A DNA stretch of 45,538 bases from Candidatus Faecalibacterium faecigallinarum (GTDB taxonomy: Bacteria > Bacillota > Clostridia > Oscillospirales > Ruminococcaceae), in assembly GCA_019119685.1 (NCBI GenBank), contig DWWN01000052.1, positions 1 through 45,538 on the forward strand, in the 5' to 3' direction. The stretch's first letter is position 1. Every line of letters begins with the position of its first letter. The position numbers and the translations under genes were made by a program. Of this stretch, positions 1 to 45,538 are shown piece after piece. A model generated the notes under the pieces. It saw nothing but the letters and a program-made list of their open reading frames with translations, was not told the origin of the DNA and searched no databases.

Positions 1-795
1 TATATGCCGAACGGCGTCAGGGTAAACTTCTTCGAGAAGGAGAGAGGTTCAAAGCGCGCTGTGAACATGCTCCTTAAGAAGCTGGCGGACAAGCCTTTCG
101 AGACAGAGTATCCCATGCCCAGCTTTGACAAGGTGGCTCCCAATCCGGCAGTGAAGGATCTGGCCCACGCAAAGATCGCCCTTGTCACATCCGGCGGTAT
201 TGTTCCCAAGGGAAATCCGGACCACATTGAGAGTTCCAGTGCTTCCCACTACGGTGAGTACGATATAGCAGGCGTCATGGATCTGACAGCCGAGACATAC
301 GAGACGGCTCACGGCGGATACGATCCGGTCTATGCCAATGAGGACGCAGACAGGGTGCTTCCTGTGGACGTGCTCAGAGACATGGAGAAGGAAGGAAAGA
401 TCGGCGAGCTTCATCATCTCTTCTATACAACAACAGGAAACGGTACAGCCGTTGCATCTGCCAAGGCTTTTGCGGACGAGTTTTCACAGAAACTGAAGGC
501 GGACGGCGTGGACGCAGTTATCCTGACCTCCACATGAGGCACCTGTACTCGTTGCGGTGCAACGATGGTGAAAGAAATTGAGAGGGCTGGCATTCCGGTA
601 GTACACATCTGTACAGTAACACCGATCTCCATGACCGTAGGAGCCAACAGGATCGTTCCGGCTATCGCGATCCCCCATCCCCTTGGTAATCCGGCCTTAA
701 GCCACGAGGAGGAGAAAGAACTCCGCCGCCATATCGTGGAGAAAGCCCTGACAGCTCTCACAACAGAGGTGGACGGCCAGACCATTTTCGATTAA
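1..795 (+). CDS. grdB: Glycine/sarcosine/betaine reductase component B, selenoprotein subunit (5' partial)
   Basis: This is the substrate-activating selenoprotein of the glycine reductase system: its selenol attacks the Schiff-base-activated amine and passes a carboxymethyl group to GrdA. The frame is open from base 1 to TAA at 793-795, interrupted only by TGA at 535-537. That codon sits in the motif TST-U-GTCTRCGATMVKE (Sec-x2-Cys-x2-Cys), the known active site of GrdB/GrdF/GrdH, so it is read as selenocysteine and not as a stop. About 264 C-terminal residues are visible; family members have roughly 430, so the N-terminal part lies upstream. Without that part or the GrdE-like partner subunit, glycine cannot be separated from sarcosine or betaine specificity. 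It is the first visible gene of an operon with trxB-trxA-grdA-grdC-grdD. A standard gene caller would split it at the TGA. Confidence 0.93.
538..560 (+). promoter_or_regulatory. Candidate bacterial SECIS hairpin after the grdB UGA
   Basis: Directly after the TGA at 535-537, GCACC (539-543) can pair perfectly with GGTGC (556-560), leaving a 12-base loop. Bacterial SECIS elements bind SelB and lie just downstream of the UGA inside the coding sequence, so position and shape fit. Clostridial SECIS elements are poorly conserved, so the assignment rests on position and the perfect five-pair stem only. Confidence 0.5.
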
Positions 796-827
796 AATGA
801 AAACAAAATGAAAAGGAGATGTTACCG

Positions 828-1772
828 ATGAGCAAAGTTTATGACGTAATCATCCTGGGCGCAGGCCCCGGTGGTCTGGCGGCAGGACTGTACGCAGGTA
901 GAAGCCGCCTTTCCACACTGGTCATCGAGAAGGGCCAGGACGGAGGACAGATCGCCATCACGGATGACATTGAGAACTATCCCGGCCAGATGGTGGAAGG
1001 GGAGTCAGGTCCTTCCCTGATCGCAAGAATGACACAGCAGGTGGAGAAGTTCGGCGCAGAGCGCGTTGCCGACACCATCAATGCAGTGGATTTCAGCGGC
1101 GAGATCAAGATCCTGAAGAGTGCGAAAAATGAGTACCAGGCAAAAAATGTGATCATTGCCACCGGCGCTTACGCACGCCCCATCGGATGCAAGGGCGAGG
1201 CTGAGTTCAGAGGAAAAGGCGTATCCTACTGCGCTACCTGCGATGCCAACTTCTTTGAGGATCTGGAAGTGTTTGTCGTAGGAGGAGGCGACTCCGCAGT
1301 GGAGGAGGCCATGTACCTGACAAAATTCGCCAGAAAAGTTACCATCATCCACAGAAGAGACGAGCTGCGCGCAGCCAAATCCATCCAGGAGAAGGCCTTC
1401 GCGAACCCGAAGATCGAGTTCTTCTGGGACAGCGTTGTGGAGGAGTTAGGAGGAGACGACATCCTCCAGTGGATGAAGGTGAAGAATGTCAAGACCGGCG
1501 AAGTGAGAACTGTGGAGGCGGACGAGGAAGACGGCATGTTCGGCGTGTTCGGCTTTATCGGAACCGTTCCCAACTCCAAGCTGTTTGAGGGCATCCTGGA
1601 TATGGACGAGAGAGGCTATATCCGCACCGATGAGGACATGCACACAAATATTCCCAATGTCTACGCAGTGGGAGATGTCCGCATCAAGAGCCTCCGTCAG
1701 GTTGTGACGGCAGCTGCGGATGGAGCCATCGCCGCTGTACAGGTGGAGAGAAGCCTGTCCGATTATTTTTAG
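828..1772 (+). CDS. trxB: NADPH-thioredoxin reductase of the glycine reductase operon
   Basis: A 314-residue FAD/NADPH thioredoxin reductase that supplies electrons to the neighbouring thioredoxin and on to the Grd selenoproteins. Visible features are the N-terminal FAD dinucleotide motif GAGPGG (residues 11-16), the redox-active CATC (Cys135/Cys138) followed by D, the NADPH-binding GGGDSAVEEA, and the C-terminal FAD motif ending in AVGDV. The length is normal for low-molecular-weight TrxB. An ATG at 819 is also in frame, but AAGGAG at 813-818 is well spaced only for the ATG at 828, giving the usual MSKVYDV start. The gap after grdB is about 30 bases, so co-transcription is likely. Confidence 0.95.
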   Translation: MSKVYDVIILGAGPGGLAAGLYAGRSRLSTLVIEKGQDGGQIAITDDIENYPGQMVEGESGPSLIARMTQQVEKFGAERVADTINAVDFSGEIKILKSAKNEYQAKNVIIATGAYARPIGCKGEAEFRGKGVSYCATCDANFFEDLEVFVVGGGDSAVEEAMYLTKFARKVTIIHRRDELRAAKSIQEKAFANPKIEFFWDSVVEELGGDDILQWMKVKNVKTGEVRTVEADEEDGMFGVFGFIGTVPNSKLFEGILDMDERGYIRTDEDMHTNIPNVYAVGDVRIKSLRQVVTAAADGAIAAVQVERSLSDYF

Positions 1773-1815
1773 AGACCAGGAAAAACATCTGGAAAGAAAA
1801 GGAGAGCAGAGAACA

Positions 1816-2133
1816 ATGATTGATGTAGATAAGACCACATTTGAAGAAGAAGTGCTGAAAGCTGACGGATATGTATTCGTTGATTTCTATGGAGACGGCT
1901 GTGTGCCCTGCCAGGCTCTTATGCCGAAGGTACATGAGTTTGCAGACACATACGGGGACAAGATCAAATTCACATCCCTGAACACCACAAAGGCGCGCCG
2001 CCTTGCCATTTCCCAGAAAGTTCTGGGACTTCCGGTAATGGCCATCTACAAGGATGGAGAGAAAGTCGAGGAGCTTGTAAAAGACGACTGCACACCGGAG
2101 AGCATTGAAGCGATGATTAAGAAATATCTTTAA
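1816..2133 (+). CDS. trxA: Thioredoxin with GCVPC active site, electron donor to glycine reductase
   Basis: A 105-residue thioredoxin-fold protein. The redox centre reads GCVPC (Cys29/Cys32) instead of the canonical WCGPC. From memory, this variant is typical of thioredoxins encoded with glycine reductase in amino-acid-fermenting Clostridia such as Eubacterium acidaminophilum. The cis-proline loop is present as GLPVMAIY. An AAAGGAGA ribosome-binding site precedes the ATG at 1816; an in-frame longer reading from 1720 would run through the end of trxB and is rejected. It lies 43 bases after trxB and 54 before grdA, consistent with a dedicated electron chain inside the operon. Confidence 0.95.
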   Translation: MIDVDKTTFEEEVLKADGYVFVDFYGDGCVPCQALMPKVHEFADTYGDKIKFTSLNTTKARRLAISQKVLGLPVMAIYKDGEKVEELVKDDCTPESIEAMIKKYL

Positions 2134-2187
2134 TCATAAAAATTTTAAAGCAGCAAAAAACAACATAAGAAAGGAGAACGCATAATT

Positions 2188-2658
2188 ATGGCTATTTTGG
2201 AAAACAAAAAAGTGATAGTTATCGGAGACCGTGACGGAATTCCGGGACCTGCCATTGCCGAGTGTGTAAAGACGGCTGGCGGGGAAGTGGTATTCGCGTC
2301 CACGGAATGCTTCGTCTGAACGAGCGCAGGCGCAATGGATCTGGAAAACCAGAAGAGAGTAAAGGAGTTTGCTGACGAGTACGGCCCGGAGAACCTTGTT
2401 GTAGTTCTCGGAGCTGCAGAGGGCGAGGCTGCAGGTCTTGCAGCTGAGACTGTTACAGCAGGAGATCCTACTTTCGCAGGTCCATTGACAGGAGTCCAGC
2501 TTGGACTTCAGGTTTATCACGTATGCGAGCCGGAGATGAAGGAAGAATTTGATGAGGCTGTCTATGATGAGCAGATCAGCATGATGGAGATGGTTCTCGA
2601 TGTAGATGATATCATTTCCGAGATGACAGCTATCAGAGAGCAATATTGTAAATTCTAG
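2188..2658 (+). CDS. grdA: Glycine/sarcosine/betaine reductase selenoprotein A
   Basis: Component A is the small carrier selenoprotein shared by glycine, sarcosine and betaine reductases. It takes the carboxymethyl group from component B as a selenoether and hands a ketene-like acetyl unit to component C, becoming oxidised and then re-reduced by thioredoxin. The frame runs from ATG 2188 (after AAAGGAGAA) to TAG 2656-2658, 156 residues, with an in-frame TGA at 2317-2319, which is codon 44. The context [13 protein letters not shown] is the diagnostic GrdA active site with Sec44. Annotating from the later ATG at 2335 would lose the active site. No hairpin as clear as that in grdB was found after this UGA. 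Confidence 0.96.
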
Positions 2659-2659
2659 G

Positions 2660-2688
2660 AGGGCGGGGCGGTGTCACCCCGCCGCCCT
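2660..2688 (+). other. GC-rich hairpin between grdA and grdC
   Basis: AGGGCGG (2660-2666) pairs with CCGCCCT (2682-2688), and further G-C pairs are possible inside. No T-run follows, so it is not a typical intrinsic terminator. Its place directly behind the stop of grdA, a carrier protein usually needed in high amounts, would suit partial termination or 3' protection of a grdA-containing transcript. That role is inference. Confidence 0.5.
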
Positions 2689-2726
2689 GCTTATTATGGA
2701 TAAAAAAGAAGAAAGGGGAAAAACCC

Positions 2727-4265
2727 ATGAACAGTGTGATCAAAGGGGCAAGCTATATTTTAGTACATACACCGGATATGGTTTTGTATAACGGAACAAC
2801 ACAGACGACAGAGCGCATCGTCAATCCTGAGTCGGAGTATCTGAAGGAAGTGCCGGAAAAACTCCGCTCATATGAGGAGGCGGTATCCTACTGGCCAAAC
2901 CAGACCTATATCGGCAACGTCCATCCGGAGGAGCTGGCGGAAGTGGAATTCCCCTGGTACGACAAGAAGATGGAAGGGGCGGACCGCTACGGAAAATTTG
3001 GCGAGATCATGCCTGAGGAAGAGTTCCTCCTCCTTGTGCAGGCCAGCGACATGTTCGAGGTGGTAAGACTGGAGAAGGGATTTGTCGCAGCCCATAAGGA
3101 AGCGCTGGCAAAAGATCCGGTGATCACAGAAGAGATCCTGGAAAGAGTGCACGAGGGTGTGGAGCTTTCCGAGATCGAGCAGTTTGTAAATGAAGAGCAT
3201 GCAGAAGGACTGTATTTCGATGGAAAACTGGTGGGCTGTGTGAAGGCCGCCCACGACATTGACCAGAACCTGTCTGCCCACGTGATGCACGAGAACCTGA
3301 TGAGCAAGGCGTCCAGCGTGCTGGCGCTCCTCTACGCGGTCCGCAACGCGGGCATCAAAAAGGAGGACGTGGAGTACGTCATCGACTGTGCGGAGGAGGC
3401 CTGCGGCGATATGAACCAGAGAGGCGGCGGCAACTTCGCAAAGGCGGCAGCAGAGGTGGCAGGACTTGTGAACGCCACAGGCTCTGACGCCAGAGGCTTC
3501 TGTGCGGCGCCTACCCATGCTGTCATTGAGGCGGCGGCTCTGGTGAAATCCGGCGCATACAAGACTGTTGTCGTGACCAGCGGCGGCTGCACGGCCAAGC
3601 TTGGTATGAACGGCAAGGACCACGTGAAAAAGGGCCTCCCCATCCTGGAGGACTGCCTGGGCGGATTTGCCGTTGTCATCACAGAGAACGACGGCGTAAG
3701 CCCGGAGATCGACCTGGATATGCTGGGACGCCACACAGTGGGAACAGGCTCTGCTCCCCAGGCTGTCATCGGCAGTCTTGTAGCTGACCCTCTGGACAGG
3801 GCGGGCATGAAGATACCGGATATCGACAAGTATTCACCGGAGATGCAGAACCCGGATATCACCAAGCCGGCGGGAGCCGGAGATGTGCCTCTGGCCAACT
3901 ACAAGATGATCGGCGCCCTGGCTGTGAAGAGAGGAGAGCTGGACCGCAAGGAGCTGGCAGACTTCACAAAGAAGCACGGACTGACCGGCTGGGCGCCCAC
4001 CCAGGGACATATCCCCTCCGGCGTGCCTTACATCGGCGTTGCCAGGGAGGATATCCTGGAAGGAAAGATCAAGAATGCCATGATCATCGGAAAGGGAAGC
4101 CTTTTCCTTGGCCGTATGACCAATCTTTTTGACGGTGTGTCTTTTGTCATCCACGGCAACACGGCAGACCAGGAGAAGAAAGAGAGCGGCGTCTCCGAAG
4201 AGGAAGTAAAAGGGCTGATCGCAAAAGCCATGAAAGAGTTCGCGGCAGCGCTTCTGGCAGAGTAA
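2727..4265 (+). CDS. grdC: Glycine/sarcosine/betaine reductase component C, beta subunit
   Basis: This 512-residue protein is the larger subunit of component C, which receives the acetyl unit from Se-carboxymethyl-GrdA and, with GrdD, converts it to acetyl phosphate. The fold belongs to the thiolase/ketoacyl-ACP synthase III superfamily. The stretch with GGGNFAKAAAEVAG, the cysteine in ARGFCAAPTHAVIEAA and the following VVVTSGGCTAKLGMNG resembles that fold's nucleophile region. The length matches the family. GAAAGGGGA precedes ATG 2727. It ends 13 bases before grdD, which carries its own AAAGGAGG site; tight coupling fits a two-subunit enzyme. Confidence 0.94.
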   Translation: MNSVIKGASYILVHTPDMVLYNGTTQTTERIVNPESEYLKEVPEKLRSYEEAVSYWPNQTYIGNVHPEELAEVEFPWYDKKMEGADRYGKFGEIMPEEEFLLLVQASDMFEVVRLEKGFVAAHKEALAKDPVITEEILERVHEGVELSEIEQFVNEEHAEGLYFDGKLVGCVKAAHDIDQNLSAHVMHENLMSKASSVLALLYAVRNAGIKKEDVEYVIDCAEEACGDMNQRGGGNFAKAAAEVAGLVNATGSDARGFCAAPTHAVIEAAALVKSGAYKTVVVTSGGCTAKLGMNGKDHVKKGLPILEDCLGGFAVVITENDGVSPEIDLDMLGRHTVGTGSAPQAVIGSLVADPLDRAGMKIPDIDKYSPEMQNPDITKPAGAGDVPLANYKMIGALAVKRGELDRKELADFTKKHGLTGWAPTQGHIPSGVPYIGVAREDILEGKIKNAMIIGKGSLFLGRMTNLFDGVSFVIHGNTADQEKKESGVSEEEVKGLIAKAMKEFAAALLAE

Positions 4266-4278
4266 AGGAGGGTGGAAC

Positions 4279-5430
4279 ATGGCTGATCATATTGAGAAAA
4301 TAATCGCCTCCACCTTTATGGAAATGGCAGAGGGACTGGAGAGCGGCCGGTTCGGGAAAAAGCCCAAGATCGCTCTCACCGGTATGGGAAGCGAACACGG
4401 CGAGGAGAACGCTATGGAGGCGGCTGTTGCGGCTGCCAGGGAAGGCATTGATGTGTATTACATCGGCACCCTTGAGGCGGAGGGCGTGACCACGGTGAAG
4501 GTGGCGGACGAGGATGAAGGACACAGGAAGATGGAGGAGCTCCTGAAGAACAAGGAAGTGGACGGGGCTGTCACCATGCATTTCCCGTTCCCCATCGGCG
4601 TCTCCACTGTGGGCCGGGCCGTCACCCCTGCCAGGGGAAGAGAGATGTTTGTGGCCACCACTACGGGTACCTCCAGCGCGGACCGCATTGAGGGCATGAT
4701 AAAAAATGCCATTTACGGGATCATCGCCGCAAAAGCCTGCGGAAAGGAGCATCCCACAGTCGGGATCCTGAACGTGGACGGGGCGCGTCAGACAGAGATC
4801 GCCCTGAAGCAGTTGAAGGAGAACGGGTACGATATCACATTTGCCGAGTCCGCCAGGGCGGACGGAGGCTGTGTCATGAGAGGAAACGATGTGCTCCAGG
4901 GGTCGGCGGATATTATGGTATGTGATTCGCTGTCCGGGAATATCCTGATCAAGATGCTCTCCTCCTTCACGACAGGAGGAAGCTATGAGGCGTCAGGATT
5001 TGGCTACGGCCCTGGTATTGGGGAAAATTATGAGCAGCTGGTGCTGATCATTTCCAGGGCTTCCGGCGCGCCTCTCATCAAGGGGGCGCTGAGCTATGCG
5101 GCTGAGCTGTTGAGAGGTAAGGTGTTTGATATCGCGAAGGAGGAGTTCGCCGCAGCCAAGAAGGCGGGCCTGGCGGATATCCTGGCAGCGAGAAAGGCGT
5201 CTGCAAAGCCTGTGGAGCAGGAGGAAGTGAAGGCGCCGGCCAAGGAACCGGTGACATCACAGATCGCGGGGATCGAGATCATGGATCTGGAGGACGGCGT
5301 GCGGGCTCTCTGGAAGCTGGGGATTTATGCGGAGAGCGGCATGGGCTGTACAGGGCCTATCATCCTGGTGTCTGACGCCAACCTGGGCAGAGCCCAGGAG
5401 GAGCTGAAGAAGGCCGGATATATCAACTAA
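4279..5430 (+). CDS. grdD: Glycine/sarcosine/betaine reductase component C, alpha subunit
   Basis: A 383-residue subunit related to PlsX/phosphate acyltransferases that completes phosphorolysis of the acetyl thioester to acetyl phosphate, the energy-conserving product later used by acetate kinase. Near the C-terminus is SGMGCTGPIIL with Cys357. This corresponds by position to the catalytic cysteine (Cys359) described for the E. acidaminophilum protein, recalled from the literature and not aligned here. An Ala/Lys/Glu-rich linker (about residues 295-325) precedes the C-terminal segment. The start ATG 4279 has a strong AAAGGAGGGTG site. It is the last gene of the operon, followed by a terminator. 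Confidence 0.94.
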   Translation: MADHIEKIIASTFMEMAEGLESGRFGKKPKIALTGMGSEHGEENAMEAAVAAAREGIDVYYIGTLEAEGVTTVKVADEDEGHRKMEELLKNKEVDGAVTMHFPFPIGVSTVGRAVTPARGREMFVATTTGTSSADRIEGMIKNAIYGIIAAKACGKEHPTVGILNVDGARQTEIALKQLKENGYDITFAESARADGGCVMRGNDVLQGSADIMVCDSLSGNILIKMLSSFTTGGSYEASGFGYGPGIGENYEQLVLIISRASGAPLIKGALSYAAELLRGKVFDIAKEEFAAAKKAGLADILAARKASAKPVEQEEVKAPAKEPVTSQIAGIEIMDLEDGVRALWKLGIYAESGMGCTGPIILVSDANLGRAQEELKKAGYIN

Positions 5431-5440
5431 AAGTATAAGG

Positions 5441-5485
5441 AGAGGAGGCAGCGTCTGGTATGCCGGGACGCCGCCTCCTCTTTTG
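5441..5485 (+). terminator. Intrinsic terminator of the grd operon
   Basis: AGGAGGC-A-GCGTC pairs with GACGC-C-GCCTCCT around a loop of about 11 bases, leaving one A/C mismatch, and is followed by CTTTTG. It lies 11 bases after the grdD stop. Confidence 0.85.
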
Positions 5486-5521
5486 CTATTGTTTTTGTGT
5501 AAGAACAGTCCAAAATTCCTC

Positions 5522-5550
5522 TGTCATTTTTGAAAGGATGGTGTTATAAT
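5522..5550 (+). promoter_or_regulatory. Probable sigma-A promoter of the ThrE-like exporter genes
   Basis: A perfect TATAAT lies at 5545-5550. A weak -35 candidate TGTCAT (5522-5527) sits 17 bases upstream. It is placed between the grd terminator and the exporter gene, where a promoter is expected. Confidence 0.5.
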
Positions 5551-5598
5551 AGGCTGAACTTGTAAATGGAAACAGCGGATAGAGGGACGGAAAAAGGG

Positions 5599-6831
5599 AT
5601 GGAAATTCAACAGGTTACACTGCAGAAGACTGCATTTCTCGATTTACTGATGCTGGCAGATCCCCAGGAGGACATGATAGAGAAGTATCTGGACTCCGGG
5701 GATATGTTTGCGTTATACGATGACCAGGGGCAGGTGCAGTCTGTCTGTGTTGTCTGTCAGATTGGGAAAAGAAAATGTGAGCTGAAGAACCTGGCCACCA
5801 GGGAGGAGGCTCAGGGCAGGGGGTATGGCACGGCCCTTGTCCACTATGTGTGCGAGAAATACAGCTATCAGTGCGACACCATGTATGTGGGGACCGGGAA
5901 CACGGAGAAGACGATCCGCTTTTACCAGCACTGCGGCTTTGTCCACTCCCACATTGTGCCCGGATTTTTTACAGCCAATTACAGGGAGCCCATCTGGGAT
6001 GAGGGGGTGCTGCTGACGGACATGATCTACCTGAAAAAGGACCTGAAGACAGAGGCAGATCCCAAGAAGGTGCTGGATCTGGCCCTGGAGGCGGGGCGCA
6101 TCCTTTTGAAAAACGGCGGTGAGATTTTCCGTGTGGAGGAGACGATCAAATACATATGCGGGCGCTTTCACGTGGATGATGTGGACACGTTTACACTCAG
6201 TCATGCCATTATTGTCAGCATCAAGATCGGCGACGGGGACACCTACACCCGGGTAAAGCATATCCCTTTGTCCTCCTCCCACCTTGGGATCGTGGCGGAG
6301 GTGAATGCTCTCTCTCGGGAGATCTCCGCCGGCCTTGTGGGGATCGATGAGGCCTTTGAGCGTCTGAAGGAGATTGAAGAGATCCCGCCCACGAAGGGCT
6401 ATCTGCAGATCCTTGCGGCAGGCATGGGAAGCGGGTGCTTCGGGTTCCTTCTGGGGGCGGGCGTGATGGACAGCCTGGCTGCCTTTCTCATAGGCTGCCT
6501 TCTGTATGTGTGGGTCCTGGCCTCCAAAAGGCTCCGTATATCCAAGATCATCGTCAACATCGTGGGAGGCGTGCTCATCACCTTTCTGGCCCTCCTGTTC
6601 CGGCATTTCTTCCCGTCTGTCCTTCACCTGGACGGCATGATCATCAGCGGTATCATGCCCCTGGTGCCGGGAATGGCTTTTACCAATGCCATCCGGGACA
6701 TTGCGGACAGCGACTTCCTGTCGGGGACTGTGCGTATGATAGACGCGCTCCTGGTCTTTGTCTATATTGCTATCGGCGTCGGCTTTACGCTGGGAGCCTA
6801 CACGAACATCATGGGAGGAGTGGGTATATGA
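5599..6831 (+). CDS. GNAT acetyltransferase domain fused to ThrE/YjjP-like exporter large subunit
   Basis: The first ~155 residues form a GNAT N-acetyltransferase domain; the acetyl-CoA loop is EEAQGRGYGTALV, followed by a typical FYQHCGF near its end. From about residue 165 the sequence is a ThrE/DUF1212 protein: a soluble part with LALEAGRILLKNGGEIFRVE and later HLGIVAEVNALSREI, then about five hydrophobic membrane segments including GIMPLVPGMAFTNAIRDI. ThrE-type proteins export threonine and serine, working with a small membrane partner, which is the next gene. The GNAT fusion is unusual and may modify a substrate or sense acetyl-CoA; this is inference. The start is uncertain: ATG 5566 is in frame but lies about 10 bases after the expected transcription start, whereas ATG 5599 has AGAGGGA upstream and begins the GNAT domain. 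Confidence 0.82.
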   Translation: MEIQQVTLQKTAFLDLLMLADPQEDMIEKYLDSGDMFALYDDQGQVQSVCVVCQIGKRKCELKNLATREEAQGRGYGTALVHYVCEKYSYQCDTMYVGTGNTEKTIRFYQHCGFVHSHIVPGFFTANYREPIWDEGVLLTDMIYLKKDLKTEADPKKVLDLALEAGRILLKNGGEIFRVEETIKYICGRFHVDDVDTFTLSHAIIVSIKIGDGDTYTRVKHIPLSSSHLGIVAEVNALSREISAGLVGIDEAFERLKEIEEIPPTKGYLQILAAGMGSGCFGFLLGAGVMDSLAAFLIGCLLYVWVLASKRLRISKIIVNIVGGVLITFLALLFRHFFPSVLHLDGMIISGIMPLVPGMAFTNAIRDIADSDFLSGTVRMIDALLVFVYIAIGVGFTLGAYTNIMGGVGI

Positions 6832-7313
6832 TGAGTGCTGTTCAGGATATACTGCTGAATTTTTTCTGCGCCTTTTTCGGGACCATAGGGTTCGCCGTCA
6901 TGTTCAATGTGCCGAAGCGCTTCTATATCAGCTGCGGGATGACAGGGGCTATGGGATGGATGGTATACTGCCTGGCTGTGGAATATACCTCGGCGGCTGT
7001 ATCCTCATTTTTCGGAGCCCTGGTGGTGGTACTCATCTCCCGGATCCTGACCGTTCGTCTGAAGTGCCCTATCACGATCTTCATGATCTCGGGTATTTTC
7101 CCCCTCGTGCCCGGGGCGGGCGTGTATTACACGGCCTACTACCTGGTGACAGGTCAGCTTGGGGAGGCGGCCCAGAGAGGGATCGGCGCGGTGAAGGTTG
7201 CCTTTGCCATTGTGCTCGGCATCGTGTTTATCGTCTCCATCCCGAGAGAGTTTTTCCAGCCCCGGTACTGGAAAAAGCGGTGGAGTCTGCACAAGGCATC
7301 TAAAGAGGCTTGA
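6828..7313 (+). CDS. ThrE/YjjB-like exporter small subunit (DUF3815-type)
   Basis: A 161-residue membrane protein with four or five hydrophobic segments, including the IFMISGIFPLVPGAGVYYT signature near the middle, which mirrors the LVPG element of the large subunit. It overlaps the preceding gene by ATGA (6828-6831), so the two are translationally coupled and probably form one exporter. The short basic tail (RYWKKRWSLHKASKEA) should be cytoplasmic. The frame stays open upstream within the large-subunit gene, but the overlap start is the sensible one. Threonine/serine as substrate is inferred from the family. Confidence 0.85.
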   Translation: MMSAVQDILLNFFCAFFGTIGFAVMFNVPKRFYISCGMTGAMGWMVYCLAVEYTSAAVSSFFGALVVVLISRILTVRLKCPITIFMISGIFPLVPGAGVYYTAYYLVTGQLGEAAQRGIGAVKVAFAIVLGIVFIVSIPREFFQPRYWKKRWSLHKASKEA

Positions 7314-7339
7314 TTGTCATAAATTGCATGTGGTACAAT
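7310..7339 (+). promoter_or_regulatory. Probable sigma-A promoter for sirtuin-gltX
   Basis: TTGATT (7310-7315) and TACAAT (7334-7339) are separated by 18 bases. The -35 overlaps the stop codon of the small exporter gene, and the start of the next gene is 60 bases downstream with an AAGGAGG site. Confidence 0.6.
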
Positions 7340-7399
7340 AGAAAATAACAAGATCCTTTTGGGTCGTGGATCACAGAAGGTGAGAAGGAGGCGGAGACT

Positions 7400-8155
7400 A
7401 TGTCGGGTATTGCGGGAACCATTTACGAGATGCTCAAAGAGAGCAGATACACGGTCGTGCTGAGCGGGCGGGCCATGTTGGAGGAGAGCGGCTATCCGGT
7501 CGTCAGGGACGGGGGAGAGTCCTATGCCATTGAGGAAAAGTATGGGTACTCCGCCGAGGAGATCTTTTCCAGCTCCTTTTTTTCTACCCGGAAGCAGCAG
7601 TTTTATGATTTTTATCGGAATGAACTCCTCCAGGCGGTGGACATACCGCCGGGAAAGGGGTATTATGAAATGGCCAGGCTGGAGGAGTCAGGCATCTTTC
7701 AGACCATCATAACAAGGAGGCTGTTCCACCTTCCAAGCAGGGCGGGATGCAGGAATGTCATAGAGCTTCACGGAAGCATTTTCAGGAACTACTGTCCCCA
7801 CTGCGGGCGGGAGTATCCGATAGAGTACATAAGGAACACCGACAAGATTCCGCTGTGCCAGTCATGCGGGCAGGCGGTGCGGCCGGATGTCATTCTTTTC
7901 GGGGAGATGGTGGACAACCAGGTGATCACCCGGGCCGCCACCGAGATGCAGAAGGCGGATGTGCTCCTCGTTCTGGGGACGAACCTGAAATCCTTCCTGT
8001 GCAGCCAGCTTACCGGCTACTATGAAGGGGATAAACTGATTGTCATAGACGAAGAAGACCACTTCTCCAATAAGGACGCGGACATCTTCTGGCAGAGCCG
8101 GGTGGATGACGCACTGGGGGAAATCATTATAGAAATGGAGAGAGACAATGAGTAA
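7400..8155 (+). CDS. Divergent Sir2-family (sirtuin) protein
   Basis: A 251-residue Sir2-fold protein. Kept features are the catalytic histidine (ELHGS, His124), four zinc cysteines in two pairs (Cys132/135 and Cys153/156) and the VRPDVILFGE motif. Lost features: the NAD-binding GAGxS motif reads SGRAM (residues 22-26), and the TQNIDxLHxxAG motif reads TRRLFHLPSRAG (105-116), so the conserved Gln, Asn, Asp and following His are replaced. Those residues hold NAD in active sirtuins, so ordinary lysine deacetylation is doubtful. It may have another activity or a binding role. It begins after a strong AGAAGGAGG site and overlaps gltX by eight bases, so the two genes are probably co-expressed. No in-frame damage is seen, so it is not called a pseudogene. 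Confidence 0.82.
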   Translation: MSGIAGTIYEMLKESRYTVVLSGRAMLEESGYPVVRDGGESYAIEEKYGYSAEEIFSSSFFSTRKQQFYDFYRNELLQAVDIPPGKGYYEMARLEESGIFQTIITRRLFHLPSRAGCRNVIELHGSIFRNYCPHCGREYPIEYIRNTDKIPLCQSCGQAVRPDVILFGEMVDNQVITRAATEMQKADVLLVLGTNLKSFLCSQLTGYYEGDKLIVIDEEDHFSNKDADIFWQSRVDDALGEIIIEMERDNE

Positions 8156-9632
8156 AGTAAGAACAAGATTTGCACCAAGCCCCACAGGCAGGATGCATGT
8201 GGGCAATCTGAGAACTGCGCTGTACGCGTATCTGATCGCGAAACATGAGGGAGGAGATTTCATCCTCCGCATTGAAGATACAGATCAGGAGCGGTTCATG
8301 GAAGGGGCGCTGGAGATCATATACAGAACACTGGAGAAGACAGGACTTGTCCACGACGAGGGACCGGACAAGGACGGGGGCGTGGGCCCTTATGTCCAGA
8401 GTGAGAGAAATGCGACCGGCGTCTATCTGAAGTATGCGAAACAGCTCATCGAGCAGGGGGACGCCTACTACTGCTTCTGTGACAAGGAGAGACTGGAGTC
8501 TCTGCGCAGCAAGGTGTCTGAGACGGGAACAGAGATCGTGGTCTATGACAAGCACTGCCTCCATCTGAGCAAAGAGGAGATCGAGGCAAATCTGGCGGCC
8601 GGGAAGCCTTACGTGATCCGAATCAACATGCCGACAGAGGGGACTACCACTTTCCACGATGAGATCTACGGGGATATCACCGTACCCAACGAGGAGCTGG
8701 ACGACATGATCCTGATCAAGTCCGACGGATATCCCACCTACAACTTTGCCAACGTGGTGGACGACCACCTGATGGGGATCACCCACGTGATCCGCGGCAG
8801 CGAATACCTGTCCTCCACCCCCAAATATAACCTGCTGTACGAGGCGTTCGGCTGGGAGATCCCCGCCTATATCCACTGCCCCCCGGTGATGAAGGACGCC
8901 CAGAACAAGCTCTCCAAGCGCAACGGCGACGCCAGCTACCAGGACCTGATCGCCAAGGGCTGCCTGCCCCAGGCCATCCTGAACTATATCTGCCTGCTGG
9001 GCTGGAGCCCGAAGGGCGAGTACGCCGAGCAGGAGATCTTCTCCCTGCCCGAGCTGGTCAAGATCTGGGACCCCGCAGGCATCTCCAAGTCCCCGGCCAT
9101 CTTCGACCCGCTCAAGCTGCGGGCCATCAACGCCGAGTATATCCGCCGGCTCAGCCCCGAGGAGTTCCGCCAGAAGGCCGACCCCTGGATCGACAGCGCT
9201 GTCCACTGCTCCATCAATAAGGAGCTGCTGTGCGCCAACCTCCAGCCCCGGTGCGAGATGCTCAGCGACATCCCGCCCCAGATCGACTTCTTTGACGCTC
9301 TGCCCGACTATGACCTGAGCCTTTACACCAACAAAAAGCAAAAGACCACCCCCGCCTCCGCCCTGGAGGCCCTGACCGCCTTGGAGCTGCTGCTCTCGGA
9401 CGAGGGCACCGACTACAGCGACCGGGACGGCCTGTTCGACGCCTGCAAGGCCCTGGCCGAGCGGATGGAGCACAAGAACGGCTGGCTGCTCTACCCGCTG
9501 GGCATCGCCCTGTCGGGCAAGCAGCGCACCCCCGGCGGCGGCGTGGACCTTGCCTGCATGATGGGCCGGGACAAGACCGTCGAGCGGCTGCACACCGCCA
9601 TCGACCGGCTGCGCGCCGCGGTGCAGGAATAA
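8148..9632 (+). CDS. gltX: Glutamyl-tRNA synthetase (mosaic gene across the composition junction)
   Basis: A class I synthetase that charges tRNA-Glu, and in many Firmicutes also tRNA-Gln for later amidation. The 494 residues contain the HIGH-type motif HVGN (residues 17-20), the KMSKS-type KLSKR near residue 250, and the C-terminal helical anticodon-binding region; the length is normal. The gene is compositionally mosaic. Codons up to about 8.6 kb use AGA/AGG, ACA and GGA like the genes to the left. From about 8.8 kb they are nearly all GC-ending with CGC/CGG arginine, like the genes to the right. The protein stays in frame through the change, which lies in the highly conserved SDGYPTYNFANVVDDHL region. 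It is either an assembly chimera or a recombinant gene. Confidence 0.93.
   Translation: MSKVRTRFAPSPTGRMHVGNLRTALYAYLIAKHEGGDFILRIEDTDQERFMEGALEIIYRTLEKTGLVHDEGPDKDGGVGPYVQSERNATGVYLKYAKQLIEQGDAYYCFCDKERLESLRSKVSETGTEIVVYDKHCLHLSKEEIEANLAAGKPYVIRINMPTEGTTTFHDEIYGDITVPNEELDDMILIKSDGYPTYNFANVVDDHLMGITHVIRGSEYLSSTPKYNLLYEAFGWEIPAYIHCPPVMKDAQNKLSKRNGDASYQDLIAKGCLPQAILNYICLLGWSPKGEYAEQEIFSLPELVKIWDPAGISKSPAIFDPLKLRAINAEYIRRLSPEEFRQKADPWIDSAVHCSINKELLCANLQPRCEMLSDIPPQIDFFDALPDYDLSLYTNKKQKTTPASALEALTALELLLSDEGTDYSDRDGLFDACKALAERMEHKNGWLLYPLGIALSGKQRTPGGGVDLACMMGRDKTVERLHTAIDRLRAAVQE
8625..8830. other. Composition and codon-usage junction inside gltX
   Basis: Left of this interval arginine is often AGA/AGG and third positions are mixed; right of it third positions are almost all G or C and arginine is CGC/CGG. 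The last AGA in gltX is near 8490 and the last A-ending glycine codon near 8727. The change is permanent for the rest of the window except for the AT-rich island near 37 kb. Exact breakpoint cannot be fixed by eye because the encoded protein is strongly conserved here. Confidence 0.8.
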
Positions 9633-9662
9633 CGGCATAACCCGCCCAAAATACCAAAAAAG

Positions 9663-9704
9663 GACCCCTGTACGGCCAAAAAACGGCCGTGCAGGGGTCT
9701 TTTG
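9663..9704 (+). terminator. Intrinsic terminator after gltX
   Basis: GACCCCTGTACGGCC pairs with GGCCGTGCAGGGGTC with a single T/G position in the stem, around a short A-rich loop, followed by TTTTGTTC. Confidence 0.9.
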
Positions 9705-9828
9705 TTCTTCTTTTGCCTGTTTGGGTCGTTCCTGCTTTCTGCGGCAAAAAGCGCGGCCGGCCCCTGCTACAGTATATGCACAGGCCGGGCCGGGCATGAC
9801 AGCAATTTTACCGACAGGGGGCAGACAT

Positions 9829-12120
9829 ATGGAAAAGAGTTTTGTGGGGTTTGGGCCGGGCAGCAGCGCGCTGCCGGTGCGCAGCCAGGACGGGGTGCAG
9901 TCCCTCATCCGCCGCGGGCGGGGCAGGGCGGCGCTGCGCCAGCTCTATGGGCTGGCGGCGGGCCTTGCCGCCGGGTGGGCGGTGCTGTACGGACAGCTGT
10001 ATCCCTTTGGGCTGGGCCTGGTGCTGGGCCTGGGGGAGGACTGCTTTGCCGCCTGCGGGGCGGGGGCGGTGCTGGCTTTGCTGCTGCGGGGGCAGGGGGT
10101 GCGCACCGTCTGCCTGATCTGCGCCATTGGGGGCGCGGTGGTGGCCCGGTGGCTGTGGCCCCGGAAGTACCTGCCGGCGGCCCTGGCCGGGTGCGTCCTG
10201 CTGCTGGGCAGCGCCTACTGCTTCAAAGCCTACATCGGCGGGGACGGGCTGCTGTTTTCGGGGGCGGACGCGGTGCTGGCCGCCGGCATGGGGTACGTGC
10301 TCCGCCGCTCGCCCGCCGAAAAGGAAGGAGCTGGGCGGCTGGTGCTGGTCCTGTGCGGGGCGGCGGCCCTGGGCGGCCTCTGGGCAGGGCAGATCAGTCT
10401 GGGGCTGGCCGCCGCCGTGGCCTATACGCTGGCGCTGGCCTGCCGGGGCAAACTGCAGCCCGCCCTCAGCGGGGCGGCTGTGGCCGCGGCCGGGCTGTGC
10501 TGCGCCGACCCTGCCCTGGCCTGCAGCGGGGTAGGGGTCTGCTGCGGGGCGGCCCTAGGGCTGCTGGCCCAGGGGGACAAGCTGGTCTGCATCGCCTTTT
10601 ATGTGGGCGGCGCGCTGACGGGGGTGCTGGCGGTCCAGCCGCCCGGAGCCGCCTTCGGACATTTGGCGGCGCTTGGGATCGGGGCGGGGGCCTGCCTGCT
10701 GCTCCCGCGGCGTTTGCTGCTGCGGGACCCCAGCCTGGAACACGACCCCGCCGAGGGGGCCCAGCGGCCCCAGCTCTCGGCGGCGGCCACCCGCCTGAAC
10801 GCGGCGGCCGAGAGCCTGTCCAGCCTGGCCGACACCGTCAACCGGGTGTATGAGGGGCTGCCCCACCGCCAGGAGGGCTGGCGCTGGGTGATCGACGCGG
10901 CCCACGACGGGCTGTGCGCCAACTGCGGCCGTCAGGAAGCCTGCTGGAAGGAGGAATACGCCGTCACCATGGAGGGCTTTGAGGCCCTGCGGCCGATCTT
11001 GGAAGAAAAACAGCAGCTGGAAGCCCAGGACCTGCCGGGGCAGCTGTCCCGCTGCATCCATCCGGCGGCGCTGTCGGGGGCGGTGACACGCGCCTTCGCC
11101 CTGTACAAGAGCCGGCAGGAGGCGCGCGTCCACGCCGAGGCCATGCGCACCGCCCTGACCGAGCAGTACAGCGCGGTGGCCCAGGCCCTCAGCGCGCTGG
11201 GGGATCAAATCGGCAGCCCCGGCAGCCCCGAGCCGTATAAATCGGGGCGGGTGGCGGCCTTTTTCTCCTCGCTGGGGATGCCGCCGCTGGAATGCGCCGT
11301 CACCCTGGACGACCTGGGCCGGACCCGGGCGGCTGTCACCCTGCCCCGGGCGCGGTTCAGCCAGGGGGAACTCTCGGCCCTGGCAGGGGAGGTGGGCAGG
11401 CTGTGCCGCCGCAGCTTCGACACGCCCCAGAAGCTGAGCTGCAAAGGAGTGACCACCCTGCTGTTCACCGAAAAGCCGCTGCTGCGGGCCCTCTTTGGGT
11501 GGGCCGGCGCAGCCGCGAAAGGGGATGTGTCGGGGGATGCGGTCCAGCAGTTCTGCAGCCCCACCGCCGCCCAGATGATCCTCTGCGACGGGATGGGCAC
11601 CGGACGGCCCGCCGCCGTGGACGGCAACCTGGCCGCCGACCTGACCGGCCGCCTGCTGCGGGCGGGCTTTGCCGCCGAGCTGGCCGCCCGGCTGGTGAAC
11701 GTGGCCCTGGCCCTCAAGAGCGAGGACGAGGGCGGCGCCACCCTGGACCTTTTGAGCGTGGACCTGTACACCGGCACGGCCCGCATCTTCAAGGCGGGGG
11801 CGGCCCCCGGCTTCATCGTCCATGAGGGGCACGCCCGGACGGTGGGGGAAGCCGGCCTGCCCATGGGGGTGCTGGGCGGCGTCAGCGGCCAGAGCAAGAT
11901 GGTGCGGTTGGACGCGGGAGACCTGGCCGTCCTGGTGTCGGACGGGCTGCTGGTGGACGGCCCCGGCTGGGTCCTCAAACAGCTGGAGCTTTCAGCCGCC
12001 GGGACGGACAGCCCCGAGCAGATCGCCCAGGAACTGGTGGAGACGGCCCGCGCCCGGGCCAGCCAGTCGGGCCGCCCCGACGACATCACCGCCGCCGTCC
12101 TCCGCCTGGAACGCTGCTGA
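9829..12120 (+). CDS. spoIIE: Stage II sporulation protein E-like serine phosphatase
   Basis: SpoIIE is a membrane PP2C-type phosphatase that dephosphorylates SpoIIAA and so frees sigma-F in the forespore. This 763-residue protein has the expected layout: a hydrophobic N-terminal third with many membrane segments (about residues 35-290), a central region with a Cys cluster (CANCGRQEACW), and a C-terminal PP2C/SpoIIE domain with LCDGMGTGRPA, the LVSDGLLVDGPG motif and a final DDITAAVLRL, carrying the metal-binding aspartates. In-frame starts at 9721 (TTG) and 9796 exist, but ATG 9829 has AGGGGG at a good distance. It is the first gene lying wholly within the high-GC half, and it suggests a spore-forming ancestry. 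Confidence 0.88.
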   Translation: MEKSFVGFGPGSSALPVRSQDGVQSLIRRGRGRAALRQLYGLAAGLAAGWAVLYGQLYPFGLGLVLGLGEDCFAACGAGAVLALLLRGQGVRTVCLICAIGGAVVARWLWPRKYLPAALAGCVLLLGSAYCFKAYIGGDGLLFSGADAVLAAGMGYVLRRSPAEKEGAGRLVLVLCGAAALGGLWAGQISLGLAAAVAYTLALACRGKLQPALSGAAVAAAGLCCADPALACSGVGVCCGAALGLLAQGDKLVCIAFYVGGALTGVLAVQPPGAAFGHLAALGIGAGACLLLPRRLLLRDPSLEHDPAEGAQRPQLSAAATRLNAAAESLSSLADTVNRVYEGLPHRQEGWRWVIDAAHDGLCANCGRQEACWKEEYAVTMEGFEALRPILEEKQQLEAQDLPGQLSRCIHPAALSGAVTRAFALYKSRQEARVHAEAMRTALTEQYSAVAQALSALGDQIGSPGSPEPYKSGRVAAFFSSLGMPPLECAVTLDDLGRTRAAVTLPRARFSQGELSALAGEVGRLCRRSFDTPQKLSCKGVTTLLFTEKPLLRALFGWAGAAAKGDVSGDAVQQFCSPTAAQMILCDGMGTGRPAAVDGNLAADLTGRLLRAGFAAELAARLVNVALALKSEDEGGATLDLLSVDLYTGTARIFKAGAAPGFIVHEGHARTVGEAGLPMGVLGGVSGQSKMVRLDAGDLAVLVSDGLLVDGPGWVLKQLELSAAGTDSPEQIAQELVETARARASQSGRPDDITAAVLRLERC

Positions 12121-12142
12121 GATTGCCCGGGAAATGGGAAAC

Positions 12143-12176
12143 AAAAAGGCCTGCCGTTTTCTCGCGGCAGGCTTTT
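12143..12176. terminator. Probably bidirectional terminator between spoIIE and a small minus-strand gene
   Basis: GCCTGCCG (12149-12156) pairs with CGGCAGGC (12165-12172), with TTTTG on the plus side and AAAAA before the stem, giving a T-run on the minus strand. It can serve both convergent genes. Confidence 0.82.
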
Positions 12177-12200
12177 GTCGATTTTCAGGTCAGGGACGGC

Positions 12201-12335
12201 TTACTGCGCGTCGCTTTCGCCGCCATAGATGCGGATATAGTGGGGAGCGTTTTTGGCCTGACAGAACAGCAGCAGGGCCGTGGCGGCGACGGCGAGGGTG
12301 GTGAGGGCGACGAGCATCGCTTTGAGAACTTTCAT
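12201..12335 (-). CDS. Small single-pass membrane protein, 44 residues
   Basis: From ATG at 12335 the frame encodes 44 residues: a short basic start (MKVLKAM), one hydrophobic segment of about 20 residues (LVALTTLAVAATALLLFC) and a short polar tail with HYIRIYGGESDAQ. The start has a near-perfect ribosome-binding site (TAGGAGGT eight bases upstream), and a good promoter lies upstream, so it is probably expressed. A longer in-frame reading from 12458 lacks such a site. No family was recognised. The role is unknown; small anchored peptides of this type often bind a partner membrane protein. Confidence 0.62.
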   Translation of the reverse strand: MKVLKAMLVALTTLAVAATALLLFCQAKNAPHYIRIYGGESDAQ

Positions 12336-12424
12336 GTCTGGACCTCCTACGATCAAGATGCAGAAAAGGGCGGGCGGCGGCAGAAAACGCCCGCCGGCGT
12401 TCCGTTCGGAACAGATTTTACTAT

Positions 12425-12453
12425 AGTATAACATATTCGGCGGCGGATAGCAA
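12425..12453 (-). promoter_or_regulatory. Promoter for the small membrane protein
   Basis: On the minus strand, TTGCTA (12453-12448) and TATACT (12430-12425) are separated by exactly 17 bases. The small-gene start is about 90 bases downstream. Confidence 0.65.
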
Positions 12454-12544
12454 ACCACAGGGCAGGGGAAAGGGAGGATGCGGGATTTTGTTAAAACTAA
12501 CCCTTATTTTTTTCTTTTTCAATCAATTTTTAGCCTGTTGGGCG

Positions 12545-12572
12545 TTGACTTAAAGCCGGGAAATGATACAAT
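12545..12572 (+). promoter_or_regulatory. Promoter of the rnf operon
   Basis: TTGACT (12545-12550) and TACAAT (12567-12572) have a 16-base spacer. A leader of about 90 bases follows before rnfC; it holds a small hairpin (GCCCTT 12609-12614 with AAGGGC 12623-12628) of unknown role. The 334-base gap between the small minus-strand gene and rnfC otherwise holds the opposite promoter and a T-rich tract, and no other gene was seen there. Confidence 0.7.
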
Positions 12573-12669
12573 AAATATATCAGCAAGAAGCTGCCATGGG
12601 GATGCTGTGCCCTTTTGCGGGCAAGGGCGCCTCCGCGGCAAGAAAGCAGAATGGGGGATTGTATAGTTC

Positions 12670-13992
12670 ATGTTGAACAAGCTGAAACGTGCGGCGCTTG
12701 GCGCACATACGCCGCATGACAAAGCGACCGCTGCCAGCAAGCCCGTCCAGATGCCTCTGCCCAAGCAGGTGCGCATCCTGATGAGCCAGCACATCGGCGC
12801 CCCGGCGAAAGCCACGGTCAAAAAGGGCGACGAGGTGTGCGTTGGCACGCTGATCGGTGAGGCCGGCGGCTTTGTGTCGGCTAACATCCACTCCAGCGTG
12901 TCGGGCAAGGTGACGGCCGTCGAGCCGTTCCGTCTGGCCAACGGCAAGCTGTGCGACTCGGTCGTCATCGAGACCGACGGCAAGCAGACGGTGGACCCGT
13001 CCGTCCAGCCGCCCGTCGTGACCGACAAGGCCAGCTTCCTGGCCGCCGTGCGCGCCTGCGGCCTGGTGGGCCTGGGCGGCGCAGGGTTCCCCACCGACGT
13101 CAAGCTGCAGCCCAAGAGCCCGGTGGACACCCTGCTGATCAACGCCTCTGAGAGCGAAGTCTGGATCACCAGCGACACCCAGGAGATGCTGACCAGCGCC
13201 GACTCCATCGTGCGGGGCATCCAGGCGGTGCTCCAGTACACCGGCATCCCGCGCTGCATCATCGGCATTGAAAAGAACAAGCCCGAGTGCATCGACCTTT
13301 TGTGCCAAAAGACCAGCGGCATCGCCAACATCGACGTCAAGCCCCTGCCCAGTGTGTACGGCACCGGCGCAGAGCTGATCCTGATCGAGAAGTGCCTGGG
13401 CCGTGAAGTGCCCCACGGCGGCCTGCCCGCCGACGCCGGCGCCATCGTCATGAACGTGACCTCGGTGAGTATGCTGGGCAAGTACCTGGCCACCGGTATG
13501 CCGGTGGTGGAGCGGACCATCACCGTGGACGGCGACGCCTGCGCCAAGCCCCAGAACCTGATCGTCCCGGTGGGCGCCTCCTACCAGGATGTGATCGACG
13601 CGGCCGGCGTCAAGCCGGACGTCACCCTGGGCAAGGTGGTCGCCGGCGGCGGCATGATGGGCTGCGCGGTGGAAGACCTGAGCTACCCCACCACCAAGAC
13701 TTCCGACGGCCTGATCCTGCTGAGCGAGGCCAGCGCGGCCCAGCCTGCCGCTGAGCCCTGCATCCGCTGCGGCCGCTGCATCGAGTACTGCCCCATGGGC
13801 CTGGCCCCGGTGGAGGTCAACGCCGCTTACGCCGCCCGCGATGTCCAGGAGCTGGGCAAGCTGCACGTGGACTACTGCTTCAACTGCGGCTCGTGCTCCT
13901 TTGTCTGCCCGGCCAAGCGCCCCTGCACCCAGATGATGAGCCTGGCCAAGGCATACTACCTGAATGAGATCAAAAAAGGAGGCAATAAGTAA
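12670..13992 (+). CDS. rnfC: Rnf complex subunit C (NADH-binding, FeS)
   Basis: RnfC is the peripheral subunit that takes electrons to or from NAD in the ferredoxin:NAD oxidoreductase, which pumps Na+ or H+. The 440 residues show an N-terminal lipoyl-like/SLBB-type region, the nucleotide-binding glycine loop GLVGLGGAGFPTDVKL, and two 4Fe-4S motifs, CIRCGRCIEYCP and CFNCGSCSFVCP. The usual ECEPYIT element after the loop reads SESEVWITSD here, losing the cysteine and proline. First gene of a six-gene operon in the clostridial order C-D-G-E-A-B. The start ATG 12670 has a GGGGGA site at short distance. It ends two bases before rnfD. Confidence 0.95.
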   Translation: MLNKLKRAALGAHTPHDKATAASKPVQMPLPKQVRILMSQHIGAPAKATVKKGDEVCVGTLIGEAGGFVSANIHSSVSGKVTAVEPFRLANGKLCDSVVIETDGKQTVDPSVQPPVVTDKASFLAAVRACGLVGLGGAGFPTDVKLQPKSPVDTLLINASESEVWITSDTQEMLTSADSIVRGIQAVLQYTGIPRCIIGIEKNKPECIDLLCQKTSGIANIDVKPLPSVYGTGAELILIEKCLGREVPHGGLPADAGAIVMNVTSVSMLGKYLATGMPVVERTITVDGDACAKPQNLIVPVGASYQDVIDAAGVKPDVTLGKVVAGGGMMGCAVEDLSYPTTKTSDGLILLSEASAAQPAAEPCIRCGRCIEYCPMGLAPVEVNAAYAARDVQELGKLHVDYCFNCGSCSFVCPAKRPCTQMMSLAKAYYLNEIKKGGNK

Positions 13993-13994
13993 AA

Positions 13995-14957
13995 ATGGAT
14001 ACAAAGCTTATTGTTTCGGCCTCCCCCCATGTCCGCTCGGATGAGTCTACCCGGGGCCTGATGGCCAACGTCATCGTGGCTCTGTGCCCCAGCGTGGTGG
14101 CTTCGGCGGTCATCTTCGGGATGCGCGCGCTGCTGGTCACCGCCTTCTCGGTGGTGGTCTGCGTGGCGCTGGAGTGGCTGTACTGCAAGCTGCTCAAACG
14201 GCCCAACCCCATCGGCGACCTGTCCGCCGTGGTCACCGGCATCATCCTGGCCATGAACGTCCCTGTCGGGATGCCTCTGGGCCAGATAGCGGTGGGCTGC
14301 GTGGCGGCCATCATCGTCACCAAGCAGCTGTTCGGCGGCATCGGCATGAACTTTGCCAACCCCGCGCTGGTGGGCCGCATCGTCCTGTTCATCAGCTTTG
14401 CCTCCGAGATGAACGCCTGGGTCTACCCCGACGCGGCGGTGGACCAGCTGGCCAGCGCCACCCCCCTGCAGGTGGCTGACCCCAGCCGTCTGAACCTGTT
14501 CGACCTGTTCATGGGCATCCACGGCGGCGTCCTGGGCGAGACCTGCGCCCTGGCCATCCTGCTGGGCTTTGTCTATCTGGTCGTCACCAAGACCATCAGC
14601 CCCGCCATTCCCCTGAGCTATGTGGGCAGCATGTTCGTCTTTTACCTGATCGCCACCCAGAGCCTGCACGAGAGCCTCGTGGAAGTGCTGAGCGGCGGCC
14701 TGCTGTTCGGCGCCGTCTTTATGGCCACCGATTACGTCACCAGCCCCTTTACCCTGAAGGGCAAGCTGCTCTACGGCATCTGCCTGGGCCTGGTCACCTT
14801 TGCCATCCGCTACTGGGGCAGCTACACCGAGGGCGTGTCCTTCGCGCTGCTGTTCATGAACCTGTGGGTGCCCTTCATCAATGACGTCACCCGCCAGGTC
14901 CCGTACGGCTATGTCAAGCCGGCCAAGAAGGCAGGAAAGGAGGGCGCTTCCAAATGA
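13995..14957 (+). CDS. rnfD: Rnf complex subunit D (membrane flavoprotein)
   Basis: A 320-residue integral membrane subunit with about eight to ten hydrophobic segments. RnfD carries FMN covalently bound to a threonine; the motif FMATDYVTSPFT near residue 245 matches the attachment region. It forms part of the ion-translocating core. GGAGG lies within the last codons of rnfC, giving spacing of about 12 to ATG 13995, and the gene ends by overlapping rnfG (ATGA, 14954-14957). Confidence 0.95.
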   Translation: MDTKLIVSASPHVRSDESTRGLMANVIVALCPSVVASAVIFGMRALLVTAFSVVVCVALEWLYCKLLKRPNPIGDLSAVVTGIILAMNVPVGMPLGQIAVGCVAAIIVTKQLFGGIGMNFANPALVGRIVLFISFASEMNAWVYPDAAVDQLASATPLQVADPSRLNLFDLFMGIHGGVLGETCALAILLGFVYLVVTKTISPAIPLSYVGSMFVFYLIATQSLHESLVEVLSGGLLFGAVFMATDYVTSPFTLKGKLLYGICLGLVTFAIRYWGSYTEGVSFALLFMNLWVPFINDVTRQVPYGYVKPAKKAGKEGASK

Positions 14958-15502
14958 CGAAATCTTCTAACTGGGAGAGCACCATCAAGCCCATCCTGGT
15001 GCTGACGGTCAGCTCCCTGGTGGCCAGCCTCCTGCTGGCCCTGGTCAACTCTGTCACCGCCCCTGTCATCGAGGCCAACCAGAAGGCCGCCACCCTGGTG
15101 GCCTATGTGGAGGTGCTGCCCTCCGTCTCGGACGCCACTGAGCTGGAGGAAGTCACCGACTACACCACCGCCGGCATCACCGGCGCGGTCCGCGCGCCCG
15201 ACGGCTCCATCGCCATCCAGGCCTCCGAGAGCGGCTACAACGGCGGCATGGTCAACGTCATCCTGGGCTTTGACACCACCGGCACCATGACCGGCATCCA
15301 TGTGGACGCTTCGAGCCAGACCAGCGGCATCGGCACCAACGTGGCCCTGCCCGACTACCTGGCGCAGTTCGACGGCCTGACCGCCGACGCCAACATCGCC
15401 AAGGGCCAGGGCTATGACGCCGTGACCGGCGCGACCTACTCCACCGACGCCCTCTTTGCCGCCATCAACGACTGCATCAACTGCTACAACGAGCTCGCAT
15501 AA
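14954..15502 (+). CDS. rnfG: Rnf complex subunit G (covalent FMN)
   Basis: A 182-residue protein with one N-terminal membrane anchor (about residues 12-32) and an extracytoplasmic FMN-binding domain. The covalent flavin motif is VTGATYST near the C-terminus, where the second Thr binds FMN by a phosphoester. The gene overlaps rnfD by four bases and is 20 bases from rnfE, which has its own AAAGGAGG site. Confidence 0.94.
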   Translation: MTKSSNWESTIKPILVLTVSSLVASLLLALVNSVTAPVIEANQKAATLVAYVEVLPSVSDATELEEVTDYTTAGITGAVRAPDGSIAIQASESGYNGGMVNVILGFDTTGTMTGIHVDASSQTSGIGTNVALPDYLAQFDGLTADANIAKGQGYDAVTGATYSTDALFAAINDCINCYNELA

Positions 15503-15522
15503 AAGGAGGCTGCATCAATACA

Positions 15523-16197
15523 ATGGCACAAGAAAAAGTCTCCAAGGTAAGCATCCTTACCAATGGTATCATCAAGGAGAACCCGGTCCTCCGCCTGGTG
15601 CTGGGCACCTGCTCCACCCTGGCGCTGACCACCTCGGTCTCGAACGCCTTCGGCATGGGCGCGGCCTTCACCTTCGTGCTGGTGCTGTCCAACGTGCTCA
15701 TCGCCATGCTGCGCAACATCATCCCCGCAAAGGTCCACCTGCCGTGCTACATCGTCATCATCGCCAGCTTCGTCACCATCGTCCAGATGGTGATGCAGGC
15801 CTTTACCCAGAGCCTGTATGACGCGATGGGCGTGTTCATCCCCCTGATCGTCGTCAACTGCATCATCCTGGGCCGCGCCGAGATGTTCGCCTGCAAGAAC
15901 ACCGTGGTGGATTCGGCCATCGACGGCGTCGGCATGGGCATCGGTTACACCCTGACCCTGCTGCTCATGTCCACCATCCGCGAGATCCTGGGCAACGGCA
16001 CCTGGCTGGGCTTCCAGGTCATGCCCGAAGGCTTTGTCACCATCGGCATCATGACCCAGGCCCCCGGCGCCTTCCTCTGCTTTGGCCTGCTGATGGGCCT
16101 GTGCATCTGGGTGGAGGGCAAGCTGGACGCCCGCATCGAGCGCAAGATCGGCTGCCAGCCCATGAAGGACCTGCAGGAAGGAGAGGATAACAAATGA
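15523..16197 (+). CDS. rnfE: Rnf complex subunit E (membrane)
   Basis: A 224-residue integral membrane subunit with about six hydrophobic segments. It is homologous to RnfA; the pair forms the central antiporter-like core with inverted topology. The conserved elements NGIIKENPVLRLVLGTC near the start and GRAEMFACKN in the middle mark it as RnfE/RsxE. The cysteines in these segments are those proposed to hold a membrane 2Fe-2S centre between RnfA and RnfE. It overlaps rnfA by four bases (ATGA). Confidence 0.94.
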   Translation: MAQEKVSKVSILTNGIIKENPVLRLVLGTCSTLALTTSVSNAFGMGAAFTFVLVLSNVLIAMLRNIIPAKVHLPCYIVIIASFVTIVQMVMQAFTQSLYDAMGVFIPLIVVNCIILGRAEMFACKNTVVDSAIDGVGMGIGYTLTLLLMSTIREILGNGTWLGFQVMPEGFVTIGIMTQAPGAFLCFGLLMGLCIWVEGKLDARIERKIGCQPMKDLQEGEDNK

Positions 16198-16826
16198 TCG
16201 TTAAACTTGCGGCTATCTTCTTCAGCATGATCCTGGTCAACAACTACGTGCTGGTGAAGTTCCTTGGCATCTGCCCGTTCCTGGGCGTCTCCAAAAAACT
16301 GGACTCCTCGCTGGGTATGTCGGGCGCGGTCATCTTTGTCATGTTCATGGCGACGGCCGTCACCTTCCCCATCCAGATCTTCGTCCTTGACCCGGCGGGC
16401 CTGGGCTACCTGCAGACCATCGTCTTTATCCTGGTCATCGCCGTGCTGGTCCAGTTCATCGAGATCTTCCTGAAAAAGTATATGATCTCGCTGTACAACG
16501 CCCTGGGCGTGTACCTGCCCCTGATCACCACCAACTGCTGCGTGCTGGGCGTGGCCATCCTGGTCGTGGACGACTACGGCGCCGACGTGGCCACCCTCGG
16601 CTTTGCCATGGCCTATATCGAGGCGCTGGTCTGCGCCGTGGGCTCGGGCGTCGGCTTCATGCTGGCCATGTGCCTGTTCAGCGGCGTGCGCAAGCGGGTG
16701 GAGATCTGCGACGCGCCCGGCCCCATGAAGGGCCTGCCCATCACCCTGGTCGCCGCGGCGATCACCAGCATGTCCTTCATGGGCTTTGGCGGCATCGTGG
16801 AGAACCTGTTCAACGTCACACTGTAA
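16194..16826 (+). CDS. rnfA: Rnf complex subunit A (membrane)
   Basis: A 210-residue membrane protein with six hydrophobic segments. NNYVLVKFLGICPFLGVSKK at the N-terminus and LPLITTNCCVLGVAI in the middle are the RnfA signatures, each with cysteines facing the RnfE partner. It starts within the stop of rnfE and ends 18 bases before rnfB, which has a GGGAGGAGG site. Confidence 0.95.
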   Translation: MIVKLAAIFFSMILVNNYVLVKFLGICPFLGVSKKLDSSLGMSGAVIFVMFMATAVTFPIQIFVLDPAGLGYLQTIVFILVIAVLVQFIEIFLKKYMISLYNALGVYLPLITTNCCVLGVAILVVDDYGADVATLGFAMAYIEALVCAVGSGVGFMLAMCLFSGVRKRVEICDAPGPMKGLPITLVAAAITSMSFMGFGGIVENLFNVTL

Positions 16827-16844
16827 GGGAGGAGGAAACGGACT

Positions 16845-17645
16845 ATGAGTATCGTATTGGCTGTTGTCCTCTGTACCGTCGTGGGCGCTTTGGGCGCGGT
16901 GATCCTGGTCGCTGCATCCAAGTTCATGGCCGTGGAGGAGGACCCCCGCATCGAGCAGGTGACGGGATTCCTGGCCGGCGCCAACTGCGGCGGCTGCGGC
17001 TATGCAGGCTGCGCTGACTACGCCAAGGCCATCGTCATGGAGGGCGTGCCCTGCGACAAGTGCGCTCCCGGCGGCCCCAAGGCTGCCGCCGCCATCGGCC
17101 AGATCATGGGGGCGGAAGTTTCCGCCACCGTCAAAAAGGCTGTGGTCCAGTGCCAGGGCAGCAAGGACAACTGCAAGCCCAGCTATGACTACAAGGGCAT
17201 CCAGAGCTGTGCAGCGGCGGCGGCCCTCTACGGCGGCCCCAAGGACTGCTCGTTTGCCTGCGCCGGCTTTGGCGACTGCGTCAAGGCCTGCAAATTCGAC
17301 GCCATCCACATCGTCAACGGCGTGGCCGTGGTGGATCAGGACAAGTGCACCGGCTGCGGCGCCTGCGCGGCGGTCTGCCCCAAGCACGTCATCATGATCC
17401 AGTCGGCCGGCCCGGACAAGCCGGTGGTCATGTGCTCCAACTGCGACCGCGGCCCGGTGGCCATGAAGGAATGCGCCACCGCCTGCATCGCCTGCGGCAT
17501 GTGCCAGCGCAACTGCCCCTCCGACGCCATCCATGTCACCGACAACCTGGCCCGGATCGACTATGACAAGTGCACCGGCTGCGGCACCTGCGTGGCCAAG
17601 TGCCCCAAGAAGATCATCACCTACCCGCTGAAAAAGAATGCGTGA
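16845..17645 (+). CDS. rnfB: Rnf complex subunit B (polyferredoxin)
   Basis: RnfB is the ferredoxin-interacting subunit. The 266 residues begin with one membrane segment (about 3-24), followed by the special cluster motif CGGCGYAGCADY with a fourth Cys in VPCDKC. After that come the ferredoxin-like motifs CSFACAGFGDCVKACK, CTGCGACAAVCP, CIACGMCQRNCP and CTGCGTCVAKCP, so several 4Fe-4S clusters are expected. It is the last gene of the operon, followed by a terminator. The complex would link reduced ferredoxin to NADH and an ion gradient in this anaerobe. Confidence 0.95.
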   Translation: MSIVLAVVLCTVVGALGAVILVAASKFMAVEEDPRIEQVTGFLAGANCGGCGYAGCADYAKAIVMEGVPCDKCAPGGPKAAAAIGQIMGAEVSATVKKAVVQCQGSKDNCKPSYDYKGIQSCAAAAALYGGPKDCSFACAGFGDCVKACKFDAIHIVNGVAVVDQDKCTGCGACAAVCPKHVIMIQSAGPDKPVVMCSNCDRGPVAMKECATACIACGMCQRNCPSDAIHVTDNLARIDYDKCTGCGTCVAKCPKKIITYPLKKNA

Positions 17646-17689
17646 GGGATGACCCCGGCCTGAACCGGCCGGGACCGGAACAGACAAAC

Positions 17690-17735
17690 GCCCCCGCAGG
17701 AAGCCCGGCCGAGCCGGTCCTTGCGGGGGCTTTTT
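17690..17735 (+). terminator. Intrinsic terminator of the rnf operon
   Basis: GCCCCCGCA pairs with TGCGGGGGC, extended by GGA/TCC and an inner CCGG stem, followed by TTTTT. The next gene's ribosome-binding site follows within a few bases. Confidence 0.92.
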
Positions 17736-17751
17736 CGTGAGGAGGAACCCC

Positions 17752-18900
17752 ATGAACGAACAGCAGATCCTGGCCCGCCGCCGGAACGCGGGCTTTGCAG
17801 CCTTTTTCTTCAGCGGCGTCTGCGCCATTTCCAGCGGGGTGGTGGTCAGCCTGCTGCAGGAGCAGTACGGCTTTGCCTACGGCGTCACCGGCACCCTGCT
17901 CAGCCTGATGAACATCGGCAACCTGACGGCGGGCTTTTTGTCCGGGGTGCTGCCCGGCCTGCTGGGCGGGATGAAGCGCAGCGTCCTGCTTTTGAGCCTG
18001 GGCTACCTGGTGGGCTACGGCCTGATGGGCTTTACCGGCGTGGTGGCCCTGCTGGGGCTGGGTTTTTTCCTGGTGGGGGCGGCCAAGGGCCAGGTCATCA
18101 ACACCTGCACCGTCCTGGTGGGGGACAGCAGCTCCGACCGCACCCGCGGCATGAACCTGATGCACAGCTGTTATGCCTGCGGGGCATTGCTGTGCCCCTT
18201 TGCCATTGCGGCGGCCGGCCGCGCCGGGCAGAAAGCGCCGCTGTTCCTGCTGGCGCTGGTGGGCGCGGCCCTGTGGCTGGCCTTTGCCGTCACCCCGATG
18301 GAGCGGGGCGGCAAAAAGGCCGGCGGGAAGATCGACTGGAGCTTCCTGCGCAGCGCCCGCTTCTGGCTGCTGGTGGGGCTGATCTTCTGCCAGAACGCCG
18401 CCGAGACCAGCGTCACCGGCTGGATGGTGACGTATTTCAAGGACAGCGGCATCATTGCCGGGGTGCTCAGCACCTACACCGTCACCGTCATGTGGGGGGC
18501 GACTCTGGTGGCGCGGCTGCTGATCGCCTTTGTGTTCCCCTTCAAAAACCCCCGCAAGGCCATGGTGGTGATGGGGGCGGGCTGCATCGTGACCTATTTT
18601 GGGCTGATGCTGGCCCATAGCCAGACCGCGGCCATCGTGCTGCTGTTCTGCTTTGCCTTTGCCATGGCGGGGATGAACCCCACCGCCGTAGCCGCCGCCG
18701 GCCGGATGACCACCGTCACCAGCATCGCCATCCTGCTGCCGGCGGCCAGCCTGGGGGCCATCGTCATGCCCTGGGTCATCGGGATGGTGGCGGAAGCGGC
18801 GGGCCTTGCCGCCGGCATGGCCTCCAACATCGTGCCCTGTGTGGGGATGCTGGTGTTTGCGGCGCTGGTGGCCCGCCTGCCCGAAGAAGAAGCGGTGTGA
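17752..18900 (+). CDS. Major facilitator superfamily transporter
   Basis: A 382-residue protein with about 12 hydrophobic segments, the normal size of an MFS carrier. The loop after segment 2 reads GVLPGLLGGMKRS, a weak version of the MFS motif GxLaDrxGrkr, and a second basic loop FPFKNPRKAM lies in the middle of the C-half. Substrate is not evident; sugar- or drug-type carriers of Clostridia have this layout. GTG 17737 is in frame, but ATG 17752 follows GAGGAGG at good distance. The gene has the rnf terminator immediately upstream and no clear promoter of its own. It converges with queH, with only three bases between. Confidence 0.83.
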   Translation: MNEQQILARRRNAGFAAFFFSGVCAISSGVVVSLLQEQYGFAYGVTGTLLSLMNIGNLTAGFLSGVLPGLLGGMKRSVLLLSLGYLVGYGLMGFTGVVALLGLGFFLVGAAKGQVINTCTVLVGDSSSDRTRGMNLMHSCYACGALLCPFAIAAAGRAGQKAPLFLLALVGAALWLAFAVTPMERGGKKAGGKIDWSFLRSARFWLLVGLIFCQNAAETSVTGWMVTYFKDSGIIAGVLSTYTVTVMWGATLVARLLIAFVFPFKNPRKAMVVMGAGCIVTYFGLMLAHSQTAAIVLLFCFAFAMAGMNPTAVAAAGRMTTVTSIAILLPAASLGAIVMPWVIGMVAEAAGLAAGMASNIVPCVGMLVFAALVARLPEEEAV

Positions 18901-18903
18901 CGG

Positions 18904-19533
18904 TTACGTTTCGCTGCGGCCGGCTTCCGTCTGGCGGGCGCTGAACACGCACCCGCAGTAGTCCTGCCGGTACAGGCCGTACTGGTCGGACAGCTGCAGC
19001 GACCGCAGGTAGCCGTTTTTCTTCTTGAAGTCGGAGGGGAGATGGGGCACGCCGAATTCGGCGGCCAGCTCCTGGCCGATCTGGTTGATCCGGGCGGCGT
19101 CCTTGTGGGGGCTGATGGACAGGGTGGTGGTAAACCAGTCGAAGCCGTTTTCCGCGGCGTACTGCGCGGCCCGGCGCATCCGCAGCCTGTAGCAGGCGGT
19201 GCACCGCGCCCCCCGCTCGGGCTCGTTTTCCAGGCCGCGGGCGGCGTCGTAGAATTCCTGCGGGTCGTAGCGGTCCTCCACCACCTTCACCCCCAGGGGG
19301 TGGGCCTCAGCTACAAAGCGCTCCAGCTCCTGCTCCCGGCGGTGGTACTCCGCGGGGGGCCAGATGTTGGGGTTATAGTACAAGATCGTGATGTCGAAAG
19401 AGCGGGAGAGCTGTTCCAGCACCGCGCTGGAGCAGGGCCCGCAGCAGGCGTGGAGCAGCAGGCGCGGCCGCCTGCCGTCCAGGCTCTGCAGCACCTTGTC
19501 CATCTCCCGCGCATAGTTGGGTACATTGGGCAT
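18904..19533 (-). CDS. queH: Epoxyqueuosine reductase QueH
   Basis: QueH carries out the last step of queuosine synthesis, reducing epoxyqueuosine to queuosine in the tRNA wobble position; it replaces the unrelated QueG. The 209-residue protein shows the family cysteines in order: HACCGPCSSAV near residue 30, RCTACYRLRM near 110, and DYCGCVFS near the C-terminus; these ligate the 4Fe-4S cluster and a further metal. Other kept elements are YYNPNIWP and TTLSISPHKD. It is divergent from the DUF896 gene. Other queuosine genes are not in this window. Confidence 0.92.
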   Translation of the reverse strand: MPNVPNYAREMDKVLQSLDGRRPRLLLHACCGPCSSAVLEQLSRSFDITILYYNPNIWPPAEYHRREQELERFVAEAHPLGVKVVEDRYDPQEFYDAARGLENEPERGARCTACYRLRMRRAAQYAAENGFDWFTTTLSISPHKDAARINQIGQELAAEFGVPHLPSDFKKKNGYLRSLQLSDQYGLYRQDYCGCVFSARQTEAGRSET

Positions 19534-19575
19534 CGTTGTTCACCTCGACTGACAGTATAACACAAAGGAGACTGT

Positions 19576-19806
19576 ATGACAAAGGAAAAGATCGCTCGTA
19601 TCAACGAACTGGCGAAAAAGAGCAAGGCCCCCGCTGGCCTGACCGAAGCGGAAAAGGCCGAGCAGGCCGCCCTCCGCCAGGAGTACGTGGCCGAGATGAA
19701 GGCCTCCCTCCGGGCCCAGCTGGACCACACCATGATCCAGGAGCCGGACGGCACCCTGCACAAGCTGGGCCGCCGCCCCGCCGGCCCCAAAACGCCCAAA
19801 AACTGA
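19576..19806 (+). CDS. DUF896 (YnzC-like) small protein
   Basis: A 76-residue protein with the DUF896 pattern: KIARINELAKKSK at the N-terminus, then a helical region with GLTEAEKAEQAALRQEY and the conserved RAQLDHTMI. Family members form a two-helix bundle; one B. subtilis member has been linked to the SOS response, but function is mostly unknown. ACAAAGGAG precedes ATG 19576. The short region shared with divergent queH (19534-19575) holds room for little more than ribosome-binding sites and one -10-like TATACT on the queH strand. Confidence 0.88.
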   Translation: MTKEKIARINELAKKSKAPAGLTEAEKAEQAALRQEYVAEMKASLRAQLDHTMIQEPDGTLHKLGRRPAGPKTPKN

Positions 19807-19816
19807 GGGGCTGTCT

Positions 19817-19841
19817 GGGGCAAAAGGTAAAATTTTGCCCC
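19817..19841 (+). terminator. Hairpin after the DUF896 gene, possible terminator
   Basis: GGGGCAAAA and TTTTGCCCC pair perfectly over nine bases around a seven-base loop. No long T-run follows (CGGCGGGATTTT), so termination strength is uncertain, although the A/T part of the stem itself gives a U-tract. Confidence 0.5.
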
Positions 19842-19875
19842 CGGCGGGATTTTCCCCTTCCTTGACCCGGCGTTT

Positions 19876-19886
19876 GGTGCTATAAT
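19876..19886 (+). promoter_or_regulatory. Extended -10 promoter element for purA
   Basis: TATAAT at 19881-19886 is preceded by TGC, the extended -10 pattern. A TTGACC at 19862-19867 is too close (13 bases) for a normal -35. About 110 bases of leader with a small GCAGG/CCTGC hairpin follow before purA. Confidence 0.55.
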
Positions 19887-19997
19887 AAATATGTATGTGC
19901 AGGTTTTGGCCTGCTCTGCGATGTGTCCAGGGCAGCGTATCCCGGGCAAGGTGCACGGAAAAGGCTGTTCTTTAGTTCAATAAAGAGGTCATTTATT

Positions 19998-21290
19998 ATG
20001 CTTACTGCAATCACTGGGATCAACTGGGGCGACGAGGGCAAGGGCCGCATGGTCGATCTGCTCAGCCAGGATTATGACATCGTGGTGCGCTACCAGGGCG
20101 GCAACAATGCCGGCCACACCGTCAAGAACGAGCGGGGCAAGTTCGTTTTGAACCTGCTGCCCTCGGGCATCCTGCGGCCCGACGTCGTCTGCGTCATGGG
20201 CAACGGCATGGTCATCGATCCCCACCATCTGGACGGCGAGATCGCCCACCTGCGCGAGCAGGGCATCGAGGTCAGCCCGGCCAACCTCAAGATCTCGGAC
20301 CGCGCCACCATCACCATGCCCTACCACGTCCTGCAGGACGGCCTGGAAGAAGCACGCCTGTCCAAGACCGGCGCGCAGTTCGGTTCCACCAAGCGGGGCA
20401 TTGCCTACGTCTACGGCGACAAGTACATGAAAAAGACCCTGCGCATGGGGGACCTGCTCCATCTGGACGACTCGGTCCGCAAGCGCCTGGAGACCATGGT
20501 GGACTCCAAGAACCTGGTGATGGAGGGCAGCTACAACGCCGAACCCATCCGCGTGGACGAGATGTGGGCCTGGCTGGAAAAATACGCCGCCATCTTCAAG
20601 GATTACATCTGCGACGCCGGCGCCTATCTGGACGAGGCCGACCGCGCGGGCAAGAAGATCCTGTTCGAGGCCCAGCTGGGTGCGCTGCGGGACGTGGATT
20701 TCGGCATCTACCCCTACACCACCTCCTCCAACGTCATCGGCGCTTACGCCCCCATCGGCGCAGGCATCCCGGGCCGCAAGCTGGATTGCTCCATCGGCAT
20801 CATGAAGGCCTATTCCTCCTGCGTGGGCGACGGCCCCTTCACCGCCGAGCTGGCCATGACCGAGGACGAAAAGCACCAGCTGCGGGAGGCCGGCCATGAG
20901 TACGGCGCGGCCACCGGCCGTCCCCGCCGTGTGGGCCCGGTCGATCTGGTGGCCAGCCGCTACGGTGTCTCCTGCCAGGGCTGCGACGAGGTGGCCCTGA
21001 CCCTGCTGGACGTGCTGGACTATATGGAAAAGGTGCCCGTCATCACGGCTTACGCGCTGGAGGACGGCAGCACCACCACCCGTTTCCCCATGGGCAAGGC
21101 GCTGGATACCGCCAAGCCCGTGGTGGAGTACCTGCCCGGCTGGCACTGCGACATCACCGCCGCCCGCCATTGGGAGGACCTGCCCGCCGAGGCCCAGAAC
21201 TACATCCTCTACCTGGAAAAGGCCGTGGGCTGCAAGATCACCTATATCTCGGTGGGCGCCGAGCGGGAGGCTTACATCCACCGGGCCTAA
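19998..21290 (+). CDS. purA: Adenylosuccinate synthetase
   Basis: PurA joins IMP and aspartate using GTP to form adenylosuccinate, the first step from IMP to AMP. The 430 residues include the GTP-site GINWGDEGKGRMVDLL at the start, GGNNAGHT (residues 34-41), GVSYCATC-type motifs being absent, and the aspartate/IMP-binding TTRFPMG region near the C-terminus. GRPRRVGPVDLVASRYG is also characteristic. The length is normal. The frame is open back to 19923, but the family start and an AGAGGT site put the start at ATG 19998. It seems to be a single gene with its own promoter, followed after 39 bases by degV. Confidence 0.95.
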   Translation: MLTAITGINWGDEGKGRMVDLLSQDYDIVVRYQGGNNAGHTVKNERGKFVLNLLPSGILRPDVVCVMGNGMVIDPHHLDGEIAHLREQGIEVSPANLKISDRATITMPYHVLQDGLEEARLSKTGAQFGSTKRGIAYVYGDKYMKKTLRMGDLLHLDDSVRKRLETMVDSKNLVMEGSYNAEPIRVDEMWAWLEKYAAIFKDYICDAGAYLDEADRAGKKILFEAQLGALRDVDFGIYPYTTSSNVIGAYAPIGAGIPGRKLDCSIGIMKAYSSCVGDGPFTAELAMTEDEKHQLREAGHEYGAATGRPRRVGPVDLVASRYGVSCQGCDEVALTLLDVLDYMEKVPVITAYALEDGSTTTRFPMGKALDTAKPVVEYLPGWHCDITAARHWEDLPAEAQNYILYLEKAVGCKITYISVGAEREAYIHRA

Positions 21291-21329
21291 AACGCACTGC
21301 CGAGCACAGCAGAACGGAGGGAGAATACC

Positions 21330-22232
21330 ATGTTTGATATCGTGACTGACAGCGCCTGCGACCTGACGCCCGAAACGGTGCGCCAGCTGGGGCTGACCGT
21401 GGTGCCCTTCTACGTCTCCACCGACGGGGAGCACTATCTGAAAGAGGGGCAGGAGATCGCCGTGCGGGACTTCTACCAGTTCATGGTGGACCACCCCGGG
21501 ACCCTGCCCAAGACCAGCCTGCCCTCGCTGGAGGACTTTGAAAAAGTCTTTCGGGAAAAGGCGGCGGCCGGACGGGAGACCCTCTGTTTGTGCTTTACCG
21601 GCAAGATGAGCGGCGGGGTGGGCAGCGCCCGCAACGCCCGCGAGCTGGTGCTGGAAAATTACCCCCAGGCGGTCATCGAGGTGGTGGACACCGCGGCGGC
21701 CACTGTCAGCGAGGCCGCGACTGTGCTGAATGCCGCCGCCATGCGGGACGCCGGCTGCTCCCTGACCGAGACGCTGACCTGGCTGGCCGGCACCCGGCCC
21801 ACCAACCAGATCTTTTTCACGGTGGGCAACCTCGACTACCTCATCAAGGGCGGCCGGATCGGGAAAGTGACCGGCCTTGCGGCCAACTTCCTCAACGTCA
21901 AGCCCATGATCCACTTTGCCGAAGGGGAGATCTTTTCGGGCGGGATGGCCCGCGGCCGCTTGAAGAGCATGGAAAAGGCCATCGAGCAGTTGCTGGGCTA
22001 CCTGGCCGAGCGCAAGGCCGACCCCGACGACTACCACATCATTGCCGGCTACGGCTACGATGCCGAGGAGGGCCGCCGCTTCTGGATGCAGCTGCGGGCG
22101 GCGCTGCGGGCCAAGTACCCTGCCAGTGCCTGCGACGCCGGCCTGCTGCAGATCGGTGCGACCATCGCCGTCCACACCGGCCCCTACCCGCTGGGCGTGG
22201 GCGTGATGCGGAAGTGGAAAAAGAAGGCCTGA
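21330..22232 (+). CDS. DegV family fatty-acid-binding protein
   Basis: A 300-residue DegV-fold protein. The start MFDIVTDSACDLTPE is the family signature. TSLPSLEDFEKVF, a CLCFTGKMSGGVGSA loop, VVDTAAATVSE, and LDYLIKGGRIGKVTG follow in the usual order. FakB-type members bind a fatty acid and present it to the kinase FakA for phospholipid synthesis; the TSLP and SGT-like loops bind the carboxylate. Here the second loop reads TGKMSGG, close to the family's SSxLSGT. No FakA is nearby. CGGAGGGAG precedes ATG 21330. A terminator follows. Confidence 0.9.
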   Translation: MFDIVTDSACDLTPETVRQLGLTVVPFYVSTDGEHYLKEGQEIAVRDFYQFMVDHPGTLPKTSLPSLEDFEKVFREKAAAGRETLCLCFTGKMSGGVGSARNARELVLENYPQAVIEVVDTAAATVSEAATVLNAAAMRDAGCSLTETLTWLAGTRPTNQIFFTVGNLDYLIKGGRIGKVTGLAANFLNVKPMIHFAEGEIFSGGMARGRLKSMEKAIEQLLGYLAERKADPDDYHIIAGYGYDAEEGRRFWMQLRAALRAKYPASACDAGLLQIGATIAVHTGPYPLGVGVMRKWKKKA

Positions 22233-22290
22233 TCCAAGGGCGCGCTGTCCGCGCCGCCTGACCGGCCTTTTGGAAGTGAAAACAAGAATA

Positions 22291-22333
22291 GGGCTTGCCG
22301 CCTGTGCAGAGCAGCGCGGCAGGCCCTTTCGCT
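22291..22333 (+). terminator. Intrinsic terminator after degV
   Basis: GGGCTTGCCGC pairs with GCGGCAGGCCC (one wobble), loop of about 12 bases, followed by TTTCGCTTT. Confidence 0.75.
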
Positions 22334-22391
22334 TTGCCCGGAAAAAAGCGCCCCTCCGCCGGTTTGGCAGGGGGCGCGGAGGGATAGGCTG

Positions 22392-22784
22392 TCACGGATG
22401 ATGGACATACTGCGTTTCCTTGGCGCAGTCCTGGCGGGAGTGGCCGCAGTGATCGCAGACGTACGTCCAGGTGCCGGTGCGCTCCAGCACCTCGTCCAGC
22501 CGCCAGGGGTCGTGGTGGACGCAGGGGACGGCCTTTTCTGCGCCGAGGGAGACCCACTCGGTGTAGGTTACGCCGGTCAGGATCAGGCGGCCCTGCCCGC
22601 ACTGGCCGCAGGGCAGGCCGGTGACAGTCCCGTCCTTCATGGCCGCGGCAATGGCGGCGTTGGCAGCGCTGGAAGCGGCGGAGCTTTCGCCGCCGGCGTC
22701 GCTGGCAAAGGACGGCAGGGCGGGCAAAGCAAACAGCGCGGCGAGAGCCAGCGCGGCTGCGGCGACGCGTTCGACGTGTTTCAT
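22392..22784 (-). CDS. Small secreted protein with cysteine pairs
   Basis: A 130-residue protein with a clear signal peptide: basic start (MKHVERV), Ala/Leu-rich core and a likely cleavage after SFA near residue 28. After a Ser/Ala-rich linker come the cysteines CGQCGQG (about residue 60), a single CVHHD and CDHCGHSRQDC near the end. The spacing suggests a zinc ribbon or disulfides outside the membrane. A strong AAAAAGGAGG precedes the ATG, and a good promoter lies upstream. No family was recognised; it resembles hypothetical exported proteins of gut Clostridia only in general layout. Confidence 0.72.
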   Translation of the reverse strand: MKHVERVAAAALALAALFALPALPSFASDAGGESSAASSAANAAIAAAMKDGTVTGLPCGQCGQGRLILTGVTYTEWVSLGAEKAVPCVHHDPWRLDEVLERTGTWTYVCDHCGHSRQDCAKETQYVHHP

Positions 22785-22830
22785 GGCGGACCTCCTTTTT
22801 GTGCAAAAATTGGACGATGTATTTATGTTT

Positions 22831-22859
22831 ATTATAACATGGCGTCAGGGAAAGCGCAA
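22831..22859 (-). promoter_or_regulatory. Promoter of the small secreted protein
   Basis: On the minus strand TTGCGC (22859-22854) and TATAAT (22836-22831) are 17 bases apart, about 47 bases before the start codon. Confidence 0.7.
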
Positions 22860-22949
22860 CGAAGCAGCGCCGGTTTGGGCGGGATGCTGTGTAAAAGATA
22901 CGTAAAATATTGCTGGGCCGGTCCGGCGCGCCCCTCCGCCGGCTTGGGT

Positions 22950-22978
22950 TTGCCATTTTTGCCCGCTCGTGATACAAT
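22950..22978 (+). promoter_or_regulatory. Promoter of ftsK
   Basis: TTGCCA (22950-22955) and TACAAT (22973-22978) are 17 bases apart. Transcription should start near 22985, only about five bases before the in-frame ATG at 22990, which argues for the later ATG at 23023 as the true start. Confidence 0.7.
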
Positions 22979-23022
22979 AAAAAGAATCTATGAACTTTTA
23001 CAGACGAGGTACAGAGCAGAGA

Positions 23023-25875
23023 ATGGCGAGAAAAAAACGCAAATCATCGTCCCGGGGCCGCCGCGGCCGGCAGCAGGCCCAGCGCCGGCTGCTGGCCAGC
23101 AGCGTCACCCTGTTTGGGGGCATCCTGCTGGGACTGCTGGCTTTTGTAGACGGGCAGGCCGCCTGGCACACCGCCCATGACATCCTGTTCGGGCTGTTTG
23201 GGGCCGGCAGTTTCGTGCTGGGGCCGGCGGTCTGCTATATGGCCGTGCTGGCCGCCCGGGAAGAGCCGGTGGCCCCCAGCGTGGTCAAGCTGCTGCTGGG
23301 GCTGGCTTTTTTGAGCGGGGCGGCGGTGGTCTTTTCAGACATCCCGGCCCAGGGGCTCACGGTGGCCCAGATGGGGGTGGCCTGCTACGACAACGGGGTC
23401 AACGCCTGGTTCGGCGGCGGGTCGATCGGGGGGCTTTTGGGCGGCACGTTGCTGCTGCTGTGCGGCCGTCCGGCGGCCAACCTGATCGTGGTGGCGCTGG
23501 CGGCCTGCGCCAGCTGCTACATCTTTGACGTCACCCCCGCCGACATCTGGCAGTGGCTGTCCGGCGTGGCGGGCGGCGCGCGGGACAAGGGGCTGGCCGT
23601 CTATGCCGACGGCCGCGCCGCCCATGAGGAGCGCCGTGCGGCCCGTCTGGCGGCCCGCGCCGAAGCAGCGGCGGCAGCCGAAGCCGAGGCCGAAGCGGAA
23701 GCCGCCGCAGATGACGAGACCGCCGAGGATATGCTGCTGGACGGCGACCCGGACGCCGCGCCGGGCACGTTCCACATCGGGATGCCGGCCTGGCTGGGCC
23801 ATATCTTCGGGCATGGCCGCCTGCCGGACGAGAACGGCAGCACCGAAGCGCCCCCAAAGCCCGAATCGCCCCTGCAGTCGGCGGCGGTCAGCCACCCGCG
23901 GGCTCCCTTTGACATCGACCTGGGGCCCGACCCGGCGGTGGTCAGCGACGGCGGCAGCGAGCCCATCGAGCCCATCATCCCGGGGCCGGGGGGCACCTTT
24001 GGCCTGAACCCCCTGCGGCCCGCTCCGGCGGCCGGGCAGATCCAGCCCGAAGCGCCTGCCCCGGCGTTTGCCGTCCCGCCGGCGGGGGCAGGTGCTGTGC
24101 ACCATGTGCCCATGTACGACCAGGATAAGGACGACGGGACCCTGCCCGCCGCCGCGCCCGCAGCGGCAGCTGCGCCTGTACCGCCGGTGACGCCTGCCCC
24201 GGCTGCACCGCAGCCCGCGCCCCAGGCAGCCGCCCGGACAGACGGCGCCGAGGACGAGGACGGCTGGATCACCGTGGAGGAAGGCGAAAACCAGGATACC
24301 GGGGACATTGCGACGCTGGTGGCGGCGGCCATGGAAAAGCCCGCCGACGCCGAGCAGGCGGCCGCAGCCGCCGCGCCCTCTGCCCCGGAGGACCTGGAGG
24401 CCCCCGCCGCCTACGAGTATCCGCCCATCGAGCTGTTTGACAAAGCCCCCGAGGACTCCGACGAGGGAGCCACCGCCGAGCTGCAGGCCAACGCCCAGAA
24501 GCTGGTGGACACGCTGGAGAGCTTCGGGGTCAAGACGCGGGTGCTGGATATCTCCCGCGGGCCTGCCGTCACCCGGTACGAGGTGCAGCCCATGGCCGGC
24601 GTCAAGATCAGCCGCATCACCTCCCTGGCCGACGACCTGGCCCTGAACCTGGCGGTGGCGGACATCCGCATGGAAGCGCCCATCCCCGGCAAGCCCGCCG
24701 TGGGCATCGAGGTGCCCAACCGCAAGCGGTCGTCGGTCAGCATCCGCAGCATCTTCGAGAGCCAGAGCTTCCGCCACATGACCAGCCCCCTGACCATCGC
24801 CCTGGGCAAGGACATTGCCGGCGTGGCCCAGGTGGCCGACCTGTGCAAGATGCCCCACCTGCTCATCGCGGGCAGCACCGGCAGCGGCAAGTCGGTGTGC
24901 GTCAACAGCATCATCATGAGTCTGGTGTTCCGTTCGGGGCCGGAGGACGTCAAACTGATCCTGATCGACCCCAAGGTGGTGGAACTGGCCGAGTACAACG
25001 GCATCCCCCACCTGCTGATGCCGGTGATCACCGAGCCCAAAAAGGCCGCCGGCGCGCTCAGTTCGGCGGTGGCCGAGATGGAGCGCCGCTACCGCCTCTT
25101 TGCCGACAACAACGTCCGTGACATCAAGACCTTCAACAAGCTGGCGGCCACCGACCCCATGCTGGAAAAACTGCCCTATATCGCCATCGTCATCGACGAG
25201 CTGGCCGACCTGATGATGGTGGTGGGCAAGGACGTGGAGGACTCGATCTGCCGCATCGCCCAGAAGGCCCGCGCCGCCGGTATGCACCTGATCGTCGCCA
25301 CCCAGCGCCCCAGCGTGGACGTCATCACCGGCCTGATCAAGGCCAACATCCCCAGCCGCATCGCCTTTGCCGTGTCCAGCCAGGTGGACAGCCGCACCAT
25401 CCTGGATGGCGCGGGAGCTGAAAAGCTGCTGGGCATGGGCGATATGCTGTTCATGCCGGTGGGCGCGCCCAAGCCCATCCGCATCCAGGGCACCTACGTC
25501 ACCGACGAGGAGATCAGCCGGGTGCTGACCTTCATCAAGGCGTCGGGCACCGTCCAGTACGACGAGGCCATGATCCGCGCCATGGAGGAGCACACCGTCC
25601 AGGACAAGAACGGCAAGGACCGCGACGACGACGAGGGCGGCGCCGACGACCCCATGCTGAAGGCCGCCGTGGAGGTGGTCATCGACGCGGGGCAGGCTTC
25701 CACCAGCCTGCTGCAGCGCCGGTGCAAGCTGGGCTATGCCCGGGCCGCCCGCATCATGGACGAAATGGAACAGAAGGGGATCATCGGCCCCTACGAGGGC
25801 GCCAAGCCCCGGGCCGTCCTCATCAGCCGCCAGCAGTGGCTTGAAATGTGCATGAACCAGCCCGGCGAATCGTGA
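23023..25875 (+). CDS. ftsK: DNA translocase FtsK/SpoIIIE
   Basis: This ring-shaped ATPase moves DNA through the closing division or sporulation septum. The 950 residues have a basic N-terminus (KKRKSSSRGRRGR), four membrane segments (about residues 25-175), a long Ala/Pro/Glu-rich linker, and the motor: the alpha/beta domain from about residue 480, Walker A GSTGSGKS at 617-624 and Walker B IVIDELADL. The C-terminal gamma winged helix is marked by STSLLQRRCKLGYARAARIMDEME, which reads orientation sequences. ATG 22990 is in frame but sits at the predicted transcription start; ATG 23023 is preferred. The stop lies 45 bases before the ygiQ-like gene. It could be named ftsK or spoIIIE; the sequence alone does not separate them. 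Confidence 0.93.
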   Translation: MARKKRKSSSRGRRGRQQAQRRLLASSVTLFGGILLGLLAFVDGQAAWHTAHDILFGLFGAGSFVLGPAVCYMAVLAAREEPVAPSVVKLLLGLAFLSGAAVVFSDIPAQGLTVAQMGVACYDNGVNAWFGGGSIGGLLGGTLLLLCGRPAANLIVVALAACASCYIFDVTPADIWQWLSGVAGGARDKGLAVYADGRAAHEERRAARLAARAEAAAAAEAEAEAEAAADDETAEDMLLDGDPDAAPGTFHIGMPAWLGHIFGHGRLPDENGSTEAPPKPESPLQSAAVSHPRAPFDIDLGPDPAVVSDGGSEPIEPIIPGPGGTFGLNPLRPAPAAGQIQPEAPAPAFAVPPAGAGAVHHVPMYDQDKDDGTLPAAAPAAAAAPVPPVTPAPAAPQPAPQAAARTDGAEDEDGWITVEEGENQDTGDIATLVAAAMEKPADAEQAAAAAAPSAPEDLEAPAAYEYPPIELFDKAPEDSDEGATAELQANAQKLVDTLESFGVKTRVLDISRGPAVTRYEVQPMAGVKISRITSLADDLALNLAVADIRMEAPIPGKPAVGIEVPNRKRSSVSIRSIFESQSFRHMTSPLTIALGKDIAGVAQVADLCKMPHLLIAGSTGSGKSVCVNSIIMSLVFRSGPEDVKLILIDPKVVELAEYNGIPHLLMPVITEPKKAAGALSSAVAEMERRYRLFADNNVRDIKTFNKLAATDPMLEKLPYIAIVIDELADLMMVVGKDVEDSICRIAQKARAAGMHLIVATQRPSVDVITGLIKANIPSRIAFAVSSQVDSRTILDGAGAEKLLGMGDMLFMPVGAPKPIRIQGTYVTDEEISRVLTFIKASGTVQYDEAMIRAMEEHTVQDKNGKDRDDDEGGADDPMLKAAVEVVIDAGQASTSLLQRRCKLGYARAARIMDEMEQKGIIGPYEGAKPRAVLISRQQWLEMCMNQPGES

Positions 25876-25919
25876 GCCGGACCGATCGACCAGAACCAAC
25901 AGACAGAGCGAGGAGCGCT

Positions 25920-27872
25920 ATGAACGACACGACCTACACTCCGTACACCGAATTTTTGCCCATCTGCCGCGCGGACATGGAGGCCCGCGGCTGGGATCAG
26001 CTGGACTTTGTGGTAGTGGGCGGCGACGCCTATGTGGACCACCCCAGCTTTGGCACCGCCATCATCAGCCGCCTGCTGGAAGCCGAGGGCTACCGGGTGG
26101 GGGTGCTGGCCCAGCCCTGCTACACCGACTGCGAGGACTTCAAGCGGTTCGGCAAACCCAAGTACGGCTTTTTCATCGGCGGCGGCAACGTGGACAGCAT
26201 GGTCAGCCACTACTCGGTGGCCAAGATCCCCCGGGCCGAGGACGAGTATTCCCCCGGCGGCAAGGCCGGGGCCCGGCCCGACCGCAGCGCCACCGTCTAC
26301 ACCCGGCTGGCCAAACAGGCGTATCCCGACCTGCCGGTGATTTTGGGCGGGCTGGAAGCCTCCCTGCGGCGGTTTGCCCACTACGACTACTGGCTGGACA
26401 CCGTCCTGCCCAGCATCGCCGAGGACGCCGGGTGTGACCTCATCAGCTTTGGCATGGGGGAGCACCAGACCGTCGAGATCGCCCGCCGCCTGGCGGCAGG
26501 GGAGCCCATCGAGGGCATCACCGACGTGGCCGGCACCTGCTACATGACCGACTTCGACCACCTGCCCGACCGGTATGTGGAGTGCGCCGGCTTCAAGAAG
26601 GTGGCCTCGGACAAGGTGGCCTACGCAAAGGCCTGCCGCATCCAGATGGATAACCAGGACGTGGTCAGCGGCCAGATCATCGTCCAGAAGCAGAGCGAAA
26701 AGTACCTGGTCCAGAACCTGCCGGCCAAACCCCTGGTCCGCTGGGAGCTGGACAAGGTCTACGCCCTGCCCTATACCCGCCGCGACCACCCCATCTACGA
26801 GCCCATGGGCGGGGTGCCCGCCATCCGGGAGGTGCAGTTCTCCATCATCCAGAACCGCGGGTGCTTCGGTGGGTGCAACTTCTGCGCCATCCAGCTGCAC
26901 CAGGGCCGGCGGGTCACCAGCCGCAGCGCCGACAGCATCGTGGCCGAGGCCGAGCGGATGACCCACGAGCCCGACTTCAAGGGCTACATCCACGACGTGG
27001 GCGGCCCCACGGCGAATTTCCGCTTCCCGTCCTGCGGCCAGCAGATGAAAAAGGGGATGTGCACCGGCGGCAAGCACTGCCTTGCGCCCCAGCCCTGCCC
27101 CCACCTGATCGTGGACCACAAGGACTACCTGAACATCCTGCGCCGGCTGCGTGCCCTGCCGGGGGTCAAAAAGGTGTTCGTCCGCAGCGGCATCCGCTTC
27201 GACTACCTGATGGCCGATCCCGACGAAACCTTCTTCAAGGAGCTGGTGGAATACCACGTCTCGGGCCAGCTGAAGGTGGCCCCCGAGCACTGCGCCCCCA
27301 ACACTCTGGCCTATATGGGCAAGCCGCCCATCGAGGTGTTCAACCGCTTCAAGGATAAGTTCTATGAGCTCAGCCGCAAAGCCGGCAAAAAACAGTACCT
27401 GGTGCCCTACCTGATGTCCAGCCACCCAGGCAGCACCCTGAAGGACGCGGTCTATCTGGCCGAGTATCTCTACAAGAACCATATGCGCCCCGAGCAGGTG
27501 CAGGATTTTTACCCCACCCCCGGCACCGTCAGCACCTGTATGTTTTATACCGGTCTCGACCCCTACACCCTCAAGCCGGTGTTTGTGGAAAAGACCGCCG
27601 AGGGCAAGGCCCTGCAGCGGGCGCTGCTGCAGTACTACGAGCCCCGCAACGCCGAAAAGGTGGTCAAAGCCCTTAAAATGACCCACCGGGAGGACCTGAT
27701 CCCCCTGCTGGTGCCGGCGGCCGGCCGCCGCGCCGTCCAGCGCAGCGCCCGCAAGGCGGCCCCCCGGGACGTCACCATCCACCCGGACGGGAGCTATACC
27801 GTCCATCCGGGGGCGCGCTTTGCCCCCCGCACCAGACCCAACAACAAGAAGAAGGGGAACAAGAACAAATGA
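25920..27872 (+). CDS. YgiQ family radical SAM protein
   Basis: A 650-residue UPF0313/YgiQ protein. The N-terminal half resembles a cobalamin-binding-like fold (FVVVGGDAYVDHPSFG, then GVLAQPC). The radical SAM cluster is CFGGCNFC (Cys315, Cys319, Cys322), preceded by FSIIQNRG, and further family motifs follow (HDVGGPTANFR, a cysteine-rich MCTGGKHC, and PYLMSSHPGS). The tail is basic and proline-rich, ending in NNKKKGNKNK. The reaction of YgiQ proteins is not known to me. The frame opens at 25848 inside ftsK, but ATG 25920 has GCGAGGAGC at good distance. It overlaps the next gene by ATGA. Confidence 0.9.
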   Translation: MNDTTYTPYTEFLPICRADMEARGWDQLDFVVVGGDAYVDHPSFGTAIISRLLEAEGYRVGVLAQPCYTDCEDFKRFGKPKYGFFIGGGNVDSMVSHYSVAKIPRAEDEYSPGGKAGARPDRSATVYTRLAKQAYPDLPVILGGLEASLRRFAHYDYWLDTVLPSIAEDAGCDLISFGMGEHQTVEIARRLAAGEPIEGITDVAGTCYMTDFDHLPDRYVECAGFKKVASDKVAYAKACRIQMDNQDVVSGQIIVQKQSEKYLVQNLPAKPLVRWELDKVYALPYTRRDHPIYEPMGGVPAIREVQFSIIQNRGCFGGCNFCAIQLHQGRRVTSRSADSIVAEAERMTHEPDFKGYIHDVGGPTANFRFPSCGQQMKKGMCTGGKHCLAPQPCPHLIVDHKDYLNILRRLRALPGVKKVFVRSGIRFDYLMADPDETFFKELVEYHVSGQLKVAPEHCAPNTLAYMGKPPIEVFNRFKDKFYELSRKAGKKQYLVPYLMSSHPGSTLKDAVYLAEYLYKNHMRPEQVQDFYPTPGTVSTCMFYTGLDPYTLKPVFVEKTAEGKALQRALLQYYEPRNAEKVVKALKMTHREDLIPLLVPAAGRRAVQRSARKAAPRDVTIHPDGSYTVHPGARFAPRTRPNNKKKGNKNK

Positions 27873-29020
27873 AAGAACACCGCAGCCACCAAAAACGTCC
27901 GCTGACCGCGGCGCTGTTCCACCGCATCACCGCCCTGGCCCTGGCCGCCGCCCTGGCCCTGGGGCTGACCGCCTGCCAGGATGCGCTGGGCGCGCTGGCC
28001 CAGCCTCCCGCCGCAAGTTCGGCCCAGACGGTCCAGCCGGCCGACGGCAGCAGCTTTTCGATGGACTTTATCGACGTGGGGCAGGCCCTCAGCGTCCTCA
28101 TCACCTGCGACGGGCAGAGTATGCTGTATGACGGCGGCAACGTGGAGGACGGCAGTTTGGTGGTCTCCTACCTGCAGGGCAAGGGCGTCACCCGGCTGGA
28201 ATACGTCTTTTGCAGCCACGCCCACGAGGACCATGTGGGCGGCCTGGCGGCGGTGATGGCCGCGTTCCCGGCGGGGCACGCCTATGCGCCCGTCACCAGC
28301 GCCGACACCAAGTGCTTTGAGGACTTTGTCAACTATACCCAGCAGCAGGGCCTGACGCTGGAGGTGCCCGCCGTGGGTGCCACCTGGCAGCTGGGCAGCG
28401 CCACCGTCCGGCTGCTGGGCCCGGTGGCCCAGTATGACGACACCAACGACACCTCCCTGGTGCTGCGCATCGACTACGGCGAGACCAGCTTTTTGCTGAC
28501 CGGGGACATGGAGCAGGACGCCGAGGACGACCTGGTGGCCTCGGGCGCGCCGCTGGATGTGGACGTGCTGCAGGTGGGCCACCACGGCAGCGAGACCAGC
28601 ACCGGCTACGTCTTTTTGAACGCCGTCCTGCCCGAGGTGGGCGTCATCTCGGTGGGGGAGGGCAACAGCTACGGCCATCCCCATGAGGCGGCCCTCAGCC
28701 GCCTGCGCGACGCCGGGGTGGACGTCTGGCGCACCGACCTGTCCGGCACCATCCGCATCACCAGCGACGGCACCAACTATGCCGTCGCTTCCGACAAGGA
28801 CGTCCCGCCCGAACAGCAGAACCCCACCCTCTCGGACGGCAGCGGCCAGCAGAGCAGCAGCCAGCCGGCCATCCAGGCCTACATCGGCAACATCAACTCC
28901 AAAAAGTTCCACCTGCCCAGCTGCGCGAACCTGCCCGACCCGGCCAACCAGATCCTCTTTTCCAGCTACGAGCAGGCCGTCCAGGCCGGCTACGAACCCT
29001 GCGGCAACTGCCTGGGCTGA
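27869..29020 (+). CDS. ComEC-type metallo-beta-lactamase-fold lipoprotein
   Basis: A 383-residue exported protein. The signal sequence ends in a lipobox (LGLTAC, Cys about residue 35), so a lipid anchor outside the membrane is likely. It is followed by a beta-lactamase-fold domain like that of ComEC/Rec2: DFIDVGQALSVLI, the metal motif SHAHEDHVGG (residues about 116-125), LLTGDMEQDAE and VGHHGSETS. The C-terminal ~45 residues (YIGNINSKKFHLPSC to EPCGNC) form an Ada-like/KFH-type Cys-pair module often attached to such proteins. A nuclease or phosphodiesterase role outside the cell is plausible from homology; the membrane channel part of ComEC is absent. Translationally coupled to the ygiQ-like gene. 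Confidence 0.85.
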   Translation: MKEHRSHQKRPLTAALFHRITALALAAALALGLTACQDALGALAQPPAASSAQTVQPADGSSFSMDFIDVGQALSVLITCDGQSMLYDGGNVEDGSLVVSYLQGKGVTRLEYVFCSHAHEDHVGGLAAVMAAFPAGHAYAPVTSADTKCFEDFVNYTQQQGLTLEVPAVGATWQLGSATVRLLGPVAQYDDTNDTSLVLRIDYGETSFLLTGDMEQDAEDDLVASGAPLDVDVLQVGHHGSETSTGYVFLNAVLPEVGVISVGEGNSYGHPHEAALSRLRDAGVDVWRTDLSGTIRITSDGTNYAVASDKDVPPEQQNPTLSDGSGQQSSSQPAIQAYIGNINSKKFHLPSCANLPDPANQILFSSYEQAVQAGYEPCGNCLG

Positions 29021-29050
29021 GAAGCCGGAAGAATGGCCTGAACCCGGAGC

Positions 29051-29169
29051 GCCTCCCCGAAGGGGAGGTGGCAGAACGTTAAAAAGTCCCGTCCAGCCGG
29101 CATGTGCGTACAGGCGGGACACCTCCAGGAAAACAGGACCTCCCCGAAGGGGAGGCGGCCCGCAGGGCC
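29051..29169. repeat. Palindromic intergenic repeat cluster
   Basis: Two identical palindromes CCTCCCC-GAA-GGGGAGG lie at 29052-29068 and 29139-29155. Between them is a hairpin formed by GTCCCG (29086-29091) and CGGGAC (29115-29120). The second palindrome is followed by GGCCC-GCA-GGGCC (29157-29169). No reading frame was seen in this 304-base gap besides the promoter of the next operon. The modular palindromes suggest a mobile or REP-like repeat; similar CCTCCCC-GAA-GGGG units are familiar from high-GC gut Ruminococcaceae, which is memory and not a search result. Confidence 0.7.
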
Positions 29170-29253
29170 GGAGGGGATACCTTAAAAGGGTGGCGGGTGG
29201 GTCAAGATCATGCCTATGCCCTAGAAGTATAGTAGGATATACGATACAAGTAT

Positions 29254-29282
29254 TTGCCATCCAGCTGGTTTAGTGCTATAGT
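29254..29282 (+). promoter_or_regulatory. Promoter of the amino-acid ABC transporter operon
   Basis: TTGCCA (29254-29259) and TATAGT (29277-29282) are 17 bases apart, with TGC directly before the -10 (extended -10). Confidence 0.75.
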
Positions 29283-29324
29283 ATGGTAGTCTCCGATTGT
29301 CAGTACATCCTGAGAAAAGGCTGA

Positions 29325-30014
29325 ATGTCTATGATAGAAACACTGTTGCAAAACCGCACCGTTCAGGTGCTGATCGAATCGTTCCCCCGCATTTTGCTGC
29401 CGGGCCTGGCCGTCACCATCCCGCTGACGGTGCTGTCGTTCGCGCTCGCCATGGTGATCGCGGCGGCGGTGGCCCTGGTGCAGTTCGCGCGGGTGCCGGT
29501 GCTGCGCCAGCTGGCCCGGGTGTACATCTGGGTGGTGCGCGGCACGCCGCTGCTGGTCCAGCTGTTCATCATCTTTTACGGGCTGCCCAGCATGGGCATC
29601 GTGCTGGACGCGTTCCCCACGGCGGTGATCGCCTTCTCCATCAACGAGGGGGCCTACTGCGCCGAGACCATCCGCGCCGCGCTGGAATCGGTGCCCTCGG
29701 GCCAGCTGGAGGCGGGCTACTGCGTGGGGATGTCCTGGTGGCAGGTCATGCGGCGGATCATCATGCCGCAGGCGCTGCGCACCGCCTTCCCGCCGCTGTC
29801 CAACTCCCTGATCGGCATGGTCAAGGACACCTCCCTGGCGGCCAACATCACCGTCGCCGAAATGTTCATGGCGACCCAGCGGGTGGCGTCCTATACCTAT
29901 CAGTTCCTGCCGGTCTACTGTGAGCTGGCCGTCATCTACCTGATGTTCTGCACCGTGCTGACCTGGGTGCAGAAGCAGGGCGAAAAATATCTGAACGCCC
30001 ACGGCTTCAACTGA
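29325..30014 (+). CDS. Polar amino-acid ABC transporter permease
   Basis: A 229-residue HisM/GlnP-type permease with about five membrane segments. The ABC-coupling EAA loop is QLEAGYCVGMSWWQVMRRIIMPQALR, and the family start pattern LPGLAVTIPLTVLSF and WVVRGTPLLVQLFIIFYGLP are clear. It forms the channel for uptake of polar amino acids with the next two genes. Cystine, glutamine and arginine systems share this type, so substrate is not assigned. AAAAGG precedes two nearby ATGs (29325 and 29331); either may be used. First gene of a three-gene operon. Confidence 0.92.
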   Translation: MSMIETLLQNRTVQVLIESFPRILLPGLAVTIPLTVLSFALAMVIAAAVALVQFARVPVLRQLARVYIWVVRGTPLLVQLFIIFYGLPSMGIVLDAFPTAVIAFSINEGAYCAETIRAALESVPSGQLEAGYCVGMSWWQVMRRIIMPQALRTAFPPLSNSLIGMVKDTSLAANITVAEMFMATQRVASYTYQFLPVYCELAVIYLMFCTVLTWVQKQGEKYLNAHGFN

Positions 30015-30031
30015 AATGGAGGGAATGCCCC

Positions 30032-30775
30032 ATGCCGATGCTGGAAGTACAGAACGTACACAAATCCTTTGGAGAGCGCGAGGTGCTCAAGGGTGTGGGC
30101 CTGACCGTCGAAAAAGGGGCGGTGGTGGCCATCCTGGGCCCCTCCGGCTCGGGCAAGACCACCCTGCTGCGCTGCATCAACTTTCTGGAAAAGGCGGACA
30201 GCGGCAGCCTGGTCTTTGACGGGGAAAAGGTGGACCTGGCCCATGTCTCCCACGCCGACGTCGCCCGGCTGCGCCGCAAGACGGCCTTTGTGTTCCAGAG
30301 CTACAACCTGTTCCGCAACAAGACCGTGCTGCAGAACGTGACCGAAGGGCTGATCGTGGCCCGCAAAATGCACAAGGCCCAGGCCGAGGAGATCGCCGTC
30401 CAGATGCTGGAAAAGGTGGGCATGGCCGACCGGTGCGGCCAGTACCCGCACCAGCTGTCGGGCGGACAGCAGCAGCGGGTGGCCATTGCCCGCGCCCTTG
30501 CCACCAGCCCCGAGATCATCTATTTTGACGAGCCCACGTCCGCTTTGGACCCCGAGCTGACCGGCGAGGTGCTGGACGTCATGCGCCAGCTGGCCGCCGA
30601 GGGGATGACCATGCTGGTGGTGACCCACGAGATGGGCTTTGCCCGGGACGTGTCCAGCCATGTCATCTTTATGGAGGATGGGCATATCATCGAGAGCGCC
30701 TCCTCCGCAGAATTTTTTGCCAACCCCAGGCAGGAGCGCACCCGTGTGTTCCTCAGCCGCATCGCCAACCGGTGA
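30032..30775 (+). CDS. Amino-acid ABC transporter ATP-binding protein
   Basis: A 247-residue ABC ATPase of the GlnQ/HisP type. Walker A is GPSGSGKTT (about residue 37), the signature [15 protein letters not shown], Walker [15 protein letters not shown] and the switch histidine in VVTHEMGFA. The conserved [15 protein letters not shown] is typical of amino-acid importers. GGAGGG precedes ATG 30032. It lies 17 bases after the permease. Confidence 0.95.
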
Positions 30776-30803
30776 CAAAAAAGCATAGAGAGGTGTAATC
30801 GCA

Positions 30804-31649
30804 ATGAAAAGAAAGAACTTTATTTCCCTGATGGCCGTTCTGGCCGCCGCCGGCGCCCTCAGCGCCTGCGGGTCGTCCTCGTCCGCTGCCGGCGCGTCCA
30901 GCGCTGCCAGCACCGCCGCTTCGGGCGAAGCGGCCGACCGTCTGGAAGCCGCCCGCCAGCGCGGCACCCTGATCGTGGCGCTGGAAGGCGCGTGGTCCCC
31001 CTGGTGCTACCACGACGACACCGACACCCTGGTGGGCTATGACGTGGAAGTCTCCCGCGCCATTGCCGAGCATCTGGGCCTGGAGCCCGAATATGTGGAG
31101 GGTGAGTGGGACGGCCTGTTCGCCGGCCTGGATGCGGGCCGCTACGACATCGTCTGCAACGGCGTGGAAGTGACCGAGGAGCGGGCCAAGAGCTACGATT
31201 TCTCGGAGCCCTACGCCTACATCCACACCGCCCTGGCCGTCCGCTCGGACAACACCGACATCACCAGCTTTGAGGATTTGGCGGGCAAGACCACGGCCAA
31301 CTCCATCGCCAGCACCTACATGACCCTGGCCGAGAGCTACGGCGCCGAGGTGCTGGGCGTGGATACCCTGGACGAGACCATCCAGATGCTGCTGGCCGGC
31401 CGTGTGGACGCCACCCTCAACGCCGACGTGTCGTTTTACGATTACCTGAACGTCCATCCCGACGCCGCCTTCAAGCTGGTGGCCGAGACCCCCGACGCCT
31501 CCCACGTCTGCATCCCGGTGCGCAAGGGCGGCGAGTCGGACACCCTGCTGGCTGCCATCAACGAGGCCATCGACGCTCTGCGCGCCGACGGCACCCTGGC
31601 CGAGATCTCGGAGAAGTATTTCGGCAGCGATATTTCCAGCGAGGAATAA
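30804..31649 (+). CDS. Amino-acid ABC transporter substrate-binding lipoprotein
   Basis: A 281-residue family-3 extracellular solute-binding protein. The signal peptide ends in the lipobox LSAC (Cys about residue 22), followed by a Ser/Ala-rich spacer. The mature domain starts at ARQRGTLIVALEGAWSPW and carries the typical TLVGYDVEVSRAIAEHLGL, DIVCNGVEVTEERAKSYDFSEPY and EISEKYFGSDIS elements. It captures a polar amino acid, possibly cystine or glutamine; the sequence does not decide. It is the last gene of the operon, followed by a strong terminator. Confidence 0.92.
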   Translation: MKRKNFISLMAVLAAAGALSACGSSSSAAGASSAASTAASGEAADRLEAARQRGTLIVALEGAWSPWCYHDDTDTLVGYDVEVSRAIAEHLGLEPEYVEGEWDGLFAGLDAGRYDIVCNGVEVTEERAKSYDFSEPYAYIHTALAVRSDNTDITSFEDLAGKTTANSIASTYMTLAESYGAEVLGVDTLDETIQMLLAGRVDATLNADVSFYDYLNVHPDAAFKLVAETPDASHVCIPVRKGGESDTLLAAINEAIDALRADGTLAEISEKYFGSDISSEE

Positions 31650-31653
31650 GAGC

Positions 31654-31691
31654 AAAAGCGCCTTTTCTGCCCCGGCAGAAGGGGCGCTTTT
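31654..31691. terminator. Intrinsic terminator of the amino-acid ABC operon
   Basis: AAAAGCGCC and GGCGCTTTT pair, extended by an inner TTCTGCC/GGCAGAA stem. The A- and T-flanks make it able to work in both directions. Confidence 0.9.
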
Positions 31692-31766
31692 GGCATATGG
31701 GGCGCGTCCGGCGCATAAGCATAGGCTGTACCCGAAACAATGAGCAGAGCGTGGGGAGGCAGAACT

Positions 31767-32423
31767 ATGTTTGTGGTGACATTGAACCGGGCCCGGCTGC
31801 GCCAGATCGGCGTAGGGGTCATGTGCTGCGCGGTGGTGGTTTGCAGCGCCCTGCTGGGGCGGTACATCAGCACCCGCACCGTGGAAGCGGCCGCCGGCAC
31901 GGGCGGCCAGAACGCCAAAATCGAGACGGCCCAGGATATCCAGACCTGGTTCACCGGCTACGGCATCGAGGTGGACGGCGCGTCCATCACGGCGGATAAG
32001 GTCAAGATCCCGCGCAAGTGGGACGACAGCTTTTCGGCGTTCAACACGGTGGTGGGCCAGAGCGGCCTGGACCTGGAACGCTATAAGGGCAAGACGGTGG
32101 AAAAATGGCAGGCCCTGATCCCGGCGGCGTCCAATGGGGAGGAAAGCTGCTACGGCGTTTTGCTGGTGTACAAGAAAAAGCCGGTGGGGGCGTACCTGCT
32201 GGCAAAGCCCTCCGGCCTTGTGACCGGCCTTGGGGACGCCCAGGCCGCCATGGCGGAGGCGGACGAGGCCGAAGCCGCCGCGGCCGCCCCGAGCGAGGAG
32301 ACGGCAGCCAGCCCTGAAGACCCGGTGCAGGAGACTTCCGGCGAGCCGGGGATCTACGCGGAGGAGAGCACCGCACCCTATACCGACCTGCCCATCGACG
32401 CCGAAGGCTACCCGGTGGAGTGA
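31767..32423 (+). CDS. DUF4830-like membrane-anchored protein
   Basis: A 218-residue protein with a short basic start, one hydrophobic segment (about residues 11-30) and an outside domain. The pattern with WFTGYGIEV, VKIPRKWDDSFSAFNTVV, GLDLERYKGKTVEKW and VLLVYKKKPVGAYL fits DUF4830, a small domain of unknown function in Firmicutes. The last 60 residues are Ala/Glu/Pro-rich and acidic. ATG 31740 is in frame, but ATG 31767 follows GGGGAGGC and starts the usual short cytoplasmic part. It is isolated between two terminators; no clear promoter was seen. Confidence 0.78.
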   Translation: MFVVTLNRARLRQIGVGVMCCAVVVCSALLGRYISTRTVEAAAGTGGQNAKIETAQDIQTWFTGYGIEVDGASITADKVKIPRKWDDSFSAFNTVVGQSGLDLERYKGKTVEKWQALIPAASNGEESCYGVLLVYKKKPVGAYLLAKPSGLVTGLGDAQAAMAEADEAEAAAAAPSEETAASPEDPVQETSGEPGIYAEESTAPYTDLPIDAEGYPVE

Positions 32424-32434
32424 GACAGGAAAAG

Positions 32435-32475
32435 AGCCCGCCCGGTGCGTTTTGCCGCGCCGGACGGGTATTTTT
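32435..32475 (+). terminator. Intrinsic terminator after the DUF4830 gene
   Basis: CCCGCCCGGTGCG pairs with CGCGCCGGACGGG with two mismatches, followed by TATTTTT. Confidence 0.82.
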
Positions 32476-32597
32476 GGCGCGTTTTGTGGTATCAGCGGGC
32501 AAAAAGGGGGCGGCGCTGGGCAGTTCTGTTCAAATGATACAAAAAAATGAGCAAAAAATTGGCAAAATGAAAGGGTGCAAAATTCGCCGGCAGGGTT

Positions 32598-32603
32598 TAT
32601 AAT
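32598..32603 (+). promoter_or_regulatory. -10 element upstream of ptsH
   Basis: A perfect TATAAT. No good -35 lies 16-18 bases upstream (GTGCAA is the best), so an activator or a different sigma contact may be needed. About 90 bases of leader follow before ptsH. The upstream part of this 271-base gap holds only the previous terminator and an A-rich tract. Confidence 0.5.
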
Positions 32604-32694
32604 AAAAGTATCCAAACGTGTGTCGCTTGTTTGCACATGGGTTGAGGGCAGCTGTGCTGCCGCAAGTTTACGCGAATATAAGGAGAAATGATCT

Positions 32695-32952
32695 ATGAAG
32701 GAATTCCAGTATACCATTAAGGATGCCTGCGGCATCCATGCCCGTCCCGCCGGCCTGCTGGTCAAGGTCGTCAAAGGCCACGCCAGCACCGCCACCATCG
32801 AGAAGGATGGAAAGAGCTGCGATATGCGCAAGCTGATGGCTCTCATGGGCATGGGCGTCAAGCAGGGCGATACCGTGACCATCAAGGTCGAGGGTGACGA
32901 CGAGGACGCCGCCGCCGAAGCCATCCAGAAGTTCATGACGGAGAACCTCTGA
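32695..32952 (+). CDS. ptsH: Phosphocarrier protein HPr with Lys at position 46
   Basis: HPr carries phosphate from enzyme I to sugar-specific EIIA proteins. The 85 residues include the active-site motif GIHARPAG with His15 and Arg17. In Gram-positive HPr, position 46 is the serine phosphorylated by HPr kinase in the segment LKSIMGVMSLGI. Here the same segment reads MRKLMALMGMGV, with Lys at residue 46 by direct count. The protein therefore can carry sugar-transport phosphate but should not serve in P-Ser-HPr/CcpA catabolite control. An AAGGAG site precedes ATG 32695. A small terminator separates it from ptsI. Confidence 0.93.
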   Translation: MKEFQYTIKDACGIHARPAGLLVKVVKGHASTATIEKDGKSCDMRKLMALMGMGVKQGDTVTIKVEGDDEDAAAEAIQKFMTENL

Positions 32953-32969
32953 GAAGTACGTTCCTCTGA

Positions 32970-32999
32970 GCCCTCGCGGTGATCTGCGGGGGCTTTTTT
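32970..32999 (+). terminator. Intrinsic terminator between ptsH and ptsI
   Basis: GCCCTCGC (32970-32977) pairs with GCGGGGGC (32986-32993), one T/G wobble, followed by TTTTTT. The ptsI gene lies only 58 bases further, so partial read-through giving more HPr than enzyme I is a reasonable inference. Confidence 0.8.
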
Positions 33000-33057
33000 G
33001 AAGGTGAGCCGCCGGGCCCTGTCCCGAGGGAAACGCGGCGGAGAAAGGACGAGAGAT

Positions 33058-34782
33058 ATGCAGGTAGGCACCGGCAAAAGCGTATTGAACGGCATTGCCA
33101 TCGGCAAGCTGAAGATCTATAAAAAGAAAGATACCACCATTTCCACCAAGCCTGTGTCCGACACCGGCGCAGAGCTGCTCCGGTTTGAGGACGCGCAGCA
33201 GAAAGCCATCCAGCAGCAGACCGACCTGTACGAGAAGGCGCTGGCCGAGGCCGGCGAGGACATCGCCGAGGTGTTCAACATCCACGCCATGATGCTGGAG
33301 GACGACGACTTCGTTGACGCCATCAAGGAGATCATCACCAAGCAGAAGATGTGCGCCGAGTATGCGGTCAAGACCGCGGGCACCAACCAGGCCGCCGTCT
33401 TTGCCGCCATGGACGACCCCTACCTCCAGGCCCGCAGCGCCGATGTCATGGACATCGCCCAGGCCATGCTGGACATCCTGCAGGGCACCGACGTCGACAG
33501 CATGCAGGGCACCGAGCCTTCCATCCTGGTGGCCGAGGACCTGGCCCCCTCCGAGACGGTCCGGCTGGACAAGAGCCTGCTGCTGGGCTTCGTCACCCGG
33601 GAAGGCAGCGCCAACAGCCACACCGCCATCCTGGCCCGCAGCATGAACATCCCCGCCCTGATCCAGTGCAAGGAGATCAGCGACGACTGGGACGGCAAGA
33701 TGGCGGTCATCGACGGTTACAACGCCTGCGTCTATGTGGACCCCACCCCCGACCTGCTCAAGACCCTGCAGAAGCGCCAGCAGGAGGATAAGAAGAAACA
33801 GGCCCTGCTGCAGGAGCTGAAGGGCAAGCCCAACACCACCCTGGACGGCACCACCATCAACGTCTACGCCAACATCGGCGGCATCGGCGACGTGGGCGCG
33901 GTCCAGCAGAACGACGCCGGCGGCGTCGGCCTGTTCCGCTCCGAGTTCGTCTACCTGAACAGCAAGGACTACCCCACCGAGGAGTACCAGTTCGAGGCGT
34001 ACAAGCAGGTGGTGGAGACCCTGGCCCCCAAGAAGGTCATCATCCGCACATGCGACATCGGCGCGGACAAGACCGTCGATTATATGAAGCTGGACCACGA
34101 GGAGAACCCCGCCCTGGGCTACCGCGCCATCCGCATCTGCCTGACCCGCAAGGACTTCTTCAAGACCCAGCTGCGGGCCCTGCTGCGGGCTTCGGCCTAC
34201 GGCAATCTGGGCATCATGTTCCCCATGATCACCAGCCTGCGGGAGCTGCACGACGCCAAGAACATCCTGGACGAGTGCCGGGTGGAGCTGGCCGCCGAGG
34301 GCAAGAAGATGGGCGACGTTGAAGTGGGCACCATGATCGAGACCCCCGCCGCCGTCCTGGTGGCGGACGACCTGGCCGAGGAGTGCGACTTCTTCTCCAT
34401 CGGCACCAACGACCTGACCCAGTACACCTGCGCGCTGGACCGCCAGAACGCCAAGCTGGAGCCCTTCGCCAACCCCCACCACCCCGCCGTCCTGCGCGAG
34501 ATCAAGATGACCATCGACGCCGGCCACCGGCACGGCATCTGGGTCGGCATCTGCGGCGAGCTGGGCGCGGACGAGTCCCTGGTGGAGACGTTCCTGCGGA
34601 TGGGCATCGACGAGCTGTCGGTCAACCCCAAGAGCGTCCTGCCCCTGCGCAAGAAGATCCGCAGCCTCGATCTGTCCAAGCCGGCCGCCGCCGTGGAGGG
34701 CGACGAGCCCGACGTCAAGGCCAAGGTAGAGGAAAAAGCCAAGGCCAAGAAGGCTGAAAAGACCGAGAAGGCCAAAGAGTAA
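33058..34782 (+). CDS. ptsI: Phosphoenolpyruvate-protein phosphotransferase (PTS enzyme I)
   Basis: Enzyme I takes phosphate from PEP and passes it to HPr His15. The 574 residues show the HPr-binding helical region, the phospho-histidine motif GSANSHTAILARS (His188), the PEP-binding barrel with LFRSEFVYLN, FPMITSLREL, and the catalytic GICGELGAD near the end. The C-terminus has an extra charged tail of about 30 residues rich in Lys, Glu and Ala (from AAAVEGDEPDVKAK onwards) beyond the normal domain. The frame is open from 32998, but ATG 33058 after AAAGGACGAGAG matches the family start. Confidence 0.95.
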   Translation: MQVGTGKSVLNGIAIGKLKIYKKKDTTISTKPVSDTGAELLRFEDAQQKAIQQQTDLYEKALAEAGEDIAEVFNIHAMMLEDDDFVDAIKEIITKQKMCAEYAVKTAGTNQAAVFAAMDDPYLQARSADVMDIAQAMLDILQGTDVDSMQGTEPSILVAEDLAPSETVRLDKSLLLGFVTREGSANSHTAILARSMNIPALIQCKEISDDWDGKMAVIDGYNACVYVDPTPDLLKTLQKRQQEDKKKQALLQELKGKPNTTLDGTTINVYANIGGIGDVGAVQQNDAGGVGLFRSEFVYLNSKDYPTEEYQFEAYKQVVETLAPKKVIIRTCDIGADKTVDYMKLDHEENPALGYRAIRICLTRKDFFKTQLRALLRASAYGNLGIMFPMITSLRELHDAKNILDECRVELAAEGKKMGDVEVGTMIETPAAVLVADDLAEECDFFSIGTNDLTQYTCALDRQNAKLEPFANPHHPAVLREIKMTIDAGHRHGIWVGICGELGADESLVETFLRMGIDELSVNPKSVLPLRKKIRSLDLSKPAAAVEGDEPDVKAKVEEKAKAKKAEKTEKAKE

Positions 34783-36282
<1,500 letters not shown>

Positions 36283-36323
36283 ACGCAAAGGAAACCCAAA
36301 ATCAGAATATCCTGCCAGGAATG

Positions 36324-36356
36324 AAAGGGCCTCCGGCGAGAGCCGGGGGCCTTTTT
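36324..36356 (+). terminator. Intrinsic terminator after the GH1 gene
   Basis: GGCCTCCGGC pairs with GCCGGGGGCC around GAGA, with AAA before the stem and TTTTT after. Confidence 0.9.
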
Positions 36357-36467
36357 GCGTTTGAAACACTTGGCCCCTCCCAACCGTCTAACAGACAGAA
36401 AACAAACAGCGAGCCGAGAGGGAACAGGCGCCGCCCAACCGGCCACACACTTTGGGAGGTATTTACG

Positions 36468-36638
36468 ATGCTGTATATCTATGCTCTTGGTTGTGGTCTG
36501 GCCTGTCTGGTCCTTGCAGGGATCAGCAGCATGGAAACGGTGGACGTCCAGCCCGCCCGTGTGGCGGCGGAGATCGTCCTCTGGCCCGCCGCGCTGGCGG
36601 AGTACGCTGTCAAGCGGCTGGCCGCGAGGGGAGCATAA
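36468..36638 (+). CDS. Small membrane protein, 56 residues
   Basis: ATG 36468 follows a strong GGGAGG site and encodes 56 residues: a hydrophobic first segment (MLYIYALGCGLACLVLAGI), a short polar link, a second amphipathic or membrane stretch (AAEIVLWPAALAEYAVK) and a basic end. A terminator follows seven bases after the stop. No family was recognised. The ribosome-binding site and the terminator support a real gene; two small-sized neighbours of this type occur in the window (see 12201-12335), but they are not alike in sequence. Confidence 0.6.
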   Translation: MLYIYALGCGLACLVLAGISSMETVDVQPARVAAEIVLWPAALAEYAVKRLAARGA

Positions 36639-36644
36639 CGCTGC

Positions 36645-36678
36645 GGGGCGTCCGGCATTGCCGGACGCCCCGAGTTTT
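36645..36678 (+). terminator. Intrinsic terminator after the small membrane protein
   Basis: GGGGCGTCCGGC pairs perfectly with GCCGGACGCCCC around a three-base loop (ATT), followed by GAGTTTT. It marks the left border of the AT-rich stretch. Confidence 0.85.
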
Positions 36679-36681
36679 AAC

Positions 36682-37002
36682 TTACTGTGTCAGATTATAG
36701 AAAAAATTAGTTGGAAGCATTTCAAAATCGCTTTGCCTGATAAGAAATGTATAGTGGTACATATAGTCATTTCGCAACCCGATGGTAGGAATCAAGCCAC
36801 GCGCCGAGCGCATCGGCCCGCTCGCGCTGCGCACCCGGATTCGGTAGGGAATATGAGCGGCATGTAATTTGGCTCCGGCCTTGGCTTTATCAGCTAAACT
36901 GTAAGTCCAGTAAACTTCAACGTAACGGTCGAACAAAAAACGGTAAAGCTGCGCGAGTAGAGCCGAAAATATCTTTTTGATAGAGAGATTAAAAATATTC
37001 AT
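36682..37002 (-). CDS. Hypothetical protein, 106 residues
   Basis: A basic, partly hydrophobic protein. Its order of elements (YVEVYWTYSLADKAKAGAKL, then an IPYRIRVRS strand, and a final MYHYTFLIRQSDFEML) resembles small Clostridia proteins that begin with a helix-strand unit and end in an [EY]Y-[IF]-V-K-x-D-[FY]-E pattern, similar to DUF2007-type ferredoxin-like folds. This is weak likeness, not a family call. The start at 37002 has no clear ribosome-binding site. Composition is mixed: higher GC in the middle, AT-rich near its start. It may be real but is uncertain. Confidence 0.5.
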   Translation of the reverse strand: MNIFNLSIKKIFSALLAQLYRFLFDRYVEVYWTYSLADKAKAGAKLHAAHIPYRIRVRSASGPMRSARGLIPTIGLRNDYMYHYTFLIRQSDFEMLPTNFFYNLTQ

Positions 37003-37139
37003 TGCTTAGAAGATCTTTATAAAAGATAAAAATAAATTATAAATATACTATAGCATAGAAGGATGAAAAGTAAATATCGTTTGGTGTTACCCAAAAATAA
37101 CATAGGACGACGGATTTCGTGAATTATTTGCTTTATCTC

Positions 37140-37168
37140 TGGACACTTTGAAAGAAAATGCTTATAAT
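37140..37168 (+). promoter_or_regulatory. Promoter of the RRNPP-type regulator
   Basis: TGGACA (37140-37145) and TATAAT (37163-37168) have a 17-base spacer, 66 bases before the regulator start codon. Confidence 0.75.
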
Positions 37169-37233
37169 ACAAAATATAGAATGACCTGCTATCTGACAAT
37201 CTGGTGGCACTATATAGTGATTGGGAGGGCTAT

Positions 37234-38151
37234 ATGCAAAATTTTCTTTTAGGGGAGTACATCAGGCAGCGGCGGTTAGATTTAGGTTTGACACAGGCAG
37301 AAGTATGCAGTGGCATTTGTGAGCCAATTACCCTTTCCCGGCTAGAAAATGGCAAGCAGACACCTAGCCGGAATCGGATCAATGCAATTTTGCAGCGTTT
37401 GGGATTACCAGACGACCGCTATTATGCACTGCTATCTCCCAATGAATTAAAGATAGAAGCGCTTAAAAAAGAAATTGTTGGGTGTAATGTAACAGAGCGA
37501 ATAGAGGAAGGATTTGACAAAATCGCTCAGCTAGAGAAAATTGCAAGCGCAGATGATTCGCTTGTTCAGCAATTTATTTTGCGTTCTAAAGTGTTGTTAG
37601 GCCGTATCGACAAACGATATTCCAGTAAAGAACAGCTTGAAATGCTAAAACAAGCACTTCAACTAACGGTTCCTCGTTTTAGTCTTTGGGAAATTGAAAA
37701 ATTCCTCTATACGACGGATGAAATAAAAATTATTAATCAAATTGCAATAGTTTATTCTGATATAGGAGACAATAAAAAAGCGGCTGAAATTTATCATCAA
37801 GTGCTTCGGTATATGAGAAAACACTTTGACGAGAATGTGATATCGGCAGGAAATTGGCCATTAATTCTTTATAATTATGCGCGAGTGTTAGATTTATGTC
37901 ATCGATATGAAGATGGAGCCGAATGTGCTAAGGAATGCAGAGAAAAATGTGTTAAGTACGGACATTATCAATTCTTGCCAGACTGCCTTGAAATTGAGGC
38001 AGAGTGCAAATACTTCCTTGGAAAAACGAAAGAAAGTATAGATTTATACCGTCAGGCTTATTATCTTTGTAAGGTGATTGGATATCAAGACAGTTTGGAC
38101 ATCATTAAAAAAGAAGCAAAAGAATATCTTAATATTGAATTTGAAGATTAA
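37234..38151 (+). CDS. PlcR/Rgg-like (RRNPP) transcriptional regulator: HTH plus TPR
   Basis: The 305-residue protein starts with an XRE-type helix-turn-helix (about residues 6-62). LGEYIRQRRLDLGLTQAEVC and GICEPITLSRLENGKQTPSR match PlcR-like regulators. The rest is all-helical with TPR-like repeats (for example GDNKKAAEIYHQVLRYM and GKTKESIDLYRQAYYLC), the part that in RRNPP proteins binds a re-imported signalling peptide. A GTG at 37204 is in frame, but ATG 37234 follows GGGAGGG. Its 3' end overlaps by four bases a convergent gene for a small secreted peptide. Composition is AT-rich, unlike the surrounding genome. Peptide control is inferred from fold and neighbour. Confidence 0.85.
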   Translation: MQNFLLGEYIRQRRLDLGLTQAEVCSGICEPITLSRLENGKQTPSRNRINAILQRLGLPDDRYYALLSPNELKIEALKKEIVGCNVTERIEEGFDKIAQLEKIASADDSLVQQFILRSKVLLGRIDKRYSSKEQLEMLKQALQLTVPRFSLWEIEKFLYTTDEIKIINQIAIVYSDIGDNKKAAEIYHQVLRYMRKHFDENVISAGNWPLILYNYARVLDLCHRYEDGAECAKECREKCVKYGHYQFLPDCLEIEAECKYFLGKTKESIDLYRQAYYLCKVIGYQDSLDIIKKEAKEYLNIEFED

Positions 38152-38387
38152 GCAATATCGCCTCTGCCGGGACAGGCATCAAAAGGTGTGAACTCGGGTT
38201 CATTCGGGAAAGTGCACTTTTTGCTAATATCATAAAAAGGCAGTAAAGAGGATTTATCAGATAGAGAAATATAAATGGATATATTTTGATGTTGCGTAGA
38301 TGTTTCAAATATAGTGTTTGAAAATGATTTTGTGAATGTTGAAAAAATTAGAAAAGTCGAAGTAAAAAATAAAATAAACCGTTTCAT
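38148..38387 (-). CDS. Candidate signalling-peptide precursor, 79 residues, secreted
   Basis: The minus-strand frame begins at ATG 38387 after a strong GAAGGAAGG site and ends at TAA 38148-38150, overlapping the regulator's stop. The N-terminus (MKRFILFFTSTFLIFSTF) is a clear export signal with likely cleavage near residue 23. The mature part of about 55 residues is polar and ends in FTPFDACPGRGDIA. A short exported peptide beside an RRNPP regulator is the layout of known pairs; convergent order resembles TprA/PhrA of pneumococcus, where the active peptide comes from the C-terminus. Sequence likeness to a known pheromone was not seen. The active region (perhaps the last 7-10 residues) is inference. 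Confidence 0.65.
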   Translation of the reverse strand: MKRFILFFTSTFLIFSTFTKSFSNTIFETSTQHQNISIYISLSDKSSLLPFYDISKKCTFPNEPEFTPFDACPGRGDIA

Positions 38388-38419
38388 AAAAACTTCCTTC
38401 CTTCAATAATATCTAACTT

Positions 38420-38425
38420 AGTATA
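38420..38425 (-). promoter_or_regulatory. Possible -10 of the peptide gene
   Basis: On the minus strand TATACT lies about 33 bases before the start codon. No good -35 is 17 bases upstream, which would suit a promoter that needs the neighbouring regulator; this is inference. Confidence 0.4.
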
Positions 38426-38553
38426 CAGTACCTGTTGAAAACAAACCATATCGCGTGGTGTTTATTTTCTACAACATAGAACGATAGGATGATTGCTTTT
38501 TGTATATTAAAACAAATTTTGACATATAGTAGTAGATTGGGAAGGTGAACATC

Positions 38554-38805
38554 ATGTTGCAGCCGAAATTGTTGAAGGTAGAGCCGGTCGAGCCAAGCAA
38601 GCTGCGTCTCTTTTATGAAACGGGGGAAGTCAAACTGTTCGATGTGGGGCCGTATATCAGCGGGCCCTGGTACGGAGAGTTGAGAGACCGGGCGTATTTC
38701 CGAACGGTCCGGGTGCTGCCGGGCGGCGGAGGCATCGAGTGGGTGAATGGACAGGACATTGCACCCCACGAATTGTATGAACAAAGCATACCGGCCTGTG
38801 GATGA
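38554..38805 (+). CDS. DUF2442 domain protein
   Basis: An 83-residue protein with the DUF2442 pattern: LLKVEPVEPSKLRLFYETGEVKLFDVGPYI, then the middle and the C-terminal IEWVNGQDIAPHELYE. These small proteins occur singly or next to toxin-like DUF4160 genes, but no such partner is here. The start could be GTG 38545 or ATG 38554; GGGAAGG lies about eight bases before the latter. It is back in high-GC composition, so it marks the right side of the AT-rich island. A terminator follows. Confidence 0.85.
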   Translation: MLQPKLLKVEPVEPSKLRLFYETGEVKLFDVGPYISGPWYGELRDRAYFRTVRVLPGGGGIEWVNGQDIAPHELYEQSIPACG

Positions 38806-38813
38806 GGCCGGCT

Positions 38814-38838
38814 GGCCGGGGGCGTTCCCCGGCTTTTT
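38814..38838 (+). terminator. Intrinsic terminator after the DUF2442 gene
   Basis: GCCGGGG pairs with CCCCGGC around GCGTT, followed by TTTTTT. Confidence 0.9.
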
Positions 38839-38871
38839 TGGTTTTGCGGGGCGGAAATTTGCCAAAAGCAC

Positions 38872-38900
38872 TTTCCAACAGTAAAGCAAAATGCTATACT
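38872..38900 (+). promoter_or_regulatory. Promoter of the CDF transporter gene
   Basis: TTTCCA (38872-38877) and TATACT (38895-38900) are 17 bases apart, and TGC directly precedes the -10. Confidence 0.65.
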
Positions 38901-38985
38901 AAAAGAGCGCAGCCGCGGCAAAGAGCCAAAACTGCCAACAAAAAGTAGAAAGATAGAAAATTTGTACAGGAGGGAGATCGTTTCC

Positions 38986-40194
38986 TTGATCCAGCTGCTG
39001 ATCCATACTTTTGTCAAGGATTATCAAAATAAACAGGACCCCGCGGTCCGGGAGCGCTATGGCCGTCTGGCCGGCGTCGTGGGCGTCATCTGCAACCTGC
39101 TGCTGTTTGTGGGCAAGGTGACGGTGGGCACCCTGTTCGGCTCCATTGCCATCACGGCCGACGCCGTCAACAACCTGTCCGACGCTTCGTCCAGCGTGGT
39201 CAGCCTGGTGGGCTTCAAGCTGGCGGCCAAGGGCCCCGACGCCGAGCACCCCTACGGCCACGCCCGCTATGAATATGTGGCCGGGCTGGCCGTCAGCACC
39301 ATGATCATGGCCATCGGCCTCAGCCTGCTGAAGGAGTCGGTGGTCAAGGTCATCCACCCCGAGGCGGTGGGCTTCAGCCTGCTGACGGTGGGGGTGCTGC
39401 TGGCTTCCATCGCGGTCAAGCTGTGGCTCAGCCGGTTCAACCGCACCGTCGGCAACGCCATCCACTCCGACACGCTGCTGGCCACCGCCGCCGACAGCCG
39501 CAACGACGTCGTTTCCACCGGCGTGGTGCTGCTCTCTGCCGTGCTGTGCAAGGCCACCGGCCTGGACATCATCGACGGCATCATGGGCGTGGGCGTGGCG
39601 GCCTTTATCCTGTGGTCGGGCTGGGGCCTGGTGCAGGACACCCTCAGCCCCCTGCTGGGAGAGAGCCCCTCCCCCGAGCTGGTGGCCGAGCTGGAAAAGA
39701 AGGTGCTGTCCTACCCGCGGGTGCTGGGGGTCCATGACCTGATGGTCCACGATTACGGCCCGGGGCGGCAGTTCGCCTCTTTGCATGTGGAGTTCCCCAC
39801 CGAGGTGGACCCGCTGGACGCCCACGACCTCATCGACAACATCGAGCGGGATGTCCGGGAGGAAATGCACCTGCAGCTGACTATTCACTACGACCCCATC
39901 GTTACCTCCGACGCCCGCGTGGGGGTGCTGCGGGCCCGCCTGAACCAGGAACTGGCCCAGATCGACCCCGCGCTTTCCATCCACGACCTGCGGTTGGTGC
40001 CGGGGCCCACCCATACCAACGTCCTGTTTGACCTGGTGTTCCCGGCGGGGTACCGCGGCGACCAGCAGTCCGTCCGGGCCCGCCTGGAGGAATTCGTCAC
40101 CGCCCAGGATATGTCGTACATCTGCAAGATCAAGGTGGAGCAGAGTTATGTCGCCGCCCCGCCCGCATCCCATGCCAAAAAGGGGGAGAACTGA
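38986..40194 (+). CDS. Cation diffusion facilitator (CDF) metal transporter
   Basis: A 402-residue CDF protein exporting a divalent metal (Zn, Mn, Fe or Co) in exchange for protons. Six membrane segments are followed by a cytoplasmic metal-sensing dimer domain. Metal-site motifs are ADAVNNLSDASSS in segment 2 and ATAADSRNDVVST in segment 5, with the family signature HPYGHARYEYVAG between. The cytoplasmic part is longer than in the smallest CDFs and is marked by VLGVHDLMVHDYGPGRQFASLHVE. TTG 38986 is chosen because AGGAGGGAG lies nine bases upstream; another TTG (38962) precedes that site. It overlaps the aminotransferase gene by one base. Confidence 0.88.
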   Translation: MIQLLIHTFVKDYQNKQDPAVRERYGRLAGVVGVICNLLLFVGKVTVGTLFGSIAITADAVNNLSDASSSVVSLVGFKLAAKGPDAEHPYGHARYEYVAGLAVSTMIMAIGLSLLKESVVKVIHPEAVGFSLLTVGVLLASIAVKLWLSRFNRTVGNAIHSDTLLATAADSRNDVVSTGVVLLSAVLCKATGLDIIDGIMGVGVAAFILWSGWGLVQDTLSPLLGESPSPELVAELEKKVLSYPRVLGVHDLMVHDYGPGRQFASLHVEFPTEVDPLDAHDLIDNIERDVREEMHLQLTIHYDPIVTSDARVGVLRARLNQELAQIDPALSIHDLRLVPGPTHTNVLFDLVFPAGYRGDQQSVRARLEEFVTAQDMSYICKIKVEQSYVAAPPASHAKKGEN

Positions 40195-41378
40195 TGCTGA
40201 ACGAAATGTACCGCCGGATGCTCGGCAACAAGAGCGTCATCCGGGAAACGGCCGCCTACGGCCAGCAGCGCGCTGCCGAGATCGGCTATGAGAACGTCTT
40301 TGATTACTCGCTGGGCAACCCCAGCGTGCCCTGCCCGCCGGCCTTTACGGCGGCCATGCAGGACCTGCTGGCCCATGAGGACCCGGTGGCCCTCCACGGC
40401 TACTGCCCCAACCAGGGCGACCCCGGTTTCCGCACCGCGGTGGCCGCCCATCTGCGGGCCCGGTTCGGCCTGCCCTATGAGCAGAAGCATATTTTCCCCA
40501 CCACCGGCGCGGCGGGCGCCATCGCCCACGCCCTGCGGGCCGTCACCGTCCCCGGCGACCAGGTGCTGACCTTCGCCCCCTATTTCCCTGAGTACGGCCC
40601 CTATGTGGCGGGCACCGGCGCGGAGCTGAAGGTGGTGCCGGCCCAGGCTCCGGCCTTCCAGCCCAACCTGGACGCCTTTGAGGAGATGCTGACGCCGCAG
40701 GTCGCCGCCGTCCTCATCAACACCCCCAATAACCCCACCGGCGTGGTCTATTCGGCCGCGACGCTGACCCGCATGGCAGCTATCTTGACTGAGAAGAGCG
40801 CCGCCTACGGCCACACCATCTTCCTGGTCAGCGACGAGCCCTACCGGGACATCGTCTTTGACGGGGGGACGGTGCCCTATCCGGCAGCCTTCTACCCCCA
40901 CACCCTGACCTGCTTTTCCTTCTCCAAGAGCCTGAGCCTGCCCGGCGAGCGCTTGGGCTATGTGGCGGTGGCCCCCGGCTGCGAAGGGGAGGAGGTCCTG
41001 GTGGACATGATGGCCCAGATCTCCCGCTTTACCGGGCACAACTGCCCGCCCAGCATCATCCAGAAGGCGGTGGCCCGCTGCCTGGATGTCACCAGCGACC
41101 TGTCGGTCTACGAGGAGAACATGAACATCCTCTACGACGCGTTGAAAGGACTGGGTTTCGAGGTCGAGCGGCCGGGCGGCACCTTCTATATCTTCCCCAA
41201 AGCGCTGGAGGCCGACGCCAACGCCTTCTGCCGCAAAGCGCGGGAATTTGACCTGCTGCTGGTGCCCAGCGACACCTTCGGGGTGGAGGGCTATGTCCGT
41301 CTGGCCTACTGCATCAAGACCGAAAAGGTCCGCCGCAGCCTGCCCGCGCTGGAAAAGCTGGCGGCCGCCTACAAGTAA
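40194..41378 (+). CDS. Pyridoxal-phosphate aminotransferase, class I/II
   Basis: A 394-residue fold-type I aminotransferase. The PLP lysine is in CFSFSKSLSLPGERLGYV. INTPNNPTGVVY, and SDEPYRDIVFDG carry the residues that hold the cofactor ring and phosphate, and the last arginine near VRLAYCIK binds the substrate carboxylate. Aspartate or aromatic substrates are both possible. Start ATG 40194 overlaps the CDF stop, with GGGGGAG just upstream. The next gene makes 2-oxoglutarate, the usual amino acceptor. Confidence 0.9.
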   Translation: MLNEMYRRMLGNKSVIRETAAYGQQRAAEIGYENVFDYSLGNPSVPCPPAFTAAMQDLLAHEDPVALHGYCPNQGDPGFRTAVAAHLRARFGLPYEQKHIFPTTGAAGAIAHALRAVTVPGDQVLTFAPYFPEYGPYVAGTGAELKVVPAQAPAFQPNLDAFEEMLTPQVAAVLINTPNNPTGVVYSAATLTRMAAILTEKSAAYGHTIFLVSDEPYRDIVFDGGTVPYPAAFYPHTLTCFSFSKSLSLPGERLGYVAVAPGCEGEEVLVDMMAQISRFTGHNCPPSIIQKAVARCLDVTSDLSVYEENMNILYDALKGLGFEVERPGGTFYIFPKALEADANAFCRKAREFDLLLVPSDTFGVEGYVRLAYCIKTEKVRRSLPALEKLAAAYK

Positions 41379-41430
41379 ACGAACCGTACTATACGGCTTG
41401 TCATAAAACAGAGAGGAAAGGGAACGAACC

Positions 41431-42645
41431 ATGGAAAAGATCAAGATGACCACCCCCCTTGTGGAAATGGACGGCGACGAGATGACCCGCATCCTTTGGC
41501 GGAGCATCAAGGACGAACTGATCCTGCCCTTTGTGGACCTCAAGACCGAGTATTATGACCTGGGCCTGCCCAACCGGGACGCCACCGGCGACCAGGTGAC
41601 GATGGACGCCGCCCTGGCCAACAAGAAGTACGGCGTGTCGGTCAAGTGCGCCACCATCACCCCCAACGCCCAGCGGATGGACGAGTACAAGCTGCATGAG
41701 ATGTGGAAAAGCCCCAACGGCACCATCCGCGCCGTGCTGGACGGCACCGTGTTCCGCGCGCCCATCATGATCGACTGCATCAAGCCGGCGGTGCGCAGCT
41801 GGAAAAAGCCCATCACCATCGCCCGCCACGCCTACGGCGACGTGTACAAGTGCACCGAGTTCCGGGTGCCCGGCCCCGGCCGCGCCGAGCTGCGCTTTAC
41901 CGGCGAGGACGGCTCCAAACAGGAGGCCGTCATCTATGATTTCGAGTGCCCCGGCGTGCTGCAGGGCTCCTACAACAAGGACAGCTCGATCGCCAGCTTT
42001 GCCCGCAGCTGTTTTGCCTACGCCCTGGACGCAAAGCAGGACCTGTGGTTCGGCGCCAAGGACACCATCTCGAAAAAGTACGACCACACCTTCAAGGACA
42101 TCTTCCAGGAGATCTACGACGCCGAGTACAAGGACAAGTTCGAGGCTGCCGGCATCACCTACTTCTACAGCCTGATCGACGACATCGTGGCCCGGGTCAT
42201 CCGCAGCGAGGGCGGCTTCATCTGGGCCTGCAAGAACTACGACGGCGACGTGATGAGCGATATGGTCTCCACCGCCTTCGGTTCCCTGGCCATGATGACC
42301 TCGGTACTGGTCTCCCCCGACGCCAACTACGAGTACGAGGCTGCCCACGGCACCGTGACCCGCCACTACTACAAATACCTCAAGGGCGAGGAGACTTCCA
42401 CCAACCCGGTGGCCACGCTGTTCGCCTGGTCCGGCGCGCTGCGCAAGCGCGGCGAACTGGATGGCATCGACGCCCTGGGCCGCTTTGCCGATGCGCTGGA
42501 AAAAGCCACCATCGACACCATCGAATCCGGCGTCATGACCGGCGACCTGTGCGCCATGTGGGAGGGCGAGACCCCCGCCCGCAAGGTCACCTCGCTGCAG
42601 TTCCTGCAGGAGATCCGCAGCCGCATGGAGCAGGCCCTGGCCTGA
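41431..42645 (+). CDS. icd: NADP-dependent isocitrate dehydrogenase
   Basis: Converts isocitrate to 2-oxoglutarate and CO2 with NADP. The 404-residue length and motifs (VEMDGDEMTRILW at the start, KSPNGTIRAVLDGTVFRAPI, TIARHAYGDVYK, and the C-terminal AAHGTVTRHYYKYLKGEETSTNPVAT) belong to the eukaryotic-like homodimeric subfamily, not the E. coli type. An AGAGGAAAGGGA site precedes ATG 41431. It is 52 bases after the aminotransferase and ends in a strong terminator. It would supply 2-oxoglutarate for glutamate synthesis; no citrate synthase is in the window, and the neighbouring AcnX is not the housekeeping aconitase. Confidence 0.95.
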   Translation: MEKIKMTTPLVEMDGDEMTRILWRSIKDELILPFVDLKTEYYDLGLPNRDATGDQVTMDAALANKKYGVSVKCATITPNAQRMDEYKLHEMWKSPNGTIRAVLDGTVFRAPIMIDCIKPAVRSWKKPITIARHAYGDVYKCTEFRVPGPGRAELRFTGEDGSKQEAVIYDFECPGVLQGSYNKDSSIASFARSCFAYALDAKQDLWFGAKDTISKKYDHTFKDIFQEIYDAEYKDKFEAAGITYFYSLIDDIVARVIRSEGGFIWACKNYDGDVMSDMVSTAFGSLAMMTSVLVSPDANYEYEAAHGTVTRHYYKYLKGEETSTNPVATLFAWSGALRKRGELDGIDALGRFADALEKATIDTIESGVMTGDLCAMWEGETPARKVTSLQFLQEIRSRMEQALA

Positions 42646-42660
42646 CCCCCGCAAACCGCA

Positions 42661-42704
42661 AAGCCGCCGCATGCCGGGAATCCCCGGCATGTGGCGGCTT
42701 TTTG
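42661..42704 (+). terminator. Intrinsic terminator after icd
   Basis: AAGCCGCCGCATGCCGGG pairs with CCCGGCATGTGGCGGCTT, one mismatch-like wobble, followed by TTTTG. Confidence 0.92.
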
Positions 42705-42789
42705 TGTTGCCCCTGCCCGGGGCGGTGTATTTACGTTTTGTTGTTTTTCTCAAAATTATACATGCTGTAAACAGCAAAAGCACCCGGCC

Positions 42790-43233
42790 TCACTCGACGC
42801 AGACCACGCCGCCTTCCTTGACGGTAATGGTCATGCCGTCCTGCACGTATTGCAGGAATTCTTCCCCCAGGCAGTCCACCACCGGCATTTTGGCGTTATC
42901 CAGCCAGACGGCGGCCAGCACCGAACCGGCGGCTGCCAGCGAGTCGATGGGGTTGGAGAACAAGAGGCAGGCGGGCTGCCGGTTCATCGAACAGGCGCAG
43001 TAGAGCACCAGCCCGCCGGTGGTGGAGCCGATGGTCTGGGGCAGGCAGAGGGCCTTGCCCGCCATGGGCTTGCCGTACAGGTCGGGGTTGTTCTGGTCGC
43101 CGCAGGTGGCCTTTTTGTCGCCGAACTGCAGCGCCTTCTGGAAGGACGCCAGCGTGTTCAGCCCCCCGTGGGAAACGAGCGCCGGGGCGGTGACGCAGCC
43201 GGGCGCGACGACACGGCCGTGAAATTCCTTCAT
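42790..43233 (-). CDS. Aconitase X small (swivel, DUF126) subunit
   Basis: A 147-residue swivel-domain protein. It begins KEFHGRVVAPGCVTAPALVS, the DUF126 start pattern, and ends with the strand CLGEEFLQYVQDGMTITVK. The motif normally reading GxxSSSGS is GSTTGG here (residues about 69-74), which could affect substrate binding. In type II AcnX enzymes this chain combines with the large subunit. It overlaps the large subunit by ATGA (43230-43233). Known AcnX activities include cis-3-hydroxy-proline and mevalonate-phosphate dehydration; specificity cannot be read from this divergent pair. Confidence 0.82.
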   Translation of the reverse strand: MKEFHGRVVAPGCVTAPALVSHGGLNTLASFQKALQFGDKKATCGDQNNPDLYGKPMAGKALCLPQTIGSTTGGLVLYCACSMNRQPACLLFSNPIDSLAAAGSVLAAVWLDNAKMPVVDCLGEEFLQYVQDGMTITVKEGGVVCVE

Positions 43234-44513
43234 TGCCGGGAGCCCCCTTTCGTGATCTGGGCGAGGAGTTCCTCCTCGGTGTAGTAGCGGGCGGTGGTGT
43301 AGGTGCGCAGCTTGTTGGAGCAGGTGATCACCGGCATCGGTCCGCAGAGCGGGTTGTTCATGTACATCAGCGGGCAGATGCAGGAGAGGATCACCCCCGT
43401 GGCAGCCAGACGGGCGCCGTAAGGGCCGGCCTCGAACGCTTTCTTGACGCCGGGGGCGGTGGTGAACACCGTGGGGACGGCCACCTTTTTGCGCCCGGCG
43501 GCCTGCAGGCCTTCCTCCAGGCGGCGGGTCCAGTCCTCCAGCTGCTGCAGGCTCAGGTGCGGGCAGCCCACAAAGCAGAGCTTGGGTTTGGCGTTGGCGT
43601 CTTTCCAGACCAGCGGGTAGTTGTCCTTGACGCGCTGCAGTTCGGCGTCGTCGATGATGTATTCCTTCGCGCCGGGGGCGATGAGGGCGGCCCCCTGTTC
43701 CTTCGCCTCGGGGGTCAGGCCGTCGATGTGGTAGAGCCCCACCGCGCCGTTGGAAGCCGTGGCCGCGCCGAAATCTTTCAGATAGGCGCAGGCCGCGTCG
43801 GTCAGTTCATTGCCCAGCCAGCGGTCGAGTCCCATGACGTAGGGCACATCCTCCATGACCTTCATGCCGATGACCGAACCCAGCAGCTGGGCTTCCGGCT
43901 TGCGGGTGGTCTGCACGCGGACGACCCAGGTGGCCTTGCGCCCCTCGTCGGTGAGCAGGCCGAAATACGGCACATACCCGGCCACCGAGCCCATCAGGTC
44001 CATGATGCCGGAATTGCGGTTGCACCGCGCCCCCAGCACCGAGTTGGCGTACACCACCGCCGAGGATTCCGCCCAGCTGAGCACCTCGCCCTTGGCGGGG
44101 CGGTTGCCCTGTTCGTCCAGGTAGCAGGCGCAGCTGAAGGCGTCCTCATCCATCAGGCCCAGCTGGCGCAGCTGGTCCTCGTAGAAAGCCTGCTTGCTGT
44201 ACATAAACTTTTTGAATACCAGGTTCTGCAGGAAATTGGCGGGCACGTTGGGGTCCAGGGGCCGCGGGTCCACCGAGAATTTCTGCCCGGAGACCGCCCC
44301 TGCCCGGATCAGCTGGTCCATCAGGTCGTACACCGGCCCCAGCGCCTTGAGACCGAACGAGGTGACCAAATGGTTGTAGCGGGAGGTCACCGGCACCAGC
44401 TTTTCGGCGCCGAAGATCTCGCCGTACATGATGAGCGTTTTCATGACCTTGGCCATGGTCTCGCCCTTTTCCCCGTCCAGGATGCGCTGCTGTTCGTCCG
44501 TCAGTTTCATCAT
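43230..44513 (-). CDS. Aconitase X large (catalytic) subunit
   Basis: The 427-residue large chain starts with MKLTDEQQRILDGEKGETMAKVMKTLI, the AcnX signature. It carries cysteines suitable for an iron-sulfur centre in VLGARCNRNSGIMDLMGSVAGYVP, FVGCPHLSLQQLEDW and the final SCICPLMYMNNPLCG segment. AcnX enzymes are hydro-lyases that do not use citrate. AAGGAGGGA precedes the ATG pair at 44513/44510. It follows the oxidoreductase by 13 bases and is coupled to the small subunit, so the three genes form an operon. A dehydration followed by a reduction of the resulting double bond is a natural reading for AcnX plus an enoate-type reductase; this is inference. Confidence 0.88.
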   Translation of the reverse strand: MMKLTDEQQRILDGEKGETMAKVMKTLIMYGEIFGAEKLVPVTSRYNHLVTSFGLKALGPVYDLMDQLIRAGAVSGQKFSVDPRPLDPNVPANFLQNLVFKKFMYSKQAFYEDQLRQLGLMDEDAFSCACYLDEQGNRPAKGEVLSWAESSAVVYANSVLGARCNRNSGIMDLMGSVAGYVPYFGLLTDEGRKATWVVRVQTTRKPEAQLLGSVIGMKVMEDVPYVMGLDRWLGNELTDAACAYLKDFGAATASNGAVGLYHIDGLTPEAKEQGAALIAPGAKEYIIDDAELQRVKDNYPLVWKDANAKPKLCFVGCPHLSLQQLEDWTRRLEEGLQAAGRKKVAVPTVFTTAPGVKKAFEAGPYGARLAATGVILSCICPLMYMNNPLCGPMPVITCSNKLRTYTTARYYTEEELLAQITKGGSRQ

Positions 44514-44526
44514 ACTCTATCCCTCC

Positions 44527-45538
44527 TTACAGCTTCATGCAGACGTCCCACGCCCGCCAGATGACGGTGCGCAGATTGCCCACCTTCCGGGCGTCGCCCA
44601 CGATGTGGACATGTCGCCCTTTGGCCGCCAGCGGCGCAGGCCGGTATCCCACCGAGAGGATGACCGAGTCAGCCGGGATCTCCTGTCGGGCGCCGTCCTT
44701 GCGGGTGACGGTCACCGCGCCGTCCCGGATCTCCCCCAGGGACGTTTCCAGATACACCGGCACCCGGTTGGTCTTGAAGAAATCCCGCAGATAACTGGAG
44801 TTGGCCAGACACACGCCGGATACCGCGATCAGGTCGTCCTTCATCTCCACAATGACGGGCTGCTTGCCCTGCAGATAGAGGTCGTAGGCGATCTCGCAGC
44901 CGGTCAGGCCGCCGCCCACGATGACCACCCGGTCCCCGACCGGGCGCCTGCCCAGCAGGTAATCCACCGCCTGGATGCCTTTCTCGGCCCCGGGTACCGG
45001 CAGTGAGACCGGCACCGCGCCGGTGGCCACGATGATCTCGTCCGCATGCAGGGCCGCCGGGTCCTTCACTTCCGTTCCCAGCTTGACGGTCAGGTTGGGG
45101 TACTTGGTCACCTCCCGGGCGTACCAGGCCAGCAGCGCCCGGTCCTTCTCCTTGAAAGAGGGGGCGGCCGCCGCCTGGAACACGCCGCCCAGGCGGTCGC
45201 TCTTTTCATACAGCGTCACATTGTGGCCCCGCCGGGCGCAGACCAGGGCCGATTCCATGCCGCCGATGCCGCCGCCGATGACGGCGATCTCCTTGGGGGC
45301 CGCGGCGGGGGTCAGCCGGTACTTGCGGGACTGCATGGTAGGCGGATTGAGGGCGCAGCGGGCCATGCCCCGGGTATCGCCAAAGGACTGGGCGTTGGCA
45401 TGGCCCTTGTAATGCGCCATATTAAAACAGCCGTTGTGGCAGCAGATGCAGGGGCGGATATCCTCCATGCGGTCCTCCAGCATCTTGGTGACCCAGGCGC
45501 CGTCAGTCAGGAACTGCCGGGCCACGCCCATGGCGTCG
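44527..45538 (-). CDS. FAD/NAD(P)-dependent oxidoreductase of the 2,4-dienoyl-CoA/enoate reductase type (5' partial)
   Basis: Only the C-terminal 336 residues are in the window; the gene begins beyond base 45538. The visible order is typical of FadH/enoate-reductase proteins: end of the FMN barrel (GVARQFLTDGAWV), iron-sulfur cysteines in CICCHNGCFN with a later RCALNP, FAD-binding IAVIGGGIGGMESALVCARRG, and NAD(P)-binding RVVIVGGGLTGCEIAYDLYLQG. The full family has about 640-670 residues, so about half is missing. These enzymes reduce activated double bonds. The linkage to AcnX (13 bases) points to a shared pathway. Confidence 0.88.
   Translation of the reverse strand, partial: DAMGVARQFLTDGAWVTKMLEDRMEDIRPCICCHNGCFNMAHYKGHANAQSFGDTRGMARCALNPPTMQSRKYRLTPAAAPKEIAVIGGGIGGMESALVCARRGHNVTLYEKSDRLGGVFQAAAAPSFKEKDRALLAWYAREVTKYPNLTVKLGTEVKDPAALHADEIIVATGAVPVSLPVPGAEKGIQAVDYLLGRRPVGDRVVIVGGGLTGCEIAYDLYLQGKQPVIVEMKDDLIAVSGVCLANSSYLRDFFKTNRVPVYLETSLGEIRDGAVTVTRKDGARQEIPADSVILSVGYRPAPLAAKGRHVHIVGDARKVGNLRTVIWRAWDVCMKL

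Follow-up and report, generated by a model that had tools for sequence, protein, structure and literature searches.

In the pneumococcus, the TprA and PhrA genes converge. TprA/PhrA and TprA2/PhrA2 of Streptococcus pneumoniae each combine a PlcR-related regulator with a small peptide gene on the opposite strand, with a C-terminal heptapeptide as the signal and lanthipeptide genes nearby, as described in the sections of PMC5436883 and PMC13361665 that treat them. Streptococcal Rgg/SHP loci, in the corresponding sections of PMC13361665, likewise have a peptide-sensing RRNPP regulator beside RaS-RiPP operons. The candidate subfamilies obtained with RRNPP_detector share one signature, a TPR receptor of 250-500 aa beside a small secreted peptide; according to its main text (PMC10075063), this survey covered complete genomes and chromosomes, and the BGC-linked systems in its section 12 belong to families of other orders.

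The locus described here bears the same signature and lies in a stretch of 45,538 nucleotides (the window), which is contig C68 of a 2.06 Mb assembly in 71 contigs. It comes from Faecalibacterium, a very abundant genus of the human gut. We think it highly probable that the window holds a self-inducing RRNPP cassette of the PlcR/TprA kind, made up of a putative activator, a Phr-like pheromone and two operators. Judged by its domains, its predicted fold, the putative propeptide and the arrangement of the genes, the window pair belongs to RRNPP quorum sensing and is PlcR/TprA-like. Our literature search found no paper naming both Faecalibacterium and RRNPP, and the terms Faecalibacterium, Oscillospir- and Ruminococc- do not occur in the main text of any of three surveys of RRNPP systems (PMC10075063, PMC9765709 and PMC12700828). 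Because the pair belongs to the RRNPP group and no earlier description was found, the system adds a new member to RRNPP signalling, none having been found described in Faecalibacterium by literature search. The family may coincide with one of the 21 new subfamilies of RRNPP_detector, a comparison made with the main text of that survey only.

The regulator and its convergent propeptide gene

The regulator gene (37,234-38,151, plus strand) encodes an RNPP/PlcR-type HTH-TPR protein of 305 aa. Its likely start is the ATG at 37,234, which is preceded by GGGAGGG; the ORF from the GTG at 37,204 would give 315 aa. The initial annotation had called the product a PlcR/Rgg-like HTH-TPR protein, and Pfam corroborates this with HTH_31 at the N-terminus (38.9 bits, cut-off 27) and RNPP_C at the C-terminus (29 bits, cut-off 26.5), the HTH and RNPP/TPR domains being placed as in RRNPP regulators. 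An NCBIfam scan of the regulator gave no match above any cut-off, and PADLOC returned weak HTH-level matches alone (HTH_VI, RmrA). The best match in both sequence and fold is PlcR of the Bacillus cereus group. PlcR is the top PDB match of the single sequence (phmmer, E 9.7e-9), and a 30-sequence profile aligns with it over nearly its full length (E 9.5e-20). The AlphaFold2 model of the regulator (pLDDT 92.1) gave five PlcR chains as the top Foldseek matches, led by the PlcR-PapR7-DNA entry 3u3w, with TM-scores to the query of 0.58-0.63 for the PlcR chains; ComR, a Listeria regulator and Rgg2 rank after them. The modelled fold is that of known RRNPP receptors. Identity to PlcR is, however, only 19-22% in the Foldseek alignments, and papR gene order and the PlcR box differ from the window system. 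The regulator also matches PlcR better than Rgg, and represents another regulator branch than that of the Rgg/SHP loci.

Upstream of the regulator is a promoter-like TGGACA-17-TATAAT (37,140-37,168, plus strand) with 11 of 12 consensus bases; such matches are frequent, the consensus scan of 36,500-39,000 having found 14 sites against 5.8 expected from shuffles. The same genome carries a paralogous regulator on contig C57, 52% identical to that of the window, for which the tests applied found neither a convergent peptide nor an operator. As a separate observation, a gene divergent from the paralogue (locus L020, 8,513-9,910) encodes a protein with a Peptidase_S41 domain whose beginning resembles that of a lipoprotein.

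Convergent to the regulator is a gene for a putative propeptide of 79 aa (38,148-38,387, minus strand). As initially annotated, the regulator ends within the stop of this minus-strand gene: the regulator stop occupies 38,149-38,151 on the plus strand and the peptide stop 38,148-38,150 on the minus strand, and the coding sequences overlap by 4 nt, TTAA. The description of the product as a 79-residue secreted protein with a strong ribosome-binding site also held, with GAAGGAAGG preceding the ATG and a K/R n-region followed by a hydrophobic core at the N-terminus; secretion is judged here by hydropathy and n-region rules only. By these rules the regulator has the adjoining small propeptide gene with a secretion signal that is expected of RRNPP systems. 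The convergent order had been likened to TprA/PhrA, and an opposite-strand convergent peptide gene is indeed present. This likeness is one of gene arrangement, and the peptides and the bacterial order are different. A 79-aa Sec-type propeptide as the signal gene also sets the window apart from the Rgg/SHP loci.

Of 51 homologous regulators, 29 have a convergent secreted-looking ORF; among 271 control ORFs of the same loci, 4 do, so that the arrangement is commoner than expected by chance. The controls are the longest non-overlapping frames, some of them surely antisense rather than genes, and the 51 regulators include close copies (G025a, G012b and G016b; L057 and L059; L110 and L115; L064 and L065) and are therefore not 51 independent cases. 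The filter called for 35-100 aa, a ribosome-binding site, hydropathy >2.2, a K/R n-region and a stop no more than 40 nt away; it was fixed after a first look at the cassettes and then run alike on regulators and controls. The window's 4-nt overlap with the regulator recurs in 21 of the 29 ORFs. The 51 regulators are those of the window, of stretches of genus genomes and of loci from wider contig scans. We dropped L095 and L096 (duplicates of L036 and L039) and G014b (a fragment), and left out G016:C2 (whose 64-aa peptide and 69% match are those of G012a), repeats of the G loci (L032-L035, L046, L050, L055, L063) and partial or weak matches (L011, L012, L018, L019, L068-L087, L101-L106, L111-L113).

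The expectation that each homologue would have its own convergent exported ORF, as first proposed, holds for the 29 and fails for 22. The failures in Faecalibacterium are the paralogue of the window genome, G002, G014a and G025b. At the expected peptide position, G002 and G014a have in-frame tails (TCDAMQGVGDMG and YSELKGLGTTEF, respectively) downstream of a stop, and the presence of these tails at the right place suggests that the two peptide genes have decayed; the G025b frame stays open over 96 codons, without a start that resembles a signal sequence. Two of the four controls that pass, an ORF of 312 aa in L057 and one of 305 aa in L060, have the length of a regulator and each adjoin a family regulator, so they are probably family regulators themselves. 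Each of these second regulator-sized ORFs (L057, 7,010-7,948; L060, 6,960-7,877) has its own convergent secreted peptide, so that both loci probably hold tandem cassettes. A tandem second family regulator lies directly upstream of the first in L044 (5,065-5,979) and L038 (4,859-5,806). Regulator matches occur in 7 of 31 genus genomes, and the family, going by the titles of the records, ranges over Faecalibacterium, other Oscillospiraceae and Lachnospiraceae MAGs. A contig profile scan with alignment A1 gave 56 loci; a contig scan with the single window protein found no relative.

Aligning the peptide C-termini, another check that had been proposed, revealed a register, DAxPGxG, common to the window and three relatives. 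The C-terminal decapeptide of the window, DACPGRGDIA (38,151-38,180, minus strand), is in register with DAFPGGGEAL (G012a), DAMPGVGDMG (identical in G025a, G012b and G016b) and DAMPGDGNLA (G007), sharing 5, 6 and 6 of the last 10 residues with G012a, G025a and G007, respectively. Shuffled window peptides reach 6/10 at a rate of 5e-6, which is a post hoc value, the likeness having been spotted before being tested; among 841 frame ends in the window, only the propeptide end reaches 6. On this post hoc test the propeptides have a conserved C-terminal stretch, the putative pheromone, as RRNPP systems do. The predicted signal is the decapeptide itself or its last seven residues, PGRGDIA (38,151-38,171, minus strand). 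In the sections of PMC5436883 on these peptides, PhrA and PhrA2 were used as the C-terminal heptapeptides LDVGKAD and VDLGLAD, which makes PGRGDIA a first guess for the signal; by this analogy the mature signal is perhaps PGRGDIA, with a putative cut position just before it. Two other minus-strand ORFs were considered as the peptide and rejected, one of 60 aa (37,017-37,199), which spans an operator, and one of 59 aa (38,129-38,308); both are unlike the relatives' peptides in position and C-terminus.

An alternative is that the small ORF encodes an unrelated secreted peptide, or is a chance ORF, and is not the cognate signal. In its favour, a search of 31 genomes gave no relative of the window propeptide over its whole length (best non-self E 0.05), and the likeness to the relatives' peptides is confined to its start and C-terminus. 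Against it, the ORF fits the family in where it lies, in its overlap with the regulator, in its ribosome-binding site and operator, and in the register of its C-terminus, and we regard an unrelated ORF as very improbable. The initial view of the pair as a candidate quorum-sensing cassette is supported in silico by the proportion of regulators with a convergent ORF, by the operators and by the C-terminal register.

Operators, promoters and a candidate target

Two 37-bp operators were found in the window. The operator on the peptide side (38,448-38,484) has 0 mismatches to the pattern ATATCGNNNNGTGTTN10AACAYARAACGA, and that on the target side, upstream of the regulator (37,074-37,110), has 1. 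The pattern was composed by eye from a few cassettes, and so matches in those cassettes are there by construction, which is not true of its absence elsewhere: with up to 3 mismatches, 31 genus genomes gave 14 matches at 13 sites in 5 genomes, all in cassettes, against 1 match (in G026) for a reversed control pattern. No match was seen in 100 shuffles of the window. At the same tolerance the operator is absent from G002 and G014, whose peptide genes look decayed.

The peptide-side operator lies 22 nt from a -10-like TATACT (38,420-38,425, minus strand), for which the scan gave no -35 match. On the target side, a -10-like TATAGT preceded by TG (37,047-37,052, minus strand) lies 21 nt from the operator and has a poor -35 only (TTTACT-16-TATAGT, 9/12 in the consensus scan). 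Among the 14 operator-like sites listed, which include half an operator with 8 mismatches in G014a and to which G025b and G002 contributed none, the -10-like hexamer begins 22 nt past the operator in 13 (TATACT, TATCCT, TATGCT, TACAAT or TAAAAT) and 21 nt past it on the target side of the window. In the relatives, too, no -35 box was seen by eye at the operator promoters. Promoters of this build would suit a peptide-loaded activator. When cassettes were searched blind for a site common to both sides, 12 of 30 loci beat all 40 of their mononucleotide shuffles; of these 12, L167 is the G012a sequence again and L099 wins by a single base. The best locus was L040 (32/37 against 23 in shuffles), and the window pair scored 25/37, equal to the best of its 40 shuffles. 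The window operators are poor palindromes (7/17 and 9/17, p 0.75 and 0.16); that of L036 is strongly palindromic (14/17, 0/2000 shuffles).

Computation shows the genes and their overlap, the operators and their spacing, the fold and the island; for the cassette we infer export, processing and import of the peptide, activation rather than repression, and p106 (described below) as the target. The regulator would be expressed from its own promoter, and the propeptide, going by its hydropathy, would leave the cell through Sec and be cut down to its last seven or ten residues (PGRGDIA or DACPGRGDIA) as the signal. An Opp-type transporter would re-import this signal, which would bind the TPR domain; the genome encodes three SBP_bac_5 proteins above cut-off, at most candidates for this import. 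The peptide-loaded regulator would bind both operators, which are followed at 21-22 nt by -10 boxes that have no good -35 partner, and would switch on the propeptide gene, as positive feedback, together with the divergent p106.

The regulator could instead be a peptide-released repressor, with operators that block transcription until the peptide arrives. The operators end beside the -35 position, a place from which a bound regulator could act either way. The listed sites, however, have by eye no good -35 hexamer 16-18 nt from the -10, the window's target side offering the TTTACT above alone, and this fits dependence on an activator; PlcR, the best match of the regulator, is also named an activator in its PDB entry. 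We consider repression improbable and keep to an activator.

The -10 box on the target side faces p106, a gene of 106 aa divergent from the regulator (36,682-37,002, minus strand). Its ATG lies ~45 nt beyond this box, and its ribosome-binding site looks weak by eye. p106 matched nothing in Pfam (threshold 0.001) or in PADLOC. Stretches resembling it at 68-79% identity occur in G023, G019 and G013 (3 other genus genomes of 61 searched), with an internal stop in the G019 stretch and in one of the two from G013. In G013, one stretch occupies the site of the window gene and is read the opposite way; it lies where two contigs end, of which one holds the glycosidase and the other the CDF gene that border this site. 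p106 is the best target candidate, and possibly a bystander. DUF2442 (from 38,545 or 38,557) was ruled out as the operator target, because it is present at the L140 site without the island and because the -10 box of the adjoining operator points away from it.

RaS-RiPP operons beside related regulators

In relatives, the operator upstream of the regulator faces a divergent operon. In G012b, G007 and L036 a precursor-like ORF of 24-25 aa (MEV...C) is followed by a radical-SAM-like gene, and in G025a and G012a the same type of gene follows MYTVTFSNEELEEMKANDAVVIVSCDDDNGHRLY as the precursor-like ORF; a filter for ribosome-binding sites likewise retained the precursor ORFs of G012b, L036 and G012a. 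Pfam assigns Radical_SAM in L036, G012b (L023) and G025a (L021), and the radical-SAM calls in G007 and G012a are made from sequence likeness. The enzyme gene has one for an ABC exporter downstream of it in L036 and one for an MFS protein in G025a. Scored against the ryptide maturase model NF040899, the enzyme of G025a gave E 2.7e-104 and 349 bits, below the curated cut-off of 600; the L036 and G012b enzymes gave weaker matches, to TIGR04463. A ryptide-like maturase in G025 is a further likeness to the Rgg/SHP RaS-RiPP loci. Radical_SAM genes adjoining regulators were also confirmed in L040, L045, L048, L051 and L053; in L038 such a gene adjoins a second, tandem regulator-like ORF, in L039 and L056 an ABC exporter takes the place of the radical-SAM gene, and in G016b the radical-SAM gene is present with no operator before it. 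As the neighbours differ at other loci, RaS-RiPP control appears frequent, not general.

The window cassette has no precursor or radical-SAM gene beside its operator, going by the ORF list and the ribosome-binding-site filter, and no lantibiotic operon was recognised by eye among the window ORFs at 33-43 kb. The Rgg/SHP arrangement of a radical-SAM gene and precursor divergent from the regulator is thus seen in the relatives and not in the window, where RiPP genes are missing. In contrast to TprA/PhrA, the relatives have RaS-RiPP genes, and in the window neither these nor, by eye, lanthipeptide genes were recognised.

The absence of a precursor and a radical-SAM gene would suit a remnant, namely a former part of a RaS-RiPP element that lost its biosynthetic operon and signals to nothing useful, with p106 there by accident. 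Such a remnant would share its anatomy with the self-inducing cassette and differ from it in function. Also in keeping with it, p106-like stretches occur in genomes that have no regulator match (G013, G019 and G023), and the peptide genes of G002 and G014a have apparently decayed. However, the window retains an intact regulator and peptide gene, two intact operators and two intact -10 boxes, and its p106 frame is open; G002 and G014, with their decayed peptide genes, have no operator within 3 mismatches. We hold a remnant to be rather unlikely and favour a self-inducing cassette.

A wider picture of this cassette is possible, though we offer it tentatively. Oscillospirales, including Faecalibacterium, may share a large PlcR-type signalling family, hitherto undescribed as such, in which the pheromones are strain-specific (predicted as PGRGDIA, PGGGEAL, PGVGDMG, PGDGNLA and others), the 37-bp operator is conserved and the RaS-RiPP cargo is partly on integrative elements. 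The window switch would then have split from its cargo and been re-wired to the 106-aa gene, the pheromone-operator module being free to move without the genes under its control. If the quorum-sensing reading is right, RaS-RiPP operons of gut commensals should be inducible with short synthetic peptides, the operator would offer a route to what each system controls, and the window cassette would be a signal switch still in place after its antibiotic-like cargo was lost.

The AT-rich island and its site

The initial annotation had placed the pair on an AT-rich island, and this was borne out. GC falls from about 0.64 to 0.34-0.45 around 36.65-38.54 kb, and the island is missing from the site in relatives. 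From the GC drop, the alignment ends and the sites without it, the island measures ~1.9 kb (36,673-38,542, limits approximate); a sequence scan places a terminator-like site at 36,644-36,672. GC3 is 0.31 in the regulator and 0.27 in the peptide gene against 0.88-0.92 in several other window ORFs, a listing in which the nearest neighbours are represented by antisense frames. The island lies between the glycosidase region (the glycosidase ends at 36,282) and DUF2442, which the window keeps and which the island precedes. Glycosidase-side alignments of relatives stop at 36,280-36,295 and, in L142, at 36,597; the alignment with L140 resumes at 38,543.

We compared 16 loci at this site, of which seven have both flanks visible; the remaining nine show the CDF side alone within the compared stretch or have different neighbours. 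Glycosidase and CDF transporter genes (names assigned from translations) without window genes between them are found in L141 (G021), L142 (G024), L143 (G014), L144 (G001), L145 (G015) and L148 (G023), and L140 (G008) has DUF2442 preceded by a small ORF, with no island. The island was probably acquired. These empty sites, like the two operators, the -10 spacing and the relatives' RaS-RiPP neighbours, go beyond what the initial annotation had described. Across Faecalibacterium, the site (36,282-38,962) is variable: it may be empty or be occupied by DUF2442 with a small ORF, by an ORF of 56 aa, by a gene like p106 or by the island.

A phage origin of the window island was considered and found unsupported. 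Viral contigs gave 5 loci, matching over the HTH only (best E 6e-6), and a plasmid scan gave one weak record. Five 'phage' records matched, the best of which, H1 (MT837704.1, unannotated and marked 'UNVERIFIED'), is identical to the G012a cassette in the stretches compared and was taken for bacterial DNA. Close to the G012a cassette itself (L022, 9,046-14,633) are a phage-type integrase and a MobA-type relaxase, which suggests that this cassette sits on a mobile, integrative mobilizable element.

Elsewhere in the window (4-5,430) is an operon resembling glycine/betaine/sarcosine reductase, with gene names that we presumptively assigned from motifs. It also has thioredoxin-like and thioredoxin-reductase-like genes, and it contains two in-frame UGA codons that likely encode selenocysteine, in the contexts TST-UGA-GTC in the GrdB-like frame and ECFV-UGA-TSAGAM in the GrdA-like frame.
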